Below are positions 1 through 64,000 of a stretch of 64,000 bases of DNA, piece by piece. The stretch comes from an uncultured Erythrobacter sp. Lineage in GTDB: Bacteria > Pseudomonadota > Alphaproteobacteria > Sphingomonadales > Sphingomonadaceae. The position numbers and the translations under genes were made by a program. How positions within the stretch are numbered: position 1 is the stretch's first letter; the number at the start of each line of letters is the position of its first letter. Location: NCBI RefSeq assembly GCF_958304185.1, contig NZ_OY284433.1:1-64000 (forward strand), read 5' to 3'. Below the pieces are notes generated by a model, which saw only the letters and a list, made by a program, of their open reading frames with translations, was not told where the DNA came from and did not search any database.

Positions 1-92
1 GTTTCGCGCGCGCGGTCTGCTGTGGGCCGAGTGCCGTCGCCCTTGGGTGCGGCGAGCTTCCGACCGCGCCACTCGCCTGCGATAATCCTCAT
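1..92 (-). CDS. rsmD: RsmD, 16S rRNA (guanine(966)-N2)-methyltransferase, N-terminal part only
   Basis: The window edge cuts this gene; only the first 30 residues are visible. They begin MRIIAGEWRGRKL and continue with a Gly-Thr-Arg-Pro-Thr stretch, which is the characteristic start of RsmD, the enzyme that methylates G966 of 16S rRNA on the 30S subunit. The ATG is at 92. It lies in frame with the upstream pseudouridine synthase, and no stop codon separates the two frames, so this may be the second half of one fused protein. In the neighbouring frame a TGA (91-89) overlaps this ATG in an ATGA arrangement, the usual layout for two separate translationally coupled genes. Confidence 0.75.
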   Translation of the reverse strand, partial: MRIIAGEWRGRKLAAPKGDGTRPTADRARE

Positions 93-1208
93 TTGCGCGG
101 ACCTCGCGGCGGGGTGAGGCCCGCGTGTCGGCGCCGGACGCTTGCGCGCGCCTGCGCCCGAGCGCGGCGGACGCGGCCCATCGCGGGCGCCTTTGCGCGG
201 CGCGTTGGTCAGGGTTTCGGCACCCTTGCGCGGCGCAGGGGCAGCAGGCGGACCTCTGCGCGAGGAGCTTTTTGCAGGCTCAGCATCCTTGCGCGGAATC
301 GCTGCGGCAGCGGCATCTTTGCGCGGAGCGGGACGAGCAGAAGGGCCTTTGCGCGCGGGAGGGCGCGGCGGGCGCGGCGCCTTTTCCGGGGCTGCGATCA
401 CCACCTTGTCGGCCTTCTTCACCCCGCCACGCGGGATCGGCGTGCCGGTCATCTCCGACAGGAAATGTGCGACCGGCTTACCGGTCAGCTCGACCGCCTG
501 CCCACGCGGCAGATCGCCGAGGTTGAACGGGCCATATCCGGTGCGGATCAGGCGGTTGACCTGCAATCCCAGATATTCCAGCACCCGGCGCACTTCGCGG
601 TTCTTGCCTTCGGTGATGGTCATTTCGATCCACAGATTGCGGCCAGAGGAGCGTTCGAGGTTCGCATCGATCGAGCCGTAGCGCACGCCGTCGATCTCGA
701 CCCCGTCCATCAGATCTTCCAGCTGGCTCTGTGTCACCACACCGAAAGCACGGGCGCGATAGGTGCGCGGCACTTGGGTGGCGGGCAGTTCCATCGTGCG
801 CTTCAACCCACCGTCATTGGTGAGCAGCAACAGGCCCTCAGTGTTCAAATCGAGCCGCCCGACCGGGATCAGGCGCGGCGTGCCGGCGGGAAGGGCGTTG
901 CGCAGCGCCGTATAGATCGTCGGCCGGCCCGCCATGTCGCGCTCGGCCGTCAGCAATCCGGTGGGCTTGTGGAACGCGAACAGCCGCGTGACTTCGGCGG
1001 CAGCGACGGGATTGCCATCGACCGTCACCCCTTTGAGGCTGGCGAGGATCGTGGCAGGCGTATCGAGCACCTTGCCATCCAGCGCCACGCGCCCTTCGGC
1101 GATCATCCGCTCAATCTCGCGGCGGCTGGCAACACCCGCGCGGGCGAGCAGCTTGGCAATACGGTCGCCTTCGGGGCGATTTTCGGAGCGGGGGGGCTGG
1201 GTAGGCAT
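93..1208 (-). CDS. rRNA pseudouridine synthase (RluB/RsuA family) with long basic tail, reading into rsmD
   Basis: The protein starts at ATG 1208 and modifies uridine in rRNA. An S4 RNA-binding domain lies at about residues 10-65 (RIAKLLARAGVASRREIE). The catalytic domain carries GRLDLNTEGLLLLTNDG, with the catalytic Asp at residue 120, and a later GKNREVRR motif; this is the RsuA/RluB/RluE/RluF family. From about residue 260 there is a Pro/Arg/Lys/Ala-rich tail of roughly 110 residues with four PRKDA or PRKGA repeats, probably disordered and RNA-binding. I scanned this frame for stops on the minus strand and found none before the rsmD ATG at 92. The product is therefore either a synthase-RsmD fusion or a gene with a frameshift near its end. 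Which rRNA position it modifies cannot be told. Confidence 0.85.
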
Positions 1209-1258
1209 GGGGCGCGCCTAAAGCATTTCGTTCAGAAATGCGACCGGCCAAATGCCAA

Positions 1259-2419
1259 TCAGGGCGCCGCCCGCAAGGCTTCAGCTACGATCTGGTTGAA
1301 CCGTGCGATCCCGCCTTCCAGCGTGCCGAGCGTGATGTGCTCGACTGCGCCGGAGGAAAGCCCCTGCTGGCCGAGTTCGGCGGCGCGGAAATCCTCCGAC
1401 GCAAAGACTCCGCCGTCGAGCAGATTCCAGCTCTTCTCCCAATGCGCCAGCGCCTTTTCGGTGGTGGGCGCTTCGGGGATGAGCATGAAGTCTTCCACCA
1501 AGGTCAAGTCGGCCGCCTGCGGCATCAGCACCATGACGTTCACATAGTCCGGGCTAGGCACGATCACGGTCGCTGGGAGTAGTTGGTAGGCAAACGTCAC
1601 CACCCGGCGCAGCGCCGCCATGTCGGTGAGGTCGATGCTTTCCATCTCCTCCAGCCGCCCAACGGCGGAACGCTGGTGCGGGCCGATCTGGTCGCCCGCG
1701 GTGATCCCGTCTTTGAAGAACGGCCCGATGGTGGCGGCGTGGAGCCGGGTGACGTGGTAGCTTTCAAGGAAGGCATCCATGATGAGCTTCCAATTGCCCT
1801 TCACCGTGTGCGTCCTGCGCCGGAACAGATGCGCGCTGCCAAGGCCGAAGGCGTCGAGATCATTGCCCAAGGCCTGCGCATCGCTGAAATCAGCATCCGC
1901 GACCGGCGCGAACCAGATCAACCCGCCAGCCTCAAGGCTTGGGAGTTCGACCAAGCCGTAATCCGCCTTGTCGAGCCCCGGGAAGGTTTCGGGCCGGGGC
2001 AGGGCAAGCAACCCGCCGTCGAGCCGGTAGGTCCAGGCGTGATAGGGGCAGACGAGTCGCTTGGCGCACACCAACTCGTTTCCCTCCACCAACCGCGTCC
2101 CCCGGTGGCGGCAGACGTTGAGGAAGACGTGCGCGCGTCCCTCGGCATCGCGGGTAATGAGCAATGGCCGCCCGGTCGCATCATGCGGCACCGCCATACC
2201 CGCTTCCGGCAGCAGCGCGGACGGTGCGAGCACCTGCGGCAGCTTGTCAAACAGCGCCGCTTTTTCGCGCGCGAAGTGATCGGGGCTCGTGTAATTGCTC
2301 GCAGGCACTGTCTGGATTCCGCCAGCGACCTTGGCACGACCCTCTCGGATCGCCTCGGCAAGCGCCAATTGGCCCGGCGTCGGACTCAAACGGGGCAAAT
2401 CTGTTGTTGCGGCGTTCAT
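1259..2419 (-). CDS. Rieske [2Fe-2S] aromatic-ring-hydroxylating oxygenase, alpha subunit type
   Basis: This 386-residue protein belongs to the ring-hydroxylating oxygenase family, which uses a Rieske cluster and a mononuclear iron to insert oxygen into a substrate. The Rieske motif is visible: C103-x-H105 and C124-x2-H127. The iron-binding stretch [19 protein letters not shown] follows, with the paired histidines of the family. I chose ATG 2419 ([10 protein letters not shown]) rather than a start 114 bases upstream, because the longer N-terminus is unlike the family and would overlap the divergent ampG start. No ferredoxin or reductase partner is nearby, so it probably borrows a general electron-transfer chain. 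The substrate is unknown; demethylation or betaine-type substrates are as possible as aromatics. Confidence 0.85.
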
Positions 2420-2492
2420 CGCTCTTTTCTCATCCTCTTCCCTGCGCCTAGTGTGGCACGAAACCGGGCCGGAGCAAATCCACCCCGACAGC

Positions 2493-4220
2493 ATGGGATC
2501 GTCAATGGCCGAAGCCGCCCTAGAACACCGCACACGCCTGTCGCGCTGGCTCGCGCTGATGGCGGCGCTGCGTCATCCCAAGACCGGCTATGTCCTGCTG
2601 TTCGGCTTTGCGAGCGGACTGCCTTATGCGCTGCTGCTCGGCACGCTCTATGCGTGGCTGACCGATGCCAAGGTCGATGTCGAGACGATGGGCGTGTTCT
2701 CGCTGGTTGGCCTCGCTTACGCTTTCAAGTTCCTGTGGTCGCCTGCGCTTGACCGGGTCGACCTGCCGGGGCTGCGGCGGCTGGGCAAGCGCAAGCAGTG
2801 GATCGTGACCGCGCAATTGCTGCTGGGAGGTATCCTTGTGGTGCTGTCCTTGCTCGATCCGCTGTCGTCGCTCGGCGTGTTCTCGCTGCTCGCCGGGATC
2901 GGTGCCTTCGCCAGCGCAACGCAGGACGTGGTGATCGACGCCTGGCGGGTGGACGTGGCGGACGAGGTGGCGACGATCGACATCCTCTCGACCGTGTTCC
3001 AGATGGGCTACCGCGTCGCCGCGCTGGTGGGCGGCGCGCTGGCGCTGTTCATGGCCGAGCGGCTGGGTTGGCCCACGGTGTTCGCCAGCATGGGCGGCAT
3101 TTTGCTGTTCGTGGGTTTCCTAGGGTTGTTCGCGCCCGATGCCGAGCGGACGGTGGCGGCGTTGGCGGACGAGCGCAGCAACCTTGGCACATTGCGGCAA
3201 GTAGGACAGATCGAACCGCGCACCCGCGCGATGGCGCTGGGCGCGGTCGCTTTGCTGTGGGGTTGGGCGATGGTGACGGTGTTGGTGTTTATGGTCCGCT
3301 CGCTGACCGCCACCCCCGAAGCGCGACCGGACTCGACCGAGTTCGTGACGCAAATGGGCCCACTGATCGTGATCGCGACAGTGGTGATTCCCGGCCTCAT
3401 CGCAGGCTGGCTGGAGTCGATGCGCAAGCAGGGCCGCCATGTTCTGACCGCCGACGCGCCCGCGCGCACGGCTTACGACACCGCACTCGACCACGGCTAC
3501 CGCGCGCTGATCCTGCCCTTGGCGGAGATTATCGGGCGTTTGAAATGGGCGGCGGTGCTGGTGATCGCGCTGGTGCTGTCCTACCGCATCACCGACGCGA
3601 TCTGGGGGAGCTTTGCCTACCCGTTCTATCTTGGCGAGCTGCAATATACCAAGGACGAGGTGGCGATTGCCTCCAAGTTCTTTGGGGTTGGCGCGCTGAT
3701 CGTGGGCCTCGCGCTGGGCGGTACGTTGCTCACGGTGATCGGCCGCATGACCACCCTGACGCTCGGCGCGGTGATCGCGGCGCTGACCAACCTGCTCTAT
3801 GCCGATCTCGCCGTGGGCGGCGCGCGGATGCAGGCGGCGAGCGACTTCACCGGCTTCACCTGGCTCGCCGGACAGTTCGGCGCGGATGATCGCATGGCGC
3901 GGCTGATGCTGACCATCGGCGCGGAGAACATCGCGGTCGGCATCGCCGGTGCGGCCTTCGTCGCCTATCTCTCGAGCGTGGTCGCCAAGGGTTATAGCGC
4001 GGTGCAATATGCGTTGCTGTCCTCGCTGACGATGCTGGTGGGGACGCTGGGCCGCCCGGCGCTCGGCCAGATGATCGAGGAGCGGGGCTATTACGATGTG
4101 TTCTTGCTGACGACCGGGATTGGCGCATTCGCGGTGGTGCTGTGCGTGATCGAATGGGTGCGGCAGGCGCGCTCTGGCCGTCCAGAAAACGCGCCGCCGC
4201 CCGAGCCTGAGCTGGTCTGA
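2493..4220 (+). CDS. ampG: AmpG-family MFS permease (muropeptide transporter)
   Basis: A 575-residue inner-membrane protein of the major facilitator superfamily. Its opening ([24 protein letters not shown], then [14 protein letters not shown]) matches AmpG, which imports GlcNAc-anhydroMurNAc-peptides for peptidoglycan recycling. It is longer than E. coli AmpG (about 490 residues); the extra length is mostly a hydrophilic segment around residues 295-345 between the two halves. Two in-frame ATGs (2493, 2505) are possible and neither has a clear ribosome site; I chose the first. An Mpl-like ligase (57217-58644) and an LD-carboxypeptidase (58701-59531) later in the window fit the same pathway. 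In beta-lactamase producers AmpG also feeds the inducer signal, but no ampR or ampC is visible here. Confidence 0.82.
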
Positions 4221-4410
4221 CCTTCGGGGCTGCGGAAGCCTTGTCGCGGGCGCTTTCCTACTCGCATCGCGGGTGACATCGTCAGCGAATGACGACTTTT
4301 TTCCCGCTCCCATCCCCTGCGTGAAAGCGGGTGTGCGGGGCGGGAGGTTTTCTGTTCTTGGACAGTGTCTCATGTGTCTCCAACACGGGCGGGGACACGG
4401 GGCGAATGGG
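4221..4410. other. Convergent intergenic region between ampG and folC
   Basis: About 190 bases separate the stop codons of two genes transcribed towards each other. The stretch 4302-4346 is C-rich then G-rich and can fold as an imperfect hairpin (TCCCGC near 4302 with GCGGGA near 4341), possibly serving as a shared terminator, though there is no clean T-run. It also contains one copy of a dispersed 27-bp repeat (4361-4387, listed separately). I see no gene here. Confidence 0.5.
4361..4387 (+). repeat. Dispersed 27-bp repeat, copy 1 (GACAGTGTCTC type)
   Basis: This stretch matches the reverse complement of 24736-24762 at 26 of 27 positions; it starts GACAGTGTCTC and ends TGTCTCCAACACG. Similarity weakens but continues on the upstream side, where both copies have a GGTTTTC about 10 bases before the match. 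Two copies 20 kb apart in opposite orientation, both non-coding, are unlikely by chance. It has no obvious internal palindrome, so it differs from the REP-like elements elsewhere in the window. Function unknown. Confidence 0.7.
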
Positions 4411-5703
4411 CTAGTCCGGCAGCTCATGGTTGAGCCTGAGCACCTCGCCCGCGAGGTAGAGCGAACCGGCGATGAGGATCGGCAGCCCGTCATCGGGGAT
4501 CAGCGCCATTGCCGCTGGCACATCGGGGGCAGGGCGGGCTTTGGGGCCAAACGCGTGCACTGGATGCCAGTCATGCCCCGGCACCGGCACCGCGGTGATG
4601 CTGGCGAGGGTGGGGCCGAGTGGGCCAATCAGCGATGCGGGGTCCTTGCCCTCGATCATGCCGATCACAAGGTGCAGGCGCTGCGCGGCAAAGTGCTCAC
4701 CCAGCATGGCGCCCGCCTGGGGGTTGTGCCCGCCGTCGAGCCACACTTCGCGCGTGCCGGTGAGCGGGCCTGCCTTGAGGCGCTGCATCCGTGCAGGCCA
4801 GCGGGCGTTCAGCAGCCCCTTGGCCATCGCCAGCGGATCAACCGTCACCCGATCCTGGTGCTGGATCATGGCGAGTGCCAGCCCGGCGTTCTGCACTTGA
4901 TGCACGCCTGCCAGAGCGGGGCGGGGAAAGGTGAAGGTGCCCACCTGATCGCGGTAGGTCGTCATGACGCCGGGGCGCACATCCCACGCATCGCCGCACA
5001 TCGCCAGCGGTGCGCCTGCGCGCTGAGCTGCGGCGATCACCTCGCGGTTGGACGTGGGGGGGTAGGACAGCGTCACGAGCGGCACGCCCGCCTTCGCGAT
5101 CCCCGCCTTCTCGAACGCGATCCGAGCCATCGGCTCGGTCGGCACGCCCTCCTCGGGCGCGAGGAGGAAGCGTTCGTGATCGAGGCCCAGCGCGGCGATT
5201 CCGCAGCCTGCGAGCGCCTCGGGTTCGAGCACATTGGTCGCATCAAAGCGCCCGCCCATGCCGACTTCGACCACGCAGGCGTCCGCTGGCGTGCGGCTGA
5301 ATGCGAGGAAGGCGGCGGCGATGGTGACTTCGAAGAAGCTGGGGGCGAGGTCTTCGCCTGCATTGAGCACCTCCGCCAGCACCTCGGCCAGCGCCGCGTC
5401 GGAGATCAGCTCGCCTGCCAAGCGGATGCGCTCATTGTAGCGCACCAGATGCGGCGAGGTGGTGACGTGGACGCGGTATCCCTCAGCCTCCAGCATCGCG
5501 CGCAGGAAGGCGCAGGTCGATCCCTTGCCATTGGTGCCCGCGACATGGAACACCGGCGGCAGCTTGCGGTGCGGATTGCCGAGCCGCTCCATCAGGGCGC
5601 GGATCGTCTCCAGCCCGAGCCGCCCTTGCGGTAGGCTAAGGCGGGCAAGGCGATCAAGCTGCGCCTGAACGCGCGGGTCGTCCGACCGACCGAAGTCGCG
5701 CAT
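4411..5703 (-). CDS. folC: Bifunctional dihydrofolate synthase / folylpolyglutamate synthase
   Basis: A 430-residue cytosolic ligase that joins glutamate to dihydropteroate and then extends the polyglutamate tail of folates. The Mur-ligase-like P-loop AGTNGKGST is at residues 55-63, and the conserved E-V-G-M-G-G-R-x-D-A-T-N segment follows (VVEVGMGGRFDATN). C-terminal family features such as WLDGGHNPQAG are also present. Length is normal. It is the last gene of the minus-strand run trpF-trpB-DUF559-trpA-accD-folC, starting 7 bases after the accD stop, so it is probably cotranscribed. accD-folC adjacency downstream of trpA is a common bacterial arrangement. Confidence 0.95.
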   Translation of the reverse strand: MRDFGRSDDPRVQAQLDRLARLSLPQGRLGLETIRALMERLGNPHRKLPPVFHVAGTNGKGSTCAFLRAMLEAEGYRVHVTTSPHLVRYNERIRLAGELISDAALAEVLAEVLNAGEDLAPSFFEVTIAAAFLAFSRTPADACVVEVGMGGRFDATNVLEPEALAGCGIAALGLDHERFLLAPEEGVPTEPMARIAFEKAGIAKAGVPLVTLSYPPTSNREVIAAAQRAGAPLAMCGDAWDVRPGVMTTYRDQVGTFTFPRPALAGVHQVQNAGLALAMIQHQDRVTVDPLAMAKGLLNARWPARMQRLKAGPLTGTREVWLDGGHNPQAGAMLGEHFAAQRLHLVIGMIEGKDPASLIGPLGPTLASITAVPVPGHDWHPVHAFGPKARPAPDVPAAMALIPDDGLPILIAGSLYLAGEVLRLNHELPD

Positions 5704-5710
5704 GGGGCCG

Positions 5711-6565
5711 TTACGCCGCCTTCACCGGGGTGAGATAGTCGAGCACCTGCCCCAGCGTCGCCTTCAACTCGCGGCGCGGCACGACCATGTCGACCATGCC
5801 ATGCTTGTGGAGGTACTCGGCGCGCTGGAAGCCTTCGGGCAGCTGCTCGCGGATCGTGTCCTGGATCACGCGCTGGCCCGCAAAGCCGATCAACGCGCCG
5901 GGCTCGGCAATGTGGATGTCCCCGAGCATCGCATAGCTGGCCGTCACGCCGCCCGTGGTGGGATCGGACAGTACCACGATATAGGGCAGTCCGGCCTGCT
6001 TCAGCCGCCGCGTCATCACAGTCGCGCGCGGCATCTGCATCAGCGAGAGGATCCCCTCCTGCATCCGCGCACCGCCCGCCGCCGTCACCACGACAAAGGC
6101 GCAGTGGCGATCCAGCGCCTTCTGCGCGCCCTCGCAGAAGGCCTGCCCCACGGCCATGCCCATCGAGCCGCCCATGAAGCTGAAGTCCTGCACGCCTACC
6201 ACGGCGGGACGCGTCTCGATGAAGCCTGAGCCGACCACGAAGGCGTCCTCATGCGGGTTGGCAGCGCGCGCTGCCTTGAGCCGGTCGGTGTACTTCTTGG
6301 TATCCTTGAATTGCAGCGGGTCTTCCGTGACCTTGGGTAACGGCAGCACTTCAAAGCCGGGATCGAGCAGCAGCGCCAAGCGCGCATCGGCGCCGATCCG
6401 GCCATGGTGTTCGCACTTCGGGCAGACGCTGAGGTTCGCCTCATATTCCTGCACGAACAGCATTTCCTGACACGACGGACACTTGATCCACAGATCCTTC
6501 TCGGTCGTGGTCTTCTGCTCCGACGAGAAGCCGAGCGTGCTGCGGACGCGGGTGAACCAGTTCAT
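5711..6565 (-). CDS. accD: Acetyl-CoA carboxylase carboxyltransferase subunit beta
   Basis: A 284-residue subunit that, with AccA, transfers carboxyl from biotin to acetyl-CoA to give malonyl-CoA for fatty acid synthesis. The N-terminal four-cysteine zinc ribbon is complete: C29, C32, C48 and C51. The crotonase-like carboxyltransferase core follows, including [15 protein letters not shown] and the [11 protein letters not shown] oxyanion region. Its ATG overlaps the trpA stop by four bases (ATGA type), so translation is coupled. Nothing is unusual in length or composition. Confidence 0.96.
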
Positions 6566-7356
6566 GCCACTTGCTCCTGACGGGCGGAATGGACAGCCTG
6601 TGCGAGGGCTGCGGTCAGCTCCTTTAGCTTGGCCGGAGCCGCAGCGCCATATTCGCCGCAGATTTCCACCAGCGCGCTGCCAACCACTACGCCATCCGCG
6701 ACCCTGGCGATGGCAGCGGCCTGCTCGGGCGTGCGCACCCCGAAGCCGACCGCGATGGGCAAATCGGTCGATTGCTTGAGCCGCGCTACGGCTTCTTCAA
6801 TGCTGGCTTGCACCGCCTGCTGCTTGCCGGTGATCCCGGCGACCGAAACGTAATAAAGGAAGCCTTCGGACCCGGCGAGCACCTGCGGCAGGCGCGCGGC
6901 ATCGGTCGTCGGGGTGGCGAGGCGGATCGGGGCGATGCCCTTGGCGCGCAAGGCTGGGCCGAGCGCGTCGTCCTCTTCAGGCGGAATGTCGACGCAGATG
7001 ACGCCGTCAACGCCCGCAGCGGCGGCGGCAACGGCAAACCACTCCGGCCCGCGCCGCACCATCGGGTTGGCATAGCCCATCAGCACCAGCGGCACTTGCG
7101 GATGCTGGGCGCGGAAATCGGTGGCGTAGCGCAGCACGTCGGCGGTGGTCGTGCCCGCGCCGAGGCTGCGCAGGTTGGCGCTCTGGATCGCGGGGCCATC
7201 GGCCATCGGATCGGTGAAGGGCATCCCTAGCTCGATCACATCCGCGCCGGCTTCCACCAGCGCATCGAGATTGGCCGCCGTGTCGCCATCGCCCGCGGTG
7301 ATGAAGCAGACGAGCGCGGGGCGGGCCCCGGCGAAGGTGGTGGAGAGGCGGGTCAC
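6562..7356 (-). CDS. trpA: Tryptophan synthase alpha subunit
   Basis: A 264-residue TIM-barrel enzyme that cleaves indole-3-glycerol phosphate to indole, which is channelled to TrpB. The catalytic residues are recognisable by alignment to the enterobacterial enzyme: E42 in [11 protein letters not shown] and D53 in MADGPAIQS. The start is GTG 7356, which overlaps the TGA of the DUF559 gene (GTGA). That coupling is odd, because the natural upstream neighbour, trpB, has been separated from trpA by a DUF559 cassette of about 440 bases. The stop overlaps the accD start. Confidence 0.95.
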
Positions 7357-7748
7357 TTAGCCCTCTCCCCTTCAGGGGAGAGGGTTGGGAGAGGGGGCGA
7401 GGCCCTAAGCTGTGCAATCACCTCGCTCAATCGCTCCAAGACACCCTCCATATTCGTCATCACTTCGCTGTTGGTAAACCGGATCACGGTGTAACCTTGC
7501 TGTTCAAAAAATCGCGTCCGGGCCACGTCATATGCTTCTCGATCCGCATGGCTATCCCCATCGATCTCGATCACTAGCTTGGGGGCATTGGCGGCGAAGT
7601 CGGCAATATACGGACCGATAACTTTTTGGCGGCGGAACTTGACGCTGTCGAAACGTTCAGCGCGCAAGGCCAGCCACATCCGCGTTTCAGGCTCGGACAT
7701 TTCTCTGCGCATGGCCTTGGCCCGCTCGGTGAGGATCGGGTCACGCAT
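7353..7748 (-). CDS. DUF559 (Vsr-like) endonuclease-fold protein inserted between trpB and trpA
   Basis: A 131-residue protein of the DUF559 family, which has the PD-(D/E)xK nuclease fold related to very-short-patch repair endonucleases. Visible family features are the N-terminal SEPETRMWLALR helix, FRRQKVIGPYIADFAA, and the acidic VIEIDGDSH core with the following DxxRxxFFxxxGY helix. The last 13 or so residues ([13 protein letters not shown]) are encoded by a palindromic repeat (7361-7395), and an inverted copy of that repeat lies just upstream of the start (7758-7793). The gene and its repeats together separate two trp genes that are normally adjacent, so it looks like a mobile cassette. 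No partner methyltransferase is present. Its biological role is not known. Confidence 0.85.
   Translation of the reverse strand: MRDPILTERAKAMRREMSEPETRMWLALRAERFDSVKFRRQKVIGPYIADFAANAPKLVIEIDGDSHADREAYDVARTRFFEQQGYTVIRFTNSEVMTNMEGVLERLSEVIAQLRASPPLPTLSPEGERAK
7361..7395 (+). repeat. CTCTCCCC-type palindromic repeat, copy flanking DUF559 (trpA side)
   Basis: CCCTCTCCCC (7361-7370) and GGGGAGAGGG (7375-7384) form a perfect 10-bp hairpin with a 4-base loop, followed by a G-rich tail TTGGGAGAGGGG pointing into the DUF559 gene. It overlaps the last codons of DUF559 and ends five bases from the trpA GTG. Apart from a couple of loop and stem changes it equals the reverse complement of 7758-7793. 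Confidence 0.85.
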
Positions 7749-7757
7749 TGCTCACTT

Positions 7758-7793
7758 CCCCTCTCCCAACCCTCTCCCCTTAAGAGGAGAGGG
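7758..7793 (-). repeat. CTCTCCCC-type palindromic repeat, copy flanking DUF559 (trpB side)
   Basis: This is an inverted copy of the repeat at 7361-7395; about 34 of 36 positions agree. The stem is CCCTCTCC with its complement, and the G-rich tail again points inward, towards the DUF559 start ten bases away. It begins nine bases after the trpB stop. The two inverted copies bracket the DUF559 gene exactly, as terminal repeats would. Confidence 0.85.
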
Positions 7794-7802
7794 CTATTTG
7801 CC

Positions 7803-9017
7803 TCAAAGCTCCACCCCCAGCTTTTCCGCCACCGTAAAGATGTCCTTATCCCCGCGCCCGCACAGATTCATCAGCACGATGGAGTCCTTGGGCATGGTCG
7901 GCGCGACCTTCGCCACGGCGGCGATGGCGTGCGAGGGTTCCAAGGCAGGAATGATCCCCTCGGTGCGGCACAGCAGCTGGAAGCCTTCCAGCGCCTCGTC
8001 ATCGGTTACGGCGGTGTAATCGACGCGGCCCGATTCCTTCAGCCATGCGTGCTCCGGCCCGATGCCGGGGTAATCGAGGCCCGCGCTGATCGAGTGGCCT
8101 TCGGTGATCTGGCCGTCTTCGTCCTGCAACAGATAGGTGCGGTTGCCGTGGAGCACGCCGGGGGTGCCGCCGAGCAGGCTCGCGGCGTGCTGATCGCCGT
8201 CCAAGCCGTGACCCGCCGCTTCGACGCCGAGCATCTTTACTGACGGATCATCGAGGAAGGGGTGGAATAGCCCCAGCGCATTCGACCCGCCGCCGATGCA
8301 GGCGACCAGCAGATCGGGCAGGCGGCCCACGCGGGAAAGCATCTGCGCGCGTGCTTCCTTGCCGATCACGCTCTGGAAATTGCGCACCATCTCGGGATAG
8401 GGATGGGGGCCGGCGGCGGTGCCGATGATGTAGAAGGTGTCGTGGACATTCGCGACCCAGTCGCGCAGGCCCTCGTTCATCGCGTCCTTCAGCGTCGCCC
8501 CGCCGCTGGTGACGGGGATCACCTCTGCGCCCAGCAGCTTCATGCGGAACACGTTGGGCGATTGCCGCGCGACGTCCTCGGCGCCCATATAGATCACGCA
8601 AGGCAGGCCGAAGCGCGCGCAGACCGTGGCGGTGGCGACCCCGTGCTGGCCCGCGCCGGTCTCGGCAATGATGCGGGTCTTGCCCATCCGCATCGCCAAC
8701 AGGATCTGCCCGATGCAATTGTTGATCTTGTGCGCGCCGGTGTGATTGAGCTCGTCGCGCTTGAACCACACCTGCGCGCCGCCCAATTCCTCGGTGATGC
8801 GCGGGGCGAAATAGAGCGGGCTCGGACGGCCGACGTAATGCTCCAACAGGTCGTCGAACTCGGCCTGGAATGCCGGATCGGCCTGTGCCTTGCGATATTC
8901 TCGCTCCAGATCGAGCACCAGCGGCATCAGCGTTTCGGCGACATAGCGCCCGCCGAACTGGCCGAAATGGCCGCGATCATCGGGCTGCGTGCGGAAGGAG
9001 TTGAGGTGCGTGTTCAT
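7803..9017 (-). CDS. trpB: Tryptophan synthase beta subunit
   Basis: A 404-residue PLP enzyme that condenses indole with serine to give tryptophan, in complex with TrpA. The PLP lysine is K97 in [10 protein letters not shown], and the phosphate-binding glycine loop [10 protein letters not shown] is present. [12 protein letters not shown] at the N-terminus is typical. Its ATG overlaps the trpF stop (ATGA type), so trpF-trpB are coupled, whereas the expected coupling to trpA is broken by the DUF559 cassette downstream. No leader peptide or attenuator is visible in this run. Confidence 0.96.
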
Positions 9018-9646
9018 AGCCGCGCGGCTTTGCAGAAGGCGGCGATTTTGTCCACGTCCTTGATCCCCGGCGCGCTTTCCACGCCCGAGGAGGTATCAAC
9101 CAGCGGCGTGCCGGTGAGGCGGATGGCGTCTGCGACATTGGCCGGGGTAAGCCCGCCAGCGAGGCCCCACGGGGTCGGCGCTTTGTAGGCCTTGAGCAGG
9201 TCCCAGTCGAAGCGCGTGCCATTGCCGCCGGGGAGGCCCGAAGCGGGAGCATCGAACAGCAAGCGGTCTGCCGCGCCGTGGAAGCGGGCGGCATCGGCGA
9301 GGCTGGCGGCATCGCGCACGCCGAGCGCGCGCCATGCTTCGATGCCGGTTGCGGCGCGGAAGCGGGCGAGGGTTTCGGGGGTTTCGGCCCCGTGGAACTG
9401 CACCACATCGGGCCGCACTTCGCGCAGTGCCTCCGCAAGCAGTGCGGGGGCGGGGTTCACCACCAGCAGCACCGTCTTGACGTGCGGTGGGATCAACCCG
9501 CGCAGACGTGAGGCCTCAGCGAGGCTCAGATGGCGCGGGCTCTTTTCGAAATGCACGAGGCCGACATAATCCGCCCCCGCCTGCACCGCTGCGGCGAGGG
9601 TTTCGGGGGTCGACAGCCCGCAGATTTTGACAAGAGCGCTTGGCAT
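9014..9646 (-). CDS. trpF: Phosphoribosylanthranilate isomerase
   Basis: A 210-residue (beta/alpha)8 enzyme that isomerises N-(5'-phosphoribosyl)anthranilate to CdRP in tryptophan synthesis. The start [17 protein letters not shown] contains the catalytic Cys in VKICG. The general-acid Asp lies in LLFDAPAS and the phosphate-binding GGLTPANV loop near the C-terminus. Length is normal. It is the first trp gene of the cluster, followed directly by trpB; trpC and trpD are not in this window. Confidence 0.94.
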
Positions 9647-9655
9647 CGCGCGCCC

Positions 9656-10168
9656 TTACGCCGGGCCGAGCGGCTTTTCCAGCACCACGAAAGTGACCGG
9701 CGGATCGCGAAGGACAGGGAAGGGGCGGGTCTCGCCCGTGCGGGCATATCCGCGCCGTTCGTACCACGCGATCAGCGCGGCGCGGATGTCGATCACCGTC
9801 ATCTCCATCGCCGCGATCCCGTGGGCGCGGCCGTGATCTTCGGCGGCATCGAGCAGCCGCCGCCCGAGGCCTGCCGATTGCAGATCGGGCGCGACGCACA
9901 GCATCCCCAGATAGCCGAGCGCGGTGCCCTTGATGGTGACTGCCACGCAGCCGATCAGCTGGTCATCATCCCGCGCTGTCAGGATCGTGACGGCAGGGTC
10001 GGCCAACATAGCTTCAATCTCGCCCGGCGCGGTCCGCTCGTCATCGAGGATATCCGCCTCGTGGTTCCACCCCTGCCGGGCCGAATCGCCGCGGTAGGCG
10101 GCTTCGAGCAGCGCTTTCAATGCGGGCGCATCGGTGGGAGAGGCCGGGGTGATTGAAAGGCTGCTCAA
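9656..10168 (-). CDS. GNAT-family N-acetyltransferase
   Basis: A protein of about 170 residues with the acetyl-CoA fold: LGMLCVAPDLQSAGLGRRLLDAAE is motif A with the Q/R-x-x-G-x-G/A loop, and WYERRGYARTGETRPF is the motif B end. The substrate cannot be predicted. The open frame extends upstream to 10288, but that extension is translated from a dispersed palindromic repeat (10180-10271). I therefore placed the start at TTG 10168, with GGA a few bases upstream; ATG 10204 is the alternative and would put repeat sequence into the protein. It lies 9 bases before trpF and may be cotranscribed with it. Confidence 0.8.
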   Translation of the reverse strand: MSSLSITPASPTDAPALKALLEAAYRGDSARQGWNHEADILDDERTAPGEIEAMLADPAVTILTARDDDQLIGCVAVTIKGTALGYLGMLCVAPDLQSAGLGRRLLDAAEDHGRAHGIAAMEMTVIDIRAALIAWYERRGYARTGETRPFPVLRDPPVTFVVLEKPLGPA

Positions 10169-10179
10169 TGATCCAACTT

Positions 10180-10271
10180 CGTCATGCTGAACTCGTTTCA
10201 GCATCCATCGTGCCGCAACGAGCCGCCTGCGCGTAAGGAGAAATGGACCCTGAAACAAGTTCAGGGTGACG
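10180..10271. repeat. Double-hairpin palindromic repeat (TTCAGGGT/TTCAGCAT type), copy 1
   Basis: Two hairpins back to back: ATGCTGAA with TTCAGCAT (10184-10204) and ACCCTGAA with TTCAGGGT (10247-10267). The ends CGTCA and TGACG are complementary and so are the inner CCAT and ATGG, so the whole unit can fold as a cruciform. The same unit is found at 26807-26894 and 38139-38229, in the intergenic gaps of other genes, with the arms kept and the middle 30-40 bases variable. This is a REP/BIME-like element. Here it lies between the VOC gene and the GNAT gene. Confidence 0.88.
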
Positions 10272-10284
10272 AATAAGTGGAAAC

Positions 10285-10647
10285 TCAATCGTTCTGGATC
10301 AGCCGCAGCAGCGTGCCATCGGGGTCGATCAGATAGGCGATCGTCAGTCCGCTCGGATCGGGCGCGGCGGGGTGATATCGCGGGATGCCGACGCGTGCGT
10401 CAGGCACGCCGCTCGCTTCGACCTGCGCCATGATCGCGCCCAGATCATCGAGCCGGATGCAGCAGCTAAACGACGACTGGTAGGGGTCGAGATCGGGGTA
10501 TGGAAAGAACTCCAGCGTCACATCCCCGCGCGAAAGGATCATCCACCCGTCCGAGCGGTAATCTTCCTCAAACCCGAGCTTGGCATAGAACGCAGCCGTC
10601 GCCGCGAAACCGCGGGCGGGGAGGTTGGGGGTGGCCGTGTCAGCCAC
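10285..10647 (-). CDS. VOC-family (bleomycin-resistance-like / glyoxalase fold) protein
   Basis: A 120-residue protein with the paired beta-alpha-beta-beta-beta fold of the vicinal oxygen chelate superfamily: LPARGFAATAAFYAKLGFE at the start, a middle LEFFPYPDLDP strand, and DPSGLTIAYLIDPDGTLLRLIQ at the end. Small cytosolic members either bind and neutralise drugs (bleomycin-binding) or catalyse metal-dependent chemistry; which applies here cannot be told. It begins nine bases after pyrF ends and is probably cotranscribed with it. A dispersed repeat lies immediately downstream. Confidence 0.82.
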   Translation of the reverse strand: MADTATPNLPARGFAATAAFYAKLGFEEDYRSDGWMILSRGDVTLEFFPYPDLDPYQSSFSCCIRLDDLGAIMAQVEASGVPDARVGIPRYHPAAPDPSGLTIAYLIDPDGTLLRLIQND

Positions 10648-10655
10648 AAGAGCGC

Positions 10656-11330
10656 CTAAAGCGTCGCCTCGATCGCCCGCGCTGCTGCGACCGGATCGTC
10701 CGCACGGCTGATCGGGCGGCCGATGACGAGCACGCTTGCGCCGTTATCGCGCGCCTGTCTCGGCGTCACGACACGCTTCTGATCGCCAGTGCCCCCGCCT
10801 GACGGGCGAAGGCCGGGGACGACGAAGTAACCGTCCTTCCACGCTTTCTTGACCATGCCCACTTCCTGCCCCGAACACACAATCCCGTCGAGACCCGCCG
10901 CATGGGCCAGCTCTGCGAGCCGCATCACCTGCGTTTCGGCGCTGCCATAGACGCCGGTGGCGGTCAGATCATTGGTGTCGAGACTGGTGAGCATCGTCAC
11001 CGCTACCACCTTGCAGCCTTCGGCAGCAGCCGCCTTGGCATCCTCCATCATCGCGCGCCCGCCGCTGGCGTGGACGGTGACGATCGCGGGCTGATAGACG
11101 TGGATCGCCTGCACTGCTTTGGCGACGGTGTTGGGGATGTCGTGGAACTTGAGATCGAGAAAGATCGGCAGGCCGAGATGCGCGATTTCATGCACCCCGT
11201 GCGCGCCGTGGGCGCAGAAGAACTCCAGGCCCAGCTTCACCCCGCCAATATGCGAGCGCACCTTCTCGACCAGCGCCTTGGCCGGCTCGAGGCTCGGCAC
11301 ATCGAGCGCCAGATAGACCGGGTTGCTCAT
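10656..11330 (-). CDS. pyrF: Orotidine 5'-phosphate decarboxylase
   Basis: A 224-residue TIM-barrel enzyme giving UMP in the last step of pyrimidine synthesis. The catalytic Asp-x-Lys-x-x-Asp signature is seen in FLDLKFHDIPNTVAKA, and the phosphate-binding end is VTPRQARDNGASVLVIGRPISRADDP. The start overlaps the lapA stop by four bases. Normal length. The order lapA-pyrF upstream of the trp genes is typical of alphaproteobacteria. Confidence 0.96.
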   Translation of the reverse strand: MSNPVYLALDVPSLEPAKALVEKVRSHIGGVKLGLEFFCAHGAHGVHEIAHLGLPIFLDLKFHDIPNTVAKAVQAIHVYQPAIVTVHASGGRAMMEDAKAAAAEGCKVVAVTMLTSLDTNDLTATGVYGSAETQVMRLAELAHAAGLDGIVCSGQEVGMVKKAWKDGYFVVPGLRPSGGGTGDQKRVVTPRQARDNGASVLVIGRPISRADDPVAAARAIEATL

Positions 11331-11722
11331 TTTCCGCCTCCGTCTGCACCAGCGTCGGAAGGGCTGAACGGATCGCCCACTTCTCCCGACTTTGTGCCCG
11401 GCTTGTCCACAGGGCTGTCCACTACGCTATCGGCGACCGGCAAAGCGGGGGCCTGTGCTTCGCGTTGCCGCGCCATGGCGGTGTTCTTGAGCGAGGTTTC
11501 CAGTGCGCGGATGCGGCGGTTCTGGCCCCACACCACGCTACGATGCAGCGCCCACATCGGCAGGAAACCCGCCAAGAATGCCAACAGCGCCAGTACGGGC
11601 ACCTTGGTTTCCAGCACGAGGTTCTGCCACAGCGTCAGCTCGACCGGCTGCCAGTTGTAGATCGCAAAGATCAGGAAGCCGATGCCGACCAGAACCCACA
11701 AGATTGTGCGAAGGATCTTCAC
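11327..11722 (-). CDS. lapA: LapA-domain (DUF1049) inner-membrane protein
   Basis: A 131-residue protein with two predicted transmembrane helices at about residues 5-23 and 41-62, joined by the NWQPVELTLWQNLV segment typical of the lipopolysaccharide assembly protein A domain. A cytosolic coiled region (NRRIRALETSLKNTAMARQR) follows, and the tail is Ser/Asp/Gly-rich. In E. coli LapA works with LapB to control LpxC and so LPS synthesis; that role here is inferred from the family only. Its end overlaps the pyrF start. Confidence 0.8.
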   Translation of the reverse strand: MKILRTILWVLVGIGFLIFAIYNWQPVELTLWQNLVLETKVPVLALLAFLAGFLPMWALHRSVVWGQNRRIRALETSLKNTAMARQREAQAPALPVADSVVDSPVDKPGTKSGEVGDPFSPSDAGADGGGK

Positions 11723-11798
11723 GAAGTCTGCCTCTCCCGATGGCCTGCGACGGCTGTGAACCTAAGCAATTGTGCCGATGAGTCCAGCATCGCTGCTG

Positions 11799-13121
11799 TC
11801 ACCCGAACACCCGCGCGAAGATCGTGTCGACATGCTTGAAGTGGTAGCCGAGGTCGAACAGCTGATCGAGCTGCCCCGGCGCAAGGCGCGCGGTGACATC
11901 GGAATCGGCCTTGAGCAAGTCCAGCAGGTTCAAGGCGCCGTCGGCTTCCCATACGCGCATCGCGTTGCGCTGCACCAAGCGATACGAATCGTCCCGCGTC
12001 AGCCCCGCCTGCGTCAACGCCAGCAGCACGCGCTGCGAATGGATGAGGCCGCCCATGCGGTTGAGGTTCTTCTCCATCCGCGCAGGGTAGATCAGCAGCT
12101 TGTCGACCACCCCCGTCAGCCGCGCGAGCGCGAAGTCGAGCGTGATGGTGGCGTCCGGGCCGATGAACCGCTCAACCGAGGAGTGGGAAATGTCGCGTTC
12201 ATGCCACAGCGCGACGTTCTCCAGCGCGGGGGTGACGGCCGAACGCACCAGCCGGGCAAGGCCGGTGAGGTTTTCGGTAAGGATCGGGTTGCGCTTGTGC
12301 GGCATCGCGCTTGATCCCTTCTGGCCAGGAGAGAAATATTCCTCGGCTTCTAGAACTTCGGTGCGCTGCAAGTGGCGGATTTCGGTCGCGAGGCGCTCGA
12401 TGCTGCTGGCGATCACGCCCAGCGTGGCAAAGTACATCGCATGGCGGTCCCGCGGGATGACCTGTGTCGACACCGGCTCGATGGCGAGGCCGAGCTGGTC
12501 GGCGACGTAAGCTTCCACCGCCGGATCGACATTGGCGAAGGTGCCGACAGCGCCGCTGATCGCGCAGGTCGCGATCTCGGCCCGCGCTGCGACAAGCCGC
12601 GCACGGCAGCGGTCGAACTCGGCATAGGCTTGCGCCAGCTTGAGCCCGAAGGTGACAGGCTCGGCATGAATGCCGTGGCTGCGGCCGATGGTGGGGGTGT
12701 ATTTGTGCTCCTCGGCCCGAGTCTTGATCGCGGCGAGGAGCGCATCGAGATCGGCCAGCAGCAGGTCGCTTGCCCGCGCGAGCTGCACCGAAAGCGTGGT
12801 GTCGAGCACGTCCGAGCTCGTCATGCCTTGGTGCATGAAGCGCGCTTCTTCGCCGACCTGCTGAGCGACCCAGTCGAGGAAGGCGATCACGTCATGCTTG
12901 GTGACAGCTTCGATGGCGTCAATCGCGGCGACATCGATCGCGGGATTGGTCGCCCACCAGTCCCATAGCGCTTTGGCCGCGCTTTGCGGCACTACGCCGA
13001 GGTCAGCGAGCTTCTGGGTCGCGTGCGCCTCGATCTCGAACCAGATGCGATATTTCGCCTCCGGCTCCCACAGGGCAGTCATGGCAGGGCGGGAATAGCG
13101 GGGGACCATCGGCGGCTCCAT
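11799..13121 (-). CDS. purB: Adenylosuccinate lyase
   Basis: A 440-residue enzyme of the fumarase/aspartase superfamily that acts twice in purine synthesis, on SAICAR and on adenylosuccinate. The signature GSSAMPHKRNP is present with the catalytic flexible loop, as are the TSSDVLDT and GRSHGIHAEP regions carrying catalytic Ser/Asp and His. It is the shorter, YRIW-type alphaproteobacterial and Gram-positive form. Two starts are possible, MEPPMVPRYSRP at 13121 or MVPRYSRP at 13109; I kept the longer. A 58-base gap separates it from the radC stop upstream. Confidence 0.95.
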   Translation of the reverse strand: MEPPMVPRYSRPAMTALWEPEAKYRIWFEIEAHATQKLADLGVVPQSAAKALWDWWATNPAIDVAAIDAIEAVTKHDVIAFLDWVAQQVGEEARFMHQGMTSSDVLDTTLSVQLARASDLLLADLDALLAAIKTRAEEHKYTPTIGRSHGIHAEPVTFGLKLAQAYAEFDRCRARLVAARAEIATCAISGAVGTFANVDPAVEAYVADQLGLAIEPVSTQVIPRDRHAMYFATLGVIASSIERLATEIRHLQRTEVLEAEEYFSPGQKGSSAMPHKRNPILTENLTGLARLVRSAVTPALENVALWHERDISHSSVERFIGPDATITLDFALARLTGVVDKLLIYPARMEKNLNRMGGLIHSQRVLLALTQAGLTRDDSYRLVQRNAMRVWEADGALNLLDLLKADSDVTARLAPGQLDQLFDLGYHFKHVDTIFARVFG

Positions 13122-13178
13122 TGGGGGCGGGATTCTCGCCGCGCGGGCTAGGCGGGCGGGGCGCGGATGGCAAGAGCG

Positions 13179-13913
13179 CTAGATGAGGCCCTTGGCCCGC
13201 AGCGAGGTATGCCCCTCGCGCCCGATGATCACGTGATCGTGGACGGTGACGCCCATGTGCCGCCCCGCCTCGGCGATGCGCTGGGTGATCTGGATGTCGG
13301 CGCGGCTGGGCTCGGGCGAACCGCTGGGGTGATTGTGGACGAGGATCATCGCGCTCGCGCCCACGTCCATCGCCCGGCGGATCACTTCGCGCGGGTGGAT
13401 TGCGGCTTCATCAATTGAACCGTCGCCGACGTGGTGATCATCGATCAGCCGGTTCTTGGTGTCGAGATAGAGCACCCTGACGCGCTCGACCGTCAGATGC
13501 GCCATGTCGGTGGTGAGGTAGTCGATCAGCGCCTGCCAGCTTCCGAGGACCGGCTTGCCCATGATCTCACCGCGCGCCATCCGGCGGGCGGCGAGGGCGA
13601 CGGCCTTGAGCGCGGCGGCGCTGTTCTCGCCCACGCCCTTCACGCGCTGCAAGGCCTTGGGATCGGCGTTGAGCACGCCCGCAAGGCTCCCGTATTGGGC
13701 CAGCAGCGCCTTGGCGATCGGCTTGGTATTGCCGCGCGGGATGGCGGCGAACAACAGGTATTCGAGCACTTCGTAATCCGCCAGCGCCTCGGCTCCGCCG
13801 GTCAGCAAGCGATGACGCAGCCGCGCGCGGTGACCATCGCCCGCCGCCTTGCCGGCATCGAAGTCGGGCACGGCGCCGTCCAGAAACGAGAAAGTGTCTT
13901 CAGCTTCCGGCAA
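13179..13913 (-). CDS. radC: RadC-family protein (JAMM/MPN metallo-domain)
   Basis: A 244-residue protein with an N-terminal helix-hairpin-helix region (LQRVKGVGENSAAALKAV) and a C-terminal JAB/MPN domain. The zinc motif is HNHPSGSPEPSRAD, i.e. H-x-H followed by S-x-x-D, with the acidic partner further upstream. RadC was once assigned to DNA repair, but its biochemical role remains uncertain; the DNA-binding plus metalloenzyme layout suggests DNA processing. It heads the long minus-strand run, divergent from ydbH, with 75 bases between the two start codons. Confidence 0.92.
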   Translation of the reverse strand: MPEAEDTFSFLDGAVPDFDAGKAAGDGHRARLRHRLLTGGAEALADYEVLEYLLFAAIPRGNTKPIAKALLAQYGSLAGVLNADPKALQRVKGVGENSAAALKAVALAARRMARGEIMGKPVLGSWQALIDYLTTDMAHLTVERVRVLYLDTKNRLIDDHHVGDGSIDEAAIHPREVIRRAMDVGASAMILVHNHPSGSPEPSRADIQITQRIAEAGRHMGVTVHDHVIIGREGHTSLRAKGLI

Positions 13914-13988
13914 TGCGACCTCCGGGAAAGCGTTGGGCTATTCAGCCTCATTGCCTTTGCGCGATGATGCGCGCAAGGGTCAGGGACG

Positions 13989-16900
13989 ATGCCGGAAGCG
14001 GACGCGCAAGACATTACCGTGCCGGAGGGCAGCAGCACGCGGCGGCTCCGGCCGCGCCGTTGGCGTAGCCGCATCGCGCTCGGACTGGGCGCTGCGGTTT
14101 TCCTTGGTGCCAGCACCGCCTGGCTCACCCGCGAACGAATCGCGGGCAATGTGATCGACAGCTATCTTCAGCAAAGCGGCGTTCCGGCGACCTATGACAT
14201 CGTCAGCATCGGCCCGAACGCGCAGGTGATCGAAAATCTCGTGATCGGCGATCCGGCGCGGCCTGACCTGACTGTGCGGCGGATGGTGATCGAAACCAGC
14301 GTGGGCTGGACCGGGCCGGTGGTGCGCCGCGTGAGTGTGGAAGGCGCGCGACTGTTTGCGAGCCTGCGCGGCGGCACATTCAGCCTCGGCGCGCTCGATC
14401 CGCTGGTGTTCACCGGCTCGGACGCGCCGCCTGCGCTGCCCGCCATCGACGTGACGCTGAGCGATGCGCGCGCGTTGCTCGACAGCGATTACGGGCGGAT
14501 TGGTGTGAAGCTCGAAGGATCGGGCCGGATCGACGATGGGTTCGTCGGAAGTCTCGCAGCCACTGCGCCGGGGATCGGGGTCGAGGGCTGCCGGGCCGAG
14601 ACGGCTACGCTTTACGGCAAGCTTGCCACGGATAATGGCGCCCCCAGACTTGATGGCCCGTTGCGGATCGGTGGGCTTGATTGCGGCGGCGCGAGTCTCG
14701 CGAAGGCCGACATCGGCACGCTGATGAGCCTCAATTCCGATTTTTCCGCCGCCGAAGCCGATTTCCGCGTGACCGGTGCGGGCGCGGCCTTTGCCGAATT
14801 CACCGGCTCGGGCCTTGGCGGCACAGCGAAGATCAACTGGTCGCCCGGTCGTCTCGCGCTCGGCCATGATCTTGCGCTGACCGGGGTTGCAAGCCCGCAA
14901 GGCCGTTTGACGCGGCTTGGCTCGGAGGGGAGTTGGCGCGGGGCGGCCGATGGCTCCAGCGGCCAGTGGGAAGGCACTGTGCGCGGGGCCGGCCTTGCCC
15001 CTGCCAGTGACATCGCCGCCAGCCTCGCTGCCGCCGAGCGCGGGCTCGAAGGCACTATGCTCGCCCCGCTCATCGCCAAGGCGCGCTTCGGCGTCACCCG
15101 CGCTCTCGACGGTGCGAGCTTCCGCGCCGAGGGGATCATCCGCCACAAGGGCACCGACGCCTCGCTGATCGTGCCTGAGGCGAGCCTCGCCACCCGCAGC
15201 GGTACCCGCGTTTTGGCGCTCTCCCGCTTGAGCGCGCGGCTTGGCGCACAGGGCGTGTCGGGCCTCGGCGGCAATGTTTTGGCAGGCGGGGAGGGGCTAC
15301 CCAGCATCAATGGCCGAATGCAGCAGCAAGCGGACGGCTGGACGCTGCGGATGGCGATGGCGGACTATTCTACGGGTCCCAACCGCCTTGCGCTCCCGCG
15401 TCTGACCGTTCGCACCACGCCGGACGGGACGATTGCGTTTGACGGCTTGGTCACCGCCAGCGGCGGTTTGCCGGGCGGGGCAGTCAACGATCTTGCCGTG
15501 CCGCTCGAAGGCACGTGGTCATTGGCGCGCGGGCTGGCGGTAGGCACGCGCTGCACCCCGCTGCGGTTCACCAAGCTGGCGCTGTCGGGCCTCGCGCTCG
15601 ATGGCCAGCAAATCACACTGTGTCCCGAAAGCAACGGCTCGATCCTCGCCTATCGCGACGCGCTTAGCCTTGCCGCACGCACCGGGCCGCTGAACCTTGC
15701 AGGCACGCTGGGTGAGAACCCCGCCAGCCTAGCCGCCAATCGCGTGGTGCTGCGCTATCCGCAGCCCTTCGCCATCCAAGGCTTGGCCGCCACAATCGGC
15801 TCTGGCGGCAGCGAAGTGCGGATCGCCGCCGACAGCCTCACCGGCAGCCTTGCAGGCGATGTCACGGGTGCGTTCACCGGCGGGACGGCGCGATTGGCGG
15901 CAGTGCCGTTCGATCTCGACGCGATCAGCGGGCGCTGGAGATTTGCCGACAGCATCCTGCGGCTCGATAACGCCGCCTTCACCCTCTCCGATCGTCCGGG
16001 GGAAGGCGAAGCGCGGTTTGATCCGCTGACCGCCAACGGCGCGAGCCTCACGCTGGCCGACAACCGCATCACCGCGGACGCGTTGCTGCGCCACCCCGAA
16101 TCGGGTCGCGGTGTCGCCAATGTCGCGATCACCCACAATCTCGACACCGCTGCGGGCCGTGCGCTGCTGATCGTGCCGGGGCTGGTGTTCGACAAGACGC
16201 TCCAGCCCGAAGACCTGACCTATCTTGCCAAGGGGGTCATCGCCCTCGCCGATGGCACTATCACGGGCGAAGGCCGGGTGGACTGGAACGGCGAGGCGAT
16301 CACCAGCAGCGGCACCTTTGGCTCTGACGGGTTTGATCTGGCCGCCGCCTTCGGCCCGGTGCGCGGGCTGGCGGGCAAGGTCGTCTTCTCTGACCTCATC
16401 AACCTCACCACCGCGCCCGATCAGACCGTCACTATCGCCGCGATCAATCCAGGCGTTGAAGTGCTGGCCGGCAAGGTGCAGTTCGAACTGAAAAACGGCA
16501 CGCTCCTCAGCCTCGAAGACGCGCGCTTCCCGTTCATGGGCGGCACTCTGCAAATGCGCCCGCTGGAGATGGATTTCAGCAAGCCCGAAGAACGCCGCTA
16601 CGTGTTCGAGATCATCGCGGTGGATGCGGCGACTTTCGTCTCTGAGATGGAGCTGACCAATCTCAGCGCCACCGGTACCTTTGATGGCACCGTGCCGATC
16701 ATATTCGATGCCAATGGCAATGGCCGGATCGAAGGTGGCCTGCTGCTGAGTCGTGCGGGCGGCGGCAATGTCGCCTACATCGGCGAGCTGACTTACGAGG
16801 ATCTGGGCGCAATGGGCAATTACGCCTTCTCGGCGCTGCGCTCGCTCGATTACCGGCAGATGCGCATCGGGCTTGCGGGAGATCTGGCCGGTGAGATCAT

Positions 16901-17180
16901 CACCAGCTTCGATTTTGATGGGGTGCGGCAGGGCGCCGGCACCAGCCAGAACTTCATCACCCGGCGACTCGCCAAGCTGCCGATCCAGTTCAAGATCAAC
17001 GTCCGCTCGCAGAACTTCTCGCAATTGGCGATCATCGCGCGCGGCTATTCCGATCCGACCGCTTGGGGCGATCCTTTCGATATGGGCCTGCTGCGGATGG
17101 AAAACGGCAAGTTGATCATGCGCCAGACCGAGACTGCGCCGCCGCCGTCCGACCCCGCCACGCCGCCGCCGAAGCCATGA
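13989..17180 (+). CDS. ydbH: YdbH-family AsmA-like inter-membrane lipid transport protein
   Basis: A very large (1063 residues) envelope protein. A basic N-terminus is followed by a single transmembrane helix at about residues 28-46 (ALGLGAAVFLGASTAW), after which the whole protein is periplasmic and beta-rich, with alternating hydrophobic strands as in the AsmA/TamB/YhdP group. The C-terminal 250 residues match the YdbH domain (VEVLAGKVQFELKNGTLLSLEDARFPFMGG region). It is larger than E. coli YdbH (879). In E. coli YdbH bridges the inner and outer membranes for phospholipid transport with lipoprotein YnbE. Here ynbE and ydbL follow directly, which supports the assignment. Confidence 0.88.
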   Translation: MPEADAQDITVPEGSSTRRLRPRRWRSRIALGLGAAVFLGASTAWLTRERIAGNVIDSYLQQSGVPATYDIVSIGPNAQVIENLVIGDPARPDLTVRRMVIETSVGWTGPVVRRVSVEGARLFASLRGGTFSLGALDPLVFTGSDAPPALPAIDVTLSDARALLDSDYGRIGVKLEGSGRIDDGFVGSLAATAPGIGVEGCRAETATLYGKLATDNGAPRLDGPLRIGGLDCGGASLAKADIGTLMSLNSDFSAAEADFRVTGAGAAFAEFTGSGLGGTAKINWSPGRLALGHDLALTGVASPQGRLTRLGSEGSWRGAADGSSGQWEGTVRGAGLAPASDIAASLAAAERGLEGTMLAPLIAKARFGVTRALDGASFRAEGIIRHKGTDASLIVPEASLATRSGTRVLALSRLSARLGAQGVSGLGGNVLAGGEGLPSINGRMQQQADGWTLRMAMADYSTGPNRLALPRLTVRTTPDGTIAFDGLVTASGGLPGGAVNDLAVPLEGTWSLARGLAVGTRCTPLRFTKLALSGLALDGQQITLCPESNGSILAYRDALSLAARTGPLNLAGTLGENPASLAANRVVLRYPQPFAIQGLAATIGSGGSEVRIAADSLTGSLAGDVTGAFTGGTARLAAVPFDLDAISGRWRFADSILRLDNAAFTLSDRPGEGEARFDPLTANGASLTLADNRITADALLRHPESGRGVANVAITHNLDTAAGRALLIVPGLVFDKTLQPEDLTYLAKGVIALADGTITGEGRVDWNGEAITSSGTFGSDGFDLAAAFGPVRGLAGKVVFSDLINLTTAPDQTVTIAAINPGVEVLAGKVQFELKNGTLLSLEDARFPFMGGTLQMRPLEMDFSKPEERRYVFEIIAVDAATFVSEMELTNLSATGTFDGTVPIIFDANGNGRIEGGLLLSRAGGGNVAYIGELTYEDLGAMGNYAFSALRSLDYRQMRIGLAGDLAGEIITSFDFDGVRQGAGTSQNFITRRLAKLPIQFKINVRSQNFSQLAIIARGYSDPTAWGDPFDMGLLRMENGKLIMRQTETAPPPSDPATPPPKP

Positions 17181-17311
17181 CGCGCCGTGTCGCGCCTTTG
17201 ATCCGTTCAACCTCCAGAAAGCGACCCTCTGTCATGCCGCACCTGAATTTGACCCGATCCCTCTGCAATGTCAGAGCAACCCATAGCCGAGGCGGCGCAA
17301 GGGGAACGGGT

Positions 17312-17488
17312 GTGAAGGCAATGGCCGCGTTGACGGGTCTGGGGGCGATGTTGTCGGGGTGCATCAATATTCAGGCACCCGACAAGCCGATCGTGATCCA
17401 GCTTGATATCAATATCAGGGCAGAGGTTCTCTATGCCCTCGCGGAAGACGCGGCCAATACGATTGACGAGAACGCGGACATTTTTTGA
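17312..17488 (+). CDS. ynbE: YnbE-like outer-membrane lipoprotein
   Basis: A 58-residue lipoprotein with a lipobox LSGC (acylated Cys17) and the YnbE-type mature part with INIQAPDKPIVIQLDINI and a Glu/Asp/Asn-rich end. I chose GTG 17312 because AAGGGG lies 7 bases upstream; ATG 17321 also works. In E. coli YnbE multimers continue the YdbH beta-groove to the outer membrane, so the short beta-strand sequence here is presumably the docking part. The gap from the ydbH stop is 131 bases and from the ydbL start 57. Confidence 0.85.
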   Translation: MKAMAALTGLGAMLSGCINIQAPDKPIVIQLDINIRAEVLYALAEDAANTIDENADIF

Positions 17489-17545
17489 GGGCCTAACGCT
17501 TCGCTGCTTGAGGCCCGATCAGTCCGGTTTTCCTGAGGAGGAACA

Positions 17546-17929
17546 ATGATGCGCAATTCAGTTCTTGCAGGGCTTGCTGCTCTGGCCGCGATTGGGCTGG
17601 TGGCCACGCCTGCGCTGGCACAGCGCGACCCGGCCTATGCCGCTGCGCGCGACGCGGGCAAGGTGGGCGAACAGCCGGACGGCTATCTTGGCATCGTTGG
17701 TGATGCGAATCCGGCGCTCCAGCGCTTGGTTGATGACATCAATATCAAGCGCCGCTCGATCTATGCCGAAAAGGCGAAGGAAAAGAAGACCACGCTCGAA
17801 GCCTATTCGCTGACCGCCGGATGCGAGGCGATTGCGCGCACTGTGGCGGGCGAGAAATATCGCGCGCCCGATGGCAGCTGGCAGACCCGCACCGCTGAAC
17901 CGCCGGTTCGCGACGTGCGTTGTCCGTGA
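17546..17929 (+). CDS. ydbL: YdbL-like periplasmic protein (DUF1318)
   Basis: A 127-residue exported protein. Residues 1-25 form a signal peptide ending VATPALAQ. The mature part has the DUF1318 pattern: DAGKVGEQPDGYLGIVGD, then LVDDINIKRRSIYAEKAKEKKTTLEAYSLTAGCEAI. In E. coli YdbL is the third gene of the ydbH-ynbE-ydbL operon and modulates the YdbH-YnbE bridge. A good ribosome site (GAGGAG) precedes the ATG. The C-terminus has a GSWQTR tail. Confidence 0.88.
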   Translation: MMRNSVLAGLAALAAIGLVATPALAQRDPAYAAARDAGKVGEQPDGYLGIVGDANPALQRLVDDINIKRRSIYAEKAKEKKTTLEAYSLTAGCEAIARTVAGEKYRAPDGSWQTRTAEPPVRDVRCP

Positions 17930-18093
17930 TTTGTCCGCAGCCCATCCGGGCGGTGGGACATAAGCTCTCTTCGCAGGTGCACAAAACTCGGGCTGCCTGA
18001 TGTTGACACTGAACAGCCCCCCTTCTAAGGGGGCGGCGCCCTCGGCGGGCACCTTGTTGCACATGGCGTGGCCTTGCCTTTAGAGACCACGAC
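17930..18093. other. Intergenic region before the ATP synthase F0 genes
   Basis: The 164-base gap holds a hairpin CCCCCT-TCTA-AGGGGG (18018-18033) followed by a GC-rich palindromic stretch (GGCGGCGCC). It may end the ydbH operon, although there is no T-run. The promoter of the atp genes should lie here or just after the hairpin; I could not assign -35 and -10 boxes with confidence. Confidence 0.4.
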
Positions 18094-18441
18094 ATGAGCG
18101 ACGAGAAACCTGCACGAGAACCCATTCACGAGGATGCGCGGATCGACGCGCTCGAAGCGCGGCTCCAGGCCGCACGCGAGCGCGAAGACCAACGCAACCG
18201 GCCAACGGTGAAGGGAACCGATGCGAATTACCGCAGCGGCAACCGCGCTTTGGCCAGTCTTCTGGGCGGGATTATCGGCGGCCTGGTGATCGGCTTTGCG
18301 ATAGACGCATTGTTCGGGATCGCGCCCTGGGGTCTGTTGGCTGGACTATTCCTTGGAACGGCGTCGGCTTTCAGGACGATTATTCAAGGTGCGAATACGC
18401 GTCCCGCAGATGAGGCCCAGCGGCCGGATGGTGAGGGTTAG
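18094..18441 (+). CDS. atpI: ATP synthase assembly protein AtpI/AtpZ-like
   Basis: A 115-residue protein with a charged N-terminal coiled segment (DALEARLQAAREREDQRN) and two transmembrane helices at about residues 47-68 and 72-93, the second rich in Gly/Phe (WGLLAGLFLGTASAFRTI). Position directly upstream of atpB and this hairpin topology identify the small F0 assembly factor family that helps build the c-ring. Sequence conservation of this family is low, so the call rests largely on context. Confidence 0.82.
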   Translation: MSDEKPAREPIHEDARIDALEARLQAAREREDQRNRPTVKGTDANYRSGNRALASLLGGIIGGLVIGFAIDALFGIAPWGLLAGLFLGTASAFRTIIQGANTRPADEAQRPDGEG

Positions 18442-18533
18442 GCCCCTTCCAGACCGCGTTAGGCCCCACCTAGGGGCGCGTTTCATGTGAAACATTTGGG
18501 GATCTTTTGATCGTGGCAGCCGAAGAAGGCATC

Positions 18534-19367
18534 ATGGCAGCTGAAAGAAGTGCGGCTGCGGCTGTGCAGAATCTCGAAGCAGCCGAGGCCGGCAAGGTCG
18601 ATCCGATGAAGCAGTTCACCATCGAACCCATTATGGGTTCCGATTGGCAGCTGGCTGACGGGATCAACATCGCGTTCACCAATTCCGCACTGTGGATGGC
18701 GATCACCGCTGTCCTGGTGTGGGTGTTTGTTGCGGGCGGCATGAAGCGCCAGCTGGTGCCCGGACGCTGGCAGATGGCGGTCGAAAGCATGACCGGCTTC
18801 ATCGACGACCTGCTCGAAGCCAATGTCGGCGCGGCGGGGCGCAAGTATGTCCCCTACATCTTCACCCTGTTCATGTTCATCCTGTTTGGGAACCTGCTCG
18901 GCCTGGTGCCGGTCGGTCTGATTCCCGGGGTGCACGCCTTTACCTTCACCAGCCACTTCACCGTGACCGGCGTGCTGGCGATCATGAGCTTCTCGATCGT
19001 GCTGATCGTTGGCTTTGCCAAGCATGGCTTCCACTTCTTCTCACTGTTCTGGCCGTCGAACACGCCTGCGTTTCTGGCGCTGCCGATCAGCCTGATTGAA
19101 CTTGTGTCCTTCATGGTCCGCCCCTTCAGCCTCGCGCTGCGCCTGTTCGTGGCGATGATGGCGGGTCACGTTCTGCTCAAGGTGCTGGCGAGCTTCGTCA
19201 TTGCTGGCGGTAGCGGCGGAATTGGGACCGGCGTTCTGGTCGGCGTGCCGAGCTTCGTGCTGATGGTCGCGATCAGCGCGCTCGAAATCCTCGTTGCGGG
19301 CATTCAGGCCTATGTGTTTGCGCTGCTGACTTCGCTCTACATCAACGACGCGGAAAACCTTCACTGA
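18534..19367 (+). CDS. atpB: F0F1 ATP synthase subunit a
   Basis: A 277-residue inner-membrane subunit forming the proton half-channels. The conserved LALRLFVAMMAGHVLL near residue 210 holds the essential Arg that faces the c-ring, and the C-terminal IQAYVFALLTSLYINDA helix is also typical. I chose ATG 18534 because AAGAAGG sits just upstream; a TTG at 18507 would add nine residues. It is followed by c, b' and b genes. The F1 genes are not here, as usual in alphaproteobacteria, where F0 and F1 are separate loci. Confidence 0.95.
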   Translation: MAAERSAAAAVQNLEAAEAGKVDPMKQFTIEPIMGSDWQLADGINIAFTNSALWMAITAVLVWVFVAGGMKRQLVPGRWQMAVESMTGFIDDLLEANVGAAGRKYVPYIFTLFMFILFGNLLGLVPVGLIPGVHAFTFTSHFTVTGVLAIMSFSIVLIVGFAKHGFHFFSLFWPSNTPAFLALPISLIELVSFMVRPFSLALRLFVAMMAGHVLLKVLASFVIAGGSGGIGTGVLVGVPSFVLMVAISALEILVAGIQAYVFALLTSLYINDAENLH

Positions 19368-19432
19368 GGGCTTAAACGCTCTCTCGACTACCCCCGATAA
19401 CAAACAGATTTTTTCTCAAGGAGTTTATAATC

Positions 19433-19657
19433 ATGGACGCTACTGCTGCAGCTCTCCTCGGTGCCGGTCTCGCGGCGATCGGTGCGGGCCTCGCCGCCCT
19501 CGGCGTGGGCAACGTGTTCGCTTCGTTCCTCGAAGGCGCGCTGCGTAACCCGGGTGCCGCTGATGGCCAGCAGGGCCGCCTGTTCATCGGCTTCGCGGCC
19601 GCCGAACTTCTCGGCCTGCTCGCCTTCGTGATCGCCGTTCTGCTGATCTTCCGCTAA
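19433..19657 (+). CDS. atpE: F0F1 ATP synthase subunit c
   Basis: A 74-residue hairpin proteolipid that builds the rotor ring. Helix 1 is Gly/Ala-rich ([22 protein letters not shown]), the polar loop includes RNPGA, and helix 2 carries the proton-binding Glu in [18 protein letters not shown]. The glutamate and lack of extra glutamates in helix 1 indicate a proton rather than sodium enzyme. A clear AAGGAG site precedes the ATG. Confidence 0.97.
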
Positions 19658-19740
19658 GATCCGTGCTGCGCCGGGCGGGGCGGGACATGTCCTGCCGCGC
19701 CCGGCGTGCGCTGCTGAACTGCCGGTAACAAAGGCCCATC

Positions 19741-20235
19741 ATGCCTCAGATCGAACAAATCGCTGCAACACTTTCGAGCCAGGTCTTCTGGCTGCTGGTG
19801 TTCTTCGGCCTCACCTTTGTGTTCGTGGGTCTTGGAATGGTGCCCAAGATCATGGGCACGGTCGACCTGCGTGACAAGCAGATCGCGGGCGATCTGGCGG
19901 CTGCGCAAACCGCACGCGATGAAGCGACGAGCGAGGAAGAAGCCTGGCGCAAGCGTGAAAACGCCAACCGTGCTGCGGCGCAGGGCGTGATCGGTGAAGC
20001 CAAGGCCAAGGCCGCGGCTGCCAGCAGCGTCAAGCTCGCCGCGGCGCAGACCCGTCTCGACGGGCGCTTGGCCGAAGCCGAAACCGCGATTGATGCCGCG
20101 CGCACCAGCGCGATGGCCGAAATCGAAGCGGTCGCTGCCGATGCCGCGCGCGACATCGTTGCCCGCGTCGCTGGCGCCGATGTGGAACCCGCCGCAGCGC
20201 AGGCCGCGGTCAAGGAGGTTATGGCGCATGGCTGA
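19741..20235 (+). CDS. atpF2: F0F1 ATP synthase subunit b' (AtpF2/AtpG type)
   Basis: A 164-residue peripheral-stalk subunit. One N-terminal helix (VFWLLVFFGLTFVFVGLGMVPKIM) anchors it, and the rest is a long Ala/Glu/Lys-rich coiled coil. Phototrophs and alphaproteobacteria have a b'/b heterodimer rather than two identical b subunits, and this first copy is the divergent b'. It overlaps the b gene by eight bases. Confidence 0.93.
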   Translation: MPQIEQIAATLSSQVFWLLVFFGLTFVFVGLGMVPKIMGTVDLRDKQIAGDLAAAQTARDEATSEEEAWRKRENANRAAAQGVIGEAKAKAAAASSVKLAAAQTRLDGRLAEAETAIDAARTSAMAEIEAVAADAARDIVARVAGADVEPAAAQAAVKEVMAHG

Positions 20236-20758
20236 TATTCTGATGCTGCTCGCCAGCGGGGCCGAAGGTCATGCCGAACCCGGCGTGCTGGGCCTCGATT
20301 CGTACCAGTGGGTCGCGCTGGCGATGAGCGTGCTGATCGCGGTATTCATCTGGAAGAAGGTCCCCGGCATCATCACCGGCGGGCTCGACGCCAAGATCGC
20401 CGCGATCCGCTCGGCGCTTGATGAAGCCAAGACCCTGCGCGCCGAAGCCGAAGCGCTGCGAGCCGAATACGCCGCCAAAATCGCCAGCGCCGAAAAGGAC
20501 GCTGAGGCGATGCTGGCTGGCGCGCGCGAAGAGGCTGACGCAATCCTCGCCAAGGCCGAAGCCGACAGCGAAGTGATGGTCGCCCGCCGCCAGAAGATGG
20601 CCGAAGACAAGATCGCGGCTGCTGAGCGCGCTGCGATTGCGGAGGTGAAGGCCAAGGCTGTGACTGCGGCGGCTGCAGCATCACGCAAGCTGATTGCCGA
20701 GCGGCATGATGGCGCCGCTGACAAGATACTCGCTGACGAGGTCATCGCCTCGCTCTGA
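20228..20758 (+). CDS. atpF: F0F1 ATP synthase subunit b
   Basis: A 176-residue stalk subunit with one membrane helix (QWVALAMSVLIAVFIWKKV, about residues 27-46) followed by a 120-residue Ala/Glu-rich coiled coil. The start is ATG 20228 (MADILMLLASG) inside the end of the b' gene; frames differ. It dimerises with b' and holds the F1 head through the delta subunit. A rho-independent terminator follows 30 bases after the stop. Confidence 0.94.
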   Translation: MADILMLLASGAEGHAEPGVLGLDSYQWVALAMSVLIAVFIWKKVPGIITGGLDAKIAAIRSALDEAKTLRAEAEALRAEYAAKIASAEKDAEAMLAGAREEADAILAKAEADSEVMVARRQKMAEDKIAAAERAAIAEVKAKAVTAAAAASRKLIAERHDGAADKILADEVIASL

Positions 20759-20788
20759 GCCGAAGCGGCACGTCTGGCTACGGAAATA

Positions 20789-20815
20789 GGGGCGGTCCAT
20801 TGAGGCCGCCCTTTT
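20789..20815 (+). terminator. Rho-independent terminator of the F0 ATP synthase operon
   Basis: GGGGCGG and CCGCCC(C) enclose a 10-base loop and are followed by five T residues (20812-20816). It lies about 30 bases after the atpF stop. The oppositely oriented quinone oxidoreductase gene ends at 20830, so the hairpin may act in both directions. Confidence 0.8.
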
Positions 20816-20829
20816 TCGTTGGTGCGACC

Positions 20830-21810
20830 TTACCCGCCCGGAACGAACACAACTTTGCCCACCAGCTTTCGCCGCGCCATCGCGTCGAAGCCTTCGCGCC
20901 AGCGGGAGATCGGTAGCGTCCGGTCGATCGCGGGCGTGATCGCTCCGGCTTCCGCGAGCCGGGTGATCGCGCTTTGGATCGCACGGCCCCGCTCGGGGAA
21001 GCGGCGGGCGTATTCTCCGGCACGCAGGCCCACGACGCTGAAGCCCTTGATCAGCGGGACGTTGGTCGCAATGTCGGCAATCCGGCCCGAGGTGAAGCCG
21101 ACCACCATCAACTTGCCGCCGAAAGCGACGCAGCGGGTCGATTCGTCGAACACATCGCCGCCCACGGGATCGAACACGATGTCGGCGAGTGAACCGCCGG
21201 TGAGATCTGCCACAGCTCCGCGGAAGCGACCCTCGGCCATGATCACGGCATCAGGGCGGGCGAGGGCGGTGATGCGCTCTGCTTTGGCGGATCTGCCCGT
21301 AGTGGCAATCACGTGGGCGCCCAGTGCGCGGGCGAGGTCGCAGGCGGCAAGGCCCACGCCGCCGCTTGCGCCATGGACCAGCACCCATTGGCCTTCCTGC
21401 AAGCCGCCCAGTTCGACAAGTCCGGTAAAGGCGGTCGAATAGGCCGCGCCCATCGCAGCCGCGGCGGGGAAGTCCATACCCTGTGGCATCGCTGAGAGCT
21501 TGCCGGCAGGCACGCTAGCGCGTTCTGCAAAAGCGCCGGTCTTGTTGCCGCCCATCACCCTGTCGCCAGGGGCAAATCCGCTCGCCGGATCAGCCTCCAG
21601 CACCTCGCCAGCAAATTCGAGGCCCGAGGTGAAAGGCGGCTGAGGCTTGAACTGATATTCGCCGCGCGTCATCAGCAGGTCAGGGAAGTTGAGCGAGGCC
21701 GCACGAACTTGCACCAGCACCTCGCCTGGCGCGCGGGCAGGCTCCGGGATTTCGGCAAGCGTTACGCCGGACAGATCGTCCGTCAGTCGATCGACCCTAA
21801 GGGCCTGCAT
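20830..21810 (-). CDS. NADPH:quinone oxidoreductase-like zinc-independent dehydrogenase (MDR family)
   Basis: A 326-residue medium-chain dehydrogenase. The GroES-like N-terminal domain (PGEVLVQVRAASLNFPDLLMTRGEY) has no zinc-binding cysteines, and the Rossmann domain has VHGASGGVGLAACDLARALGA. This places it with quinone oxidoreductases, enoyl reductases and related NADPH enzymes; the exact substrate is not predictable. ATG 21810 (MQALRVDRL) was preferred over a start 39 bases upstream, which would extend into the gloB stop. It follows gloB by five bases and is probably cotranscribed. Confidence 0.86.
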   Translation of the reverse strand: MQALRVDRLTDDLSGVTLAEIPEPARAPGEVLVQVRAASLNFPDLLMTRGEYQFKPQPPFTSGLEFAGEVLEADPASGFAPGDRVMGGNKTGAFAERASVPAGKLSAMPQGMDFPAAAAMGAAYSTAFTGLVELGGLQEGQWVLVHGASGGVGLAACDLARALGAHVIATTGRSAKAERITALARPDAVIMAEGRFRGAVADLTGGSLADIVFDPVGGDVFDESTRCVAFGGKLMVVGFTSGRIADIATNVPLIKGFSVVGLRAGEYARRFPERGRAIQSAITRLAEAGAITPAIDRTLPISRWREGFDAMARRKLVGKVVFVPGG

Positions 21811-21814
21811 GGGG

Positions 21815-22570
21815 CTAGAAATTGTCCTTGGCCGCCCGCAGTGCTGCAAAAGTCTCGTGCGGGGCCGCGCCGCCCCAGCGCGCCATCATCGAAGGGTCGT
21901 CGGCGCGCAGGAACGGATTGGTCGCCAGCTCGCGGCGGAGCGTCGTCGGCACCGTGGGCTTGTCCTTGGCCCGCTTGTCGGCGATCTCGGCGGCGTAGTC
22001 CTGCAAAGCGACATTCTCGGGATCAGCGTGGAGCGCGAACTTGGCGTTCGACGCGGTGTATTCGTGGGCGCAGTAGAGCAGTGTTTCGGGCGGCAGCGCC
22101 TTGATGCGGCTGATGCTGTCCCAGAACTGCTGTGGCTGGCCTTCGAACATCCGTCCGCAGCCGAGCGCGAACACCGAATCGCCCACAAAGGCGATGCCCG
22201 CAGAAGGCAGATGGAAAGCGATGTGGCCGTTGGTGTGGCCTGAAACGTCGATTACTTGCGCCTGCGTTTCGCCCAGCGTCACCGTGTCGCCGTGCGCAAT
22301 GATGCGATTGACCGGGAACTTGCCTGCGACCTCGGCCGGGCCGGTAATGCTGCAGCCGGTCGCCTCCTGGATCGCCGCATTGCCGCCAGCGTGATCGGGG
22401 TGCCAGTGGGTGTTCCAGATTTGGGTGATCTTCCAGCCCTTCATATCGGCTTCGAGCAGATAGGCCTTGGCATCTGGCGTATCGATCGCAACCGTTTCAT
22501 GGCTGTCGGTGTCGTGGATGAGGTAGCCGTAGTTGTCACTAAGGCACGGGAACTGGTGAACATGGATCAT
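21815..22570 (-). CDS. gloB: Hydroxyacylglutathione hydrolase (glyoxalase II)
   Basis: A 251-residue metallo-beta-lactamase-fold enzyme that hydrolyses S-D-lactoylglutathione, ending methylglyoxal detoxification. The metal motif is THWHPDH (H55, H57, D59, H60), followed by SGHTNGHIAF and the GDSVFALGCGRMFEG segment with further ligands. The C-terminal glutathione-binding part (HEYTASNAKFAL) is present. It is the last-but-one gene of a minus-strand pair with the quinone oxidoreductase. Confidence 0.95.
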   Translation of the reverse strand: MIHVHQFPCLSDNYGYLIHDTDSHETVAIDTPDAKAYLLEADMKGWKITQIWNTHWHPDHAGGNAAIQEATGCSITGPAEVAGKFPVNRIIAHGDTVTLGETQAQVIDVSGHTNGHIAFHLPSAGIAFVGDSVFALGCGRMFEGQPQQFWDSISRIKALPPETLLYCAHEYTASNAKFALHADPENVALQDYAAEIADKRAKDKPTVPTTLRRELATNPFLRADDPSMMARWGGAAPHETFAALRAAKDNF

Positions 22571-22602
22571 GCGGGCGACCTTACGCGTGCACGCGGCATG
22601 TG

Positions 22603-22638
22603 AAAAGGCCCGCCTGCTCGGTTGAGCGGGCGGGCCTT
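22603..22638 (-). terminator. Strong hairpin terminator downstream of rpsA
   Basis: GGCCCGCC and GGCGGGCC arms with an inner GCTC/GAGC pair form a long GC hairpin. On the minus strand it is followed by TTTT. It ends transcription arriving from rpsA, just before the gloB start at 22570. Confidence 0.85.
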
Positions 22639-22663
22639 CCTTGTTGTCCTATCGCTGCGCTAC

Positions 22664-22776
22664 TTGAGGACGGCGTCGACACCGCAGGTGTCGCAAGGCC
22701 GACTGGCCGCCCGCAGGTGCTCGCGCGAAGCGCGAAACGCACCGAGGACGCTCGCCCGGAGGGGCGAGCGCCTCAA
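22664..22776 (-). repeat. Structured multi-hairpin element with covarying stems, copy 1 (after rpsA)
   Basis: Read on the minus strand, starting four bases after the rpsA TGA. The closing pair is TTGAGG (22776-22771) with CCTCAA (22669-22664). Inside are hairpin A, GCTCGCCC/GGGCGAGC (22769-22750); hairpin B, GGTGC/GCACC with inner TCGCGC/GCGCGA (22743-22716); a 25-nt core (22716-22692) beginning CTGCGGGCGGCC; and hairpin C, CGACACC-TGC-GGTGTCG (22693-22677). Copy 2 at 28767-28877 has the same order and core (24 of 25 identical) with different but complementary arms. It may be a structured RNA or a structured repeat. Confidence 0.75.
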
Positions 22777-22779
22777 TGA

Positions 22780-24486
22780 TCAATCCTGGCCCTTCTTGAG
22801 CGCGGCGCCCAGAATGTCGCCGAGCGAAGCGCCCGAATCCGACGAACCAAACTGAGCGACAGCTTCCTTTTCCTCGGAAATCTGACGCGCCTTGATCGAG
22901 AAGTTGGGCTTCTTCGAACGGTCGAAACCGATCACCATCGCGTCGATCTTGCTGCCGACCTGGAAGCGGTCGGGGCGCTGTTCGTCGCGGTCACGGCCAA
23001 GGTCAGCGCGCTTGATGAAGCCGGTCGCACCGTCTTCGCCAACCTGCACTTCCAGCCCGCCGTCACGCACTTCGAGCACGGTGACAGTGACAGTCTGGTT
23101 CTTGCGCAGCGAACCGCCGCTGGTGGCGCCTTCAGCCGACGGAGCACCCTTTTCGAGCTGCTTCATGCCGAGGCTGATGCGCTCCTTGTCGACATCAACG
23201 TCGAGCACGATGGCCTTGACCATTTCGCCCTTGCGGTGAAGCGCCAGCGCGTCCTCGCCCGAGATGCCCCAAGCGATGTCCGACATGTGAACCATGCCGT
23301 CGACGTCGCCATCGAGGCCGATGAACAGACCGAATTCGGTGGCGTTCTTGACTTCGCCTTCGACTTCGGTGCCGACCGGGTGCTTCTCGGCGAACTCGTC
23401 CCACGGATTGCGCTGGGCCTGCTTGAGGCCGAGGCTGATGCGACGCTTGTCGCTGTCGACTTCGAGCACCATCACATCGACTTCCTGCGAGGTCGAGACG
23501 ATCTTGCCTGGGTGGACGTTCTTCTTGGTCCAGCTCATTTCCGAAACGTGGACGAGGCCTTCGATGCCGGCTTCCAGTTCGACGAATGCGCCATATTCGG
23601 TGATGTTGGTCACCTGACCCTGCAGCTTCATGCCGACCGGGTACTTGGCAGCAACGCCATCCCACGGATCGCTTTCCAGCTGCTTCATGCCGAGGCTGAT
23701 GCGCTGGGTTTCGGCGTTGATGCGGACGATCTGCACCTTCACGGTATCGCCGATGGCGATCACTTCGCTGGGGTGGTTGACGCGCTTGTAGCTCATGTCG
23801 GTGACATGGAGCAGGCCGTCGATGCCGCCGAGATCCACAAAGGCACCATAATCGGTGATGTTCTTGACCACGCCGTCGATGATCTGGCCTTCGACCAGGT
23901 CATTGATCAGCTCGCTGCGCTGTTCGGCGCGGGTCTCTTCGAGCACCGCACGACGCGAGACCACGATGTTGCCGCGACGGCGATCCATCTTGAGGATCTG
24001 GAACGGCTGCGGCACGTCCATCAGCGGGGTGACGTCGCGCACGGGGCGGATGTCGACCTGCGAGCCGGGGAGGAACGCCACGGCGCCATCGAGATCGACG
24101 GTGAAGCCGCCCTTGACGCGGCCGAAGATGCGGCCTTCGACGCGCTTGCCTTCGCCGAATTCGCTTTCCAGCTTGTCCCAAGCCGCTTCGCGGCGGGCGC
24201 GGTCACGCGACAGCATGGCTTCGCCGTCAGCGTTCTCGACGCGGTCAACGAAGACTTCGACTTCGCCGCCGACGGTCAGGCCGTGGTCGTCTTCGCCGCG
24301 GCTGAATTCCTTGAGGGAGATGCGGCCTTCGCTCTTGAGGCCGACGTCGATCACGGCAAAGCCGTTTTCGATCGCAGTGACGGTTCCCTTGACGACGCGG
24401 CCTTCAAAGCCATCTTCGCCGGCACCGCCGAGTTGTTCATTGAGCATCGCCTCGAAATCGGCGCGCGTGGGCATCTGGGTTGCCAT
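22780..24486 (-). CDS. rpsA: 30S ribosomal protein S1
   Basis: A 568-residue RNA-binding protein that brings mRNA to the 30S subunit. Six S1 OB-fold repeats can be followed: the first two are divergent and bind the ribosome (from about residue 29 and 115), and the next four are typical, with VKNITDYGAFVDLGGIDGLLHVTDMS, VTNITEYGAFVELEAGIEGLVHVSEMS and later copies. The end carries GSSDSGASLGDILGAALKKGQD. Its position downstream of aroA and cmk is conserved across proteobacteria. A structured repeat element and a terminator follow the stop. No leader structure could be assigned in the 392 bases upstream. Confidence 0.97.
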   Translation of the reverse strand: MATQMPTRADFEAMLNEQLGGAGEDGFEGRVVKGTVTAIENGFAVIDVGLKSEGRISLKEFSRGEDDHGLTVGGEVEVFVDRVENADGEAMLSRDRARREAAWDKLESEFGEGKRVEGRIFGRVKGGFTVDLDGAVAFLPGSQVDIRPVRDVTPLMDVPQPFQILKMDRRRGNIVVSRRAVLEETRAEQRSELINDLVEGQIIDGVVKNITDYGAFVDLGGIDGLLHVTDMSYKRVNHPSEVIAIGDTVKVQIVRINAETQRISLGMKQLESDPWDGVAAKYPVGMKLQGQVTNITEYGAFVELEAGIEGLVHVSEMSWTKKNVHPGKIVSTSQEVDVMVLEVDSDKRRISLGLKQAQRNPWDEFAEKHPVGTEVEGEVKNATEFGLFIGLDGDVDGMVHMSDIAWGISGEDALALHRKGEMVKAIVLDVDVDKERISLGMKQLEKGAPSAEGATSGGSLRKNQTVTVTVLEVRDGGLEVQVGEDGATGFIKRADLGRDRDEQRPDRFQVGSKIDAMVIGFDRSKKPNFSIKARQISEEKEAVAQFGSSDSGASLGDILGAALKKGQD

Positions 24487-24878
24487 AGGCTGATTTAGTC
24501 CTGTTTCGTTGTGCTACCGGCCACCGGTTTTTCCGGGGTCTTAAACTGCGTCCCGTGCACCATTGCGCGGGCTGGCAGGGCAAGAGGCCGCTTATCTCCG
24601 CGCCGCCGAATGCGATTGCGCGAAGGTTCTTCAATCGCCGAAGGATTGCGTGAACGGCCGCGCGCCTAGTCGAGAGTGGCCCGAAAGGCAAGGAGTTTCG
24701 CCCCCGCATCGCCGCTCCGCCACAGGTCGCACGCGCGTGTTGGAGACACAGGAGACACTGTCTTGAGATGAAAACCATCCCCTGGCTTGGTGGGCCAAAC
24801 GCATGGCAGCCAGCGTGGGAGAGATCGGTGCGGTCCATGGCGCACGGTTTGCGCCCTGATGGCGCAGTAGGAAAGGCC
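24487..24878. other. 392-base gap between cmk and rpsA
   Basis: No convincing gene is seen; the open frames across it lack start context and homology features. It contains copy 2 of the 27-bp repeat (24736-24762) and should hold the rpsA promoter and the long 5' leader of the rpsA mRNA on the minus strand. The 24500-24545 part has GC-rich self-complementary segments (CCGG/CCGG) close to the start codon that could affect rpsA translation. No -35/-10 pair stands out. Confidence 0.5.
24736..24762 (-). repeat. Dispersed 27-bp repeat, copy 2 (GACAGTGTCTC type)
   Basis: On the minus strand this reads GACAGTGTCTCC then TGTGTCTCCAACACG, equal to 4361-4387 except for one base (A to C at the twelfth position). 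It lies about 250 bases upstream of the rpsA start. The upstream flank in both copies has GGTTTTC some 10 bases before the match, so the repeated unit may be nearer 50 bases with weaker conservation. Confidence 0.7.
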
Positions 24879-25505
24879 TCAGTCTGCGCCCAGCTTGTGC
24901 TCCACCGCTTCAATCGCGGCTTCGATCGCGGCATCGCGGCCGAAGTGGGTGGTGTCGATCACCAGCGCGCCCGGCGCCGCCATCAGCGGGGCGTCCTTGC
25001 GGTTCATGTCCCGCGCATCGCGGGCGGCAATGTCGTGTTCGATTGTCGCGAGCGCCACGTCGATCCCGCGCCCCGCCATCTCGGCCCAGCGGCGGCGCGC
25101 ACGCTCGGCCACGCTGGCGGTGACGAACAGCTTCACCCGCGCTTCGGGTGCAATCACTGTGCCGATATCGCGCCCATCAAGCACTGCGCCGCTTTCTTGC
25201 AGGGCAAAGGCACGCTGACGTTCGTAAAGCGCGTGGCGCACCGCCGGATGCACGGAGACGCGGCTCGCATAACCGCCGACGTCTTCGGAGCGCAGGATGT
25301 CATCTTCCAGCAAGCTCTCAGTGAAGTCGCAGGCGGCCATCGCATCGTGCGGATCATCGGGATTGCCGCCCAGCAATTGCACCTGCCGACCGACCGCGCG
25401 GTAGAGCAAACCAGTGTCGAGATGCGGCAGGCTGAAATGCGCGGCCAGCGCTTTAGCGATGGTGCCTTTTCCCGAAGCGGTTGGGCCGTCGACGGCGATG
25501 ATCAT
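24879..25505 (-). CDS. cmk: Cytidylate kinase
   Basis: A 208-residue NMP kinase that phosphorylates CMP and dCMP. The P-loop is at the N-terminus (IAVDGPTASGKGTIAKALA), followed by LDTGLLYRAVG and the nucleotide-binding DGRDIGTVIAPEARVKLFVTAS segment. Length is a little short of the E. coli enzyme but normal for alphaproteobacteria. In many genomes cmk lies between aroA and rpsA, as here, although two extra genes separate it from aroA. Its ATG overlaps the end of the upstream hydrolase gene by four bases. Confidence 0.95.
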   Translation of the reverse strand: MIIAVDGPTASGKGTIAKALAAHFSLPHLDTGLLYRAVGRQVQLLGGNPDDPHDAMAACDFTESLLEDDILRSEDVGGYASRVSVHPAVRHALYERQRAFALQESGAVLDGRDIGTVIAPEARVKLFVTASVAERARRRWAEMAGRGIDVALATIEHDIAARDARDMNRKDAPLMAAPGALVIDTTHFGRDAAIEAAIEAVEHKLGAD

Positions 25506-26518
25506 TTGGACGTCTCTCGCGCGTCAATGCGTTTCATCCAGTCGCGGTAGATCGCTTCGGACACCTCGGGCCGTTCCGAGATGAAAGCGTGGCTACCACC
25601 GGGAACAACCGCCAGTTCAGCGCCGGGGGTCAGGGCGAGGAAATCCTGCACCGTGTCGATCCGTGCCTCGTCATACTGGCCGACAACGAACAGGATCCGC
25701 TTGCCATCGACGCGGTGCAGCAACCCGCTGGCATCATAGCTCGCCAGCGAGCCGGAGGCGCGGAATTCGGTTGGCCCCCACATGGCGTTGTAGACCGTGG
25801 CGTTGAAGCCCTTGCCGCCATAGCGCGCGCGGTAGGCGAGCGCTTCGAGTGAGGGGGCGGGGCGGTCAGCGCGGCCATTATAGGCGGCGTAGAAGGCGGC
25901 GGTGGCAGGCTCGCAGACTTCGGCAGCGGGCGGGGTGGGGCCTTCGCACGCGCGGATCGCGGCGGCGACATCATCGGGCAGGTCGCGGATCAACAGATTG
26001 GTGCCGGTGATCCAGTGCGAGGTCGACAGGAAGGTGCCGCTCAGCACCGCCGATGCGGTGTGCTCGGGATAGGCTGCGGCATATTCGAGCGCGAGGGCCG
26101 AGCCCCAGCTGTGGCCGATGACGTGCCAGCGGTCGACGCCCAGTTCCTTGCGGATCGCCTCAAGCTCGGCAACGAAGCGTTCGGGCCGCCAGTTCGCAGG
26201 GTTCTCGGGCCGGTCGGACATACCGCTGTCGAGCTGGTCGTAGAGGATCACCGGCCGCTGATCGGCAAGGCTGAGAAGGCCGCCGAAGTTCACATGGGTG
26301 CCGCCCGGGCCGCCGTGGATGATGATGACTGGGGTCGCGCCCTCACCGATGGTGCCATTGACCCGCGCCCAGACCTTGCCGCCTTCCACCGCGATGCGGT
26401 GTTCTGAGGTCGCGACCGACCAATCGGCGGCGGGATCGGTCGGGAGGGGGGCGTCCTTCGCCTGTACGGCGAGCGGCAGGAATGCAAGGACGGCGGCTAC
26501 CAATGGCTTCAGCATCAT
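25502..26518 (-). CDS. Secreted alpha/beta hydrolase of the proline iminopeptidase (S33) type
   Basis: A 338-residue protein starting MMLKPLVAAVLAFLPLAVQA, a signal peptide with cleavage expected near residue 20. The oxyanion motif HGGPGG (residues 68-73), YDQLDSGMSD, and the nucleophile motif GHSWGSAL (Ser137) are those of prolyl aminopeptidases; the catalytic Asp (VVGQYDEARID) and His (GGSHAFISE) follow. It probably releases N-terminal residues from peptides in the periplasm, but related esterases look alike. ATG 26518 overlaps the stop of the small membrane protein gene (ATGA type); a 98-residue upstream extension is a shadow of that gene. Confidence 0.85.
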   Translation of the reverse strand: MMLKPLVAAVLAFLPLAVQAKDAPLPTDPAADWSVATSEHRIAVEGGKVWARVNGTIGEGATPVIIIHGGPGGTHVNFGGLLSLADQRPVILYDQLDSGMSDRPENPANWRPERFVAELEAIRKELGVDRWHVIGHSWGSALALEYAAAYPEHTASAVLSGTFLSTSHWITGTNLLIRDLPDDVAAAIRACEGPTPPAAEVCEPATAAFYAAYNGRADRPAPSLEALAYRARYGGKGFNATVYNAMWGPTEFRASGSLASYDASGLLHRVDGKRILFVVGQYDEARIDTVQDFLALTPGAELAVVPGGSHAFISERPEVSEAIYRDWMKRIDARETSK

Positions 26519-26784
26519 GACTTTTCCCTCTCGATGGTGCGTCCCTGCCAAGCCCGGACCAGCCCGAAAATGGCAATCGCCGCCCAGAAGCCTTCGAGCA
26601 CCAGGCTCGCCCAATTGGTGTGGTAGATCAAGGATACCGTGAGCAGCGCGGCGCCCATCAGGTTGGTGCCGTGGAGCACGAAAGGATTGGTCGCCTTGGC
26701 TAGCGTGAGGTAGGCGTAGGCGCCGATGATGCAGGCCGTGCCGCACAGGCCGATGATGCTCGGCCAGTCGAGCGGGGTGGTCAT
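26515..26784 (-). CDS. Small inner-membrane protein of the CBU_0592-like family
   Basis: An 89-residue protein with three predicted transmembrane helices: SIIGLCGTACIIGAYAYLTL, NLMGAALLTVSLIYHT and LVLEGFWAAIAIFGLVRAW. This pattern, with the NPFVLHGTNLMGA loop, matches the CBU_0592-like membrane domain of unknown function. It is translationally coupled to the downstream hydrolase. A double-hairpin repeat lies upstream, between it and aroA, so it may form a separate unit from aroA. Confidence 0.72.
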   Translation of the reverse strand: MTTPLDWPSIIGLCGTACIIGAYAYLTLAKATNPFVLHGTNLMGAALLTVSLIYHTNWASLVLEGFWAAIAIFGLVRAWQGRTIEREKS

Positions 26785-26806
26785 GCGCAGGCACCCATTC
26801 CTTCAT

Positions 26807-26894
26807 CGTCACCCTGAACTTGTTTCAGGGTCCATTTGTCGGTTGGTTCGGAGCCCCGATGATCCATGGATGCTGAAACAAGTTCAGCATGACG
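26807..26894. repeat. Double-hairpin palindromic repeat, copy 2
   Basis: Same unit as 10180-10271 in the opposite orientation: ACCCTGAA/TTCAGGGT (26811-26831) comes first and ATGCTGAA/TTCAGCAT (26870-26890) second, bounded by CGTC and GACG. It fills most of the gap between aroA and the small membrane protein gene, leaving little more than ten bases on the aroA side. Confidence 0.88.
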
Positions 26895-26905
26895 AATGAG
26901 CGCAA

Positions 26906-28225
26906 TCATCGCGCCGCGGCCTCGTCCAGCAAGCCCATGAAGGTCGGGAAGCTGGTGTTGATCGGTGCGGTGTCGTCCACCATCACGCCGTCGCGGCTGA
27001 CCAACCCCGCCACCGCCATGCTCATGGCGATGCGGTGGTCGAGCATGGTCTTGACCTGCCCGTTGGCGCTGCCCCGCAGCGGTTCGCCGCCGGTGCCGTT
27101 GATGGTGAGGCCGTCCTCGTGCTCCTCGACCCGAGCGCCCACGCTGGTGAGCGCGGCGGCCATTGTGGCAAGCCGGTCGCTTTCTTTGACGCGCAGTTCG
27201 TCGAGCCCGCTGGTGCGGGTGGTGCCCTTGGCCAGGGCCGCGGCGACGAACAGCACGGGGAATTCGTCGATCATACTGGGCGCAATCGCCGGATCGACAT
27301 CCACGCCGGTCAGCTGCGCATGACGCACGCGCAAATCCGCGACCGGCTCGCCGCCAACGTCGCGGGGGTTCACCTCCTCGATATCCGCGCCCATCTGGCG
27401 CAGCACAGCAAGTAACCCCGCGCGGGTCGGGTTGAGGCCGACGTTGCGGATGGTGAGGTCGCTGCCCGGCACTATGCTCGCCGCGACCATGAAAAACGCC
27501 GCGGAGGAGGGATCGCCGGGGACGGTCACATCCATCGGCTTCAGGTCGGCCTCGCCGTGGATCGCGATGACGGTCTCGCCGTTCTCCTCCCCCACTTCCA
27601 GCTTTGCGCCGAAGCCGGTCAGCATCCGCTCGGTGTGATCGCGGGTGGGGACAGGCTCGATCACGCGGGTGATGCCGGGGGTGTTGAGGCCCGCGAGCAG
27701 CACCGCACTTTTGACCTGCGCGCTCGCCACCGGGAGCCGGTAGGTGATCGGGACGGCGGGGGACGCGCCGCGCAGCATCAGCGGCAAAGTGCCGCCGGCC
27801 GAGGCTTCGATCCCCGCGCCCATCATCGCCAGCGGGTCGATCACGCGTTTCATCGGGCGGCCTGACAGGCTCGCATCACCCACGAAGGTCGCGGTAATGG
27901 CGTGGCTGGCGACCAGTCCCATCAGCAGCCGGGTTGAGGTGCCGGAATTGCCCATGTCGAGCGCGGTCTTGGGTTCCAGCAGGCTGCCGACGCCGACGCC
28001 GTCCACCGTCCAGGTGCCGTCGTCATTGCGGGCAATCTGCGCGCCGAAGGCCCGCATCGCAGCGGCTGTGGCCAGCACGTCCTCGCCTTCAAGCAGGCCG
28101 GTGATGGTGCTGCGGCCCACCGCGAGCCCGGCAAACATCAGCGATCGGTGGCTGATCGACTTGTCGCCGGGGACGCTGATTGCGCCAGTGAGCGGGCCGA
28201 GGGCTGAGAAACGGTGGCTGGTCAT
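26906..28225 (-). CDS. aroA: 3-phosphoshikimate 1-carboxyvinyltransferase (EPSP synthase)
   Basis: A 439-residue shikimate-pathway enzyme joining PEP and shikimate 3-phosphate. Family features include the N-terminal SVPGDKSISHRSLMFAGLA, the LDMGNSGTSTRLLMGL loop, SLSGRPMKRVIDPLAMMGA, and the C-terminal ELRVKESDRL and DHRIAMSMAVAG motifs. The PEP-binding loop is MGNSGTSTR with Ala-lacking spacing, seen in the class II-like (glyphosate-tolerant type) enzymes; tolerance is not demonstrated. I set the start at ATG 28225 (MTSHRFSALGPL); the open frame continues far upstream but only as antisense of TIGR02300. Confidence 0.95.
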   Translation of the reverse strand: MTSHRFSALGPLTGAISVPGDKSISHRSLMFAGLAVGRSTITGLLEGEDVLATAAAMRAFGAQIARNDDGTWTVDGVGVGSLLEPKTALDMGNSGTSTRLLMGLVASHAITATFVGDASLSGRPMKRVIDPLAMMGAGIEASAGGTLPLMLRGASPAVPITYRLPVASAQVKSAVLLAGLNTPGITRVIEPVPTRDHTERMLTGFGAKLEVGEENGETVIAIHGEADLKPMDVTVPGDPSSAAFFMVAASIVPGSDLTIRNVGLNPTRAGLLAVLRQMGADIEEVNPRDVGGEPVADLRVRHAQLTGVDVDPAIAPSMIDEFPVLFVAAALAKGTTRTSGLDELRVKESDRLATMAAALTSVGARVEEHEDGLTINGTGGEPLRGSANGQVKTMLDHRIAMSMAVAGLVSRDGVMVDDTAPINTSFPTFMGLLDEAAAR

Positions 28226-28291
28226 GAGGCGGCGGTCTTTGACAGCGCCCCGCGCTTCTGGCAAGGCGCGCCGCGCATCGGGCCCGACCCG

Positions 28292-28329
28292 TTGATTCAA
28301 GGCGCTCGATACGAAGGCCCTTGAATCAA
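28292..28329. promoter_or_regulatory. Perfect 11-bp inverted repeat with two GANTC sites, between aroA and TIGR02300
   Basis: TTGATTCAAGG (28292-28302) and CCTTGAATCAA (28319-28329) are perfect inverted copies with 16 bases between. Each arm holds a GANTC sequence, the target of the cell-cycle methylase CcrM in alphaproteobacteria. The repeat lies 95 bases before the TIGR02300 start and 67 before the aroA start. It could be an operator or a hairpin in the 5' leader; I cannot decide which. Confidence 0.5.
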
Positions 28330-28423
28330 GTCTGGCCGGAACCCACAATTCTCGTGCAATCCCGCGAATTCGCACCTGCGCTTCGCCCGCCCTGTTTCGG
28401 GGCGGCCAGTTTGAGGAATACAG

Positions 28424-28765
28424 ATGGCAAAGCCCGAATGGGGTACCAAGCGTACCTGCCCCAAGTGCGCGGAGCGCTTCTACGATCTCGGCAAGGAAGA
28501 CCCGGTCACCTGCATCGAATGCGGTGAGACATGGTCGCCGGAGCCGGTGCTCAAGTCTAAGCAGCCGATTCCCTTCGAGGAAGTCGAAAAGAAGAAGGAT
28601 GTCGATGCTGACGCCGATCTCGGCGGTGATGACGATATCGATGATCTGGAAGACATCGAGGACATCGACGAGGACGGCGATTCGCCCGACAATGATGTTG
28701 ACCTCGGCGGTGACGATGATCTGGGCGTTGCCACCACGGGCGACGACGAAGATCACGAGAATTGA
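28424..28765 (+). CDS. TIGR02300-family protein with N-terminal zinc ribbon and acidic tail
   Basis: A 113-residue protein found mainly in alphaproteobacteria. The N-terminus MAKPEWGTKRTCPKCAERFYDL holds a four-cysteine zinc ribbon (C12, C15, C30, C33), and the FYDL sequence names the FYDLN-acid domain family. Residues 58-113 are extremely acidic (Asp-rich, with repeated DLGGDDD). The role is unknown; the acidic tail suggests protein or nucleic-acid mimicry. A structured repeat follows immediately after the stop, and tRNA-Ala and ffh lie downstream. Confidence 0.92.
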   Translation: MAKPEWGTKRTCPKCAERFYDLGKEDPVTCIECGETWSPEPVLKSKQPIPFEEVEKKKDVDADADLGGDDDIDDLEDIEDIDEDGDSPDNDVDLGGDDDLGVATTGDDEDHEN

Positions 28766-28766
28766 T

Positions 28767-28877
28767 GGTCCGCACCCCGTCCGGGGTGCGGAATCCTCGC
28801 TCATGCGACCTCGCGGTCGCATCGCTGCGGGCGGCCGGTCGGCCTTGCGGTTGCTGCGCAACCGTTTGACGGACCAA
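28767..28877 (+). repeat. Structured multi-hairpin element with covarying stems, copy 2 (after TIGR02300)
   Basis: It starts just after the TIGR02300 stop. Hairpin A is TCCGCACCCC/GGGGTGCGGA (28769-28792), hairpin B ATGCGACC/GGTCGCAT (28803-28822), then the 25-nt core (28825-28849) shared with copy 1, then hairpin C CGGTTGC-TGC-GCAACCG (28848-28864). GGTCC near 28767 can close with GGACC at 28871-28875. The core's GGCC-GGTC-GGCC can itself form a small hairpin. Compared with 22664-22776, hairpin arms differ in sequence yet remain complementary, and hairpin C keeps both its length and its TGC loop. Confidence 0.75.
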
Positions 28878-28931
28878 ACACCGATTTGGCGATTATCGCG
28901 CTGGATCATTCAAAATACGCTTGCCAAGGGA

Positions 28932-28957
28932 AGGCGGCCCCACTAATGGCCGCCTCC
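28932..28957 (+). terminator. Hairpin before tRNA-Ala, possible terminator
   Basis: AGGCGGCC (28932-28939) and GGCCGCCT (28948-28955) enclose an 8-base loop. It lies between the structured repeat and the tRNA gene. There is no T-run directly after it, so termination efficiency is doubtful. Confidence 0.45.
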
Positions 28958-28999
28958 CGCAAGCAGGGCACTTTGCCTTGCTCGCATGATGACTGGCTC

Positions 29000-29075
29000 G
29001 GGGCCTTAGCTCAGCTGGGAGAGCGCAACACTGGCAGTGTTGAGGTCAGCGGTTCGATCCCGCTAGGCTCCACCA
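29000..29075 (+). tRNA. tRNA-Ala, anticodon GGC
   Basis: A complete 76-nt cloverleaf with an encoded CCA end. The acceptor stem is GGGGCCT with AGGCTCC, the D-stem GCTC/GAGC, and the T-arm AGCGG-TTCGATC-CCGCT. The anticodon arm CAACA-CTGGCAG-TGTTG puts GGC at positions 34-36, reading GCC (and GCU) alanine codons, which are heavily used in this GC-rich genome. It lies 132 bases before the ffh ATG. Confidence 0.97.
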
Positions 29076-29207
29076 GTCATCCTGATCAAAGTCGAAAGGC
29101 TCGCATCCCTCAGGGAGCACCTTCCGCAACGCTGGCCGACGAGGTTTCGTCCGCCGGCGTTTTTCGCATTTTTCGGGCGCTGCGGTGTCCGGCAGGAGAA
29201 GTTGGCG

Positions 29208-30683
29208 ATGTTCGACACGCTGTCCGACCGTCTTGGCGGGGTCTTTGACAAGCTCAAAGGCCGCGGCGCGCTGCGTGAGCAGGACGTGCGCGATGCCATG
29301 CGCGAAGTGCGGATCGCGCTGCTCGAAGCCGACGTTGCTCTGCCCGTTGCCCGCCGCTTCATTGATGCCGTCACCGAAAAGGCTGTGGGTCAGGACGTCC
29401 TCCGCTCGGTCACGCCGGGCCAGCAGGTCATCAAGATCGTCCATGACGAGCTGGTCGAGACGCTGGGCGGGATGGAGGTCGAAGGCCTCCGCCTCGATGC
29501 CAAGCCGCCGGTCGTGATCATGATGGTCGGCCTGCAAGGCTCGGGCAAGACGACGACCACCGCCAAGCTCGCCAAGCTGATCCGCGAACGTCACGGCAAG
29601 AAGGCGCTGATGGCCTCGCTCGACGTCAACCGTCCGGCGGCGCAGGAACAGCTGGCAATCCTCGGCACGCAGGTCGATGTCGCGACCCTGCCGATTGTGG
29701 CGGGCCAGCAGCCGGTCGACATTGCGCGGCGCGCGATGGAATCGGCGCGGCTCCAGAATTTTGACGTGCTGCTGCTGGACACCGCGGGCCGCCTGCATGT
29801 CGACGATGCGCTGATGGCCGAGATGAAGGCCGTCGCTGGCGTGTCGTCGCCCAATGAAGTGCTGCTGGTTGTCGACTCACTGACGGGTCAGGACGCGGTC
29901 AACGTCGCGCAGAACTTCACCAATGAAGTGCCGCTGACCGGCGTGGTGCTGACCCGCATGGACGGCGATGCGCGCGGCGGTGCGGCGCTTTCCATGCGTG
30001 CAGTCACCGGCAAGCCGATCAAGTTTGCCGGCACCGGCGAAAAGCTCGACGCGATCGAGCCGTTCCGCCCCGGCTCTGTCGCCGACCGTATTCTCGGCAT
30101 GGGCGACGTCGTCAGCCTGGTCGAACGCGCGGCGGCAACCATCAAGGAAGAGGACGCCGAAAAGCTCGCGCGCAACCTTGAGAAGGGCAAGTTCGACCTC
30201 GACGATCTCGCCATGCAACTGAAGCAGATGCGCAATATGGGCGGCCTCGGGATGCTGGCGGGCATGATGCCGGGCATGAAGAAGGCCAAGGCGGCGATGG
30301 CCAATTCCGGGATGGACGACAAGGTGCTCGTCCATATGGAAGCGATCATCGGATCGATGACCGCCAAGGAACGCGCCAATCCCGATCTGATGAACGCCAA
30401 GCGCAAGAAGCGCGTGGCAGCAGGCAGCGGCACCGATGTGCAGACGGTCAACAAGGTGCTGAAGATGCACCAGGAAATGGCCCGCGCCATGAAGCAGATC
30501 AAGAAGATGGGCGGCCTCAAGGGGCTGGCGGCCATGTTCGGCGGCGGCGGTGCTGGCGGTCCGATGGGCGGCATGGGGGGAATGGGCGGTGCAGGCGGTC
30601 TTCCCGGTCTTGGCGGCCCCGGGGGAATGGGTGGCATGGGCGGATTGCCCGGCCTCGGCGGCCCTCCGCGCGGAAAGAAATAA
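29208..30683 (+). CDS. ffh: Signal recognition particle protein Ffh
   Basis: A 491-residue SRP GTPase that binds signal sequences with 4.5S RNA and delivers ribosomes to FtsY. The N-domain is followed by the G-domain P-loop GLQGSGKTTT (from about residue 108), DTAGRLHVD and TRMDGDARGGAALS. The C-terminal M-domain is methionine-rich (MLAGMMPGMKKAKAAMANSGMD). The last 50 residues are a Gly/Met/Pro-rich tail of GGMGG type, longer than in E. coli but seen in relatives. ATG 29208 was chosen over TTG 29202. It opens the operon with rpsP and rimM. Confidence 0.96.
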   Translation: MFDTLSDRLGGVFDKLKGRGALREQDVRDAMREVRIALLEADVALPVARRFIDAVTEKAVGQDVLRSVTPGQQVIKIVHDELVETLGGMEVEGLRLDAKPPVVIMMVGLQGSGKTTTTAKLAKLIRERHGKKALMASLDVNRPAAQEQLAILGTQVDVATLPIVAGQQPVDIARRAMESARLQNFDVLLLDTAGRLHVDDALMAEMKAVAGVSSPNEVLLVVDSLTGQDAVNVAQNFTNEVPLTGVVLTRMDGDARGGAALSMRAVTGKPIKFAGTGEKLDAIEPFRPGSVADRILGMGDVVSLVERAAATIKEEDAEKLARNLEKGKFDLDDLAMQLKQMRNMGGLGMLAGMMPGMKKAKAAMANSGMDDKVLVHMEAIIGSMTAKERANPDLMNAKRKKRVAAGSGTDVQTVNKVLKMHQEMARAMKQIKKMGGLKGLAAMFGGGGAGGPMGGMGGMGGAGGLPGLGGPGGMGGMGGLPGLGGPPRGKK

Positions 30684-30744
30684 TTTCAGTTCAAGCGTTT
30701 AAGTTCAAAAATCAAACTCAATTCCAATCGAAAGGTAGCATTTC

Positions 30745-31269
30745 ATGTCCATTTCCATCCGGCTTTCGCGCGGCGGTGCCAAGAAGCGTCCCTATTACCG
30801 CATCGTTGTCGCCAACAGCCGCAGCCCGCGCGACGGCAAGTATCTCGAGCAGATCGGCACCTATAACCCGCTGCTCGCCAAGGACAGCGGTGAGCGCGTG
30901 AAGATCACCGAAGACCGCGCCCGTTACTGGCTCGGCGTTGGCGCGCAGCCGACCGACCGTGTTGCCCGCTTCCTCGATGCCGCTGGCATCCTTGAGCGTG
31001 CGGCCCGCGTGAACCCCAAGAAGGGTGAGCCCGGCGAAAAGGCCAAGGAGCGCGCTGAAGAGCGTGCTGCCAAGATCGCCGAAGCTGAAGAAGCTGCCCG
31101 CGCCGCTGAAGAAGAAGCCAAGGCCGCTGCTGCTGCCCCGGCTCCGGCTGCCGAAGAAGCGCCTGCTGAAGAAGCTGCCGCCGAAGAAGCGCCTGCCGCT
31201 GAAGAAGCCGCCGCTGAGGAAGCCCCGGCTGCTGAAGAAGCAGCGACCGAAGAACAGGCCGAAGGCTAA
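30745..31269 (+). CDS. rpsP: 30S ribosomal protein S16 with long Ala/Glu tail
   Basis: The first 85 or so residues are standard S16 ([26 protein letters not shown], then [21 protein letters not shown]). The product is 174 residues, about double E. coli S16, because of a C-terminal extension that is first Lys/Ala/Glu-rich and then a repetitive run of [10 protein letters not shown] units. Such tails occur in alphaproteobacterial S16 proteins and are thought to be disordered. The gene lies 61 bases after ffh and 6 before rimM, an arrangement conserved in bacteria. Confidence 0.96.
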
Positions 31270-31275
31270 GCTGAT

Positions 31276-31776
31276 ATGACGAAGCCCGTCACCCTCGCCG
31301 CCATCATCGGCGCGCATGGGGTGGCGGGCGAGGTCCGTCTGAAGCTGTTCGGGGAGGGCGCCCAGACGCTCTCCAGCCACAAGAGCTTCAATGACGGGGC
31401 GCTTACCCTGATCAAGGTGCGTGATGACGGGAAAGGCGGCGCAATCGCGCGGCTGGCCGAAAGCACCTCGCGCGGGGATGCTGAAAAGCTGCGCGGCACG
31501 GCGCTAACCGTCCCCCGTGACGCCTTGCCCCCCTTGGCTGAGGGCGAGTTCTACCATGCCGATCTGCTCGGGCTGCCGGTCGTCACCGACACCGGGGAGA
31601 GCGTCGGCTCTGTGCTTGCAATCGAGAATTTCGGCGCGACCGACATCATCGAAATTACCCGCGCCCCGGTGCCCGAAAAGGGGCCTAAGACTTTCATGGT
31701 GCCGATGATCCCCACCGCTGTGATCGAGTGGGATGAAGCAAGGCTTGTGATCGGAGCCGATTTCGTCGATTATTGA
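31276..31776 (+). CDS. rimM: Ribosome maturation factor RimM
   Basis: A 166-residue 30S assembly factor that binds S19 and helps the 30S head mature. The N-terminal RimM beta-barrel (VTLAAIIGAHGVAGEVRLKLFGE) is followed by a PRC-barrel (EFYHADLLGLPVVTDTGESVGSV, and MVPMIPTAVIEWDEARLVIGADFVDY at the end). Normal length and position after rpsP. In most relatives trmD comes next; here three unrelated genes intervene. Confidence 0.95.
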   Translation: MTKPVTLAAIIGAHGVAGEVRLKLFGEGAQTLSSHKSFNDGALTLIKVRDDGKGGAIARLAESTSRGDAEKLRGTALTVPRDALPPLAEGEFYHADLLGLPVVTDTGESVGSVLAIENFGATDIIEITRAPVPEKGPKTFMVPMIPTAVIEWDEARLVIGADFVDY

Positions 31777-31780
31777 TGGC

Positions 31781-32329
31781 GTGAGATCGCCTGACGACGA
31801 CGCTCTCTGGCAGCGCATCGCCGACCACCGGATCGGCCCTGCGGACGCATCGCTTACTTTCGCCGCTCGGCTTGCCCGCGAAAACCGCTGGAGCGAGATT
31901 CACGCCGACCGCGTAATCGGTGAGTACAAGCGCTTCTGCTATCTTGCGATGACCGCCGGGCACGAGGTCACCCCGTCTGATGCGGTGGATCAGGCCTGGC
32001 ACCTCCACCTCACCTACAGCCGCGACTATTGGGAGGTGTTCTGCCCCGCCGTGCTGGCGTCACCCTTGCACCACGGGCCCACGCAGGGCGGCGAAATCGA
32101 GCGGACGCGGTTCTACCGCCAATATGCCGATACGCTCGCCGCCTACGAGGCCGCCTTTGGCGCGCCGCCGCCTGCCGACATCTGGCCAGCGGCCAACAGG
32201 CGGTTTTCCGTCGATCCCAAAGGTGTTCGCGTTAACTTGTTCGATGATATTGTCCTCAAACGCCGGGTCGCTCTGGCGCTGAGCCTGATCGTCTTTCTGG
32301 CAGGCTTGATCGCGGGAAGGATGTTATAA
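31781..32329 (+). CDS. GRDP-like (glycine-rich domain protein, DUF1399-type) single-pass protein
   Basis: A 182-residue protein starting at GTG 31781, five bases after rimM. The N-terminal helical part has FAARLARENRWSEIHADRVIGEYKRFCYLA and the DQAWHLHLTYSRDYW motif, which are typical of the GRDP/DUF1399 family first described in plants. The C-terminus is one transmembrane helix (ALALSLIVFLAGLIAGRML). The last base overlaps the first of the next gene, a TIGR04222 protein, so the two are coupled. Role unknown; the pair looks like a functional unit. Confidence 0.7.
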   Translation: MRSPDDDALWQRIADHRIGPADASLTFAARLARENRWSEIHADRVIGEYKRFCYLAMTAGHEVTPSDAVDQAWHLHLTYSRDYWEVFCPAVLASPLHHGPTQGGEIERTRFYRQYADTLAAYEAAFGAPPPADIWPAANRRFSVDPKGVRVNLFDDIVLKRRVALALSLIVFLAGLIAGRML

Positions 32330-33141
32330 TGCAGCTGTTCTCGTCCTGGACGGGCAGCGATTTCTTGCTGTTTTACACGATGTTGCTTGGTCTTGCGACC
32401 TTCGCTGCATGGTGGCTGCCCGCGCATCTGCGCGAGCCGGGGCGGCAGGGCGAAACAGATGATCTTGAAAGCATCGCATTGCTGGCAGGTGGCCGCGAAC
32501 GCATGGCCGATTCGCTGATTGCCGATCTTTACGTGCGCGGCGCGCTGGTTCCGGCCGACAAGGGCAAGCTTCACGTGGCCGCGCGCGATCTCCCCGTCAG
32601 TCCGGGCGGCAAGGCGCTGCTGGCCATTGATGCTCCGGTGACGCTCAATGAAGCACGCCGCGCAATCCACATTCATGCCGACCGGGTCGCGGCCCGCCTG
32701 CGCCGCGCAGGCCTGCTGCTGCGCCCTGAAGAGCACAGCCGCTTGCGCTTGCTTTCGGTCGCGCCCTTTGCCGCGCTGTTCGCGCTTGGGCTCTATCGCC
32801 AGCGCGCCGGGAGCGCACTGGACGAGCCGACCGGGTTTCTGATTATGCTGCTGGGAGTGACGGTCGCACTGGCGGTGATCCGCTTCGCCAAGAGCGATCC
32901 GCGCACGGCGGCGGGCGTGGCAACCGTGCAGCAGATGCGCGCCCGTAACGACCGCTTTGCCCGCGCACCCCGGCCTGACGAGGCGGCGATGGCAGTGGCA
33001 TTGTTCGGCACCGGCGTTCTGGTCGGCACCCCGTGGGAGCCGGTTCACGCGATGCGCCAGAAGGATGGTGACGGTGGCGGTGCCGAAGGCAGCAGCGATG
33101 GCGGCTGCGGCGGCGGTGGCTGCGGCGGTTGCGGGGGCTGA
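32329..33141 (+). CDS. TIGR04222-type membrane protein with Cys/Gly-rich C-terminus
   Basis: A 270-residue protein. Helices are predicted near residues 12-32, 146-160 and 165-185, with a winged-helix-like middle (LESIALLAGGRERMADSLIADLYVRGALV). The C-terminal 25 residues are almost only Gly, Ser, Asp and Cys, ending CGGGGCGGCGG. This architecture matches the TIGR04222 family, whose tails of that type are distinctive and may bind metal or be processed. It is coupled to the GRDP-like gene. The biological role is not known. Confidence 0.72.
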   Translation: MQLFSSWTGSDFLLFYTMLLGLATFAAWWLPAHLREPGRQGETDDLESIALLAGGRERMADSLIADLYVRGALVPADKGKLHVAARDLPVSPGGKALLAIDAPVTLNEARRAIHIHADRVAARLRRAGLLLRPEEHSRLRLLSVAPFAALFALGLYRQRAGSALDEPTGFLIMLLGVTVALAVIRFAKSDPRTAAGVATVQQMRARNDRFARAPRPDEAAMAVALFGTGVLVGTPWEPVHAMRQKDGDGGGAEGSSDGGCGGGGCGGCGG

Positions 33142-33163
33142 TTTCCCGGCGTAAGCGGCGGGG

Positions 33164-34114
33164 ATGACGAAGCTATCTGTCGCCGTTGTCCAAGCCGCGC
33201 CGATCCCGCTCGATTTTCAGGCCGGGATCGAGAAGGCGCTACGTCTGGCGCGCGAGGCCGTTGACGGCGGCGCTCAGGTGGTCGCTTTTGGCGAGACTTT
33301 CCTCGGCGGTTACCCGCTGTGGCTCGACGAGGCACCCGGCGCTGCCCTGTGGGATCATCCCGGCACCAAGGCGCTGCACGCGATCATGCTGGAGCAAGCC
33401 GTGGTTGCCAATGACGAGCGGCTGCTGCCCTTGCAGGAACTCGCTGACGCAAGCGGCGCGTCGATCAGCATTGGCGCGCATGAGCGGGTGCGGCGCAGCC
33501 TTGTGAACAACCAGATGACTTTCCGTCCCGGCCTGCCGGTGCTCGATCACCGCAAGTTGGTGCCGACCCACGGCGAGCGCTTGATCTGGGCGCGCGGCGA
33601 CGGCTCGACGTTGGGGGTGCATCAGGCCGAGTGGGGTCGGCTCGGCTCGCTGATCTGCTGGGAGCACTGGATGCCGCTCGCCCGCGCGGCGATGCATAAT
33701 CTGGGCGAGGATGTGCACGTGGCGGCATGGCCGACGGTGCGCAAGAGTCACCAGATCGCCTCACGGCATTATGCGATGGAGGGGCGGTGCTTCGTGCTTG
33801 CGGCGGGGCTGGTGCAGGTGAAGGATGATCTGCTGGAGGGGCTGGAGCGGGTTGGCGGTTCTGATGTTGCCCGCGAGTTGCTGGAGGCGATCCCCGGCGA
33901 AGTGCTCAACCGCGGCGGCTCCCTCATCGCCGCGCCCGACACCCGAGTGATCGTACAGGCGGGCGAGGGCGAGGAGACGCTGCTGGCGGAACTCGATCTT
34001 GGCGAAGTCTCGGCGGGGCTGACGAATCTCGATACCGACGGGCATTATGCGCGGCCTGATGTGTTTGAGCTGACGGTGGATACGCGGGCGAAGGATGGGG
34101 TGGCCTGGAAATGA
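33164..34114 (+). CDS. Nitrilase (carbon-nitrogen hydrolase superfamily)
   Basis: A 316-residue cytosolic enzyme with the Glu-Lys-Cys triad: E44 in [12 protein letters not shown]131 in [11 protein letters not shown] and C165 in LICWEHWMP. The CWEH context and the length are those of true nitrilases (nitrile to acid plus ammonia) rather than amidases. The natural nitrile is not predictable. It stands between the TIGR04222 gene and trmD, overlapping trmD by four bases, so it is translated within a ribosome-biogenesis operon with which it has no obvious connection. Confidence 0.88.
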
Positions 34115-34965
34115 CTTTCACCGCCACCATCCTAACGCTTTACCCCGAGATGTTCCCCGGGCCGCTCGGAGTCTCCCTCGCGGGGCGCGCTATGGCCGAG
34201 GGCAAGTGGGCCTGTGAGACGGTGCAGATCCGCGACTTTGCCAATGACAAGCACCGCACTGTCGATGACACCCCGGCTGGTGGTGGGGCAGGGATGGTGC
34301 TCAAGTGCGACGTGCTGGCGCGGGCTTTGGATAGTGTCCAAGAGCCCCTTCCCTTGGGGGAAGGGGTTGGGGATGGGGGTGCGGCGGTCGAGGGTTGCGC
34401 TTCAGCCGCCAACGCCGAGCCCCCACCCCTCGATCCCCTCCCCGAGGGGAGGGGAGGAAGACGCCCCATCCTCGCTATGACCCCGCGGGGCAAACCCATC
34501 ACTCAGCAACGCATCCGCGAACTTGCTCAAGGCCCCGGCGTCATCATCCTGTGCGGGCGGTTTGAGGGCTTCGACGAGCGCCTGTTCGAAGTCCGGCCTG
34601 ACATCGAACAGGTCTCCCTCGCCGACATCGTTCTCAGCGGCGGCGAGATGGCCGCGCTGACCATCCTTGACGCTTGCATTCGGCTGCTTCCCGGCGTAAT
34701 GGGCGCGGCTTCCAGCGGGGATGAGGAGAGCTTTGAACAAAGCCTTCTTGAATACCCGCACTATACCCGACCTCAGGAATGGGAAGGGCGCACGATCCCC
34801 GAAGTGCTGCGATCGGGGGATCATGCGAAAATCGCTGCTTGGCGCAAGGCAAGGAGCGAGGATGACACACGGTTACGCAGGCCAGACCTTTGGGAACGTC
34901 ATAAGGGCGTTCGGGTCCAGCCTGCCTCTGGCGCGCGGCGAAAAGACAAGGAACCGGACCAGTGA
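34111..34965 (+). CDS. trmD: tRNA (guanine37-N1)-methyltransferase with repeat-encoded insertion
   Basis: A 284-residue SPOUT enzyme that makes m1G37 and prevents frameshifting. [40 protein letters not shown] and YVLSGGE-like [12 protein letters not shown] (trefoil knot, SAM site) are intact, and [29 protein letters not shown] is the C-domain. Between residues 76 and 117 there are about 40 extra residues ([13 protein letters not shown] ... PEGRGG) absent from E. coli TrmD (255). They are encoded by a pair of inverted palindromic repeats inserted in frame. The insertion falls in the loop before the knot, where it may be tolerated. It overlaps rplS (GTGA). Confidence 0.93.
34345..34458. repeat. 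Inverted pair of palindromic repeats inserted in frame within trmD
   Basis: Two repeat arms face each other. 34345-34379 has the stem CCCCTTCCC/GGGGAAGGGG with a G-rich inward tail, and 34420-34458 has CCCCTCCCC/GGGGAGGGG with its tail also inward. About 40 bases lie between them. Layout (terminal stem, short loop, TTGGGG-type inner tail) is the same as for the two repeats bracketing DUF559 at 7361-7793. This looks like a gene-less, MITE-like version that stays in reading frame. Confidence 0.75.
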
Positions 34966-35330
34966 ACCTGATCCAGCAGATTGAAGCCGAAGAAATCGCC
35001 AAGTCCGGCAAGGACATCCCCGAATTCCGCGCAGGCGACACCGTCCGCGTCGGCGTGAAGGTGAAGGAAGGCAACCGTGAGCGTGTTCAGAACTACGAAG
35101 GCGTCGTGATCGCCCGTTCGAACCGCGGCATGGGCAGCAACTTCACCGTGCGCAAGATGAGCTTCGGCGAAGGCGTCGAGCGCGTTTTCCCGCTCTACTC
35201 GCCGATCGTCGAAAGCATCACCGTGGTCCGCCGCGGCGTGGTGCGTCGCGCCAAGCTCTATTACCTGCGCGGCCGCACCGGCAAGAGCGCACGTATCGTC
35301 GAGCGCAAGATGACCGCCCCCAAGGCGTAA
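34962..35330 (+). CDS. rplS: 50S ribosomal protein L19
   Basis: A 122-residue protein at the 30S-50S interface. The sequence is standard, including [33 protein letters not shown] and [23 protein letters not shown]. It starts at GTG 34962, overlapping the trmD stop, and is the last gene of the operon; a terminator follows 26 bases later. Confidence 0.97.
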
Positions 35331-35355
35331 GGCTTTCGAGCCACCGAAATTGCGA

Positions 35356-35382
35356 AGGGCGGCTCCAAGGGGCCGCCCTTTT
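35356..35382 (+). terminator. Rho-independent terminator of the ffh-rplS operon
   Basis: AGGGCGGC (35356-35363) and GCCGCCCT (35372-35379) form an 8-bp stem with an 8-base loop, followed by TTTT. Confidence 0.88.
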
Positions 35383-35460
35383 CGTTTGTGCCCCCCAGTT
35401 CAAGCCTTGCCATTCCGTGTCGTCATTGCGAGGACGGGGCGATCAACCAAGAGGCTGCCC

Positions 35461-38115
35461 TTGTCGAACCGTCCACGCTCCGCCGCATTCCTTGTTCTTG
35501 GTCTCACGCTGCATTGGCCATTGGCCGCCCAAGACAACGAGGGTGACATTCCAGCCGCTGCCGCCTCGTTCTCCGGCGGCGAGATTGAGCGGTTCTGCGC
35601 GTCCGCTTGGCCGCGCGGCGAAGCAGAATCGGCGAGCCGGGATTTCTGCCTCTATTTCCCGCTTCAGGCGCAGAAGGTTGCCAAGCAAGCGGACGGGACC
35701 AGCAATATTGCCGTCATGGGCATGGTCAAAAGCATCGGCAAAGCGGCCAACCCGGTCCCGGCGGTCGCGGTAGTGGCGCGCGACGCAAGCGGTCAGATCG
35801 TATTCCGGCAGGACATCGCGCCCAGCGGCGGCCCATTGCCTTCCGGGGCCATGCTGGCTGTGGCGAAGAACCTTTCCGGCCTGCCCGATACGGCGCGGTC
35901 CCTCTCCATCGGCTGGGCTGCCAGCCTCGACAGTGAAACACCGGCTGCCGTGGCCGCACGCGAGAACTCCATGCTGACTTTTGAACGCGTCTTCGCCTCC
36001 CCCGGCCTCGATGGGCCAGCGCCCCGGCAGGTGAAGCTGTCGCCCGATGGACGCTACCTCACCCTGCTGCGCAACCGCGCCGATGACCGCGAGCGGTATG
36101 ACCTGTGGGGCTATGACATCGACACCCGCGAATGGCGGATGCTGGTGGATTCGGAGAAGCTCGGATCGGGCCGCGAATTGTCCGAGGACGAGAAGATGCA
36201 GCGCGAGCGTGCCCGCGTCGGCAGCCTTAAGGGGATCATCGCCTACCAATGGGCCAGCGACGGCAGCGGCGTGCTGGTGCCACTGGATGGTGATCTGTTC
36301 CTCGCCAAGCTCGATGGCACCATCACCCGGCTGACTGATACCGAAGGCACCGAACTCAACCCCAAGCTGTCGAGCAAGGGCGCTTACGTCAGCTTCGTGC
36401 GCGACCGGCGGCTGTGGGTCGGCCCGGTCGGAGCGGAGGCGCAGCCGATCACCCCTGCGGGCGAGACTGAAACGATCCGCTGGGGCGAGGCGGAGTTCGT
36501 CGCGCAGGAGGAAATGGCGCGCCTGCAAGGCTATTGGTGGTCGCCCGACGACAGCCGCATCGTTGTGCAGCGTACCGACGAGGCGGCGGTCGGCATCGTC
36601 ACCCGCGCGGCAATCGGCGCCAAGGGCACCAAGGTGTTTGATCAGCGCTATCCAGCAGCAGGCACCGACAACGCGGTGGTCGAGCTGTTCGTGATGAACC
36701 CCGATGGCTCGGGCAGTGTGAAGGTCGATCTCGGTCTCGATCTCGATATCTATGTCGCGCGGGTCGACTGGGCTCCCGACGGCAGCGCGATCTATGTCCA
36801 GCGGCAAGACCGCGCGCAGACGAAGATCGATATGCTGAAGGTCGATCCGGCCACCGGCGCGAGCACGATCTGGTTCACCGAAACCGCCGCGCGACCCGAT
36901 TACTGGGTTAACCTCAGCGACAACTACCGTTTCCTCAAGGATGGCAGCCTGTTGTGGTGGTCAGAGCGGGACGGCTATGGCCACTTCTACCGCTTCGACG
37001 GACAAAACTGGCTGCGGATCACCAGCGGGCTTGAGCCGATCACCGCGCTCGTCGGCGTGGATGAGGCGGCGGGCACATTCACCTATCAGGCGACAAAAGA
37101 TGTGCTGACCCAGCAGATCTACCGAGCCCGGCTGGACGGAACGGGGGAGCCGGAACTGCTCACCGATCCCGCCTTCACCAACGGCGCCAGCATGGATGGG
37201 GCGGGCAAGCTGCTCTATGTCACTCGCTCGAGCTCGAACCAGCCGCCGCAGTCCTATCTCGCCACGCCGGACGGCAAGCAGGTCGCGTGGATCGAGGAGA
37301 ACCGCGTGGAGGGCGACCATCCCTACGCGCCCTACCTTGCCAGCCATGTAACGCCCGAATTCGGTACGATCGCGGCAGAGGACGGCACGCCGCTGCACTG
37401 GATGATGCTCAAGCCCAAGATGGAGTCGGGCAAGCGTTATCCGGTGTTCTTCCAGCACTACGGCGGGCCCGGCCCCCAGACGGTGACCAAGGGCTGGGGC
37501 GGGGCGCTCGCACAGTCGATCGTGGATAGGGGCTATATCTTCTTCCAGCTCGACAATCGCGGCTCGGCCAACCGGGGCGTCGAATTCGAACAACCGCTTT
37601 ACCGCGCGATGGGCGGGGCCGAGGTGCGCGATCAGAAAGCGGGAGCGCAGTTCCTCAAGAGCCTCGATTTCGTCGATCCGGCCAAGGTCGCGATTTATGG
37701 CTGGTCTTATGGTGGCTACATGACGCTGAAGCAGCTTGAGGCCGATCCGGGCCTCTATGCTGCGGGCATTTCCGGCGCGCCGGTGACTCGCTGGGAGCTT
37801 TACGACACTCACTACACCGAGCGCTACATGGGCGACCCGCGCGAGGTGCCGCAAGCTTATGAAAAGGCCAGCGCCATCCCCGATGCGACCAAGATCAGCG
37901 ATCCGCTGCTGCTGATCCACGGCATGGCGGACGACAATGTGGTGTTCGAAAACTCGTCGGAACTCATCAGCGTGCTTCAGGAAAGCAACACGCCGTTCGA
38001 GATGATGCTCTACCCCGGCTACACTCACCGCGTGTCGGGTGAAAAGATCGGGCCGCATGTGTGGAACAGCATCATGCGCTTCCTTGCGGCCCACGGGGTG
38101 ACGCCGCCGGAGTAG
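35461..38115 (+). CDS. Secreted S9 prolyl oligopeptidase (DPP-IV type) with extra N-terminal domain
   Basis: An 884-residue periplasmic or secreted serine peptidase. I chose TTG 35461 because it gives a signal peptide (AAFLVLGLTLHWPLAAQ) and has AAGAGG six bases upstream. The DPP-IV beta-propeller starts at about residue 171 (MLTFERVFASPGL), and the catalytic domain holds GWSYGG (Ser749), HGMADDN (Asp) and GYTHRVSG (His). Residues 35-157 are additional to the usual family layout; part of them (82-155, AVMGMVKSIGKAANPVPAVA...) resembles a DUF3426/FxLYD-type domain. It likely cleaves after proline-containing dipeptides; the target is unknown. Confidence 0.88.
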   Translation: MSNRPRSAAFLVLGLTLHWPLAAQDNEGDIPAAAASFSGGEIERFCASAWPRGEAESASRDFCLYFPLQAQKVAKQADGTSNIAVMGMVKSIGKAANPVPAVAVVARDASGQIVFRQDIAPSGGPLPSGAMLAVAKNLSGLPDTARSLSIGWAASLDSETPAAVAARENSMLTFERVFASPGLDGPAPRQVKLSPDGRYLTLLRNRADDRERYDLWGYDIDTREWRMLVDSEKLGSGRELSEDEKMQRERARVGSLKGIIAYQWASDGSGVLVPLDGDLFLAKLDGTITRLTDTEGTELNPKLSSKGAYVSFVRDRRLWVGPVGAEAQPITPAGETETIRWGEAEFVAQEEMARLQGYWWSPDDSRIVVQRTDEAAVGIVTRAAIGAKGTKVFDQRYPAAGTDNAVVELFVMNPDGSGSVKVDLGLDLDIYVARVDWAPDGSAIYVQRQDRAQTKIDMLKVDPATGASTIWFTETAARPDYWVNLSDNYRFLKDGSLLWWSERDGYGHFYRFDGQNWLRITSGLEPITALVGVDEAAGTFTYQATKDVLTQQIYRARLDGTGEPELLTDPAFTNGASMDGAGKLLYVTRSSSNQPPQSYLATPDGKQVAWIEENRVEGDHPYAPYLASHVTPEFGTIAAEDGTPLHWMMLKPKMESGKRYPVFFQHYGGPGPQTVTKGWGGALAQSIVDRGYIFFQLDNRGSANRGVEFEQPLYRAMGGAEVRDQKAGAQFLKSLDFVDPAKVAIYGWSYGGYMTLKQLEADPGLYAAGISGAPVTRWELYDTHYTERYMGDPREVPQAYEKASAIPDATKISDPLLLIHGMADDNVVFENSSELISVLQESNTPFEMMLYPGYTHRVSGEKIGPHVWNSIMRFLAAHGVTPPE

Positions 38116-38138
38116 GTAGCACGCAAAACATAGCTATT

Positions 38139-38229
38139 CGTCATGCTGAACTTGTTTCAGCATCCATCCCGCACCATAGAGCGTCCGAACGTGAGGCGCG
38201 ATGGACCCTGAAACAAGTTCAGGGTGACG
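38139..38229. repeat. Double-hairpin palindromic repeat, copy 3
   Basis: Same orientation as copy 1: ATGCTGAA/TTCAGCAT first, then ACCCTGAA/TTCAGGGT, within CGTCA and TGACG. It fills the gap between the S9 peptidase stop and the asd start, leaving 30 bases for the asd ribosome site. Confidence 0.88.
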
Positions 38230-38259
38230 GGAAGGCCAAGTTGATCGTCAGGAGTTGGT

Positions 38260-39285
38260 ATGGGATACCGGGTGGCAGTGGTCGGCGCGACCGGCAATGT
38301 CGGGCGCGAAATGATGATGGTTCTCGCCGAGCGCGAGTTTCCGTGTGACGAGATCGCCGCGGTGGCCTCCAGCCGCTCGGTCGGCACCGAGGTCGAATTC
38401 GGCGACACCGGCAAGATGCTCAAGTGCAGGAATATCGAGCACTTTGACTTCGCCGGCTGGGACATCGCGCTGTTCGCCGCAGGCTCCGGCCCGGCCAAGG
38501 AATATGCCCCCAAGGCCGCGGCTGCCGGGTGCATCGTGATCGACAATTCCTCGCTCTACCGCATGGACCCGGACGTTCCGCTGGTGGTGCCCGAAGTGAA
38601 CCCCGATGCGATCGATGGCTACACCGCGCGCAACATCATCGCCAACCCCAACTGCTCGACCGCGCAGCTGGTGGTGGCGCTGAAGCCGCTGCATGATTTT
38701 GCCACGATCAAGCGCGTGGTGGTCAGCACCTATCAATCGGTGTCCGGCGCGGGCAAGGCGGGCATGGACGAGCTGTTCCAGCAGTCGCGCGCGATCTTTG
38801 TAGGCGATCCAGTGGAGCCTTCGAAGTTCACCAAGCAGATCGCCTTCAACGTCATCCCGCACATCGACAGCTTCCTTGATGATGGTTCGACCAAGGAAGA
38901 GTGGAAGATGGTGGTCGAGACCAAGAAGATCCTCGATCCCAAGATCAAGCTCAACGCCACCTGCGTGCGCGTGCCGGTGTTCGTCGGCCACTCCGAAGCG
39001 GTCAATATCGAGTTCGAGAACGAAATCTCGGCCGAGCAAGCGATGGACATCCTGCGCGAAGCCCCCGGCGTCATGCTGATCGATAAGCGCGAAGACGGCG
39101 GCTACATCACCCCGGTCGAATGCGTCGGCGATGCGGCGACCTTCATCAGCCGCGTGCGCGAAGACCCGACGGTCGAGAACGGCATCACCCTGTGGTGCGT
39201 CTCGGACAACCTGCGCAAGGGCGCAGCGCTCAATGCGGTGCAGATCGCCGAGCTGCTCGGTCGGCGGCATTTGAAGAAGGGGTAA
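38260..39285 (+). CDS. asd: Aspartate-semialdehyde dehydrogenase
   Basis: A 341-residue NADP enzyme that reduces aspartyl phosphate, feeding lysine, DAP, threonine and methionine. The Rossmann loop VVGATGNVGREMM starts the protein, the catalytic Cys is in IIANPNCSTAQLVVAL, and the active-site His lies in CVRVPVFVGHSEAVNIEFE. Length is normal. AGGAG lies shortly upstream of ATG 38260. The small lipoprotein gene follows by five bases. Confidence 0.96.
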   Translation: MGYRVAVVGATGNVGREMMMVLAEREFPCDEIAAVASSRSVGTEVEFGDTGKMLKCRNIEHFDFAGWDIALFAAGSGPAKEYAPKAAAAGCIVIDNSSLYRMDPDVPLVVPEVNPDAIDGYTARNIIANPNCSTAQLVVALKPLHDFATIKRVVVSTYQSVSGAGKAGMDELFQQSRAIFVGDPVEPSKFTKQIAFNVIPHIDSFLDDGSTKEEWKMVVETKKILDPKIKLNATCVRVPVFVGHSEAVNIEFENEISAEQAMDILREAPGVMLIDKREDGGYITPVECVGDAATFISRVREDPTVENGITLWCVSDNLRKGAALNAVQIAELLGRRHLKKG

Positions 39286-39290
39286 GGCCG

Positions 39291-39857
39291 ATGCGGGCTT
39301 CTTTCCTCGTGCTGGCTGGCGCGCTCGCTCTGGCAGGCTGCGATAGCGGCGACGTGCCGAGCCCGGCTGAGCGGCAGCAGGGCGAAGCAGCGCAGGTTCC
39401 GGTGACGGCCAATGCGGTCGAGCTTCGCGGTGACGGGCTGTCGGCCGGTGCGGAGGCGTTCTACTTCGCTGCCGGTCAGCAAGAGGTCGAAACCGCGCTC
39501 GCCGCGGCGCTCGGCAAGCCGCTGCGTTCGGGCGAGAATGCCGAGTGCGGGGCAGGGCCGATCATCTTCACCGACTTTGCGGGTGGCTTGACGGCGCATT
39601 TCCAGCAAGGCCGTCTGGTCGGCTGGAATTGGCACGCGCCGCAGGACGGCGATGCGCCAGCGACCGGCTCGGTCAAGCTGCCGGGAACCGTGCAGCTCGG
39701 CTCGGCCCGCGCTGTAATTGAGGCCGCGTCCGGTTTTTCCAAGGTCGAAGGCAGCACCCTGGGCGAGGAATTCGCCCTAGGCAGCAACATCGGCGGCTTC
39801 ATCAAGGGCGATCTTGTCGAGATGCTCTATGCCGGGACGCAGTGCTTCTTCCGATAA
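39291..39857 (+). CDS. Hypothetical lipoprotein
   Basis: A 188-residue lipoprotein with a clean signal peptide and lipobox LAGC (Cys17), then a short Gln/Glu/Ser-rich linker. The globular part has two cysteines (AECGAGP and the C-terminal TQCFF) that may form a disulphide. I do not recognise a domain; the GSVKLPGTVQLGSARAVIEAASGF region looks like a mixed alpha/beta fold that may bind small ligands. It starts five bases after asd and is probably cotranscribed with it. No function is proposed. Confidence 0.8.
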   Translation: MRASFLVLAGALALAGCDSGDVPSPAERQQGEAAQVPVTANAVELRGDGLSAGAEAFYFAAGQQEVETALAAALGKPLRSGENAECGAGPIIFTDFAGGLTAHFQQGRLVGWNWHAPQDGDAPATGSVKLPGTVQLGSARAVIEAASGFSKVEGSTLGEEFALGSNIGGFIKGDLVEMLYAGTQCFFR

Positions 39858-39863
39858 AGCGCG

Positions 39864-41450
39864 TTATTCGGACAAGGCAATCGGCCCGGCGGCTTGCCCC
39901 TTGTTCCCGCGCATCAGGAAGGCGAGCGGCGCGGCGGCTAGCGTGATCCACATCATCAGCCAGAAATCATCGACATAGGCGATCATCGCCGCCTGCCGGT
40001 TCACCTCGGCATCAATCAGCGTCATCGCCGTATCTCCCAGCGCCTGGAACCGGTCGATGGTCGAGAAATCCACCACGCTCCCCGTCGCTGCCGTCACATG
40101 CTGGCCGAGATCGGCGTGACTCGTCTGGATATTGCGGGCGAGCAGCACCGTCATCCACGCAATCCCAGCCGACGCGCCCAAGGAGCGGAACAGGTTGAGC
40201 AGGCTCGATCCGTCCGTGCGCATCGCCGGGCTGAGCGTGGCAAAGGCGCTGACCTGCAAGGGGATGAACACTAGCCCCATGCCTAGGCCTTGCAGCAAGC
40301 CGCTGATAATCACGTGCGCCTCGTCCACCTCCAGCGACCAATGCGCCATCTGCCACAGCGAGAGGGCGCAGATCAGGAACCCGCTCGCCACCACCGGCCG
40401 CGCGTCGATCCCCCGGCGCATCATCAGGCCGGAAAGCTGCATCGAGACAAGGATGCCCACCCCGCGCGGCATCAACACGATCCCGGTGTCGATCACGCCG
40501 TAACCGAACAGGTTCTGAAGCATCGGCGGCAGCAGCGCCATGACCGCGAACATCACGATCCCGATCACGATCATGAAGGCGAGCGCGATGGCGAAATTGC
40601 GGTCGGCGAACAGTTTTCGCTCGAACAACGGGGCGGGTGCCTTGGCGAAGTGGATCACCACCATCCACGTCGCTGACAGGGTGAGCACGAGATACGTCCA
40701 TATCTCCGCCGACGCGAGCCAGTCTTCCTGCGCGCCGCGATCGAGCATCAGCTGGAATGATGCGAGAGCGACGGCCAGCAGCATGAACCCGGTGATGTCG
40801 AACCGCCGCTCTCGCCGGGGGCGTTTGGGCAGGTAGGCGATGAGGATCGCCAATGAGGCGATGCCGACCGGCAGATTGACGAAGAACACCCAGCGCCAGT
40901 TCGCGGTCTCGGTCAGCCACCCGCCGAGGATGGGCCCGAGGATCGGGCCGATCATAATCCCCATGCCCCAGATCGCCATGATCTGCGGGTGGCGACTGGG
41001 GCGGGTGGCGTCGAGCATGAAGGACTGGCTCAAGGGCGCGATGAAGGCCCCCGCCACGCCTTGCAGCGCGCGAAAGGCGACCATCTCCTCAAGGTTCTGC
41101 GCCAGTCCGCACAGCATCGAGGCGAGGATGAACCCCGCGACCGAACCGATGAACAAGCGCCGCGCGCCGATCCGGTCCGCCAACCAGCCGGTGATCGGCA
41201 GGGCGACGGCGGAGGCGATGATGTAGCTCGTCAGCACCCAGGTGATCGTGTCGACCGTCGCCCCCAAGGAGCTTTGCATATGCGGCAGGGCGACATTGGC
41301 GATGGTGGTGTCGAGGATCTGAAGCAGCGATGCCGCCATGACCCCGACGATCATCAGCGGGTAGTTGCCCGTTTCCACCTCGGGCGCGTCCAGCGGGGCG
41401 CTTGGTCGGTCTTGACCGATGCCAGCGGCAGGCTCGGCCCGGCTTGCCAT
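39864..41450 (-). CDS. emrB: DHA2-family MFS multidrug efflux pump (EmrB type)
   Basis: A 528-residue protein with 14 predicted transmembrane helices. Motif A appears as GWLADRIGARRLF after TM2; the DHA2 motif at TM1 is LQILDTTIANVALPHM, with the D-T-T-I-V/A-N-V-A-L-P pattern; TM5 has GPILGPILGGW. It should expel toxic compounds across the inner membrane together with the adjacent HlyD-type adaptor and an outer-membrane channel. It follows emrA by three bases and is the last gene of marR-emrA-emrB. Confidence 0.92.
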   Translation of the reverse strand: MASRAEPAAGIGQDRPSAPLDAPEVETGNYPLMIVGVMAASLLQILDTTIANVALPHMQSSLGATVDTITWVLTSYIIASAVALPITGWLADRIGARRLFIGSVAGFILASMLCGLAQNLEEMVAFRALQGVAGAFIAPLSQSFMLDATRPSRHPQIMAIWGMGIMIGPILGPILGGWLTETANWRWVFFVNLPVGIASLAILIAYLPKRPRRERRFDITGFMLLAVALASFQLMLDRGAQEDWLASAEIWTYLVLTLSATWMVVIHFAKAPAPLFERKLFADRNFAIALAFMIVIGIVMFAVMALLPPMLQNLFGYGVIDTGIVLMPRGVGILVSMQLSGLMMRRGIDARPVVASGFLICALSLWQMAHWSLEVDEAHVIISGLLQGLGMGLVFIPLQVSAFATLSPAMRTDGSSLLNLFRSLGASAGIAWMTVLLARNIQTSHADLGQHVTAATGSVVDFSTIDRFQALGDTAMTLIDAEVNRQAAMIAYVDDFWLMMWITLAAAPLAFLMRGNKGQAAGPIALSE

Positions 41451-41453
41451 GGC

Positions 41454-42530
41454 TCAGTTGCCGGCGCTTGTTTCGGTGAACACGATGACTTCGCTCGAAA
41501 GCCCGGCGATCAGGCGGCGCGGGCTTTCGCCTTCAAGCGCGATCCGCACCGGGACGCGCTGCGTCACCTTGACCCAATTGCCGGTCGCGTTTTGCGCCGG
41601 GAGCACAGAGAATTCAGCGCCCGTTCCCGCGCCAATCGCAGCTACGCGGCCTTTGAGCACCAAGTCTGGATAGGCATCGAAACGCACTTCGGCGCGCTGG
41701 CCGACCGCCATGTCAGCCAGATCGGTCTCCTTGAAATTCGCTTCAACGTAGGTCGATCCCTCGCGCACCAGTGTCAGCACGGGCAGGTTTGGAACGACCT
41801 GCTGGCCGACTTGCAAGCGCTCCGCTTGCGCGATGCGCCCTGCGGCGGGGCTGCGCACTTCGGTGCGGCGCAGGGCGAGCTGGGCATTGGCGCGGCGGGC
41901 CTCGGCCGCGGCGACCTGCGGGTTGACGCCGGGCACAGCCGCTCCGGTCGCGAGCCGCGCGCGGGCTTCACGCTGGCGGTCTTCCGCCTGCCGCACCGCC
42001 TCGCGCGCCTGCACCACCGCTTGCTCTGCTGCCTCGTAATCGGCCTTGGTCGAGAAGCCTTTCTCCCGCAGCGCCGCGACCCTCTCGAACCGAGCTTGCG
42101 CAAAGGCGACGTCGCTGCGCGCCGCTTCTATGTCGGTGCCGGTGAGTTCGGGCGCGTTGCTGAGCGCGATCACATTCGCCTGCGCACCAGCGATCGCGGC
42201 ATTGGCTTCGGCGATCTGCAAGCGGAAGGGTTCGGGGTCGATCCGGAACAGCAGCTGGCCCGACTGAACCACTGCACCATCCGTCACCATCGCCTCGACA
42301 ATCCGCCCGCCGACTTCGGCGCTGACCGCGACCATGTCCTGCTTGATATAGGCATTGTCGGTCGAGACCTTGCCCGCAAGGCTCTGCCAATAAAGCAGCG
42401 CGCCAGCGGCCAGCGCCAGTGGCACGATTAGCATCAGTGCCCAGCGCGCCCACGGCTTGCGGGCGGGGGTGGGGGCTGCGGGAGCCTCGCTTACGCTTTC
42501 GCGCGCGATGGCGGGATCGGCTTCAGCCAT
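41454..42530 (-). CDS. emrA: HlyD-family membrane fusion protein (EmrA type)
   Basis: A 358-residue periplasmic adaptor. One N-terminal membrane helix (ALMLIVPLALAAGALLYW) precedes the biotinyl-lipoyl half (VSTDNAYIKQDMVAVSAEVGGRIVEAMVTDGAVVQSGQLLFRI), a coiled coil (about 95-215) with Ala/Glu/Arg, the second lipoyl half, and a beta-barrel end. I chose ATG 42530 (MAEADPAIARES), as the 32 residues upstream belong to the marR frame. It overlaps marR by eight bases and is coupled to emrB. Confidence 0.92.
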   Translation of the reverse strand: MAEADPAIARESVSEAPAAPTPARKPWARWALMLIVPLALAAGALLYWQSLAGKVSTDNAYIKQDMVAVSAEVGGRIVEAMVTDGAVVQSGQLLFRIDPEPFRLQIAEANAAIAGAQANVIALSNAPELTGTDIEAARSDVAFAQARFERVAALREKGFSTKADYEAAEQAVVQAREAVRQAEDRQREARARLATGAAVPGVNPQVAAAEARRANAQLALRRTEVRSPAAGRIAQAERLQVGQQVVPNLPVLTLVREGSTYVEANFKETDLADMAVGQRAEVRFDAYPDLVLKGRVAAIGAGTGAEFSVLPAQNATGNWVKVTQRVPVRIALEGESPRRLIAGLSSEVIVFTETSAGN

Positions 42531-42966
42531 GAGCCACCTCCGGTTGACGCGCGGTGGCAAGATTGGTGGCGATCCGTTCGAGCAGATCGGCAAACACCGC
42601 CCGCTCGCCCGCATCGAATCCGGCAAGCATTTCCTCGAACAGCCCTTCTACGCTGACCCGCAGCCGGGTCACGATCCCGCGGCTCTTGTCCGTGAGGTGA
42701 AGGATGCGCGCGCGCCGGTCTGCCGGATCGCTGCGGCGTTCGATCCAGCCAGCCTCTTCCAGCCGGTCAACAATGCGGGTGAGGGTGATCGGCTCGATCT
42801 CCAGCCGCTCGGCATAGAAGGCCTGATTCTCGCCCGGATTGCGTTCGAGCGAGAGCAGCAGCCGCGCCTGCGGGCCGGTAATGCCTAGTCCACGCACCCG
42901 TTCATCGAACAGGCGGCGCAGTTGGCGCGAGTTATCGGCGAGTCGGTAGCCTGTTTCCATACTCAT
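42523..42966 (-). CDS. MarR-family transcriptional regulator
   Basis: A 147-residue dimeric winged-helix repressor. The wing is RSDPADRRARILHLTDKS, the recognition-helix region ERLEIEPITLTRIVDRLEEAGW. Such proteins sense aromatic or drug-like ligands and control efflux. It is first of the marR-emrA-emrB set, so it probably represses its own operon: a perfect 15-bp palindrome (42972-42986) lies 5 bases upstream and covers the likely -10 boxes for both marR and the divergent hydrolase gene. Confidence 0.93.
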   Translation of the reverse strand: MSMETGYRLADNSRQLRRLFDERVRGLGITGPQARLLLSLERNPGENQAFYAERLEIEPITLTRIVDRLEEAGWIERRSDPADRRARILHLTDKSRGIVTRLRVSVEGLFEEMLAGFDAGERAVFADLLERIATNLATARQPEVAHG

Positions 42967-42971
42967 GCGTG

Positions 42972-42986
42972 CACTTATAATAAGTG
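42972..42986. promoter_or_regulatory. Probable MarR operator over divergent promoters
   Basis: CACTTATAATAAGTG is a perfect palindrome with 7-base arms around one base. On the plus strand it contains TATAAT (42976-42981), a consensus -10 box for the hydrolase gene at 43047. On the minus strand TTGTAG and TATAAG are spaced 17 bases apart, a possible promoter for marR. AT-rich palindromes of this size are typical MarR-family binding sites. Confidence 0.72.
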
Positions 42987-43046
42987 TGCTTACTATCTAC
43001 AAGCACCGGCTGGCCCCCAGCGCTGAACCACGCTAGCAGGCGCGGC

Positions 43047-43808
43047 ATGACGATCACGACTGACCAGTTCGCCAGCTTCGACGGCACCCGCCTTGCAATC
43101 CACACGGAGGGGAAGGGCCGCCCCGTACTGCTGCTCCACGGACTGTTTTCCTCGGCTCAGATGAACTGGATCAAATGGGGCCACGGCGCGCGGCTCGCGG
43201 CAGCCGGCTTCAAGGCGATCATGCTCGATTTTCGCGTACATGGCCAAAGCGAGGCCCCGCGCGAGGCGAGCGCCTATCCGCCCGGCGTGCTGGTGCGCGA
43301 TGTCGCCGCGTTGGCCGAGCATCTTGGGCTGGAGCCGGGCGGGTTCGATCTGGTCGGCTTTTCGCTGGGCGCGCGCACCGCGATCCACGCGGTCGGCTAC
43401 GGCATCCTCGAACCGCGCCGCTTGGCGATTTGCGGGATGGGGGTGGCGGGCCTGTCCGATTGGGAGCGGCGCGCGGACCACTTCAAGCGGGTGATCGACG
43501 AGTTCGATACGATCAAGCCCGGCGATCCGGCCTACACCGCACGCACTTTCCTGAAGTCCCAAGGCGTCGACCGGGTCGCTGCGCGGTTGTTGCTCGACGC
43601 GATGGACGATTTCGATCTTGCCCGCCTTGCCGTCATTACCATGCCGTCGGCTGTGATCTGCGGCGATGAGGATCAGGACAATGGTTCGGCCGAGGAGCTT
43701 GCCGCGCTGCTGCCAGATGCACGTTACATCGAAGTGCCCGGCACCCACCTCAACAGCGTGACCAAGCCTGACCTTGGCGAGGCGCTTGCGCGCTTCCTTG
43801 CGGCCTGA
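43047..43808 (+). CDS. Alpha/beta hydrolase, divergent from marR
   Basis: A 253-residue cytosolic hydrolase: oxyanion strand VLLLHGLFSSAQMNW, nucleophile elbow LVGFSLGAR (Ser106), catalytic Asp in ICGDEDQDN and His in VPGTHLNSV. It resembles esterase/haloperoxidase/MhpC-like enzymes; the substrate cannot be predicted. ATG 43047 was chosen over an extension through the operator. Because its likely promoter overlaps the MarR operator it may be co-regulated with the efflux pump and act on the same class of compound. Confidence 0.85.
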   Translation: MTITTDQFASFDGTRLAIHTEGKGRPVLLLHGLFSSAQMNWIKWGHGARLAAAGFKAIMLDFRVHGQSEAPREASAYPPGVLVRDVAALAEHLGLEPGGFDLVGFSLGARTAIHAVGYGILEPRRLAICGMGVAGLSDWERRADHFKRVIDEFDTIKPGDPAYTARTFLKSQGVDRVAARLLLDAMDDFDLARLAVITMPSAVICGDEDQDNGSAEELAALLPDARYIEVPGTHLNSVTKPDLGEALARFLAA

Positions 43809-43884
43809 CGCACGCGGGTTGATTCCGGCTGCCGGGGCGTCCAAACCGCATCCCATTGTCACACGACTGACGGGAATCTGGACC

Positions 43885-45738
43885 ATGAAACTTGCCGCCC
43901 CCCTGTTGCGCTGCTGCTGCGCTGCGCTCGCCATTGCTGTTGCTGCGCCATTAGCCGCACAAGACACCGCCGCGCCCGCTGCTGCTGCCGCCGAAACGCT
44001 CACGCCCGCCGATGCCAGCGCGTGGATCGCCAAGGTCGAGGCCGAATTCGGCGCCTTCATCGTCGAATATTCGCGCGTTTCGTGGATCAACGCGACCTAT
44101 ATCACCCATGATAGCGACGAACTCGCCGCCAAGTATGGTGCGGAGCTGACGCTGAAGCAGGTCGGCTATGCGACCGAGGCGGCGCGCTACGCCAAGATCG
44201 AAGGCCTTGATGAAGAAACCCGGCGCAAGCTCGATATGCTGCGCAATGGCATCGCCCTGCCAGCACCGTCACGTCCCGGCGCGGCCGAGGAGCTCAACGC
44301 CATCGCCACCCGTCTGGGCTCAGCCTATGGGCGCGGCAAGGGCACGCTGAATGGCCAGCCGATCAACGGCAGCGATATCGAGGCCGAGATGGGCAATCTC
44401 GAGCGCACGCCCGCAGAACTGAAGGAAATGTGGGCCAGCTGGCACGACAATGTCGGCGCGCCGATGCGGGAGGATTATTCCCGCATGACCGCGCTCGCCA
44501 ACGAAGGCGCCAAGGAGCTGGGCTTTGCCGATTTCGGCGCGATGTGGCGGTCAGGCTATGACATGCCCCCCGAACAATTCGCCGCCGAGACCGAGCGGAT
44601 GTGGCAGGAGGTGAAGCCGCTCTACATCGCGCTCCACACCTATGTGCGCCGCAAGCTTAATGAGAAATACGGCGACGCCGTCCAGCCGCGCACCGGCCCG
44701 ATCCGCGCTGACCTGCTCGGCAATATGTGGGCGCAGGAATGGGGCAATATCTACCCGCTGGTCGCGCCTGCGGGGGCTGGCGACATCGGCTATGACCTCA
44801 CCGATCTGATCGCCAAGAAGAACCTTGATGCTGTCGGTATGACCAAGGTGGGCGAGCAGTTCTTCTCGTCATTGGGCTTTGCCCCGCTACCTGCTACCTT
44901 CTGGGAGCGCAGCCAGTTCACCAAGCCCGCCGACCGCGAAGTGGTGTGCCACGCTTCGGCTTGGGATATCGACAATGTCGATGATCTGCGCATCAAGATG
45001 TGCATCAAGCCCAACGCGGATGACTTCATCACGATCCACCATGAGCTTGGCCACAACTACTACCAGCGCGCCTATAACAAGCAGGACACGCTGCATCTGA
45101 ACGGCGCCAATGACGGGTTCCACGAAGCGATCGGGGACATGATCGCCCTGTCGATCACGCCTGAATATCTGGTGCAGATCGACATGCTCGATCCCAAGGA
45201 TGTGCCGAGCGCCGACAAGGACATCGGCCTCTTGCTTCGCCAGGCGATGGACAAGGTCGCGTTCCTGCCCTTCGGCCTGCTGCTCGATCGCTACCGCTGG
45301 GGACTGTTCGACGGCTCGATACCGGAAGCGGCGACCAACACCGGTTGGAACGATCTGCGGCGCGAATATCAGGGCGTTGTCCCCCCGGTCGAGCGCGATG
45401 TGGCCGGGTTTGATGCGGGCGCCAAGTATCACATTCCGGGTAACGTCTCCTACACCCGCTACTTCCTAGCGCGGTTGCTCCAGTTCCAGTTCTACAAGGC
45501 CGCCTGCGACACTGCCGGGTGGAAGGGACCGCTTCACCGCTGCTCGATCTACGGCAACAAGGAGGTCGGCGCGAAGCTGAACGCGATGCTGGAGATGGGC
45601 GCGTCCAAGCCCTGGCCCGATGCGCTCGAAGCCTTCACTGGCGAGCGCCAGATGAACGGTACCGCGATGGTCGAATATTTCGCGCCGCTGATGAAATGGC
45701 TGGAAAAACAGAACAAGGGCGAGAAGGCCGGCTGGTGA
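43885..45738 (+). CDS. M2-family zinc metallopeptidase (bacterial ACE-like dipeptidyl carboxypeptidase)
   Basis: A 617-residue secreted peptidase. The signal peptide runs to APLAAQ (residue 26). The zinc site is HHELGHNYY, with HExxH at residues 386-390, and the third ligand Glu lies in NDGFHEAIGDMIALS. Sequence character throughout (GNMWAQEWGNIYPLV, VCHASAWDIDNVDDLRIKMCIK) is that of angiotensin-converting-enzyme-like peptidyl-dipeptidases, which release C-terminal dipeptides. Probably periplasmic and nutritional. Its TGA overlaps the ATG of the beta-propeller lipoprotein gene, so the two are coupled. Confidence 0.93.
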   Translation: MKLAAPLLRCCCAALAIAVAAPLAAQDTAAPAAAAAETLTPADASAWIAKVEAEFGAFIVEYSRVSWINATYITHDSDELAAKYGAELTLKQVGYATEAARYAKIEGLDEETRRKLDMLRNGIALPAPSRPGAAEELNAIATRLGSAYGRGKGTLNGQPINGSDIEAEMGNLERTPAELKEMWASWHDNVGAPMREDYSRMTALANEGAKELGFADFGAMWRSGYDMPPEQFAAETERMWQEVKPLYIALHTYVRRKLNEKYGDAVQPRTGPIRADLLGNMWAQEWGNIYPLVAPAGAGDIGYDLTDLIAKKNLDAVGMTKVGEQFFSSLGFAPLPATFWERSQFTKPADREVVCHASAWDIDNVDDLRIKMCIKPNADDFITIHHELGHNYYQRAYNKQDTLHLNGANDGFHEAIGDMIALSITPEYLVQIDMLDPKDVPSADKDIGLLLRQAMDKVAFLPFGLLLDRYRWGLFDGSIPEAATNTGWNDLRREYQGVVPPVERDVAGFDAGAKYHIPGNVSYTRYFLARLLQFQFYKAACDTAGWKGPLHRCSIYGNKEVGAKLNAMLEMGASKPWPDALEAFTGERQMNGTAMVEYFAPLMKWLEKQNKGEKAGW

Positions 45739-46757
45739 TGCGGCGCGGGGGCGGATCATTCGCTGGGGCGGCGGCGCTTTTGGCGCTCGTCGCCTGTGCG
45801 CCAGTTGCCGAGGTTGAGCGTGCAGGGGCGGTGGCTGTCATGCCGCCCACCCTGTTCGTCGCGGCCAAGCGCGGCAACACGTTGTCGAAGGTCGATCTTG
45901 CCACCGGCGAAGAAGTGCTGCGCCTGCCGAGCTGCACCAACCCCCATGAATTGGCGACCTCGCCCGATGGCCAGCATGTCGCGCTCGCCTGCTATGGCGG
46001 GACGAGCGTGGACGTATTCCGCACCGACACGCTTGAGCGGGTCAAGACCATCGACCTCGGTGACAATGCGCGGCCGCACGGGATCGTCTGGCATGACAAC
46101 GGCAACATCTTCGTCACAGCCGAAGGCCGACAATCGGTGTTCCACATTCTCGGTCCGCTGACCGGGGCCAAGGTTCTGTTCGAATTTTCGACCGGCAAGC
46201 AAGGCAGCCATATGCTCGCCGTCAGTCCCGATGCGCGCACGGCCTGGACCACCGATCTCGGCTCGCGCACGGTGACACGCGTGGATCTCGTGACCCGCCG
46301 TGCGCCGATTTCAGTCACGGTCGGTGAGGAGCCGGAGGGCATCGCGCTCAGCCCCGATGGCAAAACCCTGTGGGTCTCGGCACGCGGATCCAATCAGGCC
46401 TTCGCGCTCGATCCGCAGACGATGGCGGTGCGCGCCACGGTTCCCACTGGCCGCTTCCCGCTGCGCATCGCGGTCCGCCCGCAAGGCGAGGTTGCTGTGA
46501 CCTCCGATCTTCAGGACGGTAGCCTCAGCGTCATCGACACGGGCACCGCCAAGGTGATCCGCACGATTCCCGTATCCAGCCCCGCTGAAGCGCAGCAACG
46601 CTTTCAGGTGACGATCCTTTGGTCCGACGACGGCTCCAAGGTCTACGTTGCCGAGACCGCCAGCGACACTGTCGCTGAGGTTGATTACGCCAGCGGCAAA
46701 GTCCTGCGCCGCTTCAAAGTGGGCGAGGGTGGGGACGGGATGGCGATCCTGCCTTGA
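45738..46757 (+). CDS. YncE/YVTN-type beta-propeller lipoprotein
   Basis: A 339-residue protein with an Ala-rich signal and a lipobox LVAC (Cys20). The mature chain is built of repeated four-stranded blades with GEEPEGIALSPDGKTLWVSARGSNQ-like YVTN sequences, probably seven. These propellers bind ligands or proteins at the cell surface or in the periplasm. The ATG at 45738 shares its base with the M2 peptidase stop. It ends overlapping the next gene (TTGA). The ligand is unknown. Confidence 0.85.
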   Translation: MRRGGGSFAGAAALLALVACAPVAEVERAGAVAVMPPTLFVAAKRGNTLSKVDLATGEEVLRLPSCTNPHELATSPDGQHVALACYGGTSVDVFRTDTLERVKTIDLGDNARPHGIVWHDNGNIFVTAEGRQSVFHILGPLTGAKVLFEFSTGKQGSHMLAVSPDARTAWTTDLGSRTVTRVDLVTRRAPISVTVGEEPEGIALSPDGKTLWVSARGSNQAFALDPQTMAVRATVPTGRFPLRIAVRPQGEVAVTSDLQDGSLSVIDTGTAKVIRTIPVSSPAEAQQRFQVTILWSDDGSKVYVAETASDTVAEVDYASGKVLRRFKVGEGGDGMAILP

Positions 46758-47209
46758 GGGTCCCAAAGCCTTTATTGGTCGTCGGCTGGCGTGAGCTGGT
46801 CAGCCTGCCCGAGCTTGGACTTGCGGGTATCCCCGCCAAGATCGACACGGGCGCACGCACCTCGTCGCTCCACGGCCAGGTGCTCGAAGACTTTGTGAGG
46901 GATGGCGAACGGTTCGTGCGCTTTGCTGTCGACTGGGACGGGACGCGGCATTTCTGCGAGGCGGTGCATGTTGATCTGCGCGGGATCACCAGCAGCAATG
47001 GCGACCAGCAGACGCGCTTTGTCATAAAGTCGCCGCTGACCATCGGTAATCTTACCTTCCGGGCGGAGATCAGCCTGGCGGATCGTTCCCAGATGCAATT
47101 CCCGATGCTGATTGGGCGCACCGCGCTTCGGCGACGGATGGTGGTGGATAGCGGTCATTCGTGGCTGCAATCACCTGCGATAGCGCATATGGGGCGCATC
47201 CGCCGCTAA
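46754..47209 (+). CDS. RimB-like retropepsin-fold protease (PF05618, annotated ATP-dependent zinc protease)
   Basis: A 151-residue protein with the aspartic-protease-like motif AKIDTGARTSSLH (Asp31) and a later FPMLIGRTALRRRMVVDSG segment. These are the marks of the PF05618 family, often misnamed ATP-dependent zinc protease. Members frequently neighbour rimK; in pseudomonads the partner is called RimB and acts on the glutamate tail that RimK adds. It starts at TTG 46754 within the propeller stop and lies 24 bases before rimK. Confidence 0.82.
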   Translation: MRVPKPLLVVGWRELVSLPELGLAGIPAKIDTGARTSSLHGQVLEDFVRDGERFVRFAVDWDGTRHFCEAVHVDLRGITSSNGDQQTRFVIKSPLTIGNLTFRAEISLADRSQMQFPMLIGRTALRRRMVVDSGHSWLQSPAIAHMGRIRR

Positions 47210-47233
47210 GTCGCCGGACACGAAAGGTACTTC

Positions 47234-48139
47234 ATGAAAATCGCGATGCTGGCGCGCAACGCCAACCTCTATTCGCACCAGCGGCTCAAGCAGGCCGCCG
47301 AGGCGCGCGGCCATACGCTCGATATTCTCAACACCCTGCGCTGCACGGTGCACATCGCCAGCCACCGGCCCGAGGTCTATTACAACGGTGCGCCAATCGC
47401 CGCCTATGACGCGGTGATCCCGCGGATCGGGGCGTCGATCACGAACTACGGCCTCGCAATCCTGCGCCAGTTTGAGATGCGGGGCATCTGGTCGCTCAAC
47501 GAAAGCGTGGCGATTGGCCGAAGCCGCGACAAGCTGCGGTCTTTGCAGATCCTCGCCAAGCATGGCCTCGGCCTGCCGCTCACCGCCTATGCCAATGATC
47601 CCAAGCAGGCCGAGGAGATCATCAAGGCCGTCAATGGCCCGCCGGTGGTGATCAAGCTGATCGAAGGCACCCAAGGCATCGGCGTGGTGCTGGCTGAGAC
47701 AATGAGCAGTGCGAAGTCCGTGATAGAGGCGTTTCGCGGCGCCAACGTCAACATTCTGGTGCAGGAGTTCATCAAGGAAGCGGGCGGCACCGATATCCGC
47801 GCGCTGGTGGTGGGCGGCAAGGTGGTCGCAGCGATGAAGCGCACCGGCGCGCCGGACGAGTTCCGCTCCAACCTTCACCGGGGCGGCAGCGCAGGCGTCA
47901 TCAAGATCACCCCCGAGGAACGTTCAACCGCTGTGCGCGCGGCCAAGCGCATGGGGCTGAACGTATGCGGGGTCGATATGCTGCGCAGCAACCACGGCCC
48001 GGTGATCATGGAGGTCAATTCCTCCCCCGGTCTCGAAGGGATCGAAAGCGCGACGGGGAAAGACATCGCCGGCCAGATCATCGATTTCATAGCCGCGAAC
48101 GCCAAAGGCGGGGCGACGAAGACCAAGGGGCGGGGGTAG
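47234..48139 (+). CDS. rimK: RimK, ATP-grasp alpha-L-glutamate ligase
   Basis: A 301-residue ATP-grasp enzyme. The N-domain [26 protein letters not shown] and the ATP-binding [18 protein letters not shown] are as in E. coli RimK (300 residues), and the magnesium site is [16 protein letters not shown]. RimK adds glutamates to the C-terminus of ribosomal protein S6, altering translation. rpsF, encoding S6, is about 4 kb downstream on the opposite strand; its product ends in EERD, and whether that tail is a substrate is not known. The C-terminus has a Lys/Gly-rich tail. Confidence 0.94.
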
Positions 48140-48146
48140 CGCTCTA

Positions 48147-48914
48147 TCAGGCGTTGCGCGCCATGAGGCCGCCGTCGACCGGGATCGCGACCCCGGTGAT
48201 GTAGCTTGCCGCCGGAAGCACCAGCGATAGCGTCATATGCGCGACTTCCTCCGGCTCGCCATAGCGGCGGAGCGCAGTGCGACGTTTTGCAAAGATGGTC
48301 TTGTGTTCCTCCGCGACCGCATCGGTCATCGCGGTGCGGATCGGGCCGGGGCAGATGCAGTTGACCGTGATGCCTTCCGGGCCGAGATCGACTGCCAGCC
48401 CCCGCGTCAGCCCGATCACACCGGTTTTCGCCGCGACATAGGGCGTATCGCCGGGCGTGGCGCCGAGGCCTTCGGTCGAGGCGATGTTGACGATCCGGGG
48501 GGCATCGCTCTGGCGCAGCCACGGCAAGGCGGCGCGCACCATCCGCTGGTGCGCTGTGAGCATCACGGCCAGCGCGGTGGCCCAGATGTCCTCGTAAGCG
48601 GGGTCATCCAGCGCGCAGAAGCTCGAAACCCCAGCATTGTTCACCAGAATGTCGATCCTGCCAAAGTCTGCCGCGATCTGCGCGACAGTGCGGACGATAG
48701 CGTCCCCATCCGCCACATCGAGCGCATAGGGACGTGCGGCAGGCCCGCACTCCGCCGCCACCGCGACGCAGGCGGCCAAGTCGAGGTCAACCACTGCGAC
48801 ATGCGCGCCTTCGGCAGCGAACAGCCGCGCCGTTGCGCGTCCCATGCCGCTCGCAGCGCCCGTGATAATGGCAACGCGCCCGGCAATTGATCGCGACAGG
48901 CTGAGGCTGGACAT
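48147..48914 (-). CDS. Short-chain dehydrogenase/reductase
   Basis: A 255-residue classical SDR: cofactor loop TGAASGMGRATARLF, NNAGVSS, catalytic NIAST (Ser) and YVAAKTG (Tyr-x-x-x-Lys), and the C-terminal ITGVAIPVDGG. An Asp after strand 2 (VVDLDLA) suggests NAD preference. The substrate is unknown. The start ATG 48914 has GGAGAG five bases upstream; 48929 is the alternative. Convergent with rimK. Confidence 0.9.
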   Translation of the reverse strand: MSSLSLSRSIAGRVAIITGAASGMGRATARLFAAEGAHVAVVDLDLAACVAVAAECGPAARPYALDVADGDAIVRTVAQIAADFGRIDILVNNAGVSSFCALDDPAYEDIWATALAVMLTAHQRMVRAALPWLRQSDAPRIVNIASTEGLGATPGDTPYVAAKTGVIGLTRGLAVDLGPEGITVNCICPGPIRTAMTDAVAEEHKTIFAKRRTALRRYGEPEEVAHMTLSLVLPAASYITGVAIPVDGGLMARNA

Positions 48915-49097
48915 GGGGGCTCTCCGCAAGGTCTGGTTTGGCCAAGGCTAGCCGAAGCCTCCCGGCCCGTCACCCTGACGATCCGCCTTCATGCAACGCC
49001 GAATTTGCCGCGCAACTGACGAATTGTTCCAAGCCCGACCGCCGCAAAGCCGCTATCAGGGCGCGGGATCACTGCGTGCCTGATGGAGAGTATTTGC

Positions 49098-49586
49098 ATG
49101 ACCACACGTTACCCCCTGTCATTGACGGCCTTGGCATTGACCGGACTCGCGCTCGCTTGCGCAGTTCCGGCAACGGCACAGGACCGGAGCGTGGCGACGC
49201 GCCTCGACAAGGAGAGCCTCAAATACGAGGTCGACAAGGACGGCGATTACAAGCTGTTGTTCGATTTCACCGACGAAGGGCGCACCCAGATCGTGTTCGT
49301 CTCGGGCGCCACGGAGACGGTGGGCGGCATGACGATCCGTGAAATCTTCGCGCCAGCAGCCCGGATCGAGGAAGATAAGGTTACCGGCAGCAAGGCGCTC
49401 GTGCTCTTGGAAGATTCGAGCACCAACAAGGTCGGCAGCTGGGAAATTCGCGGCAACGTGCTCTATTTCGTGATCAAGGTGCCCGAAAGCCTGACCTCGA
49501 CCGAGCTTGGCGCGCTGGCGAAGATTGCGGCCGAATCCGCCGATAACAAGGAAATCGAACTGACCGGCGGCGGGGACGAACTGTAG
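49098..49586 (+). CDS. Secreted YbjN-like protein
   Basis: A 162-residue exported protein. The signal peptide is MTTRYPLSLTALALTGLALACAVPATAQ. The rest has the alternating strand/helix layout (YKLLFDFTDEGRTQIVFVSGATETVGGM ... WEIRGNVLYFVIKVPESLTSTELGALAKIAAESA) similar to the YbjN/type III secretion chaperone-like fold, but this is a fold-level impression. The ATG 49098 is preceded by GGAGAG 7 bases upstream; an ATG at 49083 lies in the ribosome site and is unlikely. Role unknown. Confidence 0.72.
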   Translation: MTTRYPLSLTALALTGLALACAVPATAQDRSVATRLDKESLKYEVDKDGDYKLLFDFTDEGRTQIVFVSGATETVGGMTIREIFAPAARIEEDKVTGSKALVLLEDSSTNKVGSWEIRGNVLYFVIKVPESLTSTELGALAKIAAESADNKEIELTGGGDEL

Positions 49587-49637
49587 GCAGACAGCGACGA
49601 GCCGCCGCTCCCTTGCGGGACGGCGGCCCGGTGCTTT

Positions 49638-51074
49638 CTAGCGGAATGGCGGTTCGTTGAACGCGCGGAGCTTGCGGCTGTGGAGGCGGTCGCCTTCGTC
49701 GCGGAGCATGGCGCAAGCGACAATGCCGATTTGCAAGTGGGCCGCGATGGCTTCCTCGTAGAACTTGTTCGCCTGACCCGGCAGCTTGATCTCGCCATGC
49801 AGCGGCTTGTCCGAAACGCAGAGCAGCGTCCCGTATGGCACCCGGAAGCGGTAGCCCTGGGTGGCGATGGTGGCGCTCTCCATGTCGATCGCGATCGCGC
49901 GGCTCTGCGAGAACCGCTTGGCCGAGGAGGAGTAACGCAGCTCCCAATTGCGGTCATCGGTGGTGACGACCGTGCCGGTGCGCATCCGCTGCTTGAGGTT
50001 CGCACCCTGCACGCCCGCCACGCTTTCGGCCGCCGCTGCCATCGCCTGCTGCACTTCGGCAATCGGCGGGATTGGCACTTCGGGCGGGAGCACCGGATCG
50101 AGCACATGGTCATCGCGCAGGTAAGCGTGAGCCAACACAAAGTCGCCGATCTTCTGGGTGGAGCGAAGCCCGCCGCAGTGGCCGATCATCATCCACGCGT
50201 GCGGACGCAGCACCGCGAGGTGATCGCAGATCGTCTTGGCGTTGGACGGGCCGACGCCGATATTGACCAGCGTAATCCCGCGACCGTCTGCACGGATCAG
50301 GTGATAGGCGGGCATCTGGTGCTTGCGCCAGGCGGTATCGTTGAGTTGATCCTGCGCGTGCGTGGTCGCTACGCGGATGTCGAGACCGGCCGCCCCGGTC
50401 AGCGCGACATAGCCATCGCTGCCGATCTGCTGCGCACCCCAGTTCACGAACTCATCGACATAGCGGTGGTAGTTGGTGAACAGGATGAAGTCCTGAAAGT
50501 CGCTGACTTCGCTGCCGGTATAGTGCTTGAGCCGCGCGAGCGAGTAATCGGTGCGCAGGCCATCGAACAGCGACAGCGGCATATCGTGATCGCCATCGAA
50601 CTCGATCCCGTCGGCTAGCTCGTCGCCGATCAGGGCCAGATCGGTCGAAGGGAAATGCGCGGCAATATCCTGCGCCGCGATCCCGACCATTGCGGCACCG
50701 GCCTCGCCATCGAGGACATAGGGGAAGGGGATTTCCTGGCGCGAGCGTTCGACCGTGACCTCGATCTCATATTCCGCCGCGATCAGCTGGAGCTGTTCGG
50801 TCAGGTATTCGGCAAAGCGGTCAGGCCGGGTGACGGTGGTGGAATATGTGCCCGGCATCTCCAGCCGACCGAATGCGCGGCTGCGATCGCGCTGGGCGCC
50901 GACTCCGGCATAGCGCAAGGTGATCTGGGGATAGGCGTAGCTGCCGTCGGTGCGCTTCGACGGGGCGGGCAAGGTGCCGTCGCGCCCGAAAGCGATCACA
51001 TCATCGCGCAAGCAGCGCACCGCTTCGTCATAATGCTGCTGCAACTGGGTGAGGATGGTCGGAATATCGATCAT
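49638..51074 (-). CDS. amn: AMP nucleosidase
   Basis: A 478-residue enzyme splitting AMP into adenine and ribose 5-phosphate. It has the N-terminal Amn regulatory domain (IPTILTQLQQHYDEAVRCL, then YPQITLRYAGVG) and the C-terminal phosphorylase-like domain with NIGVGPSNAKTICDHLAVLRPHAWMMIGHCGGLR and the VVTTDDRNWE and IAIDMESATIATQGY purine-site motifs. Close in length to E. coli Amn (484). It regulates the adenylate pool. It is monocistronic, downstream of and in the same direction as the rplI cluster. Confidence 0.95.
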   Translation of the reverse strand: MIDIPTILTQLQQHYDEAVRCLRDDVIAFGRDGTLPAPSKRTDGSYAYPQITLRYAGVGAQRDRSRAFGRLEMPGTYSTTVTRPDRFAEYLTEQLQLIAAEYEIEVTVERSRQEIPFPYVLDGEAGAAMVGIAAQDIAAHFPSTDLALIGDELADGIEFDGDHDMPLSLFDGLRTDYSLARLKHYTGSEVSDFQDFILFTNYHRYVDEFVNWGAQQIGSDGYVALTGAAGLDIRVATTHAQDQLNDTAWRKHQMPAYHLIRADGRGITLVNIGVGPSNAKTICDHLAVLRPHAWMMIGHCGGLRSTQKIGDFVLAHAYLRDDHVLDPVLPPEVPIPPIAEVQQAMAAAAESVAGVQGANLKQRMRTGTVVTTDDRNWELRYSSSAKRFSQSRAIAIDMESATIATQGYRFRVPYGTLLCVSDKPLHGEIKLPGQANKFYEEAIAAHLQIGIVACAMLRDEGDRLHSRKLRAFNEPPFR

Positions 51075-51149
51075 GGCAGTTGTTCTGCTCCTTTCTTGTT
51101 ATCGTTGTGCGACAGAACCTTTGCTTGAGACATGGTCTGTTTACAAGAA

Positions 51150-51180
51150 GGGCGCGGGGATCATGCCGATCCCCGCGCCC
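51150..51180 (-). terminator. Terminator of rpsF-rpsR-rplI
   Basis: GGGCGCGGGGATC (51150-51162) and its complement (51168-51180) make a perfect 13-bp hairpin with a 5-base loop. On the minus strand it is followed by TTCTTG, a weak T-run. It lies about 40 bases after the rplI stop. Confidence 0.85.
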
Positions 51181-51217
51181 GTTCTTTACATCATGTGGCC
51201 CGGAAAGGCCGCGAGTG

Positions 51218-51823
51218 TCAGTCTTCGTCGTCGCCGTCGAACAGCTCGGCCGGGATTTCACCGGGCTCGAGGTTGGTATCGATGCGGGTGGCATCGGCCT
51301 GTTCTTCGATTTCACGCTGCTCGTCGTCGAACATTGCCTTCAGCACGTCGACGCCTTCGCTCTGCAGCTTGGCTTCATCGTCCGAACGGGCCACGTTGGC
51401 CTTCACGGTGACGCGCACTTCCGGGTGCAGGGCAACGGTCACGTCATGCATGCCGATGGCCTTGATCGGCGCGCCGAGGATGACCATGCGCTTGTCGACG
51501 TCGTGGCCCTGATCGGCCAGGCCGGCGACGATGTCGCGCACGCTCACCGAACCATAAAGCTGGCCAGCGTTCGAAGCGGCACGGATCAGCACCACTTCTG
51601 CGCCTGCCACCTTTTCGCCCTGCGCTTCGGCAGCGGAGCGGCGCTCGGCATTCTCGGTAACGAGACGGTCACGGTTGGCTTCGAAGACCTTCTTGTTGGC
51701 TTCGTTGGCGCGCAGGGCCTTCTTCTGCGGGAGCAGGAAGTTGCGGGCGTAGCCGTCCTTCACAGTGACAACGTCACCGATCGAACCGAGCTTCTCGATG
51801 CGTTCGAGGAGAATAATTTGCAT
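51218..51823 (-). CDS. rplI: 50S ribosomal protein L9
   Basis: A 201-residue protein. The N-domain ([37 protein letters not shown]) binds 23S rRNA at the L1 stalk base and is joined to the C-domain by the long helix [21 protein letters not shown]. The tail beyond residue 150 is acidic and longer than in E. coli (149 residues), common in alphaproteobacteria. Last gene of the S6-S18-L9 cluster. Confidence 0.97.
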
Positions 51824-51835
51824 GATGTCCTCCTC

Positions 51836-52060
51836 TTACTTCACGATGAACGGAAGCAGGCCGATCTGACGGGCGCGCTTGATTGCCTGAGCCAGTTCAC
51901 GCTGCTTCTTCGCCGAAACGGCGGTGATGCGCGAAGGCACGATCTTGCCACGCTCGGACATGAAGCCCTGCAACAGGCGCACGTCCTTGTAATCGATCTT
52001 GGGGGCATCCTTGGCCGCGAACGGGCAGGACTTGCGGCGGCGGAAAAACGGGCGGGCCAT
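51836..52060 (-). CDS. rpsR: 30S ribosomal protein S18
   Basis: A 74-residue protein: [14 protein letters not shown] then [50 protein letters not shown]. The N-terminal Cys is kept. It forms a complex with S6 and lies between rpsF and rplI, with a one-base overlap with rpsF. Confidence 0.97.
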
Positions 52061-52425
52061 CAGTCGCGCTCCTCACGTGCGTCGCGACGCTTACGCTCGC
52101 GCTCGTTCTTGCGCATCATCACGCTCGGGCCTTCCTCGTGCTCTTCCACGCGGATGGTCATGTAGCGGATGACGTCTTCGTTGATACGGGTCTGGCGTTC
52201 GAGTTCTGCCACAACCGAGCCGGGGGCTTCGATGTTGAGCAGCACGAAATGCGCCTTGCGGTTGCGCTCGATCTTGTAGGCGAGCGACTTCAGGCCCCAG
52301 GTTTCGGTCTTGGTGACCTTGCCGTTGCCGGCCTCGACGATTTCGGTAGCTTGCGCTGCCAGCGCGTCGACCTGAGCCTGGCTCAGATCCTGACGCGCGA
52401 GAAAGACGTGCTCGTACAGAGCCAT
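52060..52425 (-). CDS. rpsF: 30S ribosomal protein S6
   Basis: A 121-residue protein: [49 protein letters not shown] and [15 protein letters not shown] are diagnostic. The C-terminus is very basic and ends RRDAREERD, unlike the acidic end of E. coli S6 that RimK extends. I chose ATG 52425; five more residues upstream would remove the AAGGACG ribosome site. A hairpin (52463-52479) and a G-rich stretch lie in the leader, where the S6:S18 autoregulatory motif would be expected. Confidence 0.97.
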
Positions 52426-52462
52426 CTTGCGTCCTTTCACTCCATGCCGATCGCTGGCTTAT

Positions 52463-52479
52463 CCGTTCCAGTTGAACGG
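52463..52479 (-). promoter_or_regulatory. Hairpin in the rpsF leader, possible S6:S18 autoregulatory element
   Basis: CCGTTC and GAACGG enclose a 5-base loop, 38 bases upstream of the rpsF ATG, and a GGAGGGGCCCC stretch lies directly before it on the mRNA. S6:S18 complexes repress their own mRNA through a leader motif in many bacteria. Position fits, but I could not match the consensus, so this is tentative. Confidence 0.3.
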
Positions 52480-52634
52480 GGCCCCTCCGGCTTTCTTCAA
52501 ACAATCGCCGGGCGGTTCCCATGCGAAGCGGCGGCCCTTACAGCTTTCAGGCGCAATTGCAAGACTTGCTGCGCGGGAACTGGACGGGCAGGCGAGCGGT
52601 TGAGGTTGAACGATTCGCAACAGAGGAGATTGTC

Positions 52635-53582
52635 GTGCCATCAGGTCTGGTCGCTTTGCTTGACGATGTGGCGGTCATCGCGCGCGCTGCCTCCGCTTCA
52701 ATTGACGATATTGCTGTGGCTGCGGGCAAGGCCGGTTCCAAGACCGCAGGCGTGGTGATCGACGATGCGGCCGTTACGCCCAGCTACGTCACCGGCCTCA
52801 GCCCAGCACGCGAATTGCCGATTATCTGGAAGATCACCAAGGGTAGTCTCAAGAACAAGCTGCTGTTCCTGTTGCCGGGCGCATTGCTGCTATCCGAATT
52901 TCTGCCGCAAGCGATCATCTACCTGCTGATGCTGGGCGGGGCTTTCCTGTGCTACGAAGGCGCTGAAAAGGTGATGGAAAAGCTCGGCTTCGGGAAGCAT
53001 GGGGAGACTTTGGAGGACGAGATCACCGATCCTGTCGCTTTCGAGTCTGAACGTGTGGCCGGCGCAATCCGCACCGACCTGATCCTGTCCGCGGAGATTA
53101 TGGCCATCACGCTGGCTGCGCTTGAACTCCCCAGTTGGTGGGAGCGGGGCCTTGCACTGGCGCTTGTGGCGATCATCGTCACGGTGGCGGTTTATGGCGC
53201 GGTCGCGATCATCGTGAAGATCGATGATGTCGGCCTCTACCTGACCAAGCAGGCCGAGGCGTGGAAGCAAAGTGTGGGCCACTTCTTGCTGCGCTTCGTC
53301 CCCAAGCTGCTGGTTGCCCTGTCGATCATCGGGACGGTGGCAATGCTGTGGGTTGGCGGCGGGATCATCGTCCACGGCACGCATGAAGTCGGCTTCCACG
53401 GCCTCTACGATGTCATTCACGGAGCAGAAGGCGCCGTGGCAGCCGCTGCCGGAGCGTTAGGCGGTGTGGCAGGTTGGCTGACCTATGCCGCGATGTCGGC
53501 AGTGGTTGGGCTGGTACTGGGCAGCATCATTGCTTTCGTCCTGCACAAAGTGCTGGGTGTGGGCGCGGACAAGGCCCACTAA
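52635..53582 (+). CDS. DUF808 (YedI-like) membrane protein
   Basis: A 315-residue protein with about eight hydrophobic segments. It starts MPSGLVALLDDVAVIARAASASIDDIAVAAGKAGSKTAGVVIDDAAVTPSYV, which is the DUF808 signature, and continues with IWKITKGSLKNKLLFLLPGALLLSEFLPQAI and CYEGAEKV. E. coli YedI belongs to the same family; its function is unknown. The start is GTG 52635 with AGAGGAG six bases upstream. Divergent from rpsF. Confidence 0.9.
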   Translation: MPSGLVALLDDVAVIARAASASIDDIAVAAGKAGSKTAGVVIDDAAVTPSYVTGLSPARELPIIWKITKGSLKNKLLFLLPGALLLSEFLPQAIIYLLMLGGAFLCYEGAEKVMEKLGFGKHGETLEDEITDPVAFESERVAGAIRTDLILSAEIMAITLAALELPSWWERGLALALVAIIVTVAVYGAVAIIVKIDDVGLYLTKQAEAWKQSVGHFLLRFVPKLLVALSIIGTVAMLWVGGGIIVHGTHEVGFHGLYDVIHGAEGAVAAAAGALGGVAGWLTYAAMSAVVGLVLGSIIAFVLHKVLGVGADKAH

Positions 53583-53592
53583 GTCCGGCAGC

Positions 53593-54234
53593 ATGACCAC
53601 ACCTGTTCTCTACACCTGCGCCCGTTCACGCGGATTGCGCGCGACTTGGGCCGCAGAGGAAGCTGGGGTTCCCCTCGACCTCAAAATCCTGCCGTTCCCG
53701 CCGCGTTACCTTGCGCCCGAGTTCATGGCCCTGAACCCGCTCGGCACGGTGCCGTTGCTGGTGGATGGCGACACACAGCTGACGGAAAGCTGCGCCATAG
53801 CCCACTACCTCGCCACCCGCGACGGCTACACCGACCTCGCGATTGCTCCGGGGGAGCGGGATTACGGCGCCTATTGCGACTACACCTACCACGCCGACGC
53901 AACGATCACCTTCCCGCAGACGGTCTATATGCGGTTCGCGATCTTCGAGAAGGACAAGGGCCTCGCCGAAGCGGGGGTGGCCTATGCCAAGTGGTTCCAC
54001 AAACGTTTGGTGAAGGTTGAAGAACGCCTCAAGAACCGCGAGTTCCTGTGTGCCGACCGTTTCACTGTGGCCGATATCTGTGTCGGTTACGCCTTGATCC
54101 TTGCCGAGAGCGTGGGGCTGGACGAGGGTGTACCTGACAGCCTCAAGGCCTATCGCGCTCGTCTGACTGGGCGGCAGGCCTACCAGCGGGCGTTTCAGCG
54201 CGAAGAAGAAGGGCGCTTGGCGCTCTCCTCCTAG
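53593..54234 (+). CDS. Glutathione S-transferase family protein
   Basis: A 213-residue protein with an N-terminal thioredoxin-like domain (TCARSRGLRATWAAEEAGVPLDLK, LNPLGTVPLLVDGDTQLTESCAIAHYLA, with the Glu-Ser that binds the gamma-glutamyl group) and a C-terminal helical domain (FLCADRFTVADICVGYAL, with the N-capping box). Substrate unknown. It begins 10 bases after the DUF808 stop and is likely cotranscribed. Convergent with the Stealth gene, with only seven bases between. Confidence 0.9.
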   Translation: MTTPVLYTCARSRGLRATWAAEEAGVPLDLKILPFPPRYLAPEFMALNPLGTVPLLVDGDTQLTESCAIAHYLATRDGYTDLAIAPGERDYGAYCDYTYHADATITFPQTVYMRFAIFEKDKGLAEAGVAYAKWFHKRLVKVEERLKNREFLCADRFTVADICVGYALILAESVGLDEGVPDSLKAYRARLTGRQAYQRAFQREEEGRLALSS

Positions 54235-54241
54235 GCCCCTC

Positions 54242-55231
54242 TCACGCGGCAATCGCGCGTTCAATCCAGTCCCGCGTGTCGGGGATCACAGCTTCAACCT
54301 GCGGCAGATCATTCACGCACAGGAATTTGAACTGCGGCGATAGCGCGCGGGCGAGATAGGCGCGGACCTGCGGCAACGGGTAGTCCAGCACCGCGCCCGT
54401 GCGCAGGTGGAGATGATCCTCGGCCGTCTGCACCACCGCTTCTCCCGCCGCAATGCAGGCATGGTTGTGCAACCCTTGCGGCAGGAACTGCGACACGCAG
54501 CGGAACCGGTGTTCGATATTGGCAAGGAAATCAGGCCGGTGCTGGTCATACAACCGCGCCAGCACCGACCGGCGCATCGGGTGGACAACATGCGCCGCCC
54601 GGAACATCCGCTCCGCGCCAAAGCCCGCTAGATTTGCGGCATTGATCTGGGTCAGAGCGTTGAGCAGCGCCGGATCATCGCGACTGGCGGGATCGGCGGC
54701 AATCGCGCGCTGATCGACCCAGGCACCGCGTAGCACCGGCGCATCGTTGCAAAACACGTCGCCCGGGGCCAGCGGACCGGTCAGGAACACATCATCGTTG
54801 AAATAGACGAAGCGTTCGGCGAGCCCCGGGATACGCCACAGCAGGGTTTCAATCGCCATCGAGTTGAAGGTCGGCAGCGCGCTTTCGTGCCCGGCGAACA
54901 GGATGGAATGATCGACAATCGCGATCCGCTCGGTCAGTTCGGCGGGCAGGGCGGAGAGATCGGGCGTCTGCGCGTCGGTGATGATCCAGATCTGTGCGAT
55001 CCACGGCGCGTGATTGGCGATTGAGCGCAGGCAATAGCTCAGCTCGTCATTGCAGGCCCAGCGGTGCGGATTGACGGCATTGGCGTTGCGCGGCGCTTGC
55101 GGTTGATAGTGCTGGCGCTTGGCGCTGTGCACCGGGTCGTCACCATCGACCCAGGTGATAACCGCGTCGATCCGCGCGGCGGTATTGATACTGTGCATTT
55201 GTCCGGTCCGGGCAAGCGTTTGGTCTGCCAC
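54242..55231 (-). CDS. Stealth-family sugar-phosphate transferase (capsule-type)
   Basis: A 329-residue enzyme of the Stealth family, which moves sugar 1-phosphates from nucleotide sugars to make phosphodiester-linked polysaccharides. CR1 is IDAVITWVDGDDP, CR2 spans RWACNDELSYCLRSIANHAPW through IETLLWRIPGLAERFVYFNDDVFL, and CR3/CR4-like His-Pro and HNHACIAAG regions follow. Known members are capsule polymerases. No capsule export or other glycan gene is adjacent, so its product may be a short surface or lipid-linked glycan. Confidence 0.88.
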   Translation of the reverse strand: MADQTLARTGQMHSINTAARIDAVITWVDGDDPVHSAKRQHYQPQAPRNANAVNPHRWACNDELSYCLRSIANHAPWIAQIWIITDAQTPDLSALPAELTERIAIVDHSILFAGHESALPTFNSMAIETLLWRIPGLAERFVYFNDDVFLTGPLAPGDVFCNDAPVLRGAWVDQRAIAADPASRDDPALLNALTQINAANLAGFGAERMFRAAHVVHPMRRSVLARLYDQHRPDFLANIEHRFRCVSQFLPQGLHNHACIAAGEAVVQTAEDHLHLRTGAVLDYPLPQVRAYLARALSPQFKFLCVNDLPQVEAVIPDTRDWIERAIAA

Positions 55232-55354
55232 GATAGAACAGGACGGGCGGCGCAGTGCAGCGGCGACGCGCGCTTGTCAATCTTAAGTCAGGACGGTGTC
55301 ACAGGTTGCCATGCGCGAACTGCCGAAATCCGGGCTTGGCTTTGTCGCCCGGGT

Positions 55355-56896
55355 TCAAGCCGCCTGATCGGGCGTCACCGGCCTTGCCGATAGCTCGCGC
55401 CGCAGCAACTTCCCGATGGGATCGCGCGGGAGCTGGTCCACGAACTCGATGTAGCGCGGGCGCTTGTAGCCAGCGATCTGGCCCTTGAAGCGGGCGGTGA
55501 TGTCCGCGCGGGTAAGGGTCTGGCCGGGCCTGAGCACCACGAAGGCTTTCACCGCCTCGCCCCATTGCTTGTCAGGGACGCCGCAGCAGCCAGCGTCCGC
55601 GACTTCGGGCATGGCGGCGAAGATGGCGTCGACTTCAGCCGGGTAGACGTTCTCGCCGCCGGTCTTGATCAGCTCCTTGGCGCGTCCGAGCAGGTATCCG
55701 CGCCCGCGTTCGTCCATCGTGCCAAGGTCGCCGGTGCGCAGCCAGCCGTGGCCGAGCGCGGCCTCGCTCGCCTCCGGGTTACGCCAATAGCCGAGCATGA
55801 CAGAAGGCCCGCGCAGGCACAGCTCGCCTTCCTCACCGGGCGGCAGGTGCTGGCCTTCGGGGTCAAGCACCGTCATCGTCACATGCGGGAGCGTCCAGCC
55901 GATCGAGCGCGGGGTTTCGAGCATATCGGCATAATCGATGAAGGTCGCAAAGCCGCAAATCTCGGTCTGGCCGTAGCCGCCAACCACGCGGGCGTCCCAT
56001 TCGCGCTCGATGAAGCCATACATCTGCGGGCGGCCCATGCCTGCGCCCCCCGTGTAATTGGTGAGCGGCATTACCCCGTCGCGGATGGGCTCCATCGCCT
56101 GCCACGGGAAGCAGATGGTCGGGAAGGCGCTGGTGGTGGTGCAGCCTTCGCGGTGGAGCAGGTCGAGGATCGCAGCGTTGCTATCATCGCGGCCTGCGAA
56201 CACGCTGGTGCCGCCGCAGGCGAGCATCGCGGCGAATTGCTGCATACCGACCACATGGAACAGGGGATTGACCGAAAGCAGCACCTCGGTGTGGCGGAAA
56301 CCGCGATGCTGCGCAAAGCCGAGCGCAGATGCGGCAACCGCGCTGCCCGCTTGCAGGCAGCCCTTGGGCCGCCCGGTCGTGCCGCTGGTATACATCATGT
56401 AAATCGGGCGATCGGCGTTGAGGTTCAATCCAAGGTCATAGGCGTGCGGGACCGGTCCGTGGGCGGTTGCGGCGACTGTCTCGAAAAACCCGTCGTCTGT
56501 GTGCGCTTCGTCCACCGCGTGGACCTCGCCTGCCTCGGCCTCGGCCAAAAGGCTGGAAAAGCGGGGGTTCACGAAGGTCATGGCGGGCTCGGCATTGCCG
56601 CAGATCCATGCGATTTCGGCAGGGGCCAGCCGCCAGTTGAGCAGCACGGCAATGGCCCCGATCCGCCCCGCCGCCAGCAGCGTGGTGACGAACGGCGCGC
56701 CATCGGTCAGCAGCAACGCGATCCGATCTCCCGGTCCGACCCCGCGCGCCAGAAGCCACCGGGCGAGGTTGGTGACGCGCGTATCCAGCTCGGCCCAGGT
56801 CAGTCGCTGGTCACCGTCGACCGTCGCCAGCCTGTGAGCATGGCGCGCGGCGCAATTCGCCAGCAGCGTATCGAGGCTGAAATCGCGGGGATGCAT
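55355..56896 (-). CDS. Acyl-CoA synthetase / AMP-dependent ligase
   Basis: A 513-residue adenylating enzyme. Core motifs: MMYTSGTTGRPKG (P-loop, A3), GGYGQTEICG (A5), GWLRTGDLG (A7), GRAKELIKTGGENVYPAEVD (A8) and the catalytic lysine in DPIGKLLRRE (A10). It activates a carboxylic acid as acyl-AMP and then acyl-CoA; long- or medium-chain fatty acid or aromatic acids are possible. It is followed by the Stealth gene 124 bases downstream, with which no link is evident. Confidence 0.9.
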   Translation of the reverse strand: MHPRDFSLDTLLANCAARHAHRLATVDGDQRLTWAELDTRVTNLARWLLARGVGPGDRIALLLTDGAPFVTTLLAAGRIGAIAVLLNWRLAPAEIAWICGNAEPAMTFVNPRFSSLLAEAEAGEVHAVDEAHTDDGFFETVAATAHGPVPHAYDLGLNLNADRPIYMMYTSGTTGRPKGCLQAGSAVAASALGFAQHRGFRHTEVLLSVNPLFHVVGMQQFAAMLACGGTSVFAGRDDSNAAILDLLHREGCTTTSAFPTICFPWQAMEPIRDGVMPLTNYTGGAGMGRPQMYGFIEREWDARVVGGYGQTEICGFATFIDYADMLETPRSIGWTLPHVTMTVLDPEGQHLPPGEEGELCLRGPSVMLGYWRNPEASEAALGHGWLRTGDLGTMDERGRGYLLGRAKELIKTGGENVYPAEVDAIFAAMPEVADAGCCGVPDKQWGEAVKAFVVLRPGQTLTRADITARFKGQIAGYKRPRYIEFVDQLPRDPIGKLLRRELSARPVTPDQAA

Positions 56897-56932
56897 CGGC
56901 GCGATGCTAGCGCTGCGCAGACCCTTCAGCCA

Positions 56933-57220
56933 TCAGCGATTTTGGGTAGGGGTCTCGGTCAGGTCGAGGTGGCAGCGCGAGCAAGTGCGGTTAGGCCAAG
57001 GAACCACGCACACGCCCCGGAAGAACGCGTTCTTGCCGCAGCGCGGGCAATTGAACCGCAGCATCGGGGCGTTGGTGATCAGCAGCAGCAGGATTGCTGC
57101 GGCAAAGGCGATGTTCGAGTGGCCGTAAACCCGGTCGACCGTCACCACCAGCAGCACGCCCAAGCCCACCACGCCCAGCATCCGCCAGGCATGGCGCACT
57201 GCACGGGCATAAAGGCTCAA
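56933..57220 (-). CDS. Small membrane protein with zinc-ribbon cysteines
   Basis: A 95-residue protein with two hydrophobic helices (MLGVVGLGVLLVVTV and IAFAAAILLLLIT) followed by a cytosolic segment carrying CPRCG (C58, C61) and CSRCH (C80, C83), a likely four-cysteine zinc site. The ATG overlaps the stop of the Mpl-like ligase (ATGA type) by four bases, so it is translated with it. I do not recognise the family; DUF983-like proteins with CPRCG and GRLF-type motifs are similar in layout. Confidence 0.72.
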   Translation of the reverse strand: MSLYARAVRHAWRMLGVVGLGVLLVVTVDRVYGHSNIAFAAAILLLLITNAPMLRFNCPRCGKNAFFRGVCVVPWPNRTCSRCHLDLTETPTQNR

Positions 57221-58644
57221 GCCAGGCGGGTGAGAATCGATCGGGCGAACTCCGTCAGTGTGTCGTCCCGCGCGCCCATAACCACGATCCGGTCACCGGG
57301 CTGGGCGAGGGCGACAATCCGGTCGGCACATTCGTCGCGGAGCGCGATATGTTCGGCGTTTCCGCCGTTGACCGTGATGAGCTCCGTGATCCGCTCGCTT
57401 CCAATGCCGCGATCCACGGTGCCGCCGAAATAGACCGGATCGCACATGATTGTGATGTCATCGGGCGAAAGCTCGCGCGCAAACGTCTGAGCGAGCTCCT
57501 CGCCCATCTGGCGCAGGGGGCCGTAGCCGTGGGGCTGGAAAAACGCGATCACGCGGCCCGGTGTGGCCTTCAGCGTGCGCAAAGTGGCGGCGCATTTCTC
57601 AGGGTTATGGCCGAAATCGTCGATGACGGTCACGCCCGTGGCCGAGGTGCCGATCACGTCGAACCGCCGCGCCAGGCCTGCAAAGCTGCGCAGTGCGAAG
57701 GCGGCTTGCGCGATATCGATCCCCGCCGCACTGGCTGCCGCAATCGCCGCCAGAGCATTCGAGAGGTTGTGCATCCCCGGCATCGGCACATTCAACGCAA
57801 AGGTCTCGCGATGCCGTTTGTCGATCAGCACGGCCTCGATACCGCGGTCGGTCTGGGCGATTGTGTCCGGATCAATCGTCAGGTCGGCATCGCGCGCCCT
57901 GACGCCGAAGGTAACCGCCGCATTCGCCCGGCTAGCGAGATTCCCGGCTTCCGCGCTGTCGAGGTTGATCACGCCCGTGCCTGAGGCGCTGAGATAGTCG
58001 CCGAACAGCACCCGCAATTCCTCAATGCTCTTGTGATCAAGGCTGACGTTGAGCAGTACGCCCACGCTGGGGCGGTAGAGCGCGATTGACCCGTCGCTCT
58101 CGTCCACTTCGCTCACGAAAAGATCGCGCGATCCGATCCGGGCGCTGGCAAAGGGGTTCGTTGGCGAGATGAAATTCTTCATCACCGCGCCGTTCATGAC
58201 CGTGGGATCGCGGCCCGCTTCGCTGAAGATCCAGGCAATCATCCCCGTGACGGTCGATTTGCCCGAGGTACCTGCAACCGCGACCGAGAAATCGGCGGCG
58301 TTGAACATCTGCGAGAGCAGTTGTGCGCGGCTCAACCGCTCACAACCCAGCGCCTTCGCGCGGGCGACTTCAGGCACGGTATCCTCGATCGCGGCGGAGG
58401 CGACGAGCACTTGATCGGGCGACGTCACCCCGCTCCCGTCCTGCGGGAACAGGGCAATGCCATTGGCCTCCATCCACGCGAACTTTTCAGGGGTGCGCCC
58501 TTGATCGCGGCTGCGGTCAGAGCCTGCTACGGACAAGCCGAGACCCTGCGCAATCTGCGCCAGCGGCAGCATTCCGGACCCGCCGATGCCGCAGAAGAAC
58601 AGCGGGCGCCCTGTGAGCGTCCCAGCCTTGAGCCCGATATCCAT
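57217..58644 (-). CDS. Mpl-like Mur ligase (UDP-MurNAc:peptide or MurC-type ligase)
   Basis: A 475-residue ATP-dependent ligase. The N-domain FFCGIGGSGMLPLAQ binds UDP-MurNAc, the ATP loop is AGTSGKSTVTG (residues 124-134), and the central VSEVDESDGSI and C-terminal DDFGHNPEKCAATL are those of MurC/Mpl enzymes. Canonical murC lies with the cell-division genes, whereas this copy is alone and divergent from an LD-carboxypeptidase. This favours Mpl, which joins recycled L-Ala-D-Glu-DAP tripeptide to UDP-MurNAc. A MurC-like ligase of other specificity is the alternative. Confidence 0.82.
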   Translation of the reverse strand: MDIGLKAGTLTGRPLFFCGIGGSGMLPLAQIAQGLGLSVAGSDRSRDQGRTPEKFAWMEANGIALFPQDGSGVTSPDQVLVASAAIEDTVPEVARAKALGCERLSRAQLLSQMFNAADFSVAVAGTSGKSTVTGMIAWIFSEAGRDPTVMNGAVMKNFISPTNPFASARIGSRDLFVSEVDESDGSIALYRPSVGVLLNVSLDHKSIEELRVLFGDYLSASGTGVINLDSAEAGNLASRANAAVTFGVRARDADLTIDPDTIAQTDRGIEAVLIDKRHRETFALNVPMPGMHNLSNALAAIAAASAAGIDIAQAAFALRSFAGLARRFDVIGTSATGVTVIDDFGHNPEKCAATLRTLKATPGRVIAFFQPHGYGPLRQMGEELAQTFARELSPDDITIMCDPVYFGGTVDRGIGSERITELITVNGGNAEHIALRDECADRIVALAQPGDRIVVMGARDDTLTEFARSILTRLA

Positions 58645-58700
58645 ATGGGGCGTGGTTATTGGCTTGCGCGCCCCCTGACAAGCGCCATAGGCTGTGCGCC

Positions 58701-59531
58701 ATGACGAATATCGCCATCTGCGCCCCCGCTACGCCGATCACCCGCGAGCAACAGGCCGCGCTCGAAGAGCTGGTTGCTGCCGAATTCCCCGGGCACCGCG
58801 TCACCTTTCACGATCAGTGCTTTGAACGCGCCGGCCATTTTGCGGGCGATGATCTGCGGCGCCTGACTGCGCTGCTGGACTGCGCCAATGATCCGGCCTT
58901 CGATGTCGTCTGGTTTGCCAAGGGCGGCTACGGCTCGAACCGCATCGCCGAGGCGGCGGTGGCGCAAATGAACCAAGCGGCGCGGGCCAAGACCTATGTG
59001 GGCTTTTCCGACGCAGGCTACCTTCTCGCCGCGCTGTACCGGGCCGGGATCGGGCAGAGTGTCCACGGTTCGATGCCGGTCAGCGCGCGTTCGGAAGGCG
59101 GGCGCGAGGCGATCCGCCGGGTGCTCAAATGGCTCGGCGGGGATACCAGCGGGGTCGAGCCGAGCCTTGACGGCACCACGCCTGCCGCAGCTTTTAACCT
59201 CATCACGCTGGCGATGATTGCTGGCACTCCCCTGATGCCCGACCTCACCGGCCACGTGGTGATGGTCGAGGAAGTGGCCGAACATCTTTACGCAATCGAC
59301 CGGATGTTCTTCCACCTTGCCGGAACGCTCCCGCGACTTGCCGGGTTGCGTCTGGGATCGGTGACCGATGTGCCCGAAAACTACGTCGAATTCGGTCAGA
59401 GCGAGGAAGACATTGCCCGCTTCTGGTGCGACCGCGCGGGCATTCCTTACCTTGGCCGCGCGCTGATCGGGCATACTTCTGCCAACAGGGTTGTGCCCTT
59501 CGGTCTTGCCAGTCCGCCCTCGCGGACGTAA
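58701..59531 (+). CDS. LD-carboxypeptidase (S66), murein tetrapeptide carboxypeptidase-like
   Basis: A 276-residue serine peptidase of family S66, which removes the terminal D-alanine from the recycled tetrapeptide. Visible features: FAKGGYGSNRI, the nucleophile motif YVGFSDAGYL (Ser103), HGSMPV, and the LTGHVVMVEEVAEHLYAIDRMF segment that carries the catalytic Glu, with the His in LIGHTSANRV. It is divergent from the Mpl-like ligase, with 56 bases between starts. The two would act in consecutive steps of peptidoglycan recycling. Confidence 0.88.
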   Translation: MTNIAICAPATPITREQQAALEELVAAEFPGHRVTFHDQCFERAGHFAGDDLRRLTALLDCANDPAFDVVWFAKGGYGSNRIAEAAVAQMNQAARAKTYVGFSDAGYLLAALYRAGIGQSVHGSMPVSARSEGGREAIRRVLKWLGGDTSGVEPSLDGTTPAAAFNLITLAMIAGTPLMPDLTGHVVMVEEVAEHLYAIDRMFFHLAGTLPRLAGLRLGSVTDVPENYVEFGQSEEDIARFWCDRAGIPYLGRALIGHTSANRVVPFGLASPPSRT

Positions 59532-59565
59532 CGGCGCGCCCCAAAACTCATAAAGAGGGTCGTCG

Positions 59566-60504
59566 ATGCGCGCGTTCATTTTTCCGGGGCAGGGCAGTCA
59601 GAAAGTCGGCATGGGAGCAGACCTTGCCAATGCCAGCGCAGCCGCGCGCGAAGTGTTCGGCGAGGTGGACGAGGCGCTGAAGCAGAACCTTTCGAAACTG
59701 ATGCGCGAAGGGCCCGAAGACCGCTTGACCCTTACCGAGAACGCGCAACCCGCGATTATGGCGAATGCCATCGCCACTCTCAGGGTGCTGGAGCGCGACT
59801 TCGGGGTGAAGTTGCTCGCGACGGCGAACTGCGTCGCGGGCCATTCGCTTGGCGAATACACTGCGCTGGCCAGTATCGGCGCCTTCAGCCTCGCTGATAC
59901 CGCGCGCCTCCTCAAGCTGCGTGGCTGGGCGATGCAGGCAGCGGTGCCGGTGGGCGAAGGGACGATGGCCGTGCTCCTCGGCGCGGACATTGATCAGGCC
60001 AAGGCGCTGGCTGAAGCTGCCGCGCAAGGCGAAGTGTGCGAGGTCGCCAATGACAATGACCCCACGCAGGTTGTGCTGTCGGGGCACACCGGTGCGATCG
60101 AGCGGGCGGTCGCTCTGGTCAAAGAACACGGGATCAAGCGCGGCATGATCCTCAATGTGTCGGCCCCGTTCCATTCCTCCCTGATGGCACCCGCCGCCGT
60201 GCGGATGGCCGAGGCGCTGGCGGCAACCCCGCCCGCTGCCTTCACCCTGCCGCTCTATGCCAATGTCACTGCCGCCGCAGTTACCGACCCCGATGCCGAA
60301 CGCGCGCTGCTCGTTGAACAGGTCACCGGCCGTGTGCGTTGGCGCGAAAGCGTGCTTGCCATGCGGGCCGATGGGGTGGAAAGCTTTGTCGAGCTGGGCG
60401 GAAAGGTGGTCGGGCCGATGGTCAGCCGGACCGACAAGGAAGCACAGGTGACGAGCCTCGTGACGATGGCCGATCTTGAGGCCTTTGCGAAGGAGATGGT
60501 GTGA
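59566..60504 (+). CDS. fabD: Malonyl-CoA:ACP transacylase
   Basis: A 312-residue enzyme that loads malonyl onto acyl carrier protein for fatty acid elongation. FPGQGSQKVGMG opens the sequence, the nucleophile is in GHSLGEYTAL (Ser94), the substrate Arg and His regions are ALLKLRG-type and NVSAPFHSSLM. AGAGG precedes the ATG. It overlaps fabG by one base, the standard fab cluster order. Confidence 0.96.
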   Translation: MRAFIFPGQGSQKVGMGADLANASAAAREVFGEVDEALKQNLSKLMREGPEDRLTLTENAQPAIMANAIATLRVLERDFGVKLLATANCVAGHSLGEYTALASIGAFSLADTARLLKLRGWAMQAAVPVGEGTMAVLLGADIDQAKALAEAAAQGEVCEVANDNDPTQVVLSGHTGAIERAVALVKEHGIKRGMILNVSAPFHSSLMAPAAVRMAEALAATPPAAFTLPLYANVTAAAVTDPDAERALLVEQVTGRVRWRESVLAMRADGVESFVELGGKVVGPMVSRTDKEAQVTSLVTMADLEAFAKEMV

Positions 60505-61268
60505 TGTTCTCACTCAAAGGCATGAACGCCCTGGTCACCGGCGCTGCTGGCGGCATTGGTTCGGCAATCGCACACGCCCTCGCTTCGCAGGGCGCGCGGC
60601 TTGCATTGTCAGGCTCGAACTCGGCAAAGCTGCGCGCTTTCCGTGACGAACTCAACGAAGCCTATCCCCACCATGACCACGATGGCCATGTCGAGATCAC
60701 CTGCGATCTGGGCAACACCACGCAGGTCGAAGAACTGATTCCGGCGATGCTCGATACGCTCGGCACGATGGACATTCTCGTCAACAACGCCGGCATAACG
60801 CGCGATAACCTCGGGATGCGGATGAAGGATGATGAATGGGATCAGGTGATCCGCATCAATCTCGAAGCCAGCTTCCGCCTGATGCGCGCGAGCGCCAAGC
60901 CGATGATGAAGGCGCGTTTCGGGCGGATCATCAACATCACAAGCGTGGTGGGCGCGACCGGCAATCCTGGCCAGATGAACTATTGCGCCGCCAAAGCGGG
61001 GCTGACCGGCATGACCAAAGCGTTTGCGCAGGAAGTCGCCTCGCGCGGCATCACGGCCAACTGCGTCGCGCCGGGCTTCATCCGCACCGCGATGACCGCT
61101 GCGCTCGATGAAAAGCAGCAGGCTGCGATCAATGGCCGCATTCCGATGGGCCGGATGGGCGAAGGCGCGGAAATCGGCGCTGCGGTTGCCTTCCTCGCCA
61201 GCCGTGAGGCCGCCTATGTCACCGGCGAGACGCTGCACGTGAACGGCGGAATGGCGATGCTCGGATAG
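60504..61268 (+). CDS. fabG: 3-oxoacyl-ACP reductase
   Basis: A 254-residue SDR reducing 3-oxoacyl-ACP with NADPH. The cofactor loop is TGAAGGIGSAIAHAL, then NNAGITRDNLGMRM, NITSVVGATGNPGQMNYCAAKAG (Ser-Tyr-Lys) and YVTGETLHVNGGMAM, all typical of FabG. The ATG at 60504 overlaps the fabD TGA. A 7-bp hairpin follows right after the stop. Confidence 0.96.
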   Translation: MFSLKGMNALVTGAAGGIGSAIAHALASQGARLALSGSNSAKLRAFRDELNEAYPHHDHDGHVEITCDLGNTTQVEELIPAMLDTLGTMDILVNNAGITRDNLGMRMKDDEWDQVIRINLEASFRLMRASAKPMMKARFGRIINITSVVGATGNPGQMNYCAAKAGLTGMTKAFAQEVASRGITANCVAPGFIRTAMTAALDEKQQAAINGRIPMGRMGEGAEIGAAVAFLASREAAYVTGETLHVNGGMAMLG

Positions 61269-61269
61269 G

Positions 61270-61287
61270 GGGCAGAGGCTTCTGCCC
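61270..61287 (+). terminator. Hairpin after fabG
   Basis: GGGCAGA (61270-61276) and TCTGCCC (61281-61287) form a perfect 7-bp stem with a 4-base loop, directly after the fabG stop. The following TGCCTTATCC is a poor T-run, so termination may be partial. Confidence 0.55.
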
Positions 61288-61430
61288 TGCCTTATCCCCA
61301 GCGGAGTCGCCCCTCGCAAAGCCGCCAACTTGCCCGTAGTGTTGCCTGCGCTAAGGTTTTACGCAGATTCCGGCGCTTGAGGGCGATTCCTTCGCCCCTC
61401 TGCCACATACAGGACCGATAGGGACAAGCG

Positions 61431-62558
61431 ATGAAGGCCACGATCGAACGCGCGACGCTGCTGCGGTGCCTTTCCCATGTTCAATCCGTGGTGGAACGCC
61501 GCAATACCATTCCCATTCTGTCCAACGTGCTGATCGACGCCAGCGATGGCGGCTCTGTGCGGGTGATGGCGACTGACCTCGATTTGCAGGTGGTCGAAAC
61601 CATGTCGGCCGCTTCGGTCGATCAACCGGGCGCAATCACCGTGTCGGCGCACTTGCTGTTCGATATCGCGCGCAAGCTGCCCGAAGGCAGCCAGGTCAGC
61701 CTGACGACCAGTGACAATCGGTTGGAGGTGAAGGCCGGCCGGTCGAACTTCAAGCTGCCGACGCTGCCGCGCGATGACTTCCCGGTGATTGTCGAAGGCG
61801 ATCTGCCGACCAGCTTTGAACTGCCCGCGCGTTTGCTGGCCGAGCTGATCGACCGCACCCGGTTCGCGATCTCGACCGAGGAAACCCGCTATTACCTCAA
61901 CGGGATTTTCCTGCACGTCACTGACGAGGACGAACCGCTGCTCAAGGCCGCGGCAACTGATGGTCACCGCCTTGCGCGCTACACCGTGCCGCGTCCCGAA
62001 GGCGCTGCCGGGATGCCTGACGTCATCGTGCCGCGCAAAGCCGTAGGCGAGCTGCGCAAGTTGCTGGACGAAGCGCTCGACAGCAACGTCCTGATCGACC
62101 TGTCGGCGAGCAAGATCCGCTTCACGATGGGCGGCGAAGGCGGCGTGGTGCTCACCAGCAAGCTGATCGACGGGACGTTCCCCGATTACAGCCGCGTGAT
62201 CCCGACCGCGAATGACAAGCTGCTCAAGGTCGATCCGAAGCTGTTCTTCTCTGGCGTCGACCGCGTGGCAACCATCGCCACCGAAAAGACCCGTGCGGTC
62301 AAGATTGGGCTCGACCATGATCGCGTGACGCTCTCGGTCACCTCGCCTGACAACGGCACCGCGGCCGAAGAACTGGCGGCCGAATACCGTTCCGAAGGGC
62401 TGGAGATCGGCTTCAATGCCAATTACCTCAAGGATATCCTCGGCCAGATCGACAGCGACACAGTGGAACTTCACCTCGCCGATGCCGGCGCGCCGACTTT
62501 GATCCGTGAAAACGAACAGGCCCGCGCGCTGTATGTGCTGATGCCAATGCGGGTGTGA
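61431..62558 (+). CDS. dnaN: DNA polymerase III sliding clamp beta
   Basis: A 375-residue clamp subunit. Three topologically equal domains can be followed: MKATIERATLLRCLSHVQSVVERRNTIPILSNVLI, then LAELIDRTRFAISTEETRYYLNGIFLHV and GFNANYLKDILGQI with the C-terminal ALYVLMPMRV, the protein-binding pocket. Length and sequence are normal. It is not next to dnaA or recF here, and the 160 bases upstream contain no cluster of DnaA boxes, so this is not an obvious origin. Confidence 0.97.
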   Translation: MKATIERATLLRCLSHVQSVVERRNTIPILSNVLIDASDGGSVRVMATDLDLQVVETMSAASVDQPGAITVSAHLLFDIARKLPEGSQVSLTTSDNRLEVKAGRSNFKLPTLPRDDFPVIVEGDLPTSFELPARLLAELIDRTRFAISTEETRYYLNGIFLHVTDEDEPLLKAAATDGHRLARYTVPRPEGAAGMPDVIVPRKAVGELRKLLDEALDSNVLIDLSASKIRFTMGGEGGVVLTSKLIDGTFPDYSRVIPTANDKLLKVDPKLFFSGVDRVATIATEKTRAVKIGLDHDRVTLSVTSPDNGTAAEELAAEYRSEGLEIGFNANYLKDILGQIDSDTVELHLADAGAPTLIRENEQARALYVLMPMRV

Positions 62559-62586
62559 TCCCCGCCTGCAAGGAGGGGAACCGCCA

Positions 62587-63669
62587 ATGAATGTAAGTCA
62601 GGTTCACGTGCGCAAAGGCGCGCTGACCGATGCCGTGCTCGCTGAAATGCCACCAGCACCGCTGGCTGAAGGCGCGGTGCGGCTTGCGGTTGAGAGTTTC
62701 TCGGTCACGGCGAACAACGTCACTTACGCCGTCGCGGGTGACAGCTTCAAATATTGGGACTTCTTCCCCGCGCCCGAAGGCTTCGGCATCGTGCCGATGT
62801 GGGGCCATGCGCGCGTAATCGAAAGCAACAATGCCGAGATCGCGGTGGGCGAGCGGGTCTATGGCTACCTGCCGATGGCGAGCCATCTGGATGTGGTGCC
62901 GGGGCGGGTTACGGTGGGCGGCTTCCTTGACACCACCGATTATCGCCAGCCGATGAGCCCGGTTTACAACAGCTACACGCGCCTCGCCGCCGATCCTGAG
63001 CATGACGTAGCGCGCGAAGCGGAGCGGATGATCTTCGGCCCGTTGTTCCGCACCGGGTTCTTGATCGAATACTTCCTGCGCGGACAGGACTGGTTCGGCG
63101 CGGAGCAGCTGATCGTCACCAGCGCATCGTCCAAGACCGCTCTGGGTCTGGCGAGTGTGGCGAGGCAGACCTCACCGCAAGTGAAGCGGATCGGCCTGAC
63201 CTCGAAGGGCAATGTCGGCTTCGTCGAAGCGACCGGACTTTATGACGAGGTCGTCGCCTATGATGGTCTGGAGCGCGTGCCTGTTGTGCGCAGCGTCAGC
63301 GTCGATTTTGCCGGCAACGCCGATCTCCTGGCGCAGATTCATCACCATTTCGATGCGGCGTTGGCCCATTCGGCGCTGGTCGGCATGACCCATATCGAAG
63401 CGCGCTCGACCTTCGGGGGCGGCGATCCGCTGCCCGGCCCCAAGCCCGCGCTGTTCTTCGCGCCCGATCACGCCGTCGCCTTCTTCAAGGCGCACGGGGC
63501 TGAGGAAGGGGGCAAGCTGGTCGCGGCAGCCTGGCACGGTTTCCTGAAGGCCGCCGACGGCACAGTCGCGATCGAGCGGCACGCTGGGCTGGAGGCCGCC
63601 CGCTCGGTCTTCACCGGCATGGTTGCAGGTCAGATCGACCCGGCCAAGGGGATCGTGATCGAACCCTAG
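62587..63669 (+). CDS. DUF2855 family protein
   Basis: A 360-residue protein resembling a degenerate medium-chain dehydrogenase. VESFSVTANNVTYAVAGDSFKYWDFFPAP and the GIVPMWGHARVIES, GERVYGYLPMASHL segments are typical of DUF2855, as is LIVTSASSKTALGLA, which corresponds to the cofactor loop. Catalytic zinc ligands are missing. The function is unknown; a reductase or enoyl reductase-like role is possible. It follows dnaN after 28 bases but is not obviously related. Confidence 0.88.
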   Translation: MNVSQVHVRKGALTDAVLAEMPPAPLAEGAVRLAVESFSVTANNVTYAVAGDSFKYWDFFPAPEGFGIVPMWGHARVIESNNAEIAVGERVYGYLPMASHLDVVPGRVTVGGFLDTTDYRQPMSPVYNSYTRLAADPEHDVAREAERMIFGPLFRTGFLIEYFLRGQDWFGAEQLIVTSASSKTALGLASVARQTSPQVKRIGLTSKGNVGFVEATGLYDEVVAYDGLERVPVVRSVSVDFAGNADLLAQIHHHFDAALAHSALVGMTHIEARSTFGGGDPLPGPKPALFFAPDHAVAFFKAHGAEEGGKLVAAAWHGFLKAADGTVAIERHAGLEAARSVFTGMVAGQIDPAKGIVIEP

Positions 63670-63699
63670 GCCGGGGCGCTGAGGCTTTTGGGCGGCGGA

Positions 63700-64000
63700 T
63701 TACTCCGCCGCTTCGGCCAGCTCCACACGCTGCGGGCCACGGATAAGCCCGCCCGGAGCGGCGCCGGTCCATTGCCCATCGCGGAAGGTGACAACGCCGC
63801 TCTTGATGGTAGCGACATAGCCGTCCGCTTTCTGGAGCAGCCGTTTGCCGCCAGCCGGAAGGTCGAAGGCGAGCCACGGCTTGCCGAGTTTCAGCTTGTC
63901 TATGTCGATGATGTTCATATCCGCCAGATAGCCCGGTGCGATCACGCCGCGATCCTCAAGACCGTAGAGCACCGCCGTGTCGCGGCACTGACGCTTGATC
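63700..64000 (-). CDS. Amidohydrolase / N-acyl-D-amino-acid deacylase, C-terminal part only
   Basis: The gene continues past the window edge; about 100 residues are visible. TAVLYGLEDRGVIAPGYLADMNIIDIDKLKLGKPWLAFDLPAGG is the conserved C-terminal beta-sandwich of metallo-dependent amidohydrolases, in which the G-x-x-x-x-G-x-x-A-D-hydrophobic strand is universal. The remainder (TIKSGVVTFRDGQWTGAAPGGLIRG) fits the D-aminoacylase group. The active site lies outside the window, so substrate class is not certain. Convergent with the DUF2855 gene. Confidence 0.8.
   Translation of the reverse strand, partial: IKRQCRDTAVLYGLEDRGVIAPGYLADMNIIDIDKLKLGKPWLAFDLPAGGKRLLQKADGYVATIKSGVVTFRDGQWTGAAPGGLIRGPQRVELAEAAE

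Follow-up and report, generated by a model that had tools for sequence, protein, structure and literature searches.

The window, a 64,000-nt stretch of DNA from an uncultured Erythrobacter sp., carries two structured elements, one behind rpsA on the minus strand (copy 1) and the other behind a gene of the TIGR02300 family on the plus strand (copy 2). Both lie where an earlier note, made from the letters of the sequence alone, had placed them.

22780..24486, minus: rpsA (30S ribosomal protein S1), upstream of copy 1; last 477 residues match NCBIfam NF004955 at 887.7 bits (cut-off 878)
22770-22677, minus: copy 1, covariance model match, starting 9 nt 3' of the rpsA stop
22749..22770, minus: copy 1, hairpin A, CGCTCGCCC-CTCC-GGGCGAGCG
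22709..22748, minus: copy 1, hairpin B, type I, TCCTCGGTGC...GCACCTGCGGGC, conserved flanks CTCG and CGGG
22697..22708, minus: copy 1, hairpin D, GGCC-AGTC-GGCC, within the "core" of the earlier note
22677..22693, minus: copy 1, hairpin C, CGACACC-TGC-GGTGTCG
22648..22669, plus: module 2 repeat (CCTAYCGCTNCGCTACTTGAGG), antisense to rpsA, between copy 1 and the rpsA terminator
22607..22636, minus: classical intrinsic terminator of rpsA, past the element
28424..28765, plus: TIGR02300 family gene, upstream of copy 2; NCBIfam TIGR02300 at 55.4 bits (cut-off 41.65)
28770-28864, plus: copy 2, covariance model match, starting 4 nt 3' of the TIGR02300 gene stop
28769..28792, plus: copy 2, hairpin A, TCCGCACCCC-GTCC-GGGGTGCGGA
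28793..28832, plus: copy 2, hairpin B, type II, ATCCTCGCTCATGCGACC...GGTCGCATCGCTGCGGGC
28833..28844, plus: copy 2, hairpin D, GGCC-GGTC-GGCC
28848..28864, plus: copy 2, hairpin C, CGGTTGC-TGC-GCAACCG

The 25 nt described as common to the two copies, with one difference, and the arm sequences quoted for them proved correct. A core pattern allowing up to three mismatches matched twice in the window and never in 100 dinucleotide shuffles. When folded as RNA, copies 1 and 2 were more stable than all 200 shuffles (z -5.0 and -2.9), and their opposite strands likewise beat all 200 (z -4.4 and -5.2). Two structural details required revision. The core, which had been taken as single-stranded, contains a fourth hairpin, D (GGCC-NGTC-GGCC); this hairpin is absent from the minimum-energy folds of copies 1 and 2 themselves, and because its free positions covary in other copies, the core is partly paired. 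In place of the closing stem proposed around the unit, we saw none common to the aligned copies, as judged by eye only and not systematically; the 3' strand of the stem in copy 1 (22664-22669) falls within another repeat, module 2 (22648-22669).

A family of four-hairpin repeats

Copies 1 and 2 are two of roughly 40-50 in the genome. They belong to a covarying repeat family of defined layout, which shows a bias in position and strand, following predicted protein genes and a number of noncoding RNA genes, and is exchanged at its slots in a related genome. The core pattern, again with up to three mismatches, was found 37 times across the 3.29 Mb of the genome; the backwards control gave 3. A genome search by covariance model, as the earlier note had proposed, was run with a model (R1) whose 11 rows have type I-like spacing; L013 and L003 among them differ in hairpin B. 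At E<=1 it gave 52 matches in the genome, and 34 of these had an E below 1e-3; the figure of 52 is rough, since 150 of 7396 first-look candidates were scored.

The unit is about 95-110 nt long, and on the sense strand it reads T-rich linker, hairpin A, TCCTCG, hairpin B, GCGGGC, hairpin D, TTGCG, hairpin C. Loops and arms were parsed in 115 of 143 copies entered, the 28 that failed the core parser being left out. Hairpin A mostly has 8-11 pairs and carries the loop NTCC in 99 of the 111 A hairpins parsed (CTCC 53, ATCC 37, GTCC 9). Hairpin B, sorted by eye, comes as type I (GGTGC..GCACC), type II (CTCATGC..GCATCGC) or type III, which has almost none, and the CTCG/CGGG stem includes a nearly invariant U-G pair (118 of 131 rows). 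The consensus of hairpin D is GNNC-NGTC-GNNC. Its arms are GGGC/GCCC, GCGC/GCGC or GCCC/GGGC in other copies, and of 42 cells at its two free positions (21 distinct cores), 40 are Watson-Crick. The most frequent loop of hairpin C is TGC (36 of 114). T is enriched right after the stop, with fractions of 0.77, 0.58 and 0.62 at positions 1-3 of 26 element-bearing genes versus 0.21, 0.22 and 0.18 in 68 background gaps; behind hairpin C (114 copies) it makes up 0.31, 0.43, 0.22 and 0.20 at positions 1-4 and 0.15-0.23 at positions 5-11.

Within the genus, matches at E<=1e-3 were found in 36 of 37 genomes searched (own included). Under strict filters, 34 of the 149 genomes searched in the GTDB family had a match at E<=1e-4, representing 22 of 96 genera. 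In 24 genomes belonging to other families of the order, the covariance model had no match. When named genomes were scanned with an exact pattern, the matches listed (at least 120 stretches) were mostly Erythrobacteraceae records. A related D-C core occurs in Sandaracinobacteroides (Sphingomonadales) and in the Maricaulales Glycocaulis and Woodsholea, one Glycocaulis core (L105) lying inside a predicted gene. All those in Rhizobium, Kitasatospora, Byssovorax and three others fall within predicted genes and look like chance matches. We rejected a plasmid-borne or phage-borne element after one copy, used as query, gave no match at E<=1e-3 in plasmids or at E<=1e-2 in phages.

Local clusters were also seen. 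In Croceibacterium xixiisoli (L100, 2386-4669), eight core matches lie within 2.3 kb on one strand, a local expansion of D-C. Four copies occupy about 4.4 kb of the own genome (G000:C1:1651091-1655445; L164, L024, L005), namely a tandem pair after tRNA-Trp, one copy after nusG and one after rplA.

Position at 3' ends and exchange at orthologous sites

Positions were scored against genes from a codon-usage gene caller trained on the own genome, not against annotation, and noncoding genes from ARAGORN and Rfam were added in the own genome only. A sense feature lies upstream of 43 of the 52 own copies. With small overlaps scored as near, 30 of the 52 have the start of hairpin A no more than 20 nt behind a sense-strand 3' end, and the mirror case, the C-end within 20 nt of an antisense 3' end, occurs in 5 (binomial p 2e-5). 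The 34 best own copies gave 25 versus 3. In other genomes, 96 matches gave 50 versus 10 (p 2e-7); they came from 135 (100 of 120 pattern loci searched), one at a contig end (L106) and the 38 weakest being left out. Within 40 nt the contrast is weaker, 36 versus 12 in the own genome and 53 versus 20 in the others. All these are counts of sequences rather than of independent events and, because related species share sites, not all are independent. None of the 96 matches of other genomes and none of the own 52 lies inside a predicted gene. The 22 own copies that are not within 20 nt of a sense 3' end include some that are antisense or far, and some antisense copies are flush with both neighbours (e.g. 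C1:1392938). Location at random with respect to gene ends and strand, the outcome that would have spoken against the earlier note, was thus not observed; both position and strand are non-random.

Genes upstream of copies include rpsA, purH, ctrA, nusG, def, rplA, fabZ and rsfS; when 20 of 28 upstream proteins were compared with NCBIfam, four had no family at E<=1e-10. Five own copies follow noncoding RNA genes at 11-17 nt, those for rnpB, a CC2171-like sRNA, 6S RNA, tRNA-Trp and tRNA-Lys, and further copies stand 39 nt behind tRNA-Thr and 58 nt behind tRNA-Ala. The CC2171-like sRNA (Caulobacter CC2171; L158 1316-1483, G000 contig 2) scored 54.3 bits, below the gathering score of 75, and is followed by two tandem elements; its counterpart in L185 is on the opposite strand and does not adjoin the copy. 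Among 18 loci of other genomes with copies far from a predicted gene we found two tRNAs, neither adjoining on the same strand, and among eight further loci three tRNAs, none adjoining upstream, so the evidence for an association with noncoding RNAs comes from the own genome and, in relatives, from rnpB. Both window copies do start within a few bases of a stop codon (9 nt and 4 nt), as had been pointed out, but the stop codon is not the landmark. Since rnpB, 6S RNA, the sRNA and two tRNA genes carry copies, the slot is one at the 3' end, and these copies rule out a stop-codon or ribosome element as the general reading.

At rpsA, most of 30 loci of the genus (one incomplete) have a hairpin after the stop, as judged by eye. 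B-D-C is clear in four (L245, L266, L268, L269) and, by eye, degenerate in a fifth (L274), while lone hairpins account for four weak model matches (E 0.02-0.76). The C arms of rpsA copies from several species are similar (ACACC or GCACC), which favours descent with loss; the element at this site is probably old. Hairpin A may be rpsA's own and lie outside the unit there, because most rpsA genes keep a hairpin in its place without B-D-C. Inspection of L245-L274 by eye showed a lone GC hairpin directly after the stop in most rpsA orthologues, besides the terminator, with or without B-D-C.

Among 30 loci of the TIGR02300 gene, six (L275, L277, L281, L284, L287, L298) have a sense match beside the stop and one (L302) an antisense match; the element-free state could be deletion. 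Behind rnpB (30 loci, own left out), five (L309, L319, L324, L328, L329) have a model match to the element on the rnpB strand at a downstream distance of 10-61 nt, as does, by coordinates, G013. Module 2 occupies the rnpB slot in four loci (L315, L330, L331, L332, by eye), three in a row in L330 and L331, and the remaining loci have a lone hairpin, a terminator (L307) or nothing.

In a related genome, G010, the corresponding slot may be occupied by a different type or a different repeat, or be empty. Over 1.1 Mb of G010, 23 of the 52 own copies have both flanks, and 18 (15 gaps) were compared. A regular expression found the core at 7 of the 18 sites, and altered copies were seen by eye at three more. 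At C1:1113164, arms A and C have changed in coordination. At C1:2100487, type II stands against type I, and at C1:1988674 type I against type II. The slot of C4:116704 holds another repeat, that of C2:109532 has module 2 where hairpin D would be, and those of C1:28770 and C1:2064670 are empty. No clean insertion with target duplication was seen by eye at the 18 sites. Nested and tandem modules were also visible by eye. Module 2 itself (CCTAYCGCTNCGCTACTTGAGG) was found 15 times in the genome, where the backwards control gave 2; its places include 22648-22669 and 17492-17513 in the window and five places between C2:47672 and 48057.

Covariation and the explanations weighed

Covariation was measured on an alignment of 134 distinct rows. 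Pairing was seen in 94.0% of cells (66.8% after shuffling), both sides had changed in 29 of 31 pairs (22.5 after shuffling), and double changes numbered 922 cells (292 after shuffling); none of 500 shuffles matched any of the three measures. The possibility raised earlier of no compensatory pairs beyond chance can thus be set aside, since covariation is far above the shuffled controls. The earlier note had taken compensatory change as the signature of a selected structure. What stands is a conserved multi-hairpin element with compensation far beyond shuffles; this is not in itself proof of a selected RNA, because hairpins A, C and D together show no wobble bias.

If selection acted on a sense RNA, G-U would be expected to be tolerated and A-C not. 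In an alignment fitted to the covariance model, the G-T:A-C counts were 38:40 in A, 18:21 in C and 3:5 in D, or 59:66 for the three together, and a second parse of an overlapping set gave 6:12, 11:9 and 1:0, respectively. Control counts were 23:2 in tRNA stems (23 of 24 tRNAs, ARAGORN's own bias included) and 18:5 in rpsA terminators of the same genus (24 distinct hairpins from 30 loci). By Fisher's test, A+C+D differed from the tRNAs (p 2e-5), from the terminators (p 0.007) and from both (p 3e-6), on counts that are not independent. Because they lack the wobble asymmetry of tRNAs and terminators, the palindromes A, C and D look as if kept on DNA, and their wobble data point to DNA-level palindromes rather than to proven RNA selection. 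Helix B, at 38:16 (p 0.004), does show a wobble bias, and the CTCG/CGGG stem gave 137:4, one U-G pair accounting for most of the count. Helix B and this stem do not speak for maintenance at the DNA level, and B, judged by these mispairs, favours some RNA role. Template switching in DNA replication can create and keep hairpin stems, as described in PMC8794818. The strand-fixed loops (NTCC, 99 of 111) go beyond what template switching alone would ensure.

Our best explanation, held with moderate confidence, is that Erythrobacter-type Sphingomonadales have a dispersed repeat which is non-coding, palindromic and REP-like, is arranged A-B-D-C after a T-rich linker, and mostly lies in sense orientation directly behind the 3' ends of transcription units. 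Copies would spread into 3' slots by copying or recombination through some enzyme. Their arms would be kept self-complementary chiefly at the DNA level, by quasi-palindrome template switching or selection for a DNA hairpin, with selection on a sense RNA playing the smaller part. Once transcribed, the element may form a structured 3' trailer that shields the 3' ends of mRNAs and noncoding RNAs from 3'-to-5' exonucleases, and copies would be tolerated or favoured behind 3' ends because of this shield. No match to the Y1 transposase (PF01797) was found in the own genome, and a RAYT-driven REP was rejected on that ground; the control matched in 5 of 14 known genomes. Nor was a reverse transcriptase found in the own genome, and a retro-element was rejected likewise. 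The spreading step is thus without a named agent among the enzymes searched for in the own genome, Y1 transposase and reverse transcriptase.

A selected cis-acting RNA, that is, a 3' UTR or trailer structure whose loops (NUCC, UGC) and linkers (GCGGGC, UUGCG) would be recognised by a protein or ribonuclease controlling where mRNAs and stable RNAs end or how stable they are, is a possible but rather unlikely alternative. It would account for the sense orientation behind both mRNAs and noncoding RNAs, for loops that stay constant while arms vary, and for the wobble bias of helix B and the nearly invariant U-G pair of the CTCG/CGGG stem. The absence of such a bias in A, C and D argues against it, as does the separate terminator at rpsA. 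It would also be unusual for a needed regulator to undergo turnover and type exchange at orthologous slots and to be matched in no more than 34 of the 149 genomes searched in the wider family (strict filters). We consider it quite improbable that the unit is a non-classical transcription terminator, its hairpins acting without a U-tract, alone or with Rho, and hence placed behind transcription units. Divergent neighbours flank only one of the 52 own copies (C1:80535, RNA genes counted), convergent genes can have copies back to back, one per gene (C4:116704 and 116840), and the rnpB slot of one species (L307) holds a classical terminator instead, all of which would fit. However, hairpin C is not followed by a T-tract, a classical terminator is still present further downstream of rpsA and, as judged by eye, of the gene preceding C1:2064670, and several of the 30 rnpB loci have, by eye, nothing recognisable instead. 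As a terminator substitute the element was rejected: classical terminators were not rarer behind element-bearing genes (6/28 versus 6/68, p 0.10), as scored with a strict finder that missed the rpsA terminator.

Neutral debris, short palindromes expanding by template switching and recombination and surviving behind genes, where they are least harmful, seems to us equally improbable. The near-equal G-T and A-C mispairs in A, C and D, the lack of copies inside predicted genes (0/96, own 52 likewise), the lineage-specific turnover and, by eye, the nested and tandem modules are all consistent with it. Random survival would not, however, yield sense orientation near the 3' end (30:5 and 50:10), and it leaves the strand-fixed loops unexplained. 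More speculatively, and with rather low confidence, we raise a strand-specific copying process at the 3' ends of coding and noncoding genes, in which unrelated palindromic repeats (types I-III, module 2, perhaps CGTC-REPs) would compete with and replace each other without RAYT or reverse transcriptase, their stems being re-perfected on DNA.

If the reading as a REP-like repeat with a protective trailer holds, a mostly sense-oriented repeat taking up the first bases after mRNAs, RNase P RNA, 6S RNA and tRNAs would provide a natural set of interchangeable 3' trailers. Comparing species with and without the element at the same gene would then allow a test of a long-standing question, namely whether palindromic repeats have a function at RNA 3' ends or simply persist there. 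The family also illustrates that covariation alone can mislead: its arms co-vary strongly, yet in three of four hairpins the wobble test gives no preference for a sense RNA. With a covariance model of the family, many intergenic copies in Erythrobacteraceae genomes could be labelled.

Relation to known repeats

Rfam, searched at the gathering score, gave only one tRNA in the window. For 13 loci with copies it gave, at E<=1, three matches, all of them off the element. In the literature searched (titles and abstract openings, subscription papers mostly outside), we recognised no description of the four-hairpin family, and word searches of PMC2267715 and PMC4741004 likewise gave nothing on it. 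Mosaic repeats such as pneumococcal BOX consist of exchangeable modules that are inserted, swapped and arranged in tandem. The modules of our family are inserted, swapped and in tandem in the same way, a likeness by description to repeats of a different lineage. The attC sites of integrons have arms that are variable yet self-complementary and lie behind stop codons in sense orientation. Our element shares these variable self-complementary arms and the sense placement behind stops; in contrast to attC, its copies adjoin housekeeping genes. The best match to the integron integrase TIGR02249 in the own genome reached 73.6 bits against a cut-off of 265, with similar weak matches in all 14 control genomes, and attC was rejected in the absence of an integrase above cut-off in the own genome.

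REP repeats are the closest kind, and we read the four-hairpin family as REP-like but of a new design. According to PMC3733652, REP/BIME repeats of the CGTC and GTAG super-families are dispersed, palindromic, mostly intergenic and predominantly behind coding regions. For CGTC-1 of S. wittichi, the same source places most repeats between convergent genes less than 20 bp from 3' ends, and those between co-directional genes near the upstream 3' end; CGTC repeats apparently have no dedicated transposase (PMC3733652). The four-hairpin repeat is likewise dispersed, intergenic and found behind ORFs. Unlike REP, described as a single stem-loop of 20-40 bp, it spans four hairpins over about 100 nt and has no unpaired CGTC or GTAG tag, so that it does not fall under the definition by tag and single stem. 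Many type I copies do have the letters CGTC where A joins B, but their CG is paired in stem A, and type II and III copies examined by eye are without them. It further differs from REP in its biased orientation to the gene, its presence also behind rnpB, 6S RNA and tRNA genes, and its very variable arms with fixed loops and linkers.

PMC12306157 reports an action on translation for E. coli REPs that lie no more than 15 nt from a stop codon, and the four-hairpin copies lie in the same range of distance behind stop codons. A ribosome-based role cannot be general, because some noncoding RNA genes carry the element at the same distance. In the available text of that paper, which presents RepRanger, Erythrobacter cryptus is named once, in a table (PMC12306157). 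With the template-switch hairpins of PMC8794818 our element has perfect stems and multi-base compensatory changes in common; as described, those hairpins concern RNA genes, whereas ours belong to a dispersed repeat in which A, C and D lack a wobble bias. Elsewhere in the window, at 10178-10271, 26806-26894 and 38137-38229, lie three inverted pairs of a short palindrome that starts with TCGTCA and ends with TCCAT, which fit CGTC-type REPs as described in PMC3733652.
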